Assembly (NCBI GenBank): GCA_027019175.1 | Contig: JALUXB010000062.1 | Span: 1 to 39,924 of the forward strand | DNA from: Sulfurovum sp. | Lineage (GTDB): Bacteria; Campylobacterota; Campylobacteria; Campylobacterales; Sulfurovaceae | Length of the DNA stretch: 39,924 bases | Direction of reading: 5' to 3' | In this document: piece by piece, positions 1-39,924 of the stretch | Layout: each line of letters starts with the position of its first letter | How positions within the stretch are numbered: position 1 is the stretch's first letter | Notes under the pieces: generated by a model | The model's database searches: none | Told to the model about the DNA's origin: nothing | Seen by the model: the letters and a program-made list of their open reading frames with translations, nothing else | Made by a program: the position numbers and the translations under genes

Positions 1-606
1 CCCGTATATATTCTCCAGTGGGCCGAAATCCTCCTGGTGATTCATTCTATCGATCAGCCAGTTTTTCAGTTTTCCGTAAAAATAGCTATATCCGGGCAAT
101 GGAGCGTCCACCCCATACGGATGCAGCACACCATCCCGCTTCAGGTAGGAGCAGAGGCGGTATCGATCCATGATACCGCCTGCTTCAAATGTGTCAATCT
201 CGATCCACTTGTCACCGATTCCTTTGGAGTTTGGCCCCCATGACTTCTTTTCTGAAATCTTCTTCGCACCCTCTTTCCGGATTGTGCAGTCATTAAACGT
301 GGTGAATCTTTTGGCAACAAGCTCGCTCACACGCATTGCATCATCATAGACAACTTCAAACAAGACGGCAATTTCGGGTTCAACCTGTGCATTGGCCTCA
401 TAAGATGGAAGCTGAAGTATATCGGTGCCAATGCAGTAGACTCCCAAAAAACCTTCATCTCCGGGCAGATAAAAAGGGAAAATACCCTTTGGGGCTTCCG
501 GTGCTTCAGTCACGATATTTTCAAAATCTTTCAGCTCTCCCGCCTGCTCAAGATGATGTGCAAAGTTTCCTGCCACACCAAGTCCTATGGTACTTTTCAA
601 ATCCAT
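1..606 (-). CDS. DUF5718 family protein, 3' end cut by the window edge
   Basis: The minus strand is open from an ATG at 606 to the left edge (202 codons, no stop), so the C-terminus is missing. It begins MDLKSTIGLGVAGNFAHHLE and continues with a soluble-looking mixed sequence (FPFYLPGDEGFLGVY near residue 45, KKSWGPNSKGIGDKW near residue 125). I recognise this as the DUF5718 family common in Campylobacterota. The GVAGNFAHHLEQAGE opening and the Gly/Glu-rich core (PEIAVLFEVVYDD) recall fumarylacetoacetate hydrolase-like folds, but function is unknown. A TATAAT box on the minus strand (630-635) lies 24 bases upstream of the start and probably drives it. Family assignment is from memory of the sequence style; the reading frame itself is certain. 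Confidence 0.75.
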   Translation of the reverse strand, partial: MDLKSTIGLGVAGNFAHHLEQAGELKDFENIVTEAPEAPKGIFPFYLPGDEGFLGVYCIGTDILQLPSYEANAQVEPEIAVLFEVVYDDAMRVSELVAKRFTTFNDCTIRKEGAKKISEKKSWGPNSKGIGDKWIEIDTFEAGGIMDRYRLCSYLKRDGVLHPYGVDAPLPGYSYFYGKLKNWLIDRMNHQEDFGPLENIYG

Positions 607-629
607 GAATGCTCACTTTTTTTGATGAC

Positions 630-635
630 ATTATA
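630..635 (-). promoter_or_regulatory. -10 box of the DUF5718 gene
   Basis: TATAAT read on the minus strand, preceded by GG, 24 bases upstream of the ATG at 606. It is divergent from the small-protein promoter. Confidence 0.5.
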
Positions 636-672
636 CCATTATGTACTCCACATACATTCCACATCAATATTT

Positions 673-678
673 TATACT
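673..678 (+). promoter_or_regulatory. -10 box of the small membrane protein gene
   Basis: TATACT at 673-678 places transcription start near 685, just before the AAGGAG/GTG pair at 692-706. No clear -35 is visible, which is usual for Campylobacterota promoters. Confidence 0.4.
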
Positions 679-703
679 GAAAAAAAGAGCAAAGGAGCAG
701 CAG

Positions 704-916
704 GTGTGGTGGCGTAATTTCTGGGAAAAATGCAAAAATTACCGTAATATCATTTTGGTGTCAACGTTCATAGGCAGTATGCTTGTTTTTATGCTGGCAA
801 CGGTTATCTATGTTACTTCACAGGTAGCCAACTGCTCCAGTGTCAAAAAAGCACGAAAAGTCTGTATGAGTGAAAAAAGAGTTTTATTGAAGTACATAAA
901 AAAAGTTGAGGTATAG
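704..916 (+). CDS. small single-pass membrane protein, unknown function
   Basis: A 70-residue protein is read from a GTG start at 704. I prefer this start over the in-frame ATG at 641 because AAGGAG (692-697) sits six bases before the GTG and a TATACT -10 box (673-678) lies between the two candidates, so the transcript would not include the ATG. The protein has a short basic, Trp-rich head (WWRNFWEKCKNYRN), one transmembrane segment of about 23 residues (IILVSTFIGSMLVFMLATVI) and a basic tail with two cysteines. No family is recognised. It is the only plus-strand gene here and converges on hup. It could be a small inner-membrane protein with the Lys-rich tail outside; topology is not certain. 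Confidence 0.55.
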   Translation: MWWRNFWEKCKNYRNIILVSTFIGSMLVFMLATVIYVTSQVANCSSVKKARKVCMSEKRVLLKYIKKVEV

Positions 917-937
917 CTGACTGCCAAAGGCAGTCAG
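917..937. terminator. terminator hairpin shared by convergent genes
   Basis: CTGACTGCC (917-925) and GGCAGTCAG (929-937) form a perfect 9-bp stem with an AAA loop. It lies between the stop codon of the small membrane protein (916) and the hup stop (945). A T-run on the minus-strand side appears only about 12 bases beyond the stem, so strength is uncertain. Confidence 0.6.
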
Positions 938-944
938 AAGGTAA

Positions 945-1229
945 TTACTTCGCCGCTGCAACAGCGTCTTTGAGTGTTTTACCGAATTTGAACTTGGGTG
1001 CAGTATGCGCGGGCTTGCTGTATGTTTTGTCTGTACCAGGTACTTTACCAGTCTTTGCCGCAACTTCTGCTGTAGAGAAGGTTCCGAAACCTACGAGAGA
1101 AACTGACTCTTTTTTTGTCAGTGCTTCTGTTACAGAATCAATGAACGCTTTTACCGCTCTTTCTGCTGCTGCTTTGCTCTCATACTCTCCATTTTTCTGA
1201 ACCAGTTCTACGAATTCTGATTTTGTCAT
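945..1229 (-). CDS. hup: HU family nucleoid DNA-binding protein
   Basis: The 94-residue product has the HU/IHF length and plan: an N-terminal helical dimerisation part (MTKSEFVELVQKNGEYESKA), the signature VGFGTF followed by a beta-arm (VPGTDKTYSKPAHTAPKFKFGKTLKDAV). HU dimers bend and compact DNA with little sequence preference. The typical arm-tip RNP motif is replaced by a VPGTDK stretch; the lysine-rich end PKFKFGKTLKDAV is typical. Start is an ATG preceded by AAGGAAG, and an extended -10 promoter lies directly upstream, so the gene is expressed alone. Two HU paralogues are usual in relatives, so hupA/hupB cannot be told apart here. Confidence 0.93.
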   Translation of the reverse strand: MTKSEFVELVQKNGEYESKAAAERAVKAFIDSVTEALTKKESVSLVGFGTFSTAEVAAKTGKVPGTDKTYSKPAHTAPKFKFGKTLKDAVAAAK

Positions 1230-1258
1230 TCTTCTTCCTTTAGTGTTAAGATAAATTT

Positions 1259-1267
1259 ATTATAGCA
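1259..1267 (-). promoter_or_regulatory. extended -10 promoter of hup
   Basis: The minus strand reads TGCTATAAT, a perfect extended -10 element, about 30 bases before the hup ATG. The upstream region is AT-rich and lacks a -35. Confidence 0.65.
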
Positions 1268-1393
1268 CAATCTATTCTTAAGATTTCATAAAACAAAGTC
1301 TAAACTCCCCATAAAATGGGCATTTGCAGACATTTTACTGATGAGAAAGGCAAATTTTTTCTCTAAAAGTCCGAATGTCACAAAAAAGTCACT

Positions 1394-1591
1394 TTATGCT
1401 TTCTGATTTCTTCCTATAAAATAATACAATAATGCACCAAATGCATAGAGAAAGAACACAACCAAAAACCATATCAACTTGTTGATACTGTCGTTGAAGT
1501 TACTTTTGAGAATATCGATTAATGCCCATATCCAGAAGATCAAGATCCCCAATCCAAGTAGCAATCCAATCAAGCCGCCCAATGCATCCAT
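1394..1591 (-). CDS. PLDc_N-type small membrane protein
   Basis: The 65-residue protein has two hydrophobic segments (LIGLLLGLGILIFWIWALIDIL and NKLIWFLVVFFLYAFGALLYYF) joined by a short polar loop (KSNFNDSIN), ending in GRNQKA. This matches the stand-alone phospholipase D/cardiolipin-synthase N-terminal membrane domain (PLDc_N, with the W-LIDILKS and LIW-LVVF-P-lGallYf-igR pattern). No catalytic HKD motif is present, so it is not an enzyme on its own; its role is unknown. RBS AAGGAAA precedes the ATG, and a TATACT box (minus, 1626-1631) lies about 35 bases upstream. Confidence 0.75.
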   Translation of the reverse strand: MDALGGLIGLLLGLGILIFWIWALIDILKSNFNDSINKLIWFLVVFFLYAFGALLYYFIGRNQKA

Positions 1592-1625
1592 ACTGTTTCC
1601 TTGTTTTCAAGACAGGTAAAGCTGT

Positions 1626-1631
1626 AGTATA
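1626..1631 (-). promoter_or_regulatory. -10 box of the PLDc_N gene
   Basis: TATACT on the minus strand, about 35 bases before the ATG at 1591. No -35 is recognised. Confidence 0.4.
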
Positions 1632-1687
1632 GTCGATTTGAATTGTGAATATGGTAAAAATAAATATAGTTGGAAAATTTGTAAGAA

Positions 1688-1772
1688 TGGTGCGTCAGAG
1701 AGGATTTGAACCTCCACACCACTAGGGCACTACCCCCTCAAGGTAGCGTGTCTACCGTTCCACCACTGACGC
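1688..1772 (-). tRNA. tRNA-Leu (anticodon GAG)
   Basis: On the minus strand the acceptor arms GCGTCAG and CTGACGC pair over 7 bp, the anticodon stem CTACC/GGTAG encloses the 7-base loop TTGAGGG (anticodon GAG), and GGTTCAAATCC is a typical T loop. The extended variable arm is that of a class II tRNA, as expected for leucine. The 3' ACCA is encoded (discriminator A plus CCA at 1688-1690). It reads CUC and CUU codons. It lies downstream of atpE in the same orientation, with the atpE terminator between. Confidence 0.95.
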
Positions 1773-1778
1773 ATTTTC

Positions 1779-1795
1779 GATAGTTAGAAACTATC
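1779..1795. other. hairpin between atpE and tRNA-Leu
   Basis: GATAGTT (1779-1785) and AACTATC (1789-1795) form a perfect 7-bp stem with a 3-base loop, ending six bases before the tRNA 5' end on the minus strand. It may guide processing or attenuate read-through. Confidence 0.35.
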
Positions 1796-1820
1796 TGAAG
1801 TTTTAAAATGAGGGCTTAAC

Positions 1821-1852
1821 AAAAAGTTGTAGCGGAAGTATACCGCTACAAC
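1821..1852 (-). terminator. Rho-independent terminator of atpE
   Basis: A perfect 10-bp stem (GTTGTAGCGG with CCGCTACAAC, 7-base loop, 1826-1852) is followed on the minus strand by TTTTT (1825-1821), 17 bases after the atpE stop. This is a textbook intrinsic terminator. Confidence 0.88.
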
Positions 1853-1869
1853 CTTAAAGTCTCCTTAGC

Positions 1870-2175
1870 TTACCCGATGAAAGGGTTAGCGTAGAGAGCG
1901 ATCAGCGCGATTACCAGTGTATAGATAACCTGTGCTTCGATCATCGCCAGTGCAATGAACATTGTAGTCATCAGCTTACCGCCGAGACCTGGGTTTCTTG
2001 CTGTACCGGCAATTGTAGCAGCAGCTGTGTGACCCATACCGATCGCACCACCAAGAGCAGCAAGACCAAGACCGACACCGGCAGCAACTACTGAGTAAGC
2101 TTTGATCATAGATTCGCCTTCACCAGCGAAAGCAACAGCACCGAGTGCCAGGAAAAGCAGGAAAAACTTTTTCAT
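1870..2175 (-). CDS. atpE: F0F1 ATP synthase subunit c
   Basis: The 101-residue protein forms the membrane rotor ring of ATP synthase. An N-terminal signal-like segment (MKKFFLLFLALGAVAFAGEG) is followed by two transmembrane helices. The first is Gly/Ala-rich (GVGLGLAALGGAIGMG), then the polar loop with the conserved RNPG, then the second helix carrying the ion-binding glutamate (ALAMIEAQVIYTLVIALI). The signal-like extension makes it longer than the roughly 80-residue E. coli protein and is typical of Campylobacterota. The gene stands apart from other ATP synthase genes, with its own promoter (TATAAT at 2319-2324) and a strong terminator, which fits the high stoichiometry needed for subunit c. 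Whether the ion is H+ or Na+ cannot be settled by eye. Confidence 0.95.
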   Translation of the reverse strand: MKKFFLLFLALGAVAFAGEGESMIKAYSVVAAGVGLGLAALGGAIGMGHTAAATIAGTARNPGLGGKLMTTMFIALAMIEAQVIYTLVIALIALYANPFIG

Positions 2176-2318
2176 TTTATATCCTTTAGATTAGTAGATT
2201 TTAAGTCTCTTCGACTGTTTTCCAAAGTCCGTTCGGATTGCGTAAACAGCACATTGGCTGCCAACCGGCACATAAATGCAACCGATTTCCCTACTGATCA
2301 CTTTGTATAAACGGCATA

Positions 2319-2324
2319 ATTATA
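2319..2324 (-). promoter_or_regulatory. probable atpE promoter and long leader
   Basis: The minus strand reads GGGTATAAT. Transcription from near 2312 would give a leader of about 137 bases, which contains short hairpins (TTGG-CAG-CCAA, TCCG-AA-CGGA) before the AAAGGATAT ribosome site. No known riboswitch pattern was recognised in it. Confidence 0.5.
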
Positions 2325-2363
2325 CCCTCTGCCCCGTTAATTTACGCTAAATTATCTTCTCTT

Positions 2364-3419
2364 TCACACATCACGTGTCTCTTTTTCAAGATAGACTTTA
2401 ATGGTTTCAATCAATGCCTGCATCTTGGCTTCATACAGCAGTGTATAGCGTCCCAGCAAGTGTTCATTCTTATAAGCAAACTGCATCAATATCTCATGTA
2501 CCAGTGCCTTCATATCAAAAGCACCAATCTCTGTAAGGTCAGAGAGCAGCTCTTTACATTCATGTATAACCCGTTCATACCGTTTTTTTTCGATCCACTG
2601 CGGCAGCATTTCAGCGCTTTGTCCATATTTGTGGACAAAGGTTTCAAGACGCTCAAGATAGAGCATTTTATGTTCCTGTGCATGCTCCAAACCGGCTGCG
2701 ACATCAAGCCCCTGAATTTCAAGCATCTTTTCCAACGAAAGCCCTCTGTTGACATTTCCGACAAAGAGGGTAAATACAGTATAAAGCTGATTGACATTGA
2801 GTGGTTTGGTCAAATAGGCATTCGCTCCGGCTTCGAACATTGCCTGTATCTCCGGGCCAAGGCTGAATGCGGTAAAAGTCACAATAGGAATATGGTCAAG
2901 CTGCTGCACATGGCGGATCATCTTCGTCGTTCCGATTCCGTCAAGCACAGGCATACTGATATCCATCAGAATCAGGTCGTAATCTCTGTGTTCGGTAAAA
3001 AGGTATTCCAGTGCTTCTTTGCCATTATTGGCAATATCGATAATAATACCTGAATGCTTCAGAACATTCTGGACAATCTTCTGGTTAATAAGGTTATCCT
3101 CCACAACCAGCAGTCGCATCCCTTTAAAGTAGGTAAAACAGTCAAGATCGATATTTTCCGATTCGGGGATCAGTTTGGTGTAGACATGCGGTTTTTGCAC
3201 TGTTTTCTTTTGGATATGGCCGCTACCCCCATCCCATTGCGGCAAAGGTTCCTTTGTTTTAACAGACGGCACTGTTTTCAAAGGAGAAGAAGGTGTTTCC
3301 CCCTCTTTTGGTACTTCTTCTTTCTCAAAGAAATCTGCAATCCGGTCACGATTGGCATACCATAACGCACCCATCAGAAGAAGCAGTGCGATGGCCATCT
3401 CTACATAGCTTCCGTTCAT
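2364..3419 (-). CDS. membrane-anchored response regulator with a degenerate HPt-like tail
   Basis: In the 351-residue product, residues 5-22 form one membrane helix, followed by an acidic/Pro-rich linker. A receiver domain spans about 100-215, with the acidic pair E107/D108, phospho-acceptor D143 (LILMDISMP), T171 or T173, and K195 (YLTKP). Residues 225-345 are helical and start like an HPt domain (GLDVAAGLEH...LYLERLETF). Where HPt proteins carry the phosphorylatable His (HxLKG), this one reads CKELLSDLTEIGA, so the His and LysGly are gone. No output DNA-binding domain is present. It is last in the purD-pnp gene run, 40 bases after pnp. It may be a membrane-tethered phosphate sink or partner for another kinase; no cognate kinase is adjacent. 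Confidence 0.8.
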   Translation of the reverse strand: MNGSYVEMAIALLLLMGALWYANRDRIADFFEKEEVPKEGETPSSPLKTVPSVKTKEPLPQWDGGSGHIQKKTVQKPHVYTKLIPESENIDLDCFTYFKGMRLLVVEDNLINQKIVQNVLKHSGIIIDIANNGKEALEYLFTEHRDYDLILMDISMPVLDGIGTTKMIRHVQQLDHIPIVTFTAFSLGPEIQAMFEAGANAYLTKPLNVNQLYTVFTLFVGNVNRGLSLEKMLEIQGLDVAAGLEHAQEHKMLYLERLETFVHKYGQSAEMLPQWIEKKRYERVIHECKELLSDLTEIGAFDMKALVHEILMQFAYKNEHLLGRYTLLYEAKMQALIETIKVYLEKETRDV

Positions 3420-3459
3420 TACTTCACTGCTCCTTTCACATTGCTGTTCTATAATCTCT

Positions 3460-5649
3460 TTAAGAAAGATATTCCGGTGTTGCCAGTTCTACTTTTTTAC
3501 CTTTCTGTTCCATTACAACCACATCGATCTCATCGCCTTCATGGTAACGCTCAGAAAGGTTGTTTACACGCTCTTTGGCAATTTTCGAAATATGCAACAG
3601 TGCGTCAAACCCGTCAGGCATCTCTACAAAAACACCAAAATCGACGACTTTTTTTACTCGGCCTTTATACATTTTGCCCACTTCATAAGTCATCTGTTTG
3701 CGTACAGGTGCATCGGCAATCTTTTTAATATGCTCTTTGGCGGCAGCCACTTTTTCTTTGTCGCTTCCTGAAACTTTGACACCGCCGGCATCTCTGTCAA
3801 GATCGATACTCACTTCGAACTTCTCAATAATATCACGGATCGTAGCACCTGCCTTTCCAATGATATCACCGATCTTGCTGGGATTGATCATAAAATGCTC
3901 TGTCGCCGGAAGAGCTTCACTTTCCACAATATTCTTTTCAGCCTCTTCCATGAGGTCAAGAATATGATTCTTTCCTCTACCCGCCTGGACGAGTGCGTCT
4001 TTAAGCACATGTAGGTCGATACCGCCGAGTTTGATATCCATTTGCAGAGCGGTGATCCCTTTGCGTGTCCCCGCAATTTTGAAATCCATATCCCCGTCAT
4101 GGTCTTCAAGCCCCATGATGTCTGAAAGGATAGCATATTGATCCCCGTCATGGATCAGCCCCATTGCGATACCTGCAACAAGTGATGTCATCTCCACCTC
4201 TGCCGAGCGCAGTGCGAGTGAGCCGCCGCAGATCGTTGCCATGGAGGAAGAACCGTTACTCTCAAGTACTTCCGACACCAGTCTGATCGTCCCGTCATAA
4301 TTAAGAGGAATAGCCGGCTCAAGCGCCCGCTTTGCCAGGTTCCCATGCCCAAGTTCACGTCTTCCCGGAGCACCGATATAAGAAGCTTCTCCTACAGAAT
4401 AACCCGGGAAGTTGTAATGTACCATAAAGTTTTCCGACTGGCTGTTCTTGTCGGTAATAAGCTCGAACATCTGCGCATCTTTTTTATCACCCAGTGTCGC
4501 GGTGACAAGCACCTGGGTCTGTCCGCGGGTAAAGAGGCAGGAACCGTGCACTGACGGAAGAATATTTGTCTCGATTGCTATCGGTCGCACCTGGTCAAGC
4601 GCACGTCCGTCCGCACGTATGCCCTTTTCAAGGATCATCTTGCGCACGACACTCTTTTTATACTGTTCAAGTACCCTGCCCACAAGCTCTTTGTCCGCTT
4701 CTTTGCCCTCTTTCTCCAATGCTTCAAGAATGGCGCTGCGTACTTTTTTAAGCTCGGTTGAACGCTCGGATTTGGCCATATGGGAAATGGCAGCTTCTAC
4801 TGCTTTGGCATAATTTTCTGCAATATACGTATAAAGCGCTTCGTCAACTTTAAGATCGTTCAATTCCAGTGCAATCGGCTCTCTTGCCACAGGTTCAAGC
4901 TCAGCCGCATACACTTCACTCGCCTCTTCAATGGCATCCTGCGCCAGCCCGATCGCTTCCACCAGCGCCTCTTCATCGATCTCATTGCTCTCCTGATGCT
5001 CCAAAATCAGCGGTGCTGCACCCAGCATAGGATCGATCGGATCGACCTCGATATCATCAATCACTTCTGAAGCCATCGTACGCATTTCAATCATCAGGAT
5101 ATCTCTTCCCGATCCAACCACAAGCAGATCAAGCACACTCTCATCCTGTTTGGAAAGAGAGGGGTTGATCACAAGTTCATTCTCTATTTTCCCGATGCGC
5201 ACGGCACCAAGAGCCCGCTTCACAGGTATATCGGAAACGTACAGTGCTGCCGAAGCTGCATGAAGTGCCGCTACCTGCATATCAACTTCACTGTCACTGC
5301 TGACAACCATAACACTGATACTGACAGGATAGAAAAACCCGTCCGGGAAAAGCGGACGGATCGAACGGTCAATAATACGTGACGTCAATGTTTCAAAGTC
5401 ACCCGGCTTTGTCTCACGCTTGATAAAACCTCCGGGAATCTTCGCTGCCGCATATGCTTTCTCAATATACTGAACTGTCAAAGGAAGAAAGTTCTCTTCT
5501 ACCGCTTTTTCATCTACGGCTACGGCTGCAATCAGCACTGCCTTGCCCTGACGGTACATCACTGCACCGCTCGCCTGTTTGGCAATTTTATTGCACTCAT
5601 AAATCTCATCGAGGTTATTTACACTGACTTTGATGATCGTTTCTTTCAT
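3460..5649 (-). CDS. pnp: polyribonucleotide nucleotidyltransferase (PNPase)
   Basis: PNPase is the phosphorolytic 3'-5' exoribonuclease of RNA decay. The 729-residue length fits the family. It has two RNase PH domains: an N-terminal one (QASGAVMYRQGKAVLIAAVA, FIKRETKPGDFETLTSRIID) and a catalytic second one (RGQTQVLVTATLG, SNGSSSMATICGGSLAL, and the metal-site GDMDFKIAGTRKGITALQMD). Then come a KH domain at about residues 586-643 (KIGDIIGKAGATIRDI, GxxG loop IGKAG) and an S1 domain at 653-728 (GRVKKVVDFGVFVEMPDG...LLHISKI). ATG start at 5649. It follows the phosphoribosyltransferase by 24 bases and is probably co-transcribed with it. Confidence 0.97.
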   Translation of the reverse strand: MKETIIKVSVNNLDEIYECNKIAKQASGAVMYRQGKAVLIAAVAVDEKAVEENFLPLTVQYIEKAYAAAKIPGGFIKRETKPGDFETLTSRIIDRSIRPLFPDGFFYPVSISVMVVSSDSEVDMQVAALHAASAALYVSDIPVKRALGAVRIGKIENELVINPSLSKQDESVLDLLVVGSGRDILMIEMRTMASEVIDDIEVDPIDPMLGAAPLILEHQESNEIDEEALVEAIGLAQDAIEEASEVYAAELEPVAREPIALELNDLKVDEALYTYIAENYAKAVEAAISHMAKSERSTELKKVRSAILEALEKEGKEADKELVGRVLEQYKKSVVRKMILEKGIRADGRALDQVRPIAIETNILPSVHGSCLFTRGQTQVLVTATLGDKKDAQMFELITDKNSQSENFMVHYNFPGYSVGEASYIGAPGRRELGHGNLAKRALEPAIPLNYDGTIRLVSEVLESNGSSSMATICGGSLALRSAEVEMTSLVAGIAMGLIHDGDQYAILSDIMGLEDHDGDMDFKIAGTRKGITALQMDIKLGGIDLHVLKDALVQAGRGKNHILDLMEEAEKNIVESEALPATEHFMINPSKIGDIIGKAGATIRDIIEKFEVSIDLDRDAGGVKVSGSDKEKVAAAKEHIKKIADAPVRKQMTYEVGKMYKGRVKKVVDFGVFVEMPDGFDALLHISKIAKERVNNLSERYHEGDEIDVVVMEQKGKKVELATPEYLS

Positions 5650-5673
5650 AATGGTATTTCTTTCCTTTTGTTT

Positions 5674-6366
5674 TTATTCGTGATCCGCTTTTTCAAATTT
5701 TTCATATGATTCAACAATATGGAGAATCTCCTCGAAACTTGGACGCGCGAAATATTTATAATAGTATTCTATCGAAATATAGTCCTGTATTTTATGAGGG
5801 CAGAAGACACCGTCACACACTGTCAAGAGATTTTCATATACTTCTCTGTCCAAAATCGGTGTAGCAATATAAATATTTTTCGCTTCTCTTGCAATGACCG
5901 ATTTCAATGCAGCCATCATCGTAAGTCCTGTCTCGACACACTCGTCTGCCAATACCACATACTTCCCTTTCAACGGCAGAAGGTCTTTGCCTTTCCGGTA
6001 CCGGTAGACATAGCTGAGAACCTCCTCATCATATTTCCGCTGTGCCTCACTGTAGACAAAATCTTCGTTGATATCAAACGCATCGACAAGGGCTTTGTGC
6101 ATGACCACTTCTTCTGTTTCCGAGATCATGGCAATCGTCGTTTCAGGATTATTGGGAGCCAATATGGGTTCTGTCAGCAAAATATCCATCTGTGATCCGA
6201 TTGCTTTGGCTATTCTGTCTGCAAAGTAGACACCGCCTTCACTTACGCCTATCACAACGGTTTCATTCTCCCGGAGCAATTCAAGCGGCAGTGTTTCAAT
6301 CAATTGTGCTGCCGCGTCTTTCCTGTCTTCGAAGTAGCAGTGTTCAGGGTCTGAATCGGTTTGCAT
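5674..6366 (-). CDS. type I phosphoribosyltransferase-like protein
   Basis: The 230-residue cytosolic protein carries a PRPP-binding loop of the type I phosphoribosyltransferase fold, KYVVLADECVETGLTMMAAL, at about residues 135-155 (canonical D-D/E-x-x-x-T-G pattern). It also has an upstream beta-strand/loop ETVVIGVSEGGVYFADRIAKAIG typical of the PPi loop region. The substrate is not evident: the hood regions do not match a specific nucleobase enzyme I know. It overlaps the J-domain gene by 23 bases, so translation is coupled. In related genomes such proteins are annotated only as phosphoribosyltransferases. Position next to pnp hints at nucleotide salvage linked to RNA turnover, which is inference. 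Confidence 0.75.
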   Translation of the reverse strand: MQTDSDPEHCYFEDRKDAAAQLIETLPLELLRENETVVIGVSEGGVYFADRIAKAIGSQMDILLTEPILAPNNPETTIAMISETEEVVMHKALVDAFDINEDFVYSEAQRKYDEEVLSYVYRYRKGKDLLPLKGKYVVLADECVETGLTMMAALKSVIAREAKNIYIATPILDREVYENLLTVCDGVFCPHKIQDYISIEYYYKYFARPSFEEILHIVESYEKFEKADHE

Positions 6367-6613
6367 GGTCTACTCCCGGGTATTGTCTGTTAATCTCATC
6401 TTCATCAAAAGTATAACGAAAATCCTCTATATACTTCATCAACAGCTGATAGGCATGGTTCAGCTGCTCCATCTTCTGTGCATCGCCACCAACATCGGGG
6501 TGATACTTTTTAGCCAAAAACCGGTACTGGTTTTTAATATCCTCTTTGGTCACAAATTTTGGAAGTTCCAGTGTTTCAAGTGCCTCTTCTATGATCTCAA
6601 CCGGACTTTTCAT
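6344..6613 (-). CDS. J-domain (DnaJ-like) protein
   Basis: The 89-residue protein is essentially a lone J domain: helix II NQYRFLAKKYHPDVGGDAQK with the invariant HPD (stimulates ATP hydrolysis by DnaK-type Hsp70), then helix III MEQLNHAYQLLMKYI. There is no Gly/Phe-rich, zinc-finger or substrate-binding region, so it is not full DnaJ; it is a small type III co-chaperone. It starts one base after the lptD stop and overlaps the following gene by 23 bases. Being locked between lptD and a phosphoribosyltransferase gene suggests a DnaK recruiter for a specific client, perhaps envelope precursors; that is inference. Confidence 0.88.
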   Translation of the reverse strand: MKSPVEIIEEALETLELPKFVTKEDIKNQYRFLAKKYHPDVGGDAQKMEQLNHAYQLLMKYIEDFRYTFDEDEINRQYPGVDHANRFRP

Positions 6614-8728
6614 CTACTGTTTCGTTCCAATACTGGCAAATGGGATAAAATTGAGCTGAAAGACAAAACTGTATTCCTGCGTATAGCCGGATCCGTCTAC
6701 AGTTGCCCTTGGTACAACATTGGCAGACAGCTGCGCTGTCACACTCCAGCAGTCACGTTTGTAACCGCCGCCAAGGCGCCAGAGTTTGAGATTTGAAAAA
6801 TTTTCATTCTCATCTTCCCTGAGGCTGTAACTGACACCCCCGTTAACATAGATATGTTCATCATAATCATAACGGAAATCAAACAGAAAATCATTTGCTG
6901 TTACTTTATGCGGATTCACATCAAAATCTTCTTTGTAGGTATGTGAGAGGGAAAGGTAGTATTTTGCCCCATGAACAGAAACCCTGCTGGATGCTTCATG
7001 GACAGTACTGTATTCAAACGAATAGTAAATATTATTGTAAAACGTCCAGTTTTCCCAATTGTACTGCATCTCATTGCTTAAATCGGCAAATTCATACTTC
7101 CTGTTGCGATAGTAGCGCTGAGAAAGACGCTGAAAGAATATCAGATGCATATTTTCATCGTAAAAATACTGATTGAGCGAAAAGCGTGCTTCCTCTTCAG
7201 GCAAGCCGACAGAAAAAAGTTCCTGCACATCCTGATTGTTCTCTACCAGCTCCGAAAAGGGCAAAGGTTTTTGACTTTCCGACCCTGGTTTTATATAGCT
7301 GACCGAAGGTTGCAGAACATGAATGAAATTCCCGTAGTTTTTTGTTAAATCGGTAAACAGTTTTGCCGTATGAATATTGCTGTGGTACTGAAAGTAGTCT
7401 GGTGTCGGCGTTTCCACATTGCCAAAGAAAAAGCGGCCGTAATAAAGCTGTTCACCAAGCGAAAGGCTTACATAGTCATCAAAAAACGATGTGGTAAACT
7501 CGATGGGAATACGGAATTCCGCAGAGTTGAGTGTCGCACCTTCCCTTCTATCGAGCCTACGTGTCTGCATATCCAGAGAGTAGGTCAGGTTGTCAAAAAA
7601 GAGCCTGTCGAGAAATTTATGGAACTGCAGTGCAGGCAGTGTCTGAATGGTTCTGTCATTGCTCTCCACTCTGGTATCAATGAAATATTTGGCATTAAGC
7701 CCGCCATACCAGTCATTGTTGTAAAGAAAGTAGTTGAGCCTTGACTCCTGCAGATAGGTCTGGCCAAAATGCTCAAGTGAACTCTTTTGAAGGTTGAGGT
7801 AATCAATATCGTTAAGCCAGATAATATTTGCATAGAGTCCGTCAGTATAGTCTTCAGGAAGATATTTTCCAAGAAAATTTGAGGAATCGTAAAAAAATTC
7901 CAAACCGTAATGTTTGTCATTTCTCAGGTTGTTCTCTTCTACGAATGACTGTTTGTCTTTAAAGTATCCTGCTCTCAGTTCACCCGAAGAGTTGGGAGAA
8001 TCCACAAACCGGTAGGTAGCGTACATTCCGGTACTCCGCTTAGTTCTTATCTGCGGGTTGAACTCCAGATCCATACTGTCACTGATCGCCCAGAAAACAG
8101 GTTGTTCATATATAAAGCCTTCATTGTTGCTGTATCCCATCATCGGGAACAGCAGCCCCGACTTTCTTCGGTTATCTGTAGAAAAAGCCAGATAGGGCGT
8201 ATAGAAAACCGGTACATCATCGAAGTAAACACGGGTATTGTACAGTTTCATATATTTGTCGACACTGTCGTAGGTTGCTTCGGAAAAATACATTTTCCAA
8301 AGCGGGTCTTTGATGTTACAGCTTGAAAGCATACTGTTTCCAAATGTATAGTTGCCATCCGTTTTATTCGCATCGTTCGTCAGTAGCCAGACATCGTTGG
8401 CATTGGTGAAAAAAAGTTCTTTGAAACGTACTGTGTTCGTTTCAGTATCGATATCCATATGCGATGCATGTTCTTTGGTTCCGCTGTAGCCGATCATTTC
8501 AATGTTGCCGTCAAGTGTCAGCAGATGCTTCTCTTTATTGTACATTGCGTTGTCAGCATGGATAATACTGTCTTGATAATACACAACCACACCGCCACCC
8601 GCACGCATTGTTGTCCCTGTCCCCTCTACATGTGTAGCAGAAACTTCAATGTTATGGTTCTCTTCCGTTGCAGCATACAGCAAAACACTGCCATACAGCA
8701 CTATAAAGAGAAACAGGTACTTAGACAT
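6614..8728 (-). CDS. lptD: LPS-assembly outer-membrane protein LptD
   Basis: The 704-residue product inserts lipopolysaccharide into the outer leaflet together with lipoprotein LptE. A signal peptide (MSKYLFLFIVLYGSVLLYAA) precedes an OstA/LptA-like beta-jellyroll (about 25-130: VSATHVEGTGTTMRAGGGVV, HADNAMYNKEKHLLTLDGNI), followed by a large beta-barrel with many aromatic-polar strands and the family hallmark YFDDVPVFYTPYLAFSTDNRRKSGLLFP near 165-190. Only two cysteines remain, C137 and C660, one in the N-terminal half and one in a late barrel strand, so a single disulfide could do the job that two do in E. coli. It overlaps the RDD gene by 8 bases and abuts the J-domain gene. It is shorter than E. 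coli LptD (784). Confidence 0.93.
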   Translation of the reverse strand: MSKYLFLFIVLYGSVLLYAATEENHNIEVSATHVEGTGTTMRAGGGVVVYYQDSIIHADNAMYNKEKHLLTLDGNIEMIGYSGTKEHASHMDIDTETNTVRFKELFFTNANDVWLLTNDANKTDGNYTFGNSMLSSCNIKDPLWKMYFSEATYDSVDKYMKLYNTRVYFDDVPVFYTPYLAFSTDNRRKSGLLFPMMGYSNNEGFIYEQPVFWAISDSMDLEFNPQIRTKRSTGMYATYRFVDSPNSSGELRAGYFKDKQSFVEENNLRNDKHYGLEFFYDSSNFLGKYLPEDYTDGLYANIIWLNDIDYLNLQKSSLEHFGQTYLQESRLNYFLYNNDWYGGLNAKYFIDTRVESNDRTIQTLPALQFHKFLDRLFFDNLTYSLDMQTRRLDRREGATLNSAEFRIPIEFTTSFFDDYVSLSLGEQLYYGRFFFGNVETPTPDYFQYHSNIHTAKLFTDLTKNYGNFIHVLQPSVSYIKPGSESQKPLPFSELVENNQDVQELFSVGLPEEEARFSLNQYFYDENMHLIFFQRLSQRYYRNRKYEFADLSNEMQYNWENWTFYNNIYYSFEYSTVHEASSRVSVHGAKYYLSLSHTYKEDFDVNPHKVTANDFLFDFRYDYDEHIYVNGGVSYSLREDENENFSNLKLWRLGGGYKRDCWSVTAQLSANVVPRATVDGSGYTQEYSFVFQLNFIPFASIGTKQ

Positions 8729-9173
8729 CGATCACGACACAGTTGGAGAGTTTATCATGCAGTGTCTGGTGCAATGGAGAAAAAAAGGCCAATACAAAGC
8801 CGAGATAGAAGAACATTTCACTGACCAAACGCACAGATGCACGCCAGAAAGCCTGTTGAAAACGCAATAGATTTCCGGTATTCATATCGACAGCTTTGAT
8901 TTTCATAACATATTTTCCAAGCGTTTGTCCGTTCTGCCAGATCAGCACAGTATGGTAGAGTACTTTCACAGCGAATACCACTGCAATATTGTCCATAATG
9001 AAAGCATTGATCGTCATAACAGCCGTTTCATCAACAGTTGTAATGCCTGCCATCAGGGCATTGATCTGCGAAGAGAAAATGATCATGAGGAAAAAATTGA
9101 CCACCATATCGTCTATAATGAATGACCAGACACGCTTTCCATTAGAGGCGATCGGCAGCGAAGTGGCCTCCAT
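8721..9173 (-). CDS. RDD family membrane protein
   Basis: I take the ATG at 9173, whose A is the last base of the purD TAA (TAATG coupling, with GGAGG six to seven bases upstream); a longer in-frame extension to 9215 would overlap purD. The 150-residue product shows the RDD layout: ASNGKRVWSFIIDDMVVNFFLMII (Arg and two Asp in the first helix), a second hydrophobic pair, then NGQTLGKYVMKIKAVDMNTGN and a late R/FLGF...FSPLHQTLHDKLSNCVVID motif. RDD proteins are inner-membrane proteins, some acting as Na+/H+ antiporters; most are uncharacterised. Neighbour to lptD across Campylobacterota, which may hint at envelope work. Confidence 0.88.
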   Translation of the reverse strand: MEATSLPIASNGKRVWSFIIDDMVVNFFLMIIFSSQINALMAGITTVDETAVMTINAFIMDNIAVVFAVKVLYHTVLIWQNGQTLGKYVMKIKAVDMNTGNLLRFQQAFWRASVRLVSEMFFYLGFVLAFFSPLHQTLHDKLSNCVVIDV

Positions 9174-10450
9174 TACGCCTCCTGCAATGCCTGATAGGCA
9201 ATATCGGTACGGCACTGTTTGCCGGCAAAATGTACCTGTCCAACCAGCATATAGGCACGGTCTCTCGCCTCTTTGATGCTGTCACCAAGTCCCACGCACA
9301 CCAGCACACGTCCACCCGTAGCATAGAGTTTGCCATCCTCTCCGCGGCTGACACCTGCAAAGGAGATATGTGCATTCTCTTTGAGCTCCTCATGATGGAT
9401 CTCGTCGATGATAATCTCTGCAGCTGGAGAGCTTTTGTAGGGGTAGTCTTTGCTTGCCATCACTACACCCACGGCATACTTGTCGTGAAATTCAATTGTA
9501 GCATTTTTCAGATCACCTGTAGCCGCTTTATAGAAGAGTTCACTCGCCGGTGATTTAAGCAGCGGCATCAATTCTTCACACTCAGGATCACCAAAGCGCA
9601 CATTGTACTCAAGGATAATAGGCTCACCCTTGACCACCATCACACCGATAAAGAGCACACCTGTAAAAGGCATCCCTTCCTCTTCCATCCCTTTCAGTGT
9701 GGGCTTGATGACACGGTCGTCAAGTTTTCTGTAAATTTCATCATTTACCAATGGGGTCGGTGCATAAGCACCCATTCCGCCCGTGTTTGGGCCTTCATCA
9801 TTGTCAAGCAGACGCTTGTGATCCTGTGCAGCAGGCAATACAACATAATCTTTACCGTCACACACGGCAAAGACAGAAAGCTCATATCCGTCAAGGAATT
9901 CTTCAATGACAATGGCCGTACCTGCTTCCCCAAAAGCGTTGCCGCTGAGCATTTCACCCGCAGTTTTTTTCGCTTCTTCATGGCTTTGGGCAATAATCAC
10001 ACCCTTTCCGCCACACAACCCGTCAGCCTTGACGACAATGGGTACATCCAAAGTTTCAATAAACCGGTATGCTTCTTCAATGGAACTGGTCTCTATATAA
10101 CGGGCTGTCGGCACGTTATGACGCGCAAGGAAGTTTTTCATGAAGATCTTGGAACCTTCAAGCTGGGCAGCCTTGGCAGTAGGGCCGAAAATAGTCAGTC
10201 CTCTTGCCTTGAAAACATCGACAATCCCTTCAACCAGCGGTGCTTCAGGACCGACAATGGTCAAATCAACACCATTATCCTCTACAAAATCCGCCAACGC
10301 ATTGAAATCAGTGATAGAAAGATTTTCTCCAAGTTCATCGGTAGCACCGTTACCCGGAGAAAAGTAGATTTTCTCTACATTATCATCCTGTTTGAGTGCG
10401 CGTCCGATGGAGTACTCTCTTCCCCCGCTGCCTATGATCAGTACATTCAT
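9173..10450 (-). CDS. purD: phosphoribosylamine-glycine ligase (GAR synthetase)
   Basis: The enzyme catalyses ATP + glycine + 5-phosphoribosylamine to GAR, the second step of purine synthesis. The 425-residue length fits. It shows the N-terminal Rossmann-like start MNVLIIGSGGREYSIGRALK (the more common GGREHA is GGREYS here), the IVGPEAPLVEGIVD motif, an ATP-grasp core (VVKADGLCGGKGV, EFLDGYELSVFAV) and the DNEGPNTGGMGAYAP signature, then EYNVRFGDPE. It is preceded by a 6S-type RNA with its own promoter, as in other Campylobacterota. It heads the gene run purD-RDD-lptD-J-domain-PRTase-pnp-regulator. Transcription may come from the 6S promoter by read-through or from an unseen promoter near 10460. 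Confidence 0.96.
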   Translation of the reverse strand: MNVLIIGSGGREYSIGRALKQDDNVEKIYFSPGNGATDELGENLSITDFNALADFVEDNGVDLTIVGPEAPLVEGIVDVFKARGLTIFGPTAKAAQLEGSKIFMKNFLARHNVPTARYIETSSIEEAYRFIETLDVPIVVKADGLCGGKGVIIAQSHEEAKKTAGEMLSGNAFGEAGTAIVIEEFLDGYELSVFAVCDGKDYVVLPAAQDHKRLLDNDEGPNTGGMGAYAPTPLVNDEIYRKLDDRVIKPTLKGMEEEGMPFTGVLFIGVMVVKGEPIILEYNVRFGDPECEELMPLLKSPASELFYKAATGDLKNATIEFHDKYAVGVVMASKDYPYKSSPAAEIIIDEIHHEELKENAHISFAGVSRGEDGKLYATGGRVLVCVGLGDSIKEARDRAYMLVGQVHFAGKQCRTDIAYQALQEA

Positions 10451-10499
10451 ATTGTGATTCTCCCCGTGTTTACAGATAGTGATGTTTTAGATTGTCAGT

Positions 10500-10601
10500 A
10501 GTTGCCGTGCTTGTACGCAGAGGATTTTCAAAAGGTTTGAAGGCGTACTTGAAGTACGTCGAAAACATTTTGGAAAGCCTATGCGTGCAATGACGGTAAC
10601 T
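10500..10601. repeat. 102-bp imperfect palindrome between 6S RNA and purD
   Basis: The left half (from AGTTGCCGTGCTTGTACGCA) and right half (ending GCGTGCAATGACGGTAACT) are near-complete reverse complements around the centre GTACTTGAAGTAC at 10545-10557, with a few mismatches and a 2-base indel. It has the look of a REP/MITE-type element. On the minus strand it would form a very long hairpin just after the 6S RNA and could separate 6S from purD transcription. No open reading frame is inside. Confidence 0.7.
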
Positions 10602-10604
10602 AAT

Positions 10605-10796
10605 GAGAGCCCGGATGGCCGTTCTGTATATCAGTCGGCCCTAAAAAGCCAACGGTGCAGGAGAGAGGAGCACGTTAGGGGGCAGATCCTCGCCCGTTTT
10701 CAGGCTCAAACGGAAGTGCCCACACACGGTGCCCGCTACATATCCCGCCAATACTAAATGTTGGACCCCATATTACAGTGGTCGAACCATCCAGGT
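10605..10796 (-). ncRNA. ssrS: 6S RNA, epsilonproteobacterial type (Rfam 'purD' motif region)
   Basis: 6S RNA binds sigma70-RNA polymerase by imitating an open promoter. The minus strand from about 10796 folds into a rod of about 190 bases. The closing stem is GGATGG (10792-10787) with CCATCC (10618-10613), followed by CTGTA/TACAG and CCAAC/GTTGG. A large central bubble comes next, with a small CCAA...TTGG hairpin on one side. The terminal part has CG(G)TGC/GCACG, TGCCC/GGGCA and a CCGTTT/AAACGG apical hairpin. A perfect TATAAT ends seven bases before the proposed start. Location directly upstream of purD is the known place of epsilonproteobacterial 6S RNA. The 3' end is approximate. No protein-coding frame competes. 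Confidence 0.78.
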
Positions 10797-10802
10797 AGGA
10801 AG

Positions 10803-10808
10803 ATTATA
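10803..10808 (-). promoter_or_regulatory. -10 box of the 6S RNA gene
   Basis: Minus strand GGCTATAAT just after the hemD stop codon (10811). It puts the start at about 10796, exactly at the base of the predicted 6S closing stem. Confidence 0.65.
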
Positions 10809-10810
10809 GC

Positions 10811-11464
10811 CTATTTGGAGTTAGAAGTGATTAAAACTTCCTCTGCTTTTTCCACACAGGCATCGATTAACGGTTTTTCTGCCACAAAGAGGGATGCATC
10901 CGAAGGCAGATGTGCCCTGGTCGCCTCACCAATGACGACAGCTTTATAGGTCGGATCCCATCCAAAATTCTTCAAAAAGCAGTGGATTGTCGAGGGCGAC
11001 GTAAAAATAATAATACTTCCCGCTTCCGGCTTTCTCTCTTCTTCATATACACGACAGGAGGTTTCATAAATCACCTGTTCACGCAATATGATGCCTGCCT
11101 CCTGCAAATAGGCTCTTGAATCAAAAGAGACTTCTTTGGGACGCAGGTAAAGCAGTTTTCTTTCACTAAAAAACCGGACAATATCTTCTGCAAGCGATTT
11201 TCCGTAAAAGGCATCGGGATGATAGATTACTTTGCCTCCCAGTGCCTCGATCTGCTTTTTGGTCGCCCCGCCAATCGCAACAGAAGGATAGTGCTTCCAG
11301 GAAGGATCGATCGCCTCTGCACTTTTTACCGCCTGCTTGGAAGTGAACATCAATGTATCGCTTTCTCCGAAGTCTATGGACGTTGCCGTCAACGAAAAGG
11401 CAATCATCGGAAGTGATTCCGTTCCTTCTCTCGGTGTTGGTGAAAGCAGATATATCTTTGCCAT
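10811..11464 (-). CDS. hemD: uroporphyrinogen-III synthase
   Basis: The 217-residue enzyme closes hydroxymethylbilane to uroporphyrinogen III in haem/sirohaem/cobalamin synthesis. The family is highly variable, but the two-domain plan is visible: IDFGESDTLMFTSKQAVKSAEAI and PSVAIGGATKKQIEALGGKV in the first half, LLYLRPKEVSFDSRAYLQEAG and REQVIYETSC in the middle, then GSIIIFTSPSTIHCFLKNF and KAVVIGEATRAHLP near the end. These TSxxAV, aIGxaT and FTSPSt motifs are the usual HemD landmarks. Its ATG overlaps the stop of the CDF transporter gene (TAATG), so the two are coupled; the functional link is not obvious. Confidence 0.85.
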   Translation of the reverse strand: MAKIYLLSPTPREGTESLPMIAFSLTATSIDFGESDTLMFTSKQAVKSAEAIDPSWKHYPSVAIGGATKKQIEALGGKVIYHPDAFYGKSLAEDIVRFFSERKLLYLRPKEVSFDSRAYLQEAGIILREQVIYETSCRVYEEERKPEAGSIIIFTSPSTIHCFLKNFGWDPTYKAVVIGEATRAHLPSDASLFVAEKPLIDACVEKAEEVLITSNSK

Positions 11465-12408
11465 TACGAATCGATGTTTTTCTTTAAAAGATCCAGTGCT
11501 TTGCCGTGCAGCATTGCTTCATTCATTTCCGAATCGTCATACGGATCAAAATGCGGACTGATCACCCAGCGCTTGTTGGGATCGAGTGCCATAATTTGCA
11601 ATTCTACCTCATCGGCGATGCGGTGCGCTTCAAGCAGTGTCATATCCGGCTTGAGTACCATGTGAAATTCTACAAAATTGGTTGTACCGTCCGTTCTGGT
11701 TTTAAGCCAGTGATAACTGGTTACCTTTGGATGGTTGGCAATAATCTCACCGATCTTTGCGACGACTTCACCATCGAGCGCCTTGTCAAGCAGTATCTCC
11801 ACGCCTTCAACAATGATCTCATAGGCAGAATAGATAATATAGGCACCGATACCCATACCAAATACCGCATCGATGGCATCAATACCTGTCATGTAGACCA
11901 AAGCGAGCGAGACGAGGACTGCTCCGTTACTGAGCAGGTCCGTCTTATAATGGAGTGCATCCGCTTTAATCACGATGTTATCTGTCTCTTCTGCTATTTT
12001 CAGCAGGTAGCGCACCAAAAAGTATGTGACCACGATAGAGATAAGCATGGCCACAATAGATGCACCAAGCAGTGAGGTCGCACTCCCTTTATGCAGCTTT
12101 TCAATAGCGACATAAATGATATAGAGCCCCGACATCGTAATAACGGTGCCTTCAATCACTCCTGCTATCGCCTGGATCTTCCCTTTCCCATAATGGTACT
12201 TCTCGTCAGGATCCTCTTCCGCCTTTTTGATCGCAAAAAAGTTGAAGATGGAAACTGCCATATCAAGCAGAGAATCAATGGCCGAGGCCAACACTGCTAC
12301 TGAACCGCTCGCTATTCCGATGATCAGCTTGACAAATACAAGCAGCGTTGCAACCGATGTGGAAACAACTGTCGCTTTTTTCTGTGATGACATAGGTTTA
12401 TTGTTCAA
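11464..12408 (-). CDS. cation diffusion facilitator (FieF/YiiP-like) metal exporter
   Basis: The 314-residue inner-membrane protein has six predicted helices and a cytosolic C-terminal metal-binding fold, as in YiiP. The transport site is fully preserved: D45 and D49 (ASAIDSLLD) and H153 and D157 (KADALHYKTDLLS), the DD-HD set linked to Zn2+/Cd2+ export, with the same numbering as E. coli YiiP. HYGKGK follows helix 2. The tail contains NFVEFHMVLKPDMTLLEAHRIADEVE. The start is TTG at 12408, supported by AGGA seven to eight bases upstream; the next ATG (12393) has no ribosome site. A TATAAT box lies at 12440-12445. It could also carry Fe2+ or Mn2+. Confidence 0.9.
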   Translation of the reverse strand: MNNKPMSSQKKATVVSTSVATLLVFVKLIIGIASGSVAVLASAIDSLLDMAVSIFNFFAIKKAEEDPDEKYHYGKGKIQAIAGVIEGTVITMSGLYIIYVAIEKLHKGSATSLLGASIVAMLISIVVTYFLVRYLLKIAEETDNIVIKADALHYKTDLLSNGAVLVSLALVYMTGIDAIDAVFGMGIGAYIIYSAYEIIVEGVEILLDKALDGEVVAKIGEIIANHPKVTSYHWLKTRTDGTTNFVEFHMVLKPDMTLLEAHRIADEVELQIMALDPNKRWVISPHFDPYDDSEMNEAMLHGKALDLLKKNIDS

Positions 12409-12439
12409 AAATGTATCCTGTGGTTAAAAATAAAGAAGA

Positions 12440-12445
12440 ATTATA
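12440..12445 (-). promoter_or_regulatory. -10 box of the CDF transporter / hemD unit
   Basis: Minus strand GGTATAAT, 32 bases before the TTG start, just after the htpG terminator. It supports a separate transcript for the transporter and hemD. Confidence 0.5.
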
Positions 12446-12474
12446 CCATAAAGAGAACGGGGCATACTGCCCCG
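12446..12474 (-). terminator. Rho-independent terminator of htpG
   Basis: CGGGGCA (12458-12464) and TGCCCCG (12468-12474) form a perfect 7-bp GC-rich stem with a 3-base loop. On the minus strand it is followed by TTCTCTTTAT, a T-rich tail, starting about 13 bases after the htpG stop. Confidence 0.75.
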
Positions 12475-12486
12475 GGCAGAAAGAGT

Positions 12487-14349
12487 TTAAAGTGCTTTTG
12501 CTGCAATTTTTGCAATGCGGTGCGCAAATGCTGTTTTGTCTTTTGGCTCAAGTCCTTCAGAGAGTTTGGCTGTATCGAGCAGCACATGTGCCATATCTTC
12601 AAAGAGGGTTTTGTCTTCCACTTTCTCAAGCTTTTTGACCATTTCGTGGTCAGGGTTTATCTCAAGAATCAACGGAATTTCCGGCATTTCCTGTCCCATT
12701 TGCGCAAACATTGCCGCCATACCCGCCATCGGATCGGAGCTGTCTTTAATAACACAGGATGGACTTTCGGTCAGACGCGTAGAGATCTTCACCTCTTTGA
12801 TCTCGTCACCAAGTGTCTCCTTGAGTTTCTCTACCAGAGGCTTGAACTCCTCTTCAATCTCTTTTTTCTCTTCTTCAGTTTTTGAATCAGGTGCTTCGAT
12901 GGTCGTAATATCTTTGAGTGTCCACCCTTTATACTCACCGATCATCGGAGTGACAATGCTGTCAACCTCATAGTCATCCATAATAAGCACTTCAATATTG
13001 GCCTTCTTGTACGCTTCAAGCAGCGGTGAGTTTCTCAATACTTTCTCATCTTCACCAATGATATAGTAAATTTCTTTCTTCTCGCTGTCTGCTCTTGAAA
13101 TGTAATCATCGAACGACACCATACCCTCTTGGCTTGAACTCTTGTAGCGTACAATTTCAAGCAGCGTCTCTTTGTTGGTAAAATCGGTGTAGATACCCTC
13201 TTTGATGACACGGTTATACTGTGAAACGAATCGATCGAAATCTTCACCTTCAAGCTTCTTGATCGCTTCGAGGATCTTCTTGACCGAGTGCTGCTTGATA
13301 TTCGCCAAAATGCGGTTCTCCTGAAGAATCTCACGGCTGACATTCAGCGGCAAATCTTCAGAATCGATAATACCGCGTACAAATCTCAAATATGGCGGCA
13401 ACAGTTCTTTGTCATCATCGGTAATAAACACACGCTTGACATAGAGCTTGACACCCGGCTGATAGTCCGCACGGTAAAGATCCATCGGTGCCGTTCTTGG
13501 AATGTAAAAGAGCGTCGTAAACTCTGTCGCACCTTCAACCTTGTTGTGGATGTAGGTCAGAGGCTCTTCACTGTCGTGTGCAATGGTCTTATAGAACTCA
13601 ATGTAGTCCTCTTTGGTCAACTCACTCTTTGGCAGTGTCCAGAGTGCCGTTGCGGCATTGACCTGTTCGCTCTTCCACACTTTTTTCTCTTTTTTGTCAT
13701 CGCCTTCCCCTTCATACTCCACCTCTTCATAGCTAAGCATGATCGGGTAGGCAATATGGTTGGAGTACTTCTTGATCACCTCTTCCACACGCCACTTGTC
13801 AAGGAACTCTTTTTCATTCTCTTTGAGTTTTATGTAAATGACCGTTCCGTGTTCTTCTTTGGTAACCGGCGTGATTTCATATTCTCCGGTACCGTCTGTT
13901 GAAAATTTATATGCCTGTTCTTCACCTGCTTTTTTCGTAATGACATCAACATGATCTGCCACCATAAATACCGAATAGAAACCGACACCGAACTGACCGA
14001 TGAGATTGCTGTCTTTTTTCGCATCCCCGGTCATCTGCTCCATAAAGGCCTTGGTTCCGGACTTGGCGATGGTTCCGAGATTCTCCATCAAATCCTCTTC
14101 ATTCATTCCGATACCGTTATCGCCAATGGTCAAAGAATTGTCATCTTTATCGATCTTGACATTGATCTTTCCGGACCACTCCTCTTCTTTGAACTTATCA
14201 TCTATCAAATGCAGATAATTGAATTTGTCGATTGCATCACTCGCATTGGAGATAAGCTCTCTTAAAAAGATCTCTTTGTTCGAATACAAAGAGTGTGTCA
14301 TAAGTTTGAGCAGTTGCCCTATTTCTGTTTGAAACTGATGTTTTGCCAT
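12487..14349 (-). CDS. htpG: chaperone HtpG (bacterial Hsp90)
   Basis: The 620-residue ATP-dependent chaperone has an N-terminal GHKL ATPase (ETEIGQLLKLMTHSLYSNKEIFLRELISNASDAIDK, LTIGDNGIGM, LIGQFGVGFYS), a middle domain (LYVKRVFITDD, LPLNVSREILQEN, catalytic-Arg region) and a C-terminal dimerisation domain (about 510-620). All family signatures are intact and the length matches E. coli HtpG (624). RBS AGGAG before the ATG and a TATAAT box at 14385-14390. A HAIR-like inverted repeat 40-65 bases further upstream suggests heat-shock control by HspR. The gene has its own terminator. Confidence 0.97.
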   Translation of the reverse strand: MAKHQFQTEIGQLLKLMTHSLYSNKEIFLRELISNASDAIDKFNYLHLIDDKFKEEEWSGKINVKIDKDDNSLTIGDNGIGMNEEDLMENLGTIAKSGTKAFMEQMTGDAKKDSNLIGQFGVGFYSVFMVADHVDVITKKAGEEQAYKFSTDGTGEYEITPVTKEEHGTVIYIKLKENEKEFLDKWRVEEVIKKYSNHIAYPIMLSYEEVEYEGEGDDKKEKKVWKSEQVNAATALWTLPKSELTKEDYIEFYKTIAHDSEEPLTYIHNKVEGATEFTTLFYIPRTAPMDLYRADYQPGVKLYVKRVFITDDDKELLPPYLRFVRGIIDSEDLPLNVSREILQENRILANIKQHSVKKILEAIKKLEGEDFDRFVSQYNRVIKEGIYTDFTNKETLLEIVRYKSSSQEGMVSFDDYISRADSEKKEIYYIIGEDEKVLRNSPLLEAYKKANIEVLIMDDYEVDSIVTPMIGEYKGWTLKDITTIEAPDSKTEEEKKEIEEEFKPLVEKLKETLGDEIKEVKISTRLTESPSCVIKDSSDPMAGMAAMFAQMGQEMPEIPLILEINPDHEMVKKLEKVEDKTLFEDMAHVLLDTAKLSEGLEPKDKTAFAHRIAKIAAKAL

Positions 14350-14384
14350 ACCGTTTCTCCTGTCATCATATTAAATTTTATGGG

Positions 14385-14390
14385 ATTATA
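14385..14390 (-). promoter_or_regulatory. -10 box of htpG
   Basis: Minus strand ACTATAATCCC, 36 bases before the ATG. The upstream segment is very AT-rich. Confidence 0.6.
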
Positions 14391-14429
14391 GTATATTTTT
14401 AGAAATATTTCAAGTTTTTTTGTAAGAAA

Positions 14430-14450
14430 CTTTAGTTACATTGACTAAAG
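14430..14450. promoter_or_regulatory. HAIR-like operator (HspR repressor site)
   Basis: The site is a perfect inverted repeat, CTTTAGT-N7-ACTAAAG. The HspR-associated inverted repeat consensus is CTTGAGT-N7-ACTCAAG: same arm length and spacer, with one symmetric change per arm. It lies in the 180-base gap between htpG (minus) and the lipoprotein gene (plus), 40 bases upstream of the htpG -10. HspR is the known heat-shock repressor in Helicobacter and Campylobacter. Binding here is inferred. Confidence 0.6.
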
Positions 14451-14490
14451 ATACTATTTTATATCTTCATTACTCACTTAATAAGTAATT

Positions 14491-14499
14491 TGCTATAAT
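14491..14499 (+). promoter_or_regulatory. extended -10 promoter of the lipoprotein gene
   Basis: TGCTATAAT at 14491-14499, 31 bases before the ATG at 14531; start of transcription near 14506. It is divergent from htpG. Confidence 0.65.
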
Positions 14500-14530
14500 G
14501 ATTCAAAATAATCAAACAAAAGGAACAAAA

Positions 14531-14842
14531 ATGCAGAAAATATCCTTATTTACCCTGACTGCCGCCACTGCGGTCATCATGGGCGGATGCGCCCAGACCG
14601 CTCCGTCACCCCTTGACAGCGAAGAGTGTGCCACACTCCAAAAGAAAATAGTACAAACAGACCAGTTTATCAAAAAAGTTTCGGCAATGGATCCGGCTCA
14701 TGTTGACGAAATGATGATGGCCATTCCCAAAACCGAAATCACCACTGAAACGACCAAACCCAAAATGCTCCGTGATGCCAAACGCAGAAAAGCACGCCTT
14801 GAACAGGAATTCAACACGTCAGGATGTAAAAAAGAAGAATAG
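14531..14842 (+). CDS. small periplasmic lipoprotein, unknown function
   Basis: I start at the ATG at 14531 (AAAGGAAC seven bases before), not at the upstream frame opening, because the promoter at 14491-14499 starts transcription after the first in-frame ATG (14498). The 103-residue product has a lipoprotein signal (MQKISLFTLTAATAVIMGGC, lipid-attached Cys at 20), then a helical, charged body with DSEECATLQKKIVQTDQFIKK and DAKRRKARLEQEF that looks like coiled coil. There are two further cysteines (SEEC, SGC) near either end of the helical body that might form a disulfide. No family recognised. It shares a divergent control region with htpG. Confidence 0.75.
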   Translation: MQKISLFTLTAATAVIMGGCAQTAPSPLDSEECATLQKKIVQTDQFIKKVSAMDPAHVDEMMMAIPKTEITTETTKPKMLRDAKRRKARLEQEFNTSGCKKEE

Positions 14843-14873
14843 CCCCCTCATTCCTACGAAAAAGGAAGCTGCC

Positions 14874-14967
14874 GTAGGGTACGATGTTTCGCACCTTTAA
14901 TCCGCATGGAAACAAATGATCTCTTTTATCTCAACTCATCTAAAAGGTGCGTGGTTACGCACCCTAC
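14874..14967. repeat. large inverted repeat (REP/MITE-like) between lipoprotein gene and hpf
   Basis: Arms of 25 bases (14874-14898, opening GTAGGGTACG; 14943-14967, ending ACGCACCCTAC) are reverse complements with only a few mismatches, enclosing 44 bases. The right arm itself contains GGTGCG...CGCACC, a sub-hairpin. Such GTAGGGTGCG arms are common in dispersed bacterial repeats. The rest of the 357-base gap (14843-15199) holds AT-rich sequence and one more hairpin at 15158-15186; no gene was seen. Confidence 0.7.
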
Positions 14968-15157
14968 CAATTGAAATCGAAATATCAAAATATAGAGCCA
15001 ACAATAGATTATACCTTTGGCTTGTCATAAATTTTGGCTGATCATCGTGAAAGAAGAACACAGTTCAACTACATTAACAGAATAAATTCATTTTAGATGT
15101 GAAGGGGAATGATACGAAATAAAAAAGTAAAATTAGAAATGTTTGGGTGATGCCGTG

Positions 15158-15186
15158 CAGGGTGTTGCCAGGAGACAATACCCTAC
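15158..15186. terminator. hairpin after hpf, possible terminator or repeat fragment
   Basis: GGGTGTTG and CAATACCC pair (one mismatch) around an 8-10-base loop, 14 bases after the hpf stop on the minus strand. There is no T-run after it. Its ACCCTAC end resembles the arms of the 14874-14967 repeat, so it may be a degenerate copy. Confidence 0.35.
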
Positions 15187-15199
15187 AGCTCACTGTTTG

Positions 15200-15736
15200 C
15201 TAATAGAGTCCGAACTTCCCGTCGGCTCTTTTGTACATAACACGCATGTTGCCGTCGTAGTCATTAAATACGATGAACTGGCGTTTTTTCTCCGCTTTGA
15301 GTGCCTCAATGGCTTCATCGAAGTCAAGCGGTTTGTGCAGTTCCAAATCCATAGGAACGATCTCAATATCTTCCGCATCGATCTCGGTAACTGCTTCTGC
15401 CTCTTCGCCAAGGTCTGCAAAGCTGTTGACTTTATGGTCTTTGATCTTGTCTGCATGGCGTCTGAGTGATTTCTTGACACGTTCAGCACCAAGGTCGAGT
15501 GCGGCATAGACATCTTTGTTGTGCTCGGTGATGACAATGGTATTTTTGTCTTTGAGGTTGACCAAAATCTCTACACTAAAGCCTTTTTTTCCGTTTCTTT
15601 CATCCGCTGAAATGACGACGCTTCCTGAAATAATGTCGAGGTTATATTTTTTAAATCCCTCAAGCAGTGCTTCGGCATACGCCTTGATGGCATCTGTCAG
15701 CTCGAAATGTCGACCGGTAATACTTTTATTCATCAT
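15200..15736 (-). CDS. hpf: ribosome hibernation promoting factor, long form
   Basis: The 178-residue protein binds 30S subunits and drives 100S ribosome dimers in slow growth. The N-terminal domain (1-100) has the RaiA/YfiA fold (ITGRHFELTDAIKAYAEALLEGFKKY, SVEILVNLKDKNTIVITEHNKDVYAALDLGAERVKKSLRRHADKIKDHK). After an acidic linker the C-terminal domain (about 120-178, PMDLELHKPLDFDEAIEAL, FIVFNDYDGNMRVMYKRADGKFGLY) is the dimerisation module found only in long HPF. The double ATG at 15736/15733 follows AAAGGATCT. It has a plausible promoter (TACAAT, minus 15788-15793) in front of the hairpin that ends the pilin operon. Confidence 0.93.
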   Translation of the reverse strand: MMNKSITGRHFELTDAIKAYAEALLEGFKKYNLDIISGSVVISADERNGKKGFSVEILVNLKDKNTIVITEHNKDVYAALDLGAERVKKSLRRHADKIKDHKVNSFADLGEEAEAVTEIDAEDIEIVPMDLELHKPLDFDEAIEALKAEKKRQFIVFNDYDGNMRVMYKRADGKFGLY

Positions 15737-15752
15737 AGATCCTTTAGTGTTA

Positions 15753-15786
15753 AAGTATAAAGAAGCATTCCGCTTTCTTTATACTT
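15753..15786 (-). terminator. strong hairpin between pilin operon and hpf
   Basis: AAGTATAAAGAA (15753-15764) and its perfect complement (15775-15786) form a 12-bp stem, extended by GC/GC with a bulged T around loop ATTCC. It is 45 bases after the last pilin gene and followed on the minus strand by TTTAAC. It probably terminates the pilin operon and lies in the hpf leader, only 17 bases before the hpf start, so it could also shape hpf expression. Confidence 0.6.
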
Positions 15787-15830
15787 AATTGTAACTTAAG
15801 AAACTTAATAAGGGGTAAACAGAAGAGGAA

Positions 15831-16523
15831 TCAGGAGTCTGGTTCACCCTCAATATAGGCATGACCTGTGCCTTTTTCTATAATAATATTGATTGGATCA
15901 TCACCACTTTCTGAAAAGTTGACTGTAATTTTACAGTTTGTATGTAACAGCGAACTATAGTCCGGTGAACTGCTTCCTGTAAATCCGTTATGAGGGCGCC
16001 CCAGATGGTCAAATCCTATATACTGGTTGGCATTGTCTCCGCAGTCTATATTAATATCACCGTTCTTAATACCGTAGTTTTTGGTCAGAAAAATATTGTT
16101 GGAGGCACCATTGTTTGTTGTAGTTTCACAGGGCTGATTGTTTGCTCCCATCATTTTCAGTCCGTTGGCAGGGTCATTGATATATTCAGGATTTGATGCA
16201 GAGGTATTTATTCCCCCACCATAATCTTTGTCTGAACCGATATAGTAAAAGATACCGTTATCGGTACACTTTTCGATACCAATACGCCAAAAAGCTCGTT
16301 GCCAACTGTTGTTGCTTGGATTGGTGACATCATCAGTCAGTGCCATGAGTCTGGTGTAGCGTATGGCAGAGAGTATGTTGTCTGCTGCTTCCTGTCTGAG
16401 ATCGCGTTCGTATCGTGGAAGTGCCATGGCTGCAAGAAGTGCCATCACAACAATAACCAAAGTCAGTTCTATCATCGTAAATGCATGACGGCTACGATCT
16501 GTTTGTCTGTTTGTCTGTTTCAT
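15831..16523 (-). CDS. prepilin-like protein (GspH-like minor pseudopilin)
   Basis: The 230-residue protein has a class III signal: basic leader (MKQTNRQTDRSRHA) cut before FTMIEL, then the hydrophobic stalk FTMIELTLVIVVMALLAAMALP with Glu5 present. Ala rather than Gly sits at -1. The globular domain has several cysteines (EKCTDNG, QPCETTTNN, DINIDCGDN, HTNCKITV) that could form disulfides. It ends with a beta-strand set (NIIIEKGTGHAYIEGEPDS) as in GspH/FimT-type proteins. Its start overlaps the previous stop by 4 bases (ATGA). It is last in the riboswitch-led operon. Likely a minor component of a type IV pilus-like or type II secretion-like fibre. Confidence 0.82.
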   Translation of the reverse strand: MKQTNRQTDRSRHAFTMIELTLVIVVMALLAAMALPRYERDLRQEAADNILSAIRYTRLMALTDDVTNPSNNSWQRAFWRIGIEKCTDNGIFYYIGSDKDYGGGINTSASNPEYINDPANGLKMMGANNQPCETTTNNGASNNIFLTKNYGIKNGDINIDCGDNANQYIGFDHLGRPHNGFTGSSSPDYSSLLHTNCKITVNFSESGDDPINIIIEKGTGHAYIEGEPDS

Positions 16524-17080
16524 ATCTTTTGTAGTGTCCTTCTATGATAGGTGATCCAGGGTGTTTTTGAAGGATCATCTGCATTGGGGTCTTTGTAGCG
16601 TACTTGAACATCGACAAGTATTGCGGCAATATCATCTGTCGGATTGGCTGTTGAGTGGTAAGGGTTGATAATAATGGTTGTACTGCTGCGAGCTACATCT
16701 GTACTGTCATTGAGTTTCATTTTTTCGGTACAGGGAAGATTGTTGCCAAGGTAGTAAATGGTGGTATTGACATCATACCCTCCCCCATTGGTACTGCTGG
16801 CACCAGCTGCAGGCCCCTGTCCGGGTATGATACCATTGACAACACCTCGAATATGTTCAATACATTCCGCTGTACCACCAGCAGGGTTCCTGTCATGATC
16901 GGTTACAGCCATTACAGCAAGTTCGGTATAGCTTCTGGCAAGCAGAGCAGCCTGCTCGGTTCTATATTGGATTGTTGTCCCTTTGATCATTTTTCCGGAC
17001 ATGTTGAAAACCAGCATAGCAACTGTTGCCATAACAATAATGACAAAAATGGCTGTGACCATTGAAAATGCTTTTCTCAT
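16520..17080 (-). CDS. prepilin-like protein lacking Glu5 (GspK/PilX-like)
   Basis: The 186-residue protein has a very short leader, MRKA, cut before FSMVTAIFVIIVMATVAMLVF. Position +5 of the mature stalk is Thr instead of the almost invariant Glu. In type II secretion the subunit without Glu5 is GspK, which caps the fibre tip, so a tip position is plausible here too. The body has three cysteines (AECIEH, LPCTEKMK) in a Gly/Thr/Asn-rich domain with beta-strands (TTIIINPYHS, AILVDVQVRYKDP). Overlaps both neighbours by 4 bases. It is smaller than typical GspK (about 320 residues), nearer PilX size, so exact class is open. Confidence 0.78.
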   Translation of the reverse strand: MRKAFSMVTAIFVIIVMATVAMLVFNMSGKMIKGTTIQYRTEQAALLARSYTELAVMAVTDHDRNPAGGTAECIEHIRGVVNGIIPGQGPAAGASSTNGGGYDVNTTIYYLGNNLPCTEKMKLNDSTDVARSSTTIIINPYHSTANPTDDIAAILVDVQVRYKDPNADDPSKTPWITYHRRTLQKI

Positions 17081-18075
17081 AGAATTACCGCCTTTTCTTT
17101 ACAGATAGTGACATTATAGTCCTCTCCGATATTTTCCTGCGTACAGAGTTTGAACCGAAAGGTATTTCCAGATTCCGCAAACTTGAAAACGGAAACCCCA
17201 GTCACGATGATTGCATTGGTTGCCGGCCATCCGCTATTGAGGCTCTCACCTTCCCAAGGCTGGTAGTTGTAGTAGAGTTTAAGGTCATACAGCCCGTCAC
17301 TTCTTGGTACCTGACGTATAGCATAAGCGGTCCATGCCAGTTTGTAATGCTCTACAATTAATTTATTTGCTGTTGTTGCGCCTTTTTGGAATGTAAGTTT
17401 CTCAGGAGCAGCTGCTGTATAACCTACCGTAGAGACACAGCTTTTTGTTTCACCGGCCGTCATACCAAGACAGGCACTGTATGTCCCGTCTCCCAGTGCC
17501 ATATAGGGAATGTCCGGCGGCGAAAGTGTCGGATCTTTAACATAGTTTTTGTCTGCAAAGAAAATAGCTGGATATTGTGGAGCACCATTAAGTCTTACCT
17601 GGTTGTTGGAGAGGTTTTTATAAATGGTATCTGCAAGTGCAAGGTTTGAGCCAGGGGTGATAATAGCTGTACTGCTCGATGCTTTTACATCGCAGAAGCC
17701 GTTCCACGGTGGTAGAATGGCAGCACTGAATCCATCATTGTCTGCACCGATCCACTCCAGTACTGTATGGGTAATGTCTGTGGCATTGGTAGGATCTGTA
17801 ACATACACATTATCTGTCAGGTCAGCAGGATTTCTTGCAATAGTAGTACCGGGTATGCGGTAACTGAGTAAATTGGCGATCTGCTGTGCAGCCAGTTCGG
17901 TTTTGAGGCTTGCTCTATGCGTGGCACGCTGCAAAAGGTAGTTTTGGTAGACATTGGCGATGATAGATGATCCGATGGATGCGACAATGCCAAGTATGAT
18001 GATTACAAAAACAAGTTCTATAAGCGTGAACGCTGGCTGTTTTTGGATATTTTGCGAAGAAATATGATAAGCCAT
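17077..18075 (-). CDS. prepilin-like protein (GspJ/PilW-like)
   Basis: The 332-residue protein has a 15-residue leader (MAYHISSQNIQKQPA) cut before FTLIELVFVIIILGIVASIG, with Glu5 present and Ala at -1. It continues with the amphipathic helix NVYQNYLLQRATHRASLKTELAAQQIANLLSYRI, the usual helix of GspJ/PilW-type proteins, then a large beta-rich head with paired cysteines (GFCDVK, SACLGM, KSCVST, KLCTQE, TICKEK). The ATG directly follows the stop of the previous gene, and the end overlaps the next gene by 4 bases. It is the largest of the four pilin-like subunits; a minor, near-tip subunit is likely. Confidence 0.8.
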   Translation of the reverse strand: MAYHISSQNIQKQPAFTLIELVFVIIILGIVASIGSSIIANVYQNYLLQRATHRASLKTELAAQQIANLLSYRIPGTTIARNPADLTDNVYVTDPTNATDITHTVLEWIGADNDGFSAAILPPWNGFCDVKASSSTAIITPGSNLALADTIYKNLSNNQVRLNGAPQYPAIFFADKNYVKDPTLSPPDIPYMALGDGTYSACLGMTAGETKSCVSTVGYTAAAPEKLTFQKGATTANKLIVEHYKLAWTAYAIRQVPRSDGLYDLKLYYNYQPWEGESLNSGWPATNAIIVTGVSVFKFAESGNTFRFKLCTQENIGEDYNVTICKEKAVIL

Positions 18076-18867
18076 CTACTTTACCTCCGAGTAAAGTTGT
18101 GAGTTTGTTGTCCCTTTTGGAGCACCTATGTTGCACATAAAGGCACTTAAGCGTATCTTTTTGGAAGATAGTTCATCCGCATTATTGTTTGACGTAAGTT
18201 CAACCGTAATAAGTTTGATGTTTGTTGAGCCGGCAGTTATCTTGTATCGAAAAGGGTTCGAAAAGGTGGTATATTTGTCGTACCCCCCACTTGAAGGTGT
18301 ACCATCGGCTTTATTGGGTGTATCATCGCCATAAAAGATGCGAGAAGTAATGGTAATGTTTTTATCTATATAGTCTCCCTTGTATGTTGCATAAGCTTCA
18401 GAGTTATAGAGGGTAAGGTTATACTCTTTATTATTGTAGTCATCGATATCGTCAAGAAAAGAATACCCTTCTCCCGCCTCCGTTCCTAAAGCTGAAGGTG
18501 CAGTAGCACTGTAAAAATTCCCGTCTTTGCCTTTGCAGTAACGCCCACTTGGACTGGTTGCGCCAATAGGCTGTGCGGCGGTTGTAGCGCAGGGGGAAAG
18601 AAATGCACTGGTACTTGTTCTCAATATGGGTTCACCGATGGTTTCATTGGTATCGGCTTCATCCCATTCACCTGTCATGATCATGTTGATCTGTGCCGCT
18701 GCCGCGGCTATGGATTCCTGCTGGAGCGCTACATAGCTGCTTTGTGTCGCCTTGTTGACAAGCATAGGTGCGCTAAGCATTACAATACCCATTACCACAA
18801 TAGCAAAGATAAGCTCAATCATGGCGATCGCTTTATGATGGCGAAAAAATATGGTGTTTTTATTCAT
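18076..18867 (-). CDS. prepilin-like protein (PilV/GspI-like)
   Basis: I take the ATG at 18867, which shares its A with the TAA of the giant gene (TAATG). The 263-residue protein has a basic leader (MNKNTIFFRHHKA) cut before IAMIELIFAIVVMGIVMLSAP; Glu5 is present, Ala at -1, and residue +1 is Ile rather than Phe. A helix with AALQ/AAAAA pattern (YVALQQESIAAAAAQINMIM) leads into a Thr/Ser/Asn-rich head with cysteines (SPCATT, RYCKGK, FMCNIG). It is the first pilin-like gene after the giant exported protein and is surely co-translated with it. Likely a minor pilin of the same fibre. Confidence 0.8.
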   Translation of the reverse strand: MNKNTIFFRHHKAIAMIELIFAIVVMGIVMLSAPMLVNKATQSSYVALQQESIAAAAAQINMIMTGEWDEADTNETIGEPILRTSTSAFLSPCATTAAQPIGATSPSGRYCKGKDGNFYSATAPSALGTEAGEGYSFLDDIDDYNNKEYNLTLYNSEAYATYKGDYIDKNITITSRIFYGDDTPNKADGTPSSGGYDKYTTFSNPFRYKITAGSTNIKLITVELTSNNNADELSSKKIRLSAFMCNIGAPKGTTNSQLYSEVK

Positions 18868-21800
18868 TACCAATTCAACCTTCTGTTTTGTTTGATCGTC
18901 GGTTCTGTTTCAACGACATTTCCTGTTTTCCCTGTCCCCTTCCATTTAAGTCCTTTTGAAAGGAAATTGAGCTGAAATTTGGGTAAGCCGGCAGCAGTGA
19001 CATCGGTACTGAACTTCAGCCATTCATCTGGTGTGATCGTAAAGATAGGATGTGCCGGACGGGTTTTGTCAAGGGGGTACTTGATTGTAATGGCACCACT
19101 TGAACCATTGGTATCCATTGCTATGTTGGTATTGGGAGTAATGACAACGCCTGCCACATCAGATGTTATGGAAAGAACGAGTCCGTCCGTTGTACTGTGG
19201 CTTCCCATACGGAACCAGCCCCCACCAAGGTAGCTCTCTTCTGCCGTTTCCGGCGGAACATTTGTTGTGTTAAAGTCTGGAATATTAGCACAGACAATAC
19301 CTGCGGTAGCATCATCACGACAATAGACATCGACTCTGACACTTGTCGTATAGGTCGTATCCGGTGTATAAATATCTTGACCGTCTGTACCAATGGCTGT
19401 ATCGACTTTGGCAAAGAAGAATGTTCTGTTCTCATCAACCGTTACATTACCTTCGGGTACATAATTCGATTTATGATTGGCATAGGACGTTGCATCGGGT
19501 GATACCGTATGAAGTGTTTCAAAGCCCACGATAACCGGATTGACAACATCGTTATACGGTTTTTTAAAGTTGTAGTTGAGTATGACGTTGGCTGTACCGT
19601 TCTGCTCAGAATAATAGTTTGCTTTAACCAGTGTTGCATTCATGTCCAAACCAGAGCTGTTGTCTTGAACCGGTTGTGTTTCCGATGAATCGGAATCGAG
19701 CCACTGCTGAAAATATACAGAATTAAGATTTTGTTCGGTTGCTATGAGATTTTCAGCTGTTGACATATTGCGGTCAAGCCAAAATACATTGTCTTGTGCT
19801 GCACATCCATCGGTGTAATTGCTCAGTTTGCCATTTGAAGCACCAAGTGCACTGACCTCTCCGTTTAACTGGGCAGATGCACCGGGGTTTCTACTTCCCA
19901 GAGCATTTTGTGTCAGGTCATTCATATATACCCATGGAGCGCTTCCTCCTGAGGGCTGATCAATCAATGATATACTGAGGCCAAATTGGTATGGATTAAT
20001 GAGTAGATTGAGTTTGGTATACTGTTTATCAGGTGAACCTACAAGGTCTTGCAGCTCTGAACCGAAAGTACATCCAATTTTGTCAACATCGTTTGCATCA
20101 ACGGTTGTCGTTCCCAAAACACAGTCGTTGCATGCCGCATCACTGTTGTTTTTACATGCAGTATCAAAGAGCGTTTTGTAAGGGTTGTTCACGGCACGGT
20201 CAACCGTTGTCCAGTTGCTGTCCCAGATTTCGAAACTGTATGCACCTGCATTGGTAGTATTGAGATCCGTACTCACAAAACCGCTGGCAAATTGAGGATT
20301 GAGAGAACTGTGTGTCGTATCGGCACATTTGCTTGCATCACCTTCAAACCTGACCAGTGCCATACTGCTGAAGCGTTTGTCCGGGATGGAAGAGAATCCG
20401 GTCAGCTTTTCATAGAGGTCAATGGTTGTGTACCCGTTAACTGTATTATCTTTAATATTTACTGTAGTCATATTGAGCTCATACGGATACTCCGCTGCAA
20501 TACTAACATCTTTGTTCGGCTCTGAAGAACGGTCGATATTGGTGGCGATGTGTATGCTGTTTAGTGTTTTGTCAACACCTTTGTCTCCTACATCGACACG
20601 GATCGCTTTTGGTCTGATGGCAAAGTTGTCCCTCGCACAGTATGGCTGAGCAAACTTGTCTCTAAGACAGGCGTAACACCCTACAGCATTGGGATCTGTT
20701 CCGTAATGAATGTTTGTATAACGTGTACTGGTATAGTCATAACCATCAGAGGCAGAACAAGCACGGGTACACAGATGTGTGACATCCTGTGCACGGTAGT
20801 AGTCGTCATATATCTGAGCATAGTGGTCATTTTCATTTTTTGCATAGAGTCTGTCACTTGTCAGCAATGTTCCGTTTTCATCAGTCAGCAGCCACATTCT
20901 GAAGGTGGCATTTCGTGTTGCCGATGTATTGGAAAGGTCATTGATATCGTTGACGGTAATACGTGCTTCATCATTATCAAAATAGCTGAACTTTCCAGGC
21001 ATCATAATAATGTTCGGGTCAGAGTTCCCACATTTAAAGTACGAACCGTTGTCATCAAAGTCACCAATGTCAATCATTTCAACATCGACTGTTACACCGT
21101 CTGCTGAGATTGGCTGGGTATACTGGTCATTACTGTCTTTCCCGTAAGAAGCGACATCGTAGTTGAAGTCTCTACCGGCCACTCTTGTAGGCAGAGAATA
21201 ATGCGCAGTCGGATTGGAAGGAGGTGTGTTGCCAAAAGCCTGTTCCACATTAAACTGTACCCAAGTAGGTGAATAGGTAAGGTTCTGATCACACCGCTTC
21301 AATCCCATAATCTGCCAAAAATCTCCGGAACCGTAATTGAGTGTAGCGTTTACCTCTACGTCATAGTCACCTTCAATGAGAGATGCATTCGTATCTTCTA
21401 CTTTGAAGTAGAATTTTGTAAAGTAACGCTGTCCCTGAGTAATGGTTCCTCCCACATTGGGTGTTCTACCTTCACCGATTGTGATAACTGGACGCTTAGA
21501 CGTACTCATTGGACGCGCATAATCTGTAGGTAAAAGAGTATTTCCATTAGGAATGGTATAGTAAGCTTTGTCCGGATTCATAATCGGGGTAACATACCCT
21601 TGATACTGTGTGACAGGAAGCCCAATGGAAACATATTGAGGGTCAATATCTCCTTTTATATCCCAGATAGCTACAGTAAAGCTTAGTTCATCTCCCTGTT
21701 TTGCATAGGCTTTATAAGAAGTGCGATCTTTGTAGGGGATGACGAATTCGTTGAGTTTTGCAACAAAATCGTAACAGACATTTGGCTGGTAGAGTTCTGT

Positions 21801-23519
21801 GGCAAAAGCAATCATACTTGGTGTCACATAGTCGTTGTTACTGGCTGCTTTCAGATATATGGTATTGATGGTAGGGTTGTCGTCCCGATAACTCTCCATG
21901 ATACCAGATACATCGAAGACGTCCACATCCACTCCGTCATTGTTAATTTTAAGATCATTGCTTTGTCCGTTAACATGATCTCTTTTGATCCCTGTCAGTA
22001 CTGCATCAAACATATTCTTTTTGTTCCCGACGCCATTATTGGGGAGGGGGTTTCCATCAGGACCAGGCAGAAACTGATAGTCACTGTTTTCTTTGTTACT
22101 GATTTTCATCCAGTCATAATCATATACATAGTTACCATTTTGATTTTGATGTATATGTGGATAACCGTAGAGATACTCTCCCTCACCTGAAAATACAGTA
22201 GCAGTGGAGTTGACAGTTCCTTCTTTCGGAAGTCTGAAACCGCTGATTTCAATGGGTTCAGCATTGCTTTGATTTTGTAGTTCCTGGAAGCCGTGATACA
22301 CAGAGATGTTTCTAAGCTTTCCGTCACTGTTCTCTCCGTAGATGACCAGAAGAGACCAGCCGCCAAAGATTCCCGGTGACCCTTCTCTTCCTTCGTTGGT
22401 CGTAAGATTCGCTACAGTAAAGGTATTTTTGCCTTTTTGCAGATGTGCTGCCTGTAAAATGTCGGTCACGTCGGCATAGGCGGCATAGGTAACACCATTA
22501 CTGCTTTTGTATGTAGTAAGCTCTTTCGCCTTGACATCCTCATAATTTCCTGAACCATTCGGTGTTGTGACTTTCAGTTTGAGCTTGTTTGCATCGAGAC
22601 TGATGACATCGATATTCTGACCTTCATAATAGTTGCTTGAGTTTTTACCCATTTCAATGAGATCATAGCTGTTACCATCTTCCATACCGTAATGCATCGG
22701 ATAGTCTCTGTCAGTACTGAACCTTCCCTGCCAGAAAAGCCCTGCCCAGAGAATACCTTTTCCGTCATTCTCTTCCTTGTAGGTGTCCGGCAGTTCAATG
22801 TAAGAGGAGGTGGAGTTCCATGTTCTGCTGTCATTGTCAATATCGATGTATTTGCTGATATGGAGGTTACTGGTGATCTCCTGGTAATCATTCATACCGT
22901 GACAGGTACCACCATATGTTTTTTTATGGTCTGTCAGACACATCACCGTGTTACCTGCCATAGCAAAGTTTCCGACAATGTTGCGTGTTGCAGGCGGATT
23001 GATAAGCAAGAAGTCCTGAAAGCCGTCTTTAGTTTCTGTGTCTCCAGGAAGTGTACTCTCAATAATCACATAATCAAGCCCTGCGAATTCATTGTTATTG
23101 TTACTGTTTGGTTTGAATTTCAGTGTAAAGTCTCCATTGCTGTCCGCTGTGGAGGTGATAGTTTTGGTGTGATAAGTATAACCATTTAGATTTTGATATG
23201 TTTTAATTTTTGTATTCTTCCGGTAAACCTCGAATTTATCACCATGATCCCATCCACTGGAAACCCAAAATTTAAATTTGATTGTAAGCGTAGCATTGGC
23301 ATAAGCACTTCCAAAATGATATGTTTTGTATGCTTTGACATCTCTGCTGATATAATACCACCCATCACCCTGATATGTATAACCATTATGCCATCCATCA
23401 GTGTTATTGTTTGTAAATGTATCATTAGCCAACTGTGCAGCATATATAGCAGAAGGTACTGCTAAGAAGAATACAAATAGAAGAAATATTTTTCGAAATA
23501 AAAGATTAAAATTTTTCAT
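18867..23519 (-). CDS. giant Sec-exported surface protein, possible pilus-tip adhesin
   Basis: I start at the ATG at 23519 (AAAAGG eight bases before), giving about 1550 residues; an upstream extension to 23609 would run into the riboswitch. A signal peptide (MKNFNLLFRKIFLLFVFFLA... cut after SAIYA) is followed by a beta-sandwich, lectin/CBM-like stretch (about 28-150: FTNNNTDGWHNG, WVSSGWDHGDKFEVYRKN). A region at about 170-410 contains WAGLFWQGRFS, YAAYADVTDIL and FGGWSLLVIYGENSD, a pattern seen near DUF11-type surface repeats. Cys-rich stretches lie near 910-965 (LCTRACSASDG, GCYACLRDKFAQPYCARDNF) and 1128-1150 (CNDCVLG). No transmembrane, LPXTG, autotransporter or haemolysin end is present. 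Its place before four minor pilins parallels PilY1/MshQ-type proteins, but no named family is certain. Confidence 0.75.
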   Translation of the reverse strand: MKNFNLLFRKIFLLFVFFLAVPSAIYAAQLANDTFTNNNTDGWHNGYTYQGDGWYYISRDVKAYKTYHFGSAYANATLTIKFKFWVSSGWDHGDKFEVYRKNTKIKTYQNLNGYTYHTKTITSTADSNGDFTLKFKPNSNNNNEFAGLDYVIIESTLPGDTETKDGFQDFLLINPPATRNIVGNFAMAGNTVMCLTDHKKTYGGTCHGMNDYQEITSNLHISKYIDIDNDSRTWNSTSSYIELPDTYKEENDGKGILWAGLFWQGRFSTDRDYPMHYGMEDGNSYDLIEMGKNSSNYYEGQNIDVISLDANKLKLKVTTPNGSGNYEDVKAKELTTYKSSNGVTYAAYADVTDILQAAHLQKGKNTFTVANLTTNEGREGSPGIFGGWSLLVIYGENSDGKLRNISVYHGFQELQNQSNAEPIEISGFRLPKEGTVNSTATVFSGEGEYLYGYPHIHQNQNGNYVYDYDWMKISNKENSDYQFLPGPDGNPLPNNGVGNKKNMFDAVLTGIKRDHVNGQSNDLKINNDGVDVDVFDVSGIMESYRDDNPTINTIYLKAASNNDYVTPSMIAFATELYQPNVCYDFVAKLNEFVIPYKDRTSYKAYAKQGDELSFTVAIWDIKGDIDPQYVSIGLPVTQYQGYVTPIMNPDKAYYTIPNGNTLLPTDYARPMSTSKRPVITIGEGRTPNVGGTITQGQRYFTKFYFKVEDTNASLIEGDYDVEVNATLNYGSGDFWQIMGLKRCDQNLTYSPTWVQFNVEQAFGNTPPSNPTAHYSLPTRVAGRDFNYDVASYGKDSNDQYTQPISADGVTVDVEMIDIGDFDDNGSYFKCGNSDPNIIMMPGKFSYFDNDEARITVNDINDLSNTSATRNATFRMWLLTDENGTLLTSDRLYAKNENDHYAQIYDDYYRAQDVTHLCTRACSASDGYDYTSTRYTNIHYGTDPNAVGCYACLRDKFAQPYCARDNFAIRPKAIRVDVGDKGVDKTLNSIHIATNIDRSSEPNKDVSIAAEYPYELNMTTVNIKDNTVNGYTTIDLYEKLTGFSSIPDKRFSSMALVRFEGDASKCADTTHSSLNPQFASGFVSTDLNTTNAGAYSFEIWDSNWTTVDRAVNNPYKTLFDTACKNNSDAACNDCVLGTTTVDANDVDKIGCTFGSELQDLVGSPDKQYTKLNLLINPYQFGLSISLIDQPSGGSAPWVYMNDLTQNALGSRNPGASAQLNGEVSALGASNGKLSNYTDGCAAQDNVFWLDRNMSTAENLIATEQNLNSVYFQQWLDSDSSETQPVQDNSSGLDMNATLVKANYYSEQNGTANVILNYNFKKPYNDVVNPVIVGFETLHTVSPDATSYANHKSNYVPEGNVTVDENRTFFFAKVDTAIGTDGQDIYTPDTTYTTSVRVDVYCRDDATAGIVCANIPDFNTTNVPPETAEESYLGGGWFRMGSHSTTDGLVLSITSDVAGVVITPNTNIAMDTNGSSGAITIKYPLDKTRPAHPIFTITPDEWLKFSTDVTAAGLPKFQLNFLSKGLKWKGTGKTGNVVETEPTIKQNRRLNW

Positions 23520-23581
23520 TGTTATACCTTTTAGGTTCTCTTGTTTTAAGAGGATAAAATTCGTATGTACATCGCAGATGA

Positions 23582-23600
23582 CATAAGCGAAATGCTTACG
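23582..23600 (-). promoter_or_regulatory. expression-platform hairpin of the riboswitch
   Basis: CGTAAGC (23600-23594) pairs with GCTTATG (23588-23582; one G-T pair) around loop ATTTC. The left arm overlaps the 3' strand of aptamer stem P1 (23601-23597), so aptamer closure and this hairpin exclude each other. No T-run follows; a second hairpin (CTCTT-AAAAC-AAGAG) sits just before the ribosome site. This suggests control other than simple intrinsic termination. Confidence 0.5.
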
Positions 23601-23677
23601 GTTAGGCAACCCGGCTGTCTTTGTAAGATCCGTGGCTTTCCGTCTCTGCCTCGCGACAGATTTGGCTTTTCTCCGTA
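23597..23677 (-). ncRNA. cyclic di-GMP-I riboswitch (GEMM-I)
   Basis: The minus strand from 23677 to 23597 shows the full GEMM-I pattern. Outer stem TACGG/CCGTA; GCCAAATC; a stem TCTGTC/GGCAGA closed by the GNRA tetraloop GCGA; then GACGGAAAGCCACGG, a second hairpin (ATCTT/AAGA), and the conserved GCCGGGTTGCC that closes the fold. Compared with the Vibrio Vc2 aptamer, the G21-C46 pair appears as C-G, a compensating change, and the ligand-contacting G20, A47 and C92 positions look kept. G20 argues for c-di-GMP rather than cGAMP. It lies 78 bases upstream of the giant protein gene, in the leader of the pilin operon. Confidence 0.88.
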
Positions 23678-23690
23678 CAATACTTAACTA

Positions 23691-23696
23691 AATATA
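23691..23696 (-). promoter_or_regulatory. -10 box of the riboswitch-pilin operon
   Basis: Minus strand GGTATATTTAG; transcription from about 23684 would start seven bases before the aptamer. The rest of the gap to bamD (23700-23870) is AT-rich and holds only the bamD promoter region (TATGAT, 23836-23841). Confidence 0.45.
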
Positions 23697-23870
23697 CCAT
23701 ATCTAAGATAAAGGGGATATAAAATAAGTTGAAATAATAGTTTCTTATCTGATTAAGTTAATAATGGATCTTTGCCTTGTTTTCAGACAGTCGGTATGCC
23801 GGACGAGACTAATACACTTTTTACATACTTTGAGATATGATATAGGAAACATATTGCAAAGAGGGTGGCT

Positions 23871-24518
23871 ATGGTATTGAAAAAGAGTCTTTTGGCAGGT
23901 GCGGCGGCATTGCTGCTGCTTGCCGGGTGCGGCAGTGACGATGAGGTGACAGAGTTTAACAAACCCGCGCTCTACTGGTATCAGCAGATCGCAAACAGCG
24001 TCAGTGCGCACAATATGGACAAGGCTGACGAATACTACATTTCGCTCAAAAGCGAACATATGCAGTCACCGTTGATGCCTACGGCTATTATGATGCTGGC
24101 ACAGGCGCACATGCAAAATGAAGAGTACCTGCTGGCAGGCTACTACCTCGATGAGTACAACAAGCGTTATGCGGATTATAGCACCATGGAGTACACCGAG
24201 TTCATGAAACTCAAGGCTTCGTTTCTGGGTATCAAAGATGTCTACAAAGACCAGAAACTCATTATGGACAGCATCAACAAAGCCAAAATATATCAGTTGC
24301 GCTACCCCGGGTCAGAGTATGCACCGCTGGTCAATACGATGCTGATACGCCTGTATATGGCGCAGTATCTGCTCAACGAGAACATAGCCGCGCTCTATGA
24401 GCGTACCGACAAGCCCGAAGCAGCCAAGATATACCGGGAAAAGAATAAGAACTCCTTTGTAGAGATGGCTGATATTACACCGCCGGAGAAAGGTATTATC
24501 GGGGAGATATTCGACTAA
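23871..24518 (+). CDS. bamD: outer-membrane assembly lipoprotein BamD-like
   Basis: I start at the ATG at 23871 (GAGG six bases before) rather than the in-frame GTG at 23865. The 215-residue product has a lipoprotein signal (MVLKKSLLAGAAALLLLAGC) then TPR-like helical pairs: ALYWYQQIANSVSAHNMDKADEYYISLKSEHM, MPTAIMMLAQAHMQNEEYLLAGYYLDEYNKRYADY and INKAKIYQLRYPGSEYAPLVNTMLIRLYMAQYLLNENIAALYERT. This matches BamD (YfiO/ComL), the essential partner of BamA in outer-membrane protein insertion. The last helix pair keeps the E-x-A-x-Y-R style. It is followed by a hairpin terminator and lon, so it is probably a single-gene transcript or read-through pair. Confidence 0.87.
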   Translation: MVLKKSLLAGAAALLLLAGCGSDDEVTEFNKPALYWYQQIANSVSAHNMDKADEYYISLKSEHMQSPLMPTAIMMLAQAHMQNEEYLLAGYYLDEYNKRYADYSTMEYTEFMKLKASFLGIKDVYKDQKLIMDSINKAKIYQLRYPGSEYAPLVNTMLIRLYMAQYLLNENIAALYERTDKPEAAKIYREKNKNSFVEMADITPPEKGIIGEIFD

Positions 24519-24536
24519 AAGCGTCTTCTCGCTTTT
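24517..24536 (+). terminator. terminator hairpin after bamD
   Basis: AAAAGCG (24517-24523) and CGCTTTT (24530-24536) form a perfect 7-bp stem with a 6-base loop, starting at the bamD stop; the T-run is inside the stem. Confidence 0.6.
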
Positions 24537-24546
24537 GCCCGGAAGG

Positions 24547-24648
24547 AAAAATTAAAAATTAAAAATTAAAAAATTGTTTACTTCTATTGACTATACTTTC
24601 GTTTTTGCAAAAACTTTAACTTTTAATTTTTAACTTTTAATTTTCAAA
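24547..24648. repeat. AT-rich tandem and inverted repeats before lon
   Basis: The left block has three to four copies of a 7-base unit AAAAATT (24547-24575). The right block (24612-24648) has a 14-base unit TTTTTAACTTTTAA-like in near-tandem copies, roughly complementary to the left. A TATACT box at 24592-24597, in the unique centre, could be the lon -10. The role of the repeats is unknown. Confidence 0.6.
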
Positions 24649-24664
24649 ATCCAAAGGATTTTCA

Positions 24665-27082
24665 ATGCAGCTTAGTGATTACGACAATTTTCCGAACACA
24701 CTTCCTGTGGTGGTAGAGGATGAACTCTTCCTTTACCCTTTTATGATCAGTCCGATCTTCCTGACCGATCAGAAGGATATTGATGCGGCAACGGAGGCTA
24801 TGGAGAACAACTCTCTGCTCTTCGTTACCTCTTCCATGCCGGGGAAAGAAGGCAGACGCGACTTTGACTCCATGTACAAGATGGGGGTGATTGGTTCCAT
24901 TATGCGAAAGGTGCACCTTCCTGATGGCAGGGTAAAAATACTCTTTCAGGGACTTACACGCGGGCGCATTGTCGAACCTGTTCCCGGTGAGATCAACCGT
25001 GCCGTTGTCGATGTAGTGGAACAGCCGGCCTATGACAAGCTGCGTGCGGAAGCACTGATGGATCTGCTGCGTGACAAGATCAAGAAGCTTTCAACACTGA
25101 GTTCACATGTGCCGGCAGACCTGGTCAAGACCATTGAAGAAAATGATGAACCCCAGCGTATTGCCGACCTTGTTTCTTCGATGCTCAAGCTTGACAAAGA
25201 AGTGGCATATGCGCTCTACATTGAACCAGAGATCGAAAAGCGCCTGATGGGGCTTATCGATGTTGTCACTTCTGAAATAGAAGCTGCCAAAGTACAGCGT
25301 GAGATCCGCTCCAAAGTACACAATAAGATTGAACAGACCAATAAAGAGTATTTCCTCAAAGAGCAGCTGAAAGAGATTCAGCAGGAACTGGGTATGGATA
25401 CCCAGCGTGAAGAGGAGATCGCCCAGTTCAGGGAAAAGATCGAGCAGCTTAAACCCTACATGAACGAAGATGCCTACAGGGAGATCAGCAAGCAGCTTGA
25501 CCGGTTTGCAAGGATGCATCCTGATTCTGCCGATGCTAACCTGCTCCAAAGCTATCTGGAATGGGTACTTGAACTTCCTTTCGGTAAATACACTAAAAAG
25601 AACCTCTCTGTAGAAGATGTTGCACGGGAGCTTGATAAAGACCACTATTCTCTTGAAAAACCCAAAGAGCGTATTGTCGAATTTTTCTCAGTACGGGAAC
25701 TTGCGGCACTCAGAGGGGTACAGCAAAAAGAGACCGGCGGCGCTATTTTGTGTTTTGCAGGCCCTCCGGGTGTGGGCAAAACGTCACTGGCCAACTCTAT
25801 TGCCCATGCGCTTGGGCGTCCTCTGGTACGTATTGCGCTCGGCGGACTGGAAGATGTCAATGAGCTTCGGGGACACCGGCGTACTTACGTTGGTGCCATG
25901 CCGGGACGTTTGGTGCAGGGGCTCATTGAAGCCAAAACGATGGATCCTGTGATTGTACTGGATGAGATAGACAAGGTAGGACGCAGCATGCGGGGTGACC
26001 CGACTGCGGCACTGCTGGAAATTCTTGACCCTGAACAGAACAGCAAGTATAGAGACTATTATCTCAACTTCAATATTGACCTGAGCAAGGCAGTATTCAT
26101 TGCCACAGCCAATGATGTGGGGCGCATTCCGGCACCGCTGCGTGACCGTATGGAGTTCATTGGGCTTAACTCCTATACGCCAAAGGAGAAGTTTGAGATC
26201 GCAAGACGCTACCTCATTCCGCAGGAGCTGAAAAAACATGCGCTCAAGCCGCATGAATTCTCTATTTCCGACAAGGCACTGCGCATTCTTATTGACGAAT
26301 ATACCCGTGAAGCAGGGGTACGTAACCTTAGACGCCGCATTGCAGGGCTGATGCGCAAAACAGCACGTATACTGCTCGAAGACAAGCGCCGGCAGAGTGT
26401 ACACATTACAAAAAAGAACCTCGAGAAATTTGTGGACAAAAAGGTGTTTGAATTCTCGGTAGTCGACAAAAAACCGCAGGTGGGTGTGGTTTCCGGCCTT
26501 GCATGGACAGCCGTCGGCGGAGATGTCCTGACCATTGAAGCGATCAAGATACGCGGGAAAGGCGGTTTGCAGCTTACAGGAAGCCTTGGTGATGTGATGA
26601 AAGAGTCCGTACGCATTGCGCACTCGGTTGTGAAGATACTCATTGACCAGCGAAAGCTGAAGATACCTGCTTCCGTGATTCCCCATACGATGAAAGAGCG
26701 GGAAGAACGCATTGAAGTAGACCCGAGTGAAGTGTACAAACGCTACGATCTGCATATTCACGTACCCGAAGGGGCAACCCCCAAAGACGGACCGAGTGCA
26801 GGTATTACGATGATGACAGCCATTGCTTCCATTTTGAGTGAAAGAAAAGTGGACAACAAAGTGGCAATGACAGGAGAAGTGACGTTGACAGGTAAAGTAC
26901 TGCCTATTGGCGGATTGAAAGAAAAACTCATTGCCGCACACAAGGCAGGTGTCAAAAAGGCACTTATTCCTGTAAAGAACTACGAGCGTGATCTTGACGA
27001 CATCCCTGATGAAGTCAAAGAGAATGTAAAAATTATCGGTGTGTCGAACGTTGAGGAAGTGCTCAGGGAAGCACTGCTGTAA
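24665..27082 (+). CDS. lon: ATP-dependent protease Lon
   Basis: The 805-residue cytosolic hexameric protease degrades misfolded and short-lived regulatory proteins. The N-terminal substrate domain starts MQLSDYDNFPNTLPVVVEDE. A coiled region lies near 215-280 (EQTNKEYFLKEQLKEIQQELGMD). The AAA+ module has Walker A GPPGVGKTS near residue 366 and Walker B VIVLDEIDK. The protease domain has the catalytic dyad Ser711 (KDGPSAGITM) and Lys754 (GLKEKLIAAHKAG), 43 residues apart as in E. coli (S679/K722). Length is close to the family (about 784). Start ATG preceded by AAAGGA. The N-terminus is slightly unusual (VEDELFLYPFMISPIFL). Confidence 0.98.
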   Translation: MQLSDYDNFPNTLPVVVEDELFLYPFMISPIFLTDQKDIDAATEAMENNSLLFVTSSMPGKEGRRDFDSMYKMGVIGSIMRKVHLPDGRVKILFQGLTRGRIVEPVPGEINRAVVDVVEQPAYDKLRAEALMDLLRDKIKKLSTLSSHVPADLVKTIEENDEPQRIADLVSSMLKLDKEVAYALYIEPEIEKRLMGLIDVVTSEIEAAKVQREIRSKVHNKIEQTNKEYFLKEQLKEIQQELGMDTQREEEIAQFREKIEQLKPYMNEDAYREISKQLDRFARMHPDSADANLLQSYLEWVLELPFGKYTKKNLSVEDVARELDKDHYSLEKPKERIVEFFSVRELAALRGVQQKETGGAILCFAGPPGVGKTSLANSIAHALGRPLVRIALGGLEDVNELRGHRRTYVGAMPGRLVQGLIEAKTMDPVIVLDEIDKVGRSMRGDPTAALLEILDPEQNSKYRDYYLNFNIDLSKAVFIATANDVGRIPAPLRDRMEFIGLNSYTPKEKFEIARRYLIPQELKKHALKPHEFSISDKALRILIDEYTREAGVRNLRRRIAGLMRKTARILLEDKRRQSVHITKKNLEKFVDKKVFEFSVVDKKPQVGVVSGLAWTAVGGDVLTIEAIKIRGKGGLQLTGSLGDVMKESVRIAHSVVKILIDQRKLKIPASVIPHTMKEREERIEVDPSEVYKRYDLHIHVPEGATPKDGPSAGITMMTAIASILSERKVDNKVAMTGEVTLTGKVLPIGGLKEKLIAAHKAGVKKALIPVKNYERDLDDIPDEVKENVKIIGVSNVEEVLREALL

Positions 27083-27167
27083 CGGCATCCCGCACCTGAT
27101 ACGGGATCCCGATATTGGAAGTTTTTGATTGATTTGTGTGTGGATTCCTGCTTTCGCAGGAATGACG
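27083..27167. repeat. two REP-like hairpins between lon and the response regulator
   Basis: Two palindromes of types seen dispersed in many genomes: ATCCCG-N9-CGGGAT (27087-27107), and ATTCCTGC-TTTC-GCAGGAAT (27144-27163), followed by GACGG. They stand between convergent genes (lon plus, regulator minus) and may act as a bidirectional terminator. The rest of the 131-base gap shows nothing else. Confidence 0.65.
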
Positions 27168-27214
27168 GAGTTCTAAGATTTGCTTCAGTCAAACCACGCA
27201 AAACGTGCTTAACG

Positions 27215-27583
27215 CTACTCCGACCACTGATCGATCTTCTCGAACAGCATCTCTTCTTTGATCGGTTTTCTAAGGAAATCGTTTGCCCCATTGTCAAAGA
27301 CTTCCGTTTTACGTGTGTCATCTGTAGAGAGTACAATAACAGGCACATGAGAATTTGCCATATCTGCACGAAAGATCTTCAAAAACTCGATACCGTCAAC
27401 AATAGGCATCATAATGTCGAGCAGTATGAGATTGATGGACGGGTCGTTTTTGAACTTGTTTAACGCGTCCGATCCATTCTCTGCTTCGATAATTTCCGTT
27501 ACTTTCGGGTTCTTTTTCAACAATGTCTTCAGCAGCATTCTGTTGATCATGTCATCATCGACTACCAGTACTTTTAGTCCCAT
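27215..27583 (-). CDS. single-domain response regulator (CheY-like)
   Basis: The 122-residue protein is a bare receiver domain: VLVVDDDMIN (acidic pair), phospho-acceptor Asp in LILLDIMMP, Ser/Thr switch in VPVIVLSTDDT, and Lys in NDFLRKPIK. There is no output domain, so it must act by protein-protein contact (as CheY/Spo0F types do). It begins five bases after the hybrid kinase stop codon, so it is the last gene of the four-gene signalling operon and the likely last or relay receiver of that kinase. Asp pair, switch and Lys are all intact, so phosphorylation is expected. Confidence 0.93.
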   Translation of the reverse strand: MGLKVLVVDDDMINRMLLKTLLKKNPKVTEIIEAENGSDALNKFKNDPSINLILLDIMMPIVDGIEFLKIFRADMANSHVPVIVLSTDDTRKTEVFDNGANDFLRKPIKEEMLFEKIDQWSE

Positions 27584-27588
27584 CTATC

Positions 27589-30500
27589 TTATCCTCTATG
27601 TGATTTTATGGCAGCTTCTATCTGCTCTTTTTCTTTACTGTCAGTAATAATGGCAACAGTATCACCGGCAGCGGCTTTCAGTGTATCTGTCACAAGTTCC
27701 GCATCAGTAAAGACTATGTCATAAGCACCGGAAGCAATTTTGGATTCCAGTTGGCTCATGTCATCAAGAATGTCGTAATCATACCCTAAGTTTTCAATGA
27801 CTTTGGTAAGAATACGTTTTTCAAGCAGGAACTTTTTCGCAATAAGAATCTTTTTAGTACCTTCTGTTTCTTCATTGTCTGCAAGCATGATCTCATCGAG
27901 CTCAAGCGGTATTTCTGCTTCCGGCTCCGGTTGTGTCTCTACTGTTACAGGAGCGCTTTCTGTTTCAGGTGTTTCTTTGGTTTCTGGTGCTTCAGGCTCT
28001 TTTACTGCTGTTTCTGTCTTTTCTGTCTCTTCAGGTGCTTTCGCTTTGTGTGAAAGGAACTTGTTGAGAATATAGAGAAGTTCAGTGGTTTCAATAGGTT
28101 TGGTGATATACTCATCCATCCCTTCTGCCAGGAAGCGTTCACGGTCACCTTTGAGTGCATTGGCTGTCAGCGCAACAATCGGTACGTGTGGAACTTCTTC
28201 ATCCTCTTCAAAGTCGAGAATTTCGTGTGTTGCTTCAATACCGTCCATGACTGGCATCTGGATATCCATGAAGAGCAGGTCGTAGTCATTGTTTCTGCGT
28301 TTTTCAAACGCTTCAAGACCATTGTTGGCAATATCGACTGTAATGCCATGATCTTCAAGGACACGTTTGATCAGTTTCTGGTTGATGATATTGTCTTCGG
28401 TAACAAGGACTTTTGCATCAAACTGCGTTGCCTGTGCCTGTACGGTCTGTTCAACAACCTCAGGTGTTGTACTTGCAGTACGTGTCAGTACGGTTTTGAG
28501 TTTTGTCAGTGTTACCGGTTTAAAGATAACATTGTCCTGGTTGACACCCATTGTATCGATCTTGGCACGGCTGGTAACATTGGCAATAACGATCAGTTTT
28601 GATTTGTCGACATTGGTAATTGCATCCAGAATATTCTGTTTTGTTTTGTCAATATCGATCCAGAATGTTTGACAGATACCCTTGTCACTGAGTTCTCTGA
28701 GATCTGAAACCGATTCAAATTTTTTGACATCAGGACCGAAGTATTCAAAGTATGACTGCAGGTATGTGTCAAGGACGGTCGGTACCTCTTCCTCGTATTT
28801 ACAGATTGTCATATCGCTGAATGCATGGTTATAGTTTGGCTCAGTGGTCGCAACCTCTTCAAGCGGAACAGAGAAGTAGAACGTTGTTCCATGGTCTTTG
28901 GCACTTTCAAGTTCGAGTTTGCCGCCCATGAGTTCTACGAACTGGCTTGAAATGGTAAGCCCAAGACCGGTACCGCCGTATTTTCTGGTAACGGAGGAGT
29001 CTGCTTGTGAGAATGCATCAAAGATGCGCTCCTGCTGATCTTTGGTCATACCGATACCGTTATCCTGGATAGAGAATTTGATACGTGCAGTAGTCCCTTC
29101 TACCTCTTCTTTCTCGATCTTGACATTGATCATACCGCCGTAACTGGTGAATTTGATGGCATTGCTCAGGAGGTTAATGATAATTTCTTTGAGCTTTGTC
29201 GGGTCACCTTTGAGTTTAGGACTGATAGTTGGATCCATATAGAAGTTCAGGTCAATATTTTTCTCAGCCGCACCGACAGCATAGGTTTCAACAGCACTTT
29301 CGAACTCTTCTGCCGCATCGAAGACAATATTTTCAATTTCGATCTTGTTGCTTTCAATTTTGGAGAGGTCAAGAATGTTATTGATAATACTCAGAAGGTT
29401 TTCCGAACTTTTTTCAATAATATTCAGGAATTCCTGCTGCTCGGAGTCGAGGTTCGTACTTCGGAGAATTTCGGTAAAGCCGACAATACCGTTCAGCGGT
29501 GTACGGATTTCGTGAGACATGTTGGCAAGGAAGAGCGATTTCGCTTCATTGGCCTGAAGTGCGATCTGCTTATCCTCTTTGGCATTCTCAACAAGCGTTT
29601 CAAGGAACTTATAGGCTTCCCTTGTTCCTTCATGGGTATCAAGCTCAATATTTTCGATCATTTCAGTATCGGCAGAAAGGTACTGGTCACTCTGCTTCAT
29701 ATCTTCAACCGCTTTGTTTAGAACATCCTCGAGCTCTTTAATGTTTCGCGTAATATCACGTGTTGTGGTATATCCGAGGTAGGCAAGCAGCAAACTGAGC
29801 AGGAGAATAGCTGAAGCGATGATCAGAAGTGAGATCTGCTTTTGCAGATAGAGTTCCGCTTTTTGCCAAAGTGCATTGGAAATAACCAGTTCAACCTTGG
29901 AATAAAGTGAAATTTTCTGGGTTTGGAGTGAGAACCAGTCCATCACATCTTCTGCATAGTCCCCGTTATCTACATCGGTTTGAATGGCTGAAGACGTTTC
30001 TGCCAGTTCTTTAAGTATGGCTTTTGCCTGTTTGCTGTCAAGAATCTGCTTGACCTGTGCGCGCAGTTGCGGATTCGTGACCTGATTGATATCAAAAATA
30101 TTGGCTTTGGTTTTGAAATTGTCCCAAAGGGCGATTTCGTCAAAGGCCATGGAAGCTTTTTTCTCCATATAGTAGGAGACAAATCCTCTTTCAAGTCCGG
30201 CATTCTCTTTTACTGTATATACTTCTGACAATGTTCCGACCATCGAGGCAATTTCAGTATCGAGTGCAAAACTGTTGATTTGCAGGAGGTTTTGCAAAAT
30301 CGGAGAGGTAATGGTTTTGGTATAGCCCTGGAAGAAAACATTTTTGAAGTCACTGTTGGGCTGATGTGCTTCTTTTCGGATAGCAGGGAGTTTTTTGAAG
30401 TTTGCCAACATGCGTTCATACTGTGCTTTGTTCAACTCTGTCGTTTCATGAAGCAGTTTTGGCAGGAATGGAATGAGGTTACCATTGTCGGTAACCAGCT

Positions 30501-30783
30501 TTTGTCTAAGCTGTACAAGGGTGGCATCTGTTTTGCCGTACTGCTTTTGAAGAACGTCCCCATAGGCTTTTCTGCTGCTGCCCATGTAAAGTGCGGTCAG
30601 CCCACGTTCTGTCCCCACCTGAGTCAGTGATTTGCTCAGGTATGCATTGTTGCTCAGAGCCGTTTTAAGTGCCTGTGCCTTTTCATAGTTGATGTAGGAA
30701 GTTACAAAAAAGTAACTTGACAGGAGAAGAAGCAACAAAATCGGTACGAGTGCGATCAGTTTCAGTCTATTTCGTATAGTCAT
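27589..30783 (-). CDS. hybrid histidine kinase with NIT sensor and several receiver-like domains
   Basis: The 1064-residue inner-membrane kinase has TM1 (about 8-30) and TM2 (316-340) around a periplasmic domain of NIT type ([18 protein letters not shown] near 51, a helical nitrate/nitrite-sensing fold). HisKA carries H424 ([19 protein letters not shown]), and an HATPase spans about 524-640 ([24 protein letters not shown]). A receiver-like region without acidic pair lies at about 655-770. A true receiver at 790-913 has E796/D797, D840 and K895. Then come a Glu/Pro-rich linker (913-970) and a final receiver-like segment (975-1064) lacking the acidic pair. It is encoded between the HPt protein and the lone response regulator, fitting a His-Asp-His-Asp relay. 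The NIT ligand is not proven to be nitrate. Confidence 0.93.
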
Positions 30784-30798
30784 GGTCTGAATCCTTTT

Positions 30799-32157
30799 TT
30801 ATTTGTTTGATATGAGTTTAATCTGGTTTTCCAGTGACAGAAAATGTGCCCAGTAGTTCTTGACAAGTTCCGGTACTCTGTCCAAATCTTCATTGAACTG
30901 AATTTCATACAGTGTGTCCGAGAGCGGATTGATGCGAAGGTTGCTTGCCGTTCCTTTGAGCAGGTGACCTATTTTCTGAACTGTTTCAAGATCGCCTCTC
31001 TCATATGCCTGAAGCATTTTTTCAGTCTCTTCATGTGCCTGAACGATGAAGTCGTTGACAAACTCTTCAATAAGTTCTACCGGAAGGCTCAAGTCTTTGG
31101 CGGCTTCTTCGAGCTGGAAATCAAAATGGATCGGCTTGATGCCGCTTAGATCGATAGGTGCACGTTTTTGTGCTTCTGTCTCCTGCAGTGCAGCTTTTGC
31201 TTTTTCCCCTCTCTCTTCAGGTGTTTGTTCTGCTGCTTCCTTTTCCTCTTTTATTTCTATGGTCGGCTCAGGTGTTTCTTCTGCCGCTTCGACTTTTGCT
31301 GTGCTTAGTCTTCCCAATGCAGCAAAGAAAGCACTGATTGCGCCTTCTTTTTCACTCTGTGATGCGCTTTTGATGTTGGAAAGGAGTTCTCCGATGGTTG
31401 GCAGCTGAAGGACATTTGAAAGGTGGGAAAGTGCATTCAGTGCTTCTTCTTTCTCTTTGTCATTGTTGCTGATGAGTGCCTGCTCATAGCCTAATGCCGT
31501 ATCGATATACTCATCAAGGAAAAGGTTGTAGTCTTCAGGTGTAATACCTATTTTTTCACTAATGCTTGCTACATCGATGTAGATAGGGTTTTCATTTCCA
31601 GAGGCAGATGTTTTGGAAGTATCTGCCGTGACCTCTTTTTCTTCTTCAATATCGGAAATGGCATTTTCCGCATCTGAAGGTATGGTCAGTTCATAGAGGT
31701 CTTCCTCTTCTGCCTGGGGTGCTTCGAAAGGGACTGTTTCTGTAAGAGATTCCGATTCGGGTTCTTTGATGTCAAAGAGGTCACTCTCTTCGAAAGAAAG
31801 CAGCTCTTGATCCGATGCGTCACTTTCCTCTTCTATTTCCAGCAGTGGTGCTTCCTCATTGAAGGTGACAGGGGCTTCTTCTTCGACCGGTGCAGAGGCT
31901 GTCTCTTGCAGGTTTTCGGAAGTGATGTCAACGACGCGTACATTGCCAAGCATACCTTCAAGGTCTTCAACCGAAGCCTTCACTGTGTGAGAGGTACCGT
32001 CAACCGTCAATGTGACCGTGTCGCCATTGAGTGTAAACATAACCTCTTTGAGCGCCAGTTTCTGGTAAAAGGTATTGACATCGGGAATGTCAAGCGCATC
32101 AAGCAGCCGTGGGGCAACTGCGACAACTTGATCCAATTGGTTTAAAATATAATACAT
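30799..32157 (-). CDS. HPt phosphotransfer protein with long acidic linkers
   Basis: I start at the ATG at 32157 (AAAAGGAG upstream); the in-frame TTG at 32166 is too close to that site. The 452-residue product begins with a small beta domain (LKEVMFTLNGDTVTLTVDGT). Long Glu/Ser/Thr-rich, probably disordered linkers follow, then a helical region at about 205-290 (DYNLFLDEYIDTALGYEQAL, NALSHLSNVLQLP) that looks like a worn HPt. A canonical C-terminal HPt closes the protein, with phospho-acceptor H398 (KIGHLLKGTASNLRI). It sits upstream of the hybrid kinase by 15 bases, in the same operon. It should pass phosphate between the kinase receiver and the final response regulator. The N-terminal domain is not recognised. 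Confidence 0.85.
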   Translation of the reverse strand: MYYILNQLDQVVAVAPRLLDALDIPDVNTFYQKLALKEVMFTLNGDTVTLTVDGTSHTVKASVEDLEGMLGNVRVVDITSENLQETASAPVEEEAPVTFNEEAPLLEIEEESDASDQELLSFEESDLFDIKEPESESLTETVPFEAPQAEEEDLYELTIPSDAENAISDIEEEKEVTADTSKTSASGNENPIYIDVASISEKIGITPEDYNLFLDEYIDTALGYEQALISNNDKEKEEALNALSHLSNVLQLPTIGELLSNIKSASQSEKEGAISAFFAALGRLSTAKVEAAEETPEPTIEIKEEKEAAEQTPEERGEKAKAALQETEAQKRAPIDLSGIKPIHFDFQLEEAAKDLSLPVELIEEFVNDFIVQAHEETEKMLQAYERGDLETVQKIGHLLKGTASNLRINPLSDTLYEIQFNEDLDRVPELVKNYWAHFLSLENQIKLISNK

Positions 32158-32175
32158 AAGCTGCAAATCTCCTTT

Positions 32176-32598
32176 TTATTGGTTCTCTTGTGCGAGCATC
32201 TCTTTGTAGAGTGCTGTCGATTCTTCAATTTCATTTTCAGAAGCAGGCCTTCGGGCTGCTGTATAGCCGGTAATTTCTCCCGAATCATCCATAATCGGGG
32301 TAATATGGGAATAGACCCAATAGTATTTTCCGTCTTTTCTGAGGTTTTTGACAACACCGCTCCACTCTTTTCCCTGCTGAATCGTATCCCAAAGGTCTTT
32401 GAAGGCGGCTTTTGGCATATCAGGGTGTCGGACGATATTGTGGTTTTTACCTGTCAGTTCCTGTTTTGTGTAACCTGCAATTTCACAGAACTTTCTGTTG
32501 GCATAGGTAATAATGCCTTTCAGGTCTGTGGAACTGAGAATTAATCCGTTGGAGAACTTGTGTTCTTCGTCTATGGGTTCGGGCCTTTCCCTTCGCAT
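32176..32598 (-). CDS. Aer/CetB-like PAS sensor protein
   Basis: The 140-residue protein is a single PAS domain with short tails. The core matches the FAD-binding PAS of Aer/CetB type: TDLKGIITYANRKFCEIAGY, LTGKNHNIVRHPDMPKAAF, KDLWDTIQQGKEWSGVVKNL and RKDGKYYWVYSHITPI. In Campylobacter CetB works with CetA in energy taxis; here it sits 18 bases upstream of the HPt gene. So it more likely provides a redox or energy input to the kinase complex, or to a transducer elsewhere. Upstream there is a small GTTACC...GGTAAC hairpin (32623-32647) and a TATACT box (minus 32653-32658). The flavin is inferred from family similarity. Confidence 0.88.
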   Translation of the reverse strand: MRRERPEPIDEEHKFSNGLILSSTDLKGIITYANRKFCEIAGYTKQELTGKNHNIVRHPDMPKAAFKDLWDTIQQGKEWSGVVKNLRKDGKYYWVYSHITPIMDDSGEITGYTAARRPASENEIEESTALYKEMLAQENQ

Positions 32599-32652
32599 AC
32601 GATACTCCCTTCCTCTCTGTCTGTTACCCCTCTTGCGAGCCGGTAACTATTC

Positions 32653-32658
32653 AGTATA
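32653..32658 (-). promoter_or_regulatory. -10 box of the signalling operon, with leader hairpin
   Basis: Minus strand GTTTATACTG, 55 bases before the PAS gene start. The leader carries a 6-bp GTTACC/GGTAAC hairpin (32623-32647), then AGAGAGGAAGGGAG as ribosome site. Confidence 0.45.
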
Positions 32659-32707
32659 AACTTTATAACAAATTAACTAAAAATAGCATGAAATAAAGGC
32701 TGTTTAG

Positions 32708-32730
32708 GATGAAAAAAAGATTTTTTCATC
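32708..32730 (-). terminator. AT-rich terminator hairpin after uvrC
   Basis: GATGAAAAAA and TTTTTTCATC form a perfect 10-bp stem with a 3-base loop, directly at the uvrC stop codon (minus strand), with T-rich flank. Confidence 0.6.
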
Positions 32731-34522
32731 AATTTTCATTATCTTTTACAATAATTTTTGCAATACGATTATTGGTAACCTGTGCAATTTCTTCAAATGG
32801 AGCGTTATAAATGGCTTCGAAAGTACCGAAATAATCGACCAGTTTTTGCACTGTTGCCTTCCCAATGCCTTTTTTGTTTAGAAGTGAGACCTGTGTGTCT
32901 TCTTTGCGTTTGGTGTTCTGATGATAGGTAACGGCATAGCGGTGTGCTTCATCACGATGCCGCTGAATCCAGTGCAGTCTTGCATCGTTCGGTTTTAGTT
33001 CAATCAAGCCTTGTGATGTATAAATCAGATCCTTCGCCGCCCCTTTGGCCCTGTGTGCTTTGGCATCGAGCTTCTCTTTGGCAATGGCAATGACATCAAG
33101 GTTGACATTTGCTTCCAGGAGCAGCTTCCGTGCGAGATTGAGGTTGGCCTGTCCCCCGTCAAGGATCCACAGATCCGGTGGAGGATGGGTTGTAAAGTCT
33201 TTGATACGGCGGCTGAGCATCTCACGCATCTGTCCTGTTTCATCCCGCGCCTCAAGCCGGTAGCGGCGGTAGCTTGATTTGTCCCACTTACCCTCGTCCC
33301 AGACAACCATGCCGCCGACAGTGGCCACACCCATCATATGCGAGTTGTCAAAAGTTTCTACCCTGTACGGGATGGCAGAGAGGTCAAGCAGATCAGCGAC
33401 CTTTTGTTCCATGAGGGTACTCTTTTGCTCTTTTCTGAGCAACTCTTCGGCATTTTGCAGTGCAAGGGCAGTCAGTTTTGCTTTGCTGCCGCGTTTGGGG
33501 TGGCGTATTTCGATTTTTTTGCCAAAGCGTGTTGAAAGGGTACGTGCTACTTCGGGCGCATCTTCAAAATCATGGGTAACAAGAATCTCTCCAGGAATAT
33601 GGGGTGTATCTACGTCATAATGCTCCAGCAGTGCCTGCCGGTAGGCTTCGTTTGCCTCGAAAATATGGGTATGTCTGAAATAGGTGTGGGAAGAAGAGAT
33701 GATCTTGCCTTCCCGCATAAAGAGTTTAACGATCACACCCCGTTCATCCCCATTGAGAATGGCAAAGATATCGGTATCGAAACGGTTGGCAAGGTCGATG
33801 GAAGAGTCGACAGTAAGCGCTTCAATGGCCAAAATGCTGTCACGCAGTGCGGCAGCCTCTTCAAAACGCTCCTGCATTGCAAGTTTCCCCATGCGTTCGC
33901 TGAGCTTTTGGGTCAGAATATGGCGGTTGTTCAGCGCTTTTTTTGCCTCTTCGACCAGTTGGGCATAGGCTTCAGGTGTTACTTTCCCTTCACAGGGAGC
34001 CAGACATTTTCCAATTTGGTAAAAGAGGCATGCTTTCCCTTCTCTCAGGCATGATTTCTTCTGTACAAGCGGATAGGTTTCGTACAGTGCATCAATGAGT
34101 GCCCGTCCGCCGGAGGGGTAAGGGCCGTAATAGGTGATATTTTTGCCCTTGACGATTTTGCGGGTAATCTCAAAGCGCGGATAGGGTTCCGATGCGTCAA
34201 TATAAATGTAAGGGTAGGTTTTGTCATCACGCAGCAGAATATTGTACTTGGGTTTGAGCTGTTTGATAAGCGAATTTTCCAGAATCAGGGCATCTTCTTC
34301 ACTCTTGACAACAATGTATTCCAGTCTCTTGGCTTCAGAGAGCATTTTTAAAATACGCGGACTCTGTGCGGGGTTGGGATGTAAGCGGGGCGTAAAACGC
34401 CAGTAGCTCTTTACCCGGTGTTTGAGATTTTTCGCTTTGCCGACATAGAGCAGTTTCCCTGTCTCGTTAAAGTACTGGTAAACTCCCGGGCTGTCGGGAA
34501 GGTTCCTGATTATTGATTGCAT
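32729..34522 (-). CDS. uvrC: excinuclease ABC subunit C
   Basis: UvrC makes both incisions in nucleotide excision repair with UvrA/UvrB. The 597-residue product has an N-terminal GIY-YIG nuclease (DSPGVYQYFNETGKLLYVGKAKNLKHRV), then four cysteines in SC-x6-C-x7-C-x3-C spacing (KKSCLREGKACLFYQIGKC...APC) that match the iron-sulfur site. A UVR motif for UvrB contact follows (LAMQERFEEAAALRDSI), then the RNase H-like C-terminal nuclease (RVETFDNSHMMGVATVGGMVVW, DLWILDGGQANLNLA) and a helix-hairpin-helix end (LLNKKGIGKATVQKLVDYFGTFEAI). It overlaps the DUF721 gene by 13 bases. Confidence 0.97.
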   Translation of the reverse strand: MQSIIRNLPDSPGVYQYFNETGKLLYVGKAKNLKHRVKSYWRFTPRLHPNPAQSPRILKMLSEAKRLEYIVVKSEEDALILENSLIKQLKPKYNILLRDDKTYPYIYIDASEPYPRFEITRKIVKGKNITYYGPYPSGGRALIDALYETYPLVQKKSCLREGKACLFYQIGKCLAPCEGKVTPEAYAQLVEEAKKALNNRHILTQKLSERMGKLAMQERFEEAAALRDSILAIEALTVDSSIDLANRFDTDIFAILNGDERGVIVKLFMREGKIISSSHTYFRHTHIFEANEAYRQALLEHYDVDTPHIPGEILVTHDFEDAPEVARTLSTRFGKKIEIRHPKRGSKAKLTALALQNAEELLRKEQKSTLMEQKVADLLDLSAIPYRVETFDNSHMMGVATVGGMVVWDEGKWDKSSYRRYRLEARDETGQMREMLSRRIKDFTTHPPPDLWILDGGQANLNLARKLLLEANVNLDVIAIAKEKLDAKAHRAKGAAKDLIYTSQGLIELKPNDARLHWIQRHRDEAHRYAVTYHQNTKRKEDTQVSLLNKKGIGKATVQKLVDYFGTFEAIYNAPFEEIAQVTNNRIAKIIVKDNEN

Positions 34523-34956
34523 GCGATCAGGGACTGTATTTGTTTGAATTTTTCAGCAAGTGCTTCATCACTGCTTTGAAGGGAAAAGTTGCCGGTTGCC
34601 CGTTCATGGTAGTAGGGGATTGTCGTTTCGTCTGCTTTTTCTGTAATAACAGTACGGTATTTGCTGTGAAAGACGATCACTTTTTCAGCGTTTAGTTCCC
34701 GGCATTCGGTATCGAGGGAGGCAAGCTGTGTTAATACACTTTTTAATAAATCTCTATTATAATGAAGTTCCATTTTGAAACCGGGATGCGTCACGGCGAC
34801 AAAAAGTGTTTCGTTGCGGATGTAAACGAAGGCAATGGCTTTTTGCCATTTTGTGCCAAGCAGCGAGATAAACTTTTTGTAGCACGCATGCCGTTTCAGA
34901 GATTTGAACTGAGGCTGGCCAACAAGATGAGAAAGAATGACAGACGCGTTTTTCAT
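34510..34956 (-). CDS. DUF721 / DciA-like protein
   Basis: The 148-residue protein looks like DUF721 (DciA), the ancestral loader or activator of replicative helicase DnaB: an N-terminal ASVILSHLVGQPQFKSLKRHACYKKFISLLGTKW helix region, then IRNETLFVAVTHPGFKMELHYNRDLLKSVLTQL and NAEKVIVFHSKYRTV. The KH-like core (W-x-x-a, LxVaVxx-x-x-x-eL-xx-xxx-Lxxx-L) fits the family. Where DciA is normally followed by an extended disordered tail, this one ends with a short helical stretch. Its end overlaps uvrC; its start overlaps the divergent small lipoprotein by 30 bases. The assignment is from pattern only. Confidence 0.7.
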   Translation of the reverse strand: MKNASVILSHLVGQPQFKSLKRHACYKKFISLLGTKWQKAIAFVYIRNETLFVAVTHPGFKMELHYNRDLLKSVLTQLASLDTECRELNAEKVIVFHSKYRTVITEKADETTIPYYHERATGNFSLQSSDEALAEKFKQIQSLIACNQ

Positions 34957-35073
34957 AGAGTGATTATAGCATCAATCTGCTGTATCGTACTGACAGGCTG
35001 CGGACACAAGACCGATCCGGTTTATGTGCCGGACAATACGCATGTGCAGCAGAATCTGCAGATACAAAAGTAA
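34927..35073 (+). CDS. very small lipoprotein, LptM-like
   Basis: The 48-residue protein has a basic head (MRKNDRRVFHRV), a hydrophobic core (IIASICCIVLTGC) with a lipobox LTGC, then the short mature part CGHKTDPVYVPDNTHVQQ. The C-G-x-K-x-P-x-Y-x-P start of the mature protein is that of LptM/YifL-type lipoproteins (E. coli CGLKGPLYFP), which help LptD/LptE disulfide assembly. Two further cysteines are in the signal segment. It is oriented divergently and overlaps the 5' end of the DUF721 gene by 30 bases; nadB follows by 11 bases. The start is uncertain: the ATG has a weak, distant GAGG; a GTG at 34960 would give too short a signal. Confidence 0.6.
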   Translation: MRKNDRRVFHRVIIASICCIVLTGCGHKTDPVYVPDNTHVQQNLQIQK

Positions 35074-35084
35074 CGGGGAAAGTT

Positions 35085-36536
35085 TTGGATAAGAAATATG
35101 ATGTAGTGATCATTGGAGCGGGCATTGCCGGCCTTTATGCGGCGATGCAGCTGCCCGAGAGTAAAAAAGTACTGGTTGTCTGCAAAGATATTCCCTGGGA
35201 GTGTAATACCTTTTATGCGCAGGGCGGGATGGCAACCGCACTCAATGCGGCAGACGTACCGGTGCATATTGAAGATACGATGGCAGCAGGTGCCTACCAT
35301 AATGATCGTGAAGCCGTTGAAATCCTTTCAAGAACTTCACTGGAAACGACACCGGAACTGATTGCCCGCGGTATGGCATTTGACCGTGACGAGAAGGGAA
35401 ATATCCTCTATACCAAAGAGGCAGCCCACTCTGTCCCGCGTATCGTGCATGCCGGCGGAGATGCAACCGGGCGGTATATGCACTACTTTGCGATGGTGAA
35501 GAACAAACATCAGCTTCAGCGTAATACCCTGGTGTATGACCTGCTGATACAGAATGGGCGTTGCTACGGCGTCAAGGCGACGGTCAATTATGAGCCGACA
35601 ACCATTTATGCAGATGATGTCATTATCGCATCCGGAGGCATCGGGTCGCTCTATGCCTATAATACGAATTCCAGAACAGTTTCGGCAGATATTCACGGTA
35701 TCTGCGTTGAAAAGGGTATTGAACTTGCCGATATGGAGTTCATGCAGTTTCACCCGACAGTTTTTGTTGAAACCCCCTTTGCCCGTAAACTGCTGCTGAC
35801 CGAAGCACTGCGCGGTGAGGGGGCGCATGTTGTGGGTGAAAAAGGAAACCGTTTCCTCTTCGAATATGACGAACGCGGTGAGCTTGCCAGCCGTGATATT
35901 GTAGCACGCGGTATTTTTGACTACAAGCGTAAAACAGGTGAAAAAGTCTATCTTGACTTCTCAATGTTCGAAGAGAGGTGGTTTCATGAGCGCTTTCCCA
36001 ATATTACGCGTACTTTTGAAGCATTGGGATATCATTTCCCTCAGGACAGAGTGCCCGTTTCTCCGGCATTTCATTATGCCAACGGCGGTATTAGGTGTGA
36101 TACGAACGGCTGTATTCCGGGTATGGAGGGGCTGTATGTTATCGGTGAAGCGGCACGTACGGGAGTACACGGTGCCAACCGTCTGGCATCCAATTCACTG
36201 CTTGAAGGTGTGGTCTTTGCCCAGCGTGCAGTAGAACACCTGCTTGGCAAGGTGCACAGTGACACACCGATGCCTCTCTTTGAGAAGGATTATGGTAACA
36301 TTCTGCACAAAGAGAACGACAAGACCTATAAACAGAAACTGCGTCAGGTGATGTGGGAAGATATAGGTATTATCCGGACGACCAAGGGGCTGCACGAGGC
36401 AAAGAACCTGATTTATGATATGAAAAATCAGGAGATCGGGCGTTTGCTTCAATTGCGTCTCAATACCGCTTCAGCCATTGTTGAAGCGGCACTGGCCCGT
36501 ACGGAATCTTTAGGATCTCATTATATTGAGTCATAA
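35085..36536 (+). CDS. nadB: L-aspartate oxidase
   Basis: NadB oxidises L-aspartate to iminoaspartate, the first step of de novo NAD synthesis, using FAD. The 483-residue product has the FAD dinucleotide fold YDVVIIGAGIAGLYAAMQL, the second FAD motif NTFYAQGGMATALN, substrate-site motifs (VPRIVHAGGDATGRYM, ADMEFMQFHPTVF, LLLTEALRGEGAHVV) and the late EAARTGVHGANRLASNSLLEGVVFA. The start is TTG at 35085 with GGGGAA about seven bases before; no other start lies in the fit range. It lies 11 bases after the small lipoprotein gene. It is slightly shorter than E. coli NadB (540) at the C-terminal helical domain, common in this phylum. Confidence 0.95.
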   Translation: MDKKYDVVIIGAGIAGLYAAMQLPESKKVLVVCKDIPWECNTFYAQGGMATALNAADVPVHIEDTMAAGAYHNDREAVEILSRTSLETTPELIARGMAFDRDEKGNILYTKEAAHSVPRIVHAGGDATGRYMHYFAMVKNKHQLQRNTLVYDLLIQNGRCYGVKATVNYEPTTIYADDVIIASGGIGSLYAYNTNSRTVSADIHGICVEKGIELADMEFMQFHPTVFVETPFARKLLLTEALRGEGAHVVGEKGNRFLFEYDERGELASRDIVARGIFDYKRKTGEKVYLDFSMFEERWFHERFPNITRTFEALGYHFPQDRVPVSPAFHYANGGIRCDTNGCIPGMEGLYVIGEAARTGVHGANRLASNSLLEGVVFAQRAVEHLLGKVHSDTPMPLFEKDYGNILHKENDKTYKQKLRQVMWEDIGIIRTTKGLHEAKNLIYDMKNQEIGRLLQLRLNTASAIVEAALARTESLGSHYIES

Positions 36537-36572
36537 GACTTGTATAGAATTTTTCAACACGCAGGAGACAGC

Positions 36573-37907
36573 ATGGAAACAGCAGCCGGACAGGTGGTAC
36601 AGCATTTGGATCTGACGACAACATGGGTGGGGATTGTCTCACTTATTATTTTTGTGGTAGGATATTATTTTATTGCAGCTGAAGACAAGTACCATATCAA
36701 CAAGGCCAAGCCGGCACTGTTGGCGGGTACGGGTATCTTTATGCTGATTGGGCTCTACTTCGCTATCAACGGGCTTGACGGCCGTCCTTTGGAAAAAGAA
36801 GTTGAAGAGCTGATCTATGAGATCGCGGGTATCTTCTTCTTCCTGATGGTAGCGATGACCTATATTGAAGCGATGATCGACAGGGGGGTCTTCTCGGCGC
36901 TCCGTTACCGTCTTGTTTCAAGAGGCTATACCTATAAAAAGCTTTTCTGGGTAACCGGGTTGCTGGCCTTCTTTATCTCTCCTGTAGCGGACAACCTGAC
37001 TACCGCGCTGATTCTTTCTACTGTACTTATTACGATTGACCGCGAGAACAAAAACTTTCTTGTTCCCGGAGCTATCAACATCGTTGTTGCAGCCAATGCC
37101 GGAGGCGCATGGTCACCGTTTGGGGATATTACAACATTGATGGTATGGGTAGACGGCAAAGGGGCATTCAGCGAATTTCTTTTCCTGTTCCCTGCATCGG
37201 TTTTGGGATGGTTCGTGACAGCGTTCCTGCTGAGCCGTTTTGTTCCGGACGGACAGCCGCCGTTCAATGCTTCTGAAGAGAAAGCGACCATTCAGGAAGG
37301 GGGTAAACAGATTATCGGACTGTTTGCATTGACCATTGTCCTGGCAGTGCTTTCGCACCAGGTACTGCATCTTCCCGCCATGTGGGGTATGATGTTCGGT
37401 CTGGCGCTGCTGAAGATCTATGTCTACTATATCAATCAGAATTCCGGCCCGACAAAACTCAACGCCTTTTCCTGGATTGCCAAGATCGAGAATGATACAC
37501 TGCTCTTTTTCTTCGGTATTCTTGCAGCTGTAGGCGGGCTGCATTTTCTTGGCTACCTGGAATACTTTACAAAACTGTATGACCAGTTCGGCCCGACTGC
37601 GGTGAACATCGGTGTCGGTTTCCTTTCTGCTGTTGTAGACAACGTACCGGTTATGTCGGCAGTACTGAAAGCCGATCCCAATATGGGTGCATTTGCCAAA
37701 GAGGAGTGGATGCTGGTCACTATGACTGCAGGTGTTGGCGGCAGCCTCATCTCTTTCGGTTCTGCGGCGGGCGTCGGTGTCATGGGAAAACTGCACGGTA
37801 TCTACACTTTCAGTTCCCATATGAAATATGCCTGGACCGTACTTGTAGGCTATATTGTCTCCATCGCCGTATGGTATTTCCAGTTCATTGTCCTGCATAT
37901 AGGATAA
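36573..37907 (+). CDS. nhaD: Na+/H+ antiporter NhaD
   Basis: The ATG at 36573 is preceded by AGGAGA at the right distance, so I reject the upstream TTG extension. The 444-residue protein has about 12 predicted membrane helices of the ion transporter/NhaD family: AGIFFFLMVAMTYIEAMIDRG, SPVADNLTTALILSTVLITID, NAGGAWSPFGDITTLMVW, then ATIQEGGKQIIGLFALTIVLAV and AVVDNVPVMSAVL. The paired N-x-x-T/D-x-x-P re-entrant loops are in place (DNLTTAL; DNVPVM). It exports Na+ (and Li+) in exchange for protons, in line with a saline habitat. It lies 36 bases after nadB; transcribed with it. Confidence 0.92.
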   Translation: METAAGQVVQHLDLTTTWVGIVSLIIFVVGYYFIAAEDKYHINKAKPALLAGTGIFMLIGLYFAINGLDGRPLEKEVEELIYEIAGIFFFLMVAMTYIEAMIDRGVFSALRYRLVSRGYTYKKLFWVTGLLAFFISPVADNLTTALILSTVLITIDRENKNFLVPGAINIVVAANAGGAWSPFGDITTLMVWVDGKGAFSEFLFLFPASVLGWFVTAFLLSRFVPDGQPPFNASEEKATIQEGGKQIIGLFALTIVLAVLSHQVLHLPAMWGMMFGLALLKIYVYYINQNSGPTKLNAFSWIAKIENDTLLFFFGILAAVGGLHFLGYLEYFTKLYDQFGPTAVNIGVGFLSAVVDNVPVMSAVLKADPNMGAFAKEEWMLVTMTAGVGGSLISFGSAAGVGVMGKLHGIYTFSSHMKYAWTVLVGYIVSIAVWYFQFIVLHIG

Positions 37908-37925
37908 TACGTTGGAACGCAGGAA

Positions 37926-37947
37926 ACAGGAAGGTTAACCTTCCTGT
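37926..37947. terminator. perfect 22-base palindrome between nhaD and guaA
   Basis: ACAGGAAGG-TTAA-CCTTCCTGT is self-complementary over its full length. As a hairpin it would have a 9-bp stem with a TTAA loop, 18 bases after nhaD. No T-tract follows, so it could be either a weak terminator, an RNA stabiliser or an operator. Confidence 0.4.
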
Positions 37948-38013
37948 CGGAAGCTTTATATGCATGAGTGTTTTTCGAAATATTGATTCATATAAACAGA
38001 AGGAAAGAATTTG

Positions 38014-39555
38014 ATGAAACAGGTTCCTATTATTGTACTGGATTTCGGGTCACAGTATACACAGCTGATTGCACGTAAGCTCAGAGAGTCCGGTGTTTAC
38101 ACGGAAGTCGTTCCCTACCGTGAGAAGATTGAAGATATTAAAGCAAGAAAACCGCAGGGAATCATTCTCTCCGGCGGTCCCGCATCGGTCTACGCAGAAG
38201 ATGCCTATCACCCCGATGACGGAATTTGGGAGCTTGGCCTTCCCATTCTCGGCATCTGTTACGGTATGCAGCTGATTACCCAGCACTTCGGAGGGGAGGT
38301 ACTCCCTGCTGACCATCATGAGTACGGGAAAGCAAAACTGCATATTGAAAAAGAGGATTCACCTATTTTCAAGGATGTCAAACAGGATTCAACAGTATGG
38401 ATGAGTCACGGTGACCGTGCCGAGAGACTGCCTGAAGGTTTTGAAGTGATCGGAACGAGCGAAAACTCTCCATATGCAGCGATTGCAGATGAGAGCAGAA
38501 ATATTTACGCCTTCCAGTTCCACCCTGAAGTACACCATTCCGAAGAGGGTGTGGTGATGCTCAAAAACTTCGCCAAGCATATCTGCGGCTGTGAAAGTAC
38601 CTGGAATATGGGAAGTTTCGCCAAAGAGAAGATTGCAGAGATCCGAAAGCAGGTAGGTGACCGAAAAGTACTCTGCGGTGTGAGCGGCGGTGTGGACTCT
38701 TCTGTCGTGGCGGCGCTGTTGCACGAAGCACTCCCGAAAGAGCAGCTTGTCTGTGTATTTGTCGACCAGGGGCTGTTGAGAAAAGATGAGGCCGAGCAAG
38801 TGCAGGATATGTTCAAACTGCTTGATATTCCGCTTATTACCATCGATGCAAAAGAGGAATTCCTCAATGCACTCAAAGGGGTGACCGATCCTGAGCGTAA
38901 GCGCAAGATCATCGGTGAAAAATTCATTGAGGTTTTTGACAAAGAGGCAAGCAAGCATACTGATGTGAGTTTCCTCGCACAGGGAACGCTCTATACGGAT
39001 GTTATCGAATCTGTCTCAGTCAAAGGGCCGTCTAAAACGATCAAGTCGCACCACAACGTCGGCGGACTGCCTGACTGGATGACCTTCGAGCTGGTCGAAC
39101 CGCTGAGAGAAATCTTCAAAGATGAGGTACGTAAACTGGGACTTGAACTCGGACTGCCAAAGCATATGATAGGCCGTCATCCTTTCCCCGGACCGGGATT
39201 GGCGATCCGTGTGATGGGAGAGGTCAACGAAGAAGCGCTCAGGCTGCTTCGCGAGAGTGATGCCATTATGCAGGAAGAGCTTCGCGCCACCGGTTACTAT
39301 GACAAAGTATGGCAGGCATTTACCGTACTGTTAAATGTACAGTCTGTCGGTGTCATGGGAGATAACCGAACGTATGATAATACCGTTTGTGTACGCATGG
39401 TTGAATCAGTTGACGGGATGACTGCCACTTTTGCCCATGTGCCGCACGATGTGCTGGAGGGGATTAGCCGGCGGATTATCAATGAGATTGACGGGATTAA
39501 CCGTGTAGTCTATGATATATCATCCAAGCCCCCAGCAACCATCGAATGGGAGTAG
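38014..39555 (+). CDS. guaA: GMP synthase (glutamine-hydrolysing)
   Basis: GuaA converts XMP to GMP with glutamine and ATP. The ATG at 38014 follows AAGGAAAG by about six bases; the preceding TTG at 38011 is less likely. The 513-residue product has an N-terminal glutamine amidotransferase with nucleophile Cys in [15 protein letters not shown] and His-Glu in [10 protein letters not shown]. The ATP pyrophosphatase P-loop [14 protein letters not shown] follows, with GGLPDWM. The C-terminal dimer domain has [17 protein letters not shown] and ends [11 protein letters not shown]. Length matches the family (about 510-525). It is 106 bases after nhaD with a palindrome between, so it may have its own promoter. 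Confidence 0.98.
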
Positions 39556-39571
39556 CTTGCTCCTTATTTTG

Positions 39572-39589
39572 CATCATCTTCGGATGATG
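39572..39589. terminator. TTCG hairpin after guaA
   Basis: CATCATC-TTCG-GATGATG is a perfect 7-bp stem with the very stable UUCG loop, 17 bases after the guaA stop. No T-run follows; termination is possible but unproven. Confidence 0.45.
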
Positions 39590-39592
39590 TGA

Positions 39593-39758
39593 TTCAGTCA
39601 CTTACTTCTAAGTAAGCTCCTTCGCACAAACATCCAAATCTGACGCAAACTAAGGGCAAGTTCCATTTTTCACATTTCACTTCATCTGTGAGGGAGTTTG
39701 TTCAGTCACTCACTTTTAGTAAACTCCTTCACAACAACCTTCGCATCTAAAGCAAACT
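39593..39758. repeat. pair of 59-base imperfect direct repeats after guaA
   Basis: Two units (39593-39651 and 39701-39758) share TTCAGTCACT-ACTT--AGTAA-CTCCTTC, and CATC/TCGCATCT-xx-GCAAACT, roughly 80% alike. Each unit contains a short CTTACTT/AAGTAAG-type palindrome (clearest in unit 1). They are separated by 49 bases. No coding frame fits. The gap from 39759 to the right edge holds AT-rich sequence, a CGGG-TTGCT...AGCAA-AG-CCCG imperfect palindrome (39817-39844) and the possible zinc ribbon below. Confidence 0.6.
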
Positions 39759-39887
39759 GTGAGAAATTAAAGTTTTATGCTCTTTTTCATACTTTTCGAG
39801 TTAAAGTAAAGAAACGGGTTGCTAAAAACCTAAGCAAAGCCCGATACTATGGGAGTTAAAAAGGGATTATCTACAGATGGGTTGTAA

Positions 39888-39924
39888 AAAAGATGTCCAA
39901 ATTGTAATTCTACACACATAAAAA
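39888..39924 (+). pseudogene. possible zinc-ribbon start of a transposase, cut by the window edge
   Basis: The last 37 bases read K-R-C-P-N-C-N-S-T-H-I-K in frame, a CPxC zinc-knuckle like the N-terminus of IS1/IS1595-type transposases (CPxCxSTxIxKNG). But an in-frame TAA (39885-39887) lies just before and no start codon separates the two. So it may be a fragment, or the start lies in another way. The imperfect palindrome at 39817-39844 could mark the element end. Eleven residues are too few to be sure. Confidence 0.25.

Follow-up and report, generated by a model that had tools for sequence, protein, structure and literature searches.

What does the structured leader in front of a giant secreted-protein gene of Sulfurovum sense, and by what means might it act on the genes that follow? 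The leader lies on the minus strand of a stretch of 39,924 nucleotides of Sulfurovum sp. (contig JALUXB010000062.1, hereafter the window), and an earlier note on this DNA had proposed that it contains a GEMM-I aptamer. The Rfam covariance search bears this out: minus-strand positions 23602-23676 match RF01051 (c-di-GMP-I) with 62.8 bits, against a cut-off of 35, and minus-strand positions 23601-23674 match RF03167 (c-di-GMP-I-GGC) in cmscan with 62.1 bits, 3 bits above its cut-off of 59. The P2 loop GCGA and the conserved stretches GGAAAGCC and CCGGGTTGCC are all present on the minus strand. By sequence, the element is a GEMM-I class aptamer, that is, a class I c-di-GMP riboswitch. It belongs to the following set of features, from the 5′ end of the transcript onward.

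23691-23699, minus strand: candidate extended -10 element TGGTATATT, read by eye, from which transcription is estimated to start at 23684-23685
23675-23683, minus strand: 5′ strand of a possible long-range helix, P0, GUAUUGUAC, whose predicted partner in the lowest-energy fold is 23563-23570
23601-23677, minus strand: GEMM-I (c-di-GMP-I) aptamer with G20, C21-G46, A47 and C92, matched by both Rfam families at the scores given above
23673-23677 with 23597-23601, minus strand: helix P1, UACGG/CCGUA, a pairing whose 3′ strand CCGUA overlaps the 5′ arm of H1
23582-23600, minus strand: hairpin H1, 7 bp, CGUAAGC-AUUUC-GCUUAUG, a competitor of P1
23564-23585, minus strand: hairpin H2, UAUGUCAUC/GAUGUACAUA, mutually exclusive with the 3′ arm of H1
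23538-23552, minus strand: hairpin H3, CUCUU-AAAAC-AAGAG, immediately 5′ of the ribosome site
23527-23532, minus strand: Shine-Dalgarno sequence (SD) AAAAGG, conserved in position among relatives
23519-23517, minus strand: start codon ATG, conserved in position among relatives
18867-23519, minus strand: open reading frame for a secreted protein of 1550 aa with a signal-peptide-like start
15831-18873, minus strand: four prepilin-like genes (265, 332, 186 and 230 aa; PilV/GspJ/GspK/GspH-like), recognized by an N_methyl domain and weak NCBIfam hits

The 1550-aa protein has no match in Pfam, NCBIfam or PDB, and a promoter scan that requires a -35 box did not list TGGTATATT at 23691-23699. Elsewhere in the window, a purD RNA motif (RF01069, 85.6 bits) lies at 10609-10739 on the minus strand, upstream of a 425-aa open reading frame at 9173-10450.

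The letters of the binding pocket point to the ligand. Both the cmscan alignment and a pattern search give G20, A47 and C92, the signature of c-di-GMP, and the earlier view that the retained G20 favours c-di-GMP agrees with this alignment. We assigned position 47, and took the GGC variant to be G20/G47/C92, from the printed RF03167 consensus, which reads CGCGAA with G at the position of A47; the window reads CGGAAA in the same printed alignment. Since the window has retained G20 and C92 but carries an A in place of the GGC-consensus G, the pocket is of the ordinary c-di-GMP type, and on these letters the window aptamer is predicted to bind c-di-GMP. It is highly improbable that the pocket prefers a different cyclic dinucleotide, either cGAMP or whatever the GGC variant binds: cmscan does assign the GGC family, but the window has G20 where cGAMP-binding GEMM-I aptamers have A, and A47 where the GGC consensus has G, and its RF01051 score is slightly the higher of the two. 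Signalling by c-di-GMP is plausible in this host, whose own genome encodes 13 GGDEF domains. Clan competition in Rfam gives Sulfurovum aptamers the c-di-GMP-I-GGC label despite A47 and the slightly higher RF01051 score, and automatic annotation may make the GGC variant look commoner in this lineage than it is.

The earlier note had also taken the C-G pair found in place of G21-C46 as a covariation that speaks against chance. The swap itself is real in the cmscan alignment, but the argument drawn from it loses most of its force, as all 39 recognisable aptamers that a pattern search recovered from one fetched Sulfurovaceae set carry C21-G46. One further aptamer, L027, was read by eye as G-C at 21-46. 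On these sequences, C21-G46 is a lineage trait of Sulfurovaceae and not a local event; being lineage-wide, it says little about the window copy and is not independent evidence. The leader folds with just slightly more favourable energy than its shuffles do (z = -1.8), so that it is the Rfam scores and the conservation that speak against chance.

Conservation extends beyond the aptamer into the platform that follows it. H1 was located exactly where the earlier note had placed a 7-bp hairpin that shares bases with the 3′ strand of P1 and is followed by no T-run, and H3, just 5′ of the SD, is the second hairpin that it had reported near the ribosome site. We checked homologous leaders for loss of the P1-competing hairpin and found that about 20 Sulfurovum leaders retain H1, with compensating changes, pairs 1, 6 and 7 being changed on both sides across leaders. 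The arms of H1 pair better with their own partners (-8.24 kcal/mol) than with those of other leaders (-6.66 kcal/mol; 3/5000 permutations). Within the subgroup of relatives to which the window belongs, the P1 pairing UACGG/CCGUA gives way to UAUGG/CCAUG; in some relatives, G050 among them, P1 is weak. H2 has conserved strands and variable loops, and gives a weak result when matched and swapped arms are compared (218/5000), whereas H3 retains its structure with a free sequence and beats its own shuffles in 21 of 22 leaders. Automatic extraction missed the arms of G087, G110, G133, G033 and G037, and the H2 of G151; these rows were kept, and they lower the totals. The leaders are related by descent, and the permutation and Fisher tests reported here overstate their independence. 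RNAalifold, run on the full MAFFT alignment, recovered the aptamer alone, the platform columns being poorly aligned.

Several observations bear on whether control is exerted on the transcript itself. A scan for hairpins followed by a T-run found no terminator in the leader, in keeping with the earlier opinion that this is not a standard terminator switch. Transcript-level control of another kind, in which P0 (the RNA 5′ end with 23563-23570) and H1 would alternate with P1 and H2 and so alter RNA decay or Rho access, is improbable in our judgement. The 5′ strand of P0 does lie at the estimated RNA start, the lowest-energy prediction contains P0, nearly all leaders can form it, and the decayed leader of genome G024 retains a longer version. 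However, besides the lack of a terminator, the pairing shows no covariation, matched strands being no better than swapped ones (-6.10 versus -5.85; 829/5000), and this mechanism leaves the anti-SD complementarity described below unexplained. P0 was dropped as the main switch helix on the same comparison. In that decayed leader (L118, 5′ of position 533515 on the minus strand of G024:C1), the aptamer is unrecognisable, and the 5′ end and platform retain a long complementarity of GCACUUUAAAA with UUUUAAAGUGC, together with the ribosome-site region.

Roughly half of the relatives have an H1 loop and 3′ arm (AUAACGCUU) complementary over 8-9 bp to the SD and its spacer (AGGUGUUAU). The mean energy of this predicted pairing is -5.62 kcal/mol for matched strands, compared to -4.66 for swapped (90/20000) and -3.41 for shuffled ones (0/300), in a test that was not blind, the anti-SD segment having been extended to the H1 loop after folds showed the pairing; an earlier version of the test, with a segment that excluded the H1 loop, gave no signal. 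Position 6 of the helix is seen as G-U, A-U and G-C, and the loop motif TAAC co-occurs with the spacer motif GTTA (p = 0.023). When the 3′ strand of P1 is kept from pairing, the platform of 6 of 13 leaders (G050, G014, G166, G157, G087 and G155) is predicted to fold, at lowest energy, into a three-way junction in which the anti-SD helix encloses H3 and H2, or most of H2. Holding the P1 strand raises the mean predicted occupancy of the SD only from 0.60 to 0.67 (p = 0.095); with whole leaders and coding sequence the values are 0.50 and 0.56, which is uninformative. Comparison among relatives establishes the aptamer, the conservation of H1, H2 and H3, and, as predicted pairing, the anti-SD complementarity. 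The earlier note had offered no output mechanism; for the relatives, the comparison points to control of translation by the anti-SD strand, a putative match that is weak in the window.

We give about an even chance to the reading that a class I c-di-GMP riboswitch controls the operon of the giant secreted protein and the minor-pilin-like genes by a translational OFF scheme. In the absence of ligand, H1 would take up the 3′ strand of P1. With c-di-GMP present, P1 would form and block H1, freeing the loop and 3′ arm of the latter; the freed strand AUAACGCUU would pair with the SD region AGGUGUUAU and close a three-way junction around H2 and H3. The SD would then be blocked and translation stopped, so that c-di-GMP would turn the gene OFF, at least in the platform form carried by about half of the relatives. 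Both the direction of control and the action on translation are what we infer from these alternative pairings.

The window copy itself departs from this form. Its anti-SD:SD match is weak (-1.9 kcal/mol), in both states its SD is predicted to sit within a small local hairpin, and the anti-SD complementarity is, judging by the predicted pairing, largely lost through erosion, which makes the direction of control in this copy the least certain step. This copy might accordingly have ceased to switch, combining an intact aptamer with a platform that has lost its hold on the ribosome site. The weak match would fit such a loss, as would the existence of a decayed copy in the genus (that of G024); on the other side stand the high aptamer score, the intact P1, H1, H2 and H3 of the window, and the retention of P1 and H1 with compensating changes in its subgroup, and we regard the loss of switching as having a small chance of being correct. 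Among upstream strands, the window SD finds its best partner in the 3′ end of the aptamer, at -5.6 to -5.9 kcal/mol. In a translational ON switch, this strand, UGCCU (about 23604-23608), would pair with AGGUA of the SD in the absence of ligand, and c-di-GMP would draw it into the aptamer and so free the ribosome site, an arrangement in keeping with the rise of adhesins that c-di-GMP usually brings. Nevertheless, UGCCU is fixed by the aptamer and its CCU complements any SD, so that the pairing shows no covariation, and the ON arrangement leaves both the conserved H1, H2 and H3 and the AUAAC/GUUAU match in relatives unexplained; we consider it unlikely. The OFF scheme is the reading that we carry forward.

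Of 78 Sulfurovum genomes, 27 encode an ortholog of the 1550-aa protein. Among 20 fetched upstream regions of large-protein relatives, 11 contain a GEMM-I aptamer above the cut-off, in most cases about 82 nt before the start codon. The upstream regions of the closest orthologs, for instance that of G073 (58% identical), have no detectable aptamer, and thus the riboswitch is not fixed on the large-protein gene. We built a model of the platform, R1, from the sequences of nine leaders, using sequence only and excluding the aptamer. R1 sites were found in 28 of the 78 Sulfurovum genomes, usually one per genome, about 22 of them being strong full-length matches; outside Sulfurovum, they were found in one genome of one other genus. 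Nearly all R1 sites have an aptamer just 5′ of them, and nearly all stand before a long open frame whose start resembles a signal peptide.

The aptamer is far more widespread, with GEMM-I present in 85 of 150 genomes of the family sample, with as many as 21 copies in a single genome. The genome of the window carries five. The four other copies (L001, L002, L004 and L005) are without the H1/H2/H3 platform and precede, as judged by eye, a PAS-type sensor, a secreted repeat protein region, an outer-membrane-type barrel and a rhodanese-like protein. Some Sulfurovum genomes, e.g., G122, G124, G143 and G126, contain 17-21 GEMM-I aptamers, and several lie in close tandem or divergent pairs (G122:C1:1909477-1909556 and 1909625-1909704; G009:C37, 9350 on the plus and 9102 on the minus strand). 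In G151 (L103:1262-1504, plus strand) and G169 (L108:1586-1828, minus strand), the same near-perfect hairpin of 173 nt, of about -88 kcal/mol, interrupts the P3 loop of the aptamer, and the platform and downstream gene are retained. Diverged partial copies of this hairpin elsewhere in both genomes suggest that it is a small mobile element.

The riboswitch in the window is real, well conserved and biologically sensible. A conserved platform before a single operon of secreted-protein and prepilin genes offers a directly testable link between c-di-GMP and cell-surface proteins in Sulfurovum, and its leaders form a natural set with a changed switching part and an unchanged sensor. The open-licence papers that we searched include none on c-di-GMP riboswitches in Sulfurovum. 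The aptamer class is already known; the platform is lineage-specific. Tentatively, and with the chances leaning slightly against it, we propose a GEMM-I platform specific to Sulfurovaceae, in which P1 and H1 would compete and an anti-SD strand made of the H1 loop and 3′ arm would close a three-way junction with H2 and H3, so that c-di-GMP would turn off the translation of secreted-protein/prepilin operons.

Known systems place this riboswitch in context. The layout of the operon, a large secreted protein beside several prepilin-like genes, resembles that of PilY1-type tip proteins with minor pilins (FimU/PilV/PilW/PilX); the analogy is one of layout alone, as the large protein matches no Pfam, NCBIfam or PDB entry and the pilins hit weakly. 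The window resembles the c-di-GMP-I-GGC family (RF03167) in scoring above its cut-off and differs from it by the A at the consensus-G position that we read as 47. The Geobacter pilM switch, a transcriptional cGAMP ON switch of the terminator type (PMC9262584), shares the aptamer fold and the placement before pilus genes. However, the cGAMP riboswitch carries A14 and GEMM-I with G20A binds cGAMP (PMC6274999), and pilM has its terminator, whereas the window has G20 and no terminator. Vc2, the GEMM-I riboswitch of Vibrio cholerae, is described as translational and as using P1 as its switching element (PMC9262584). With Vc2 and RF01051 the window shares the aptamer fold, the GNRA loop, G20, A47, C92, P1 as the switching element and control without a terminator, and differs in having C21-G46, where Vc2 has G21-C46, and in its H1, H2 and H3. 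The window riboswitch is therefore closest in kind to Vc2, with a platform of its own.
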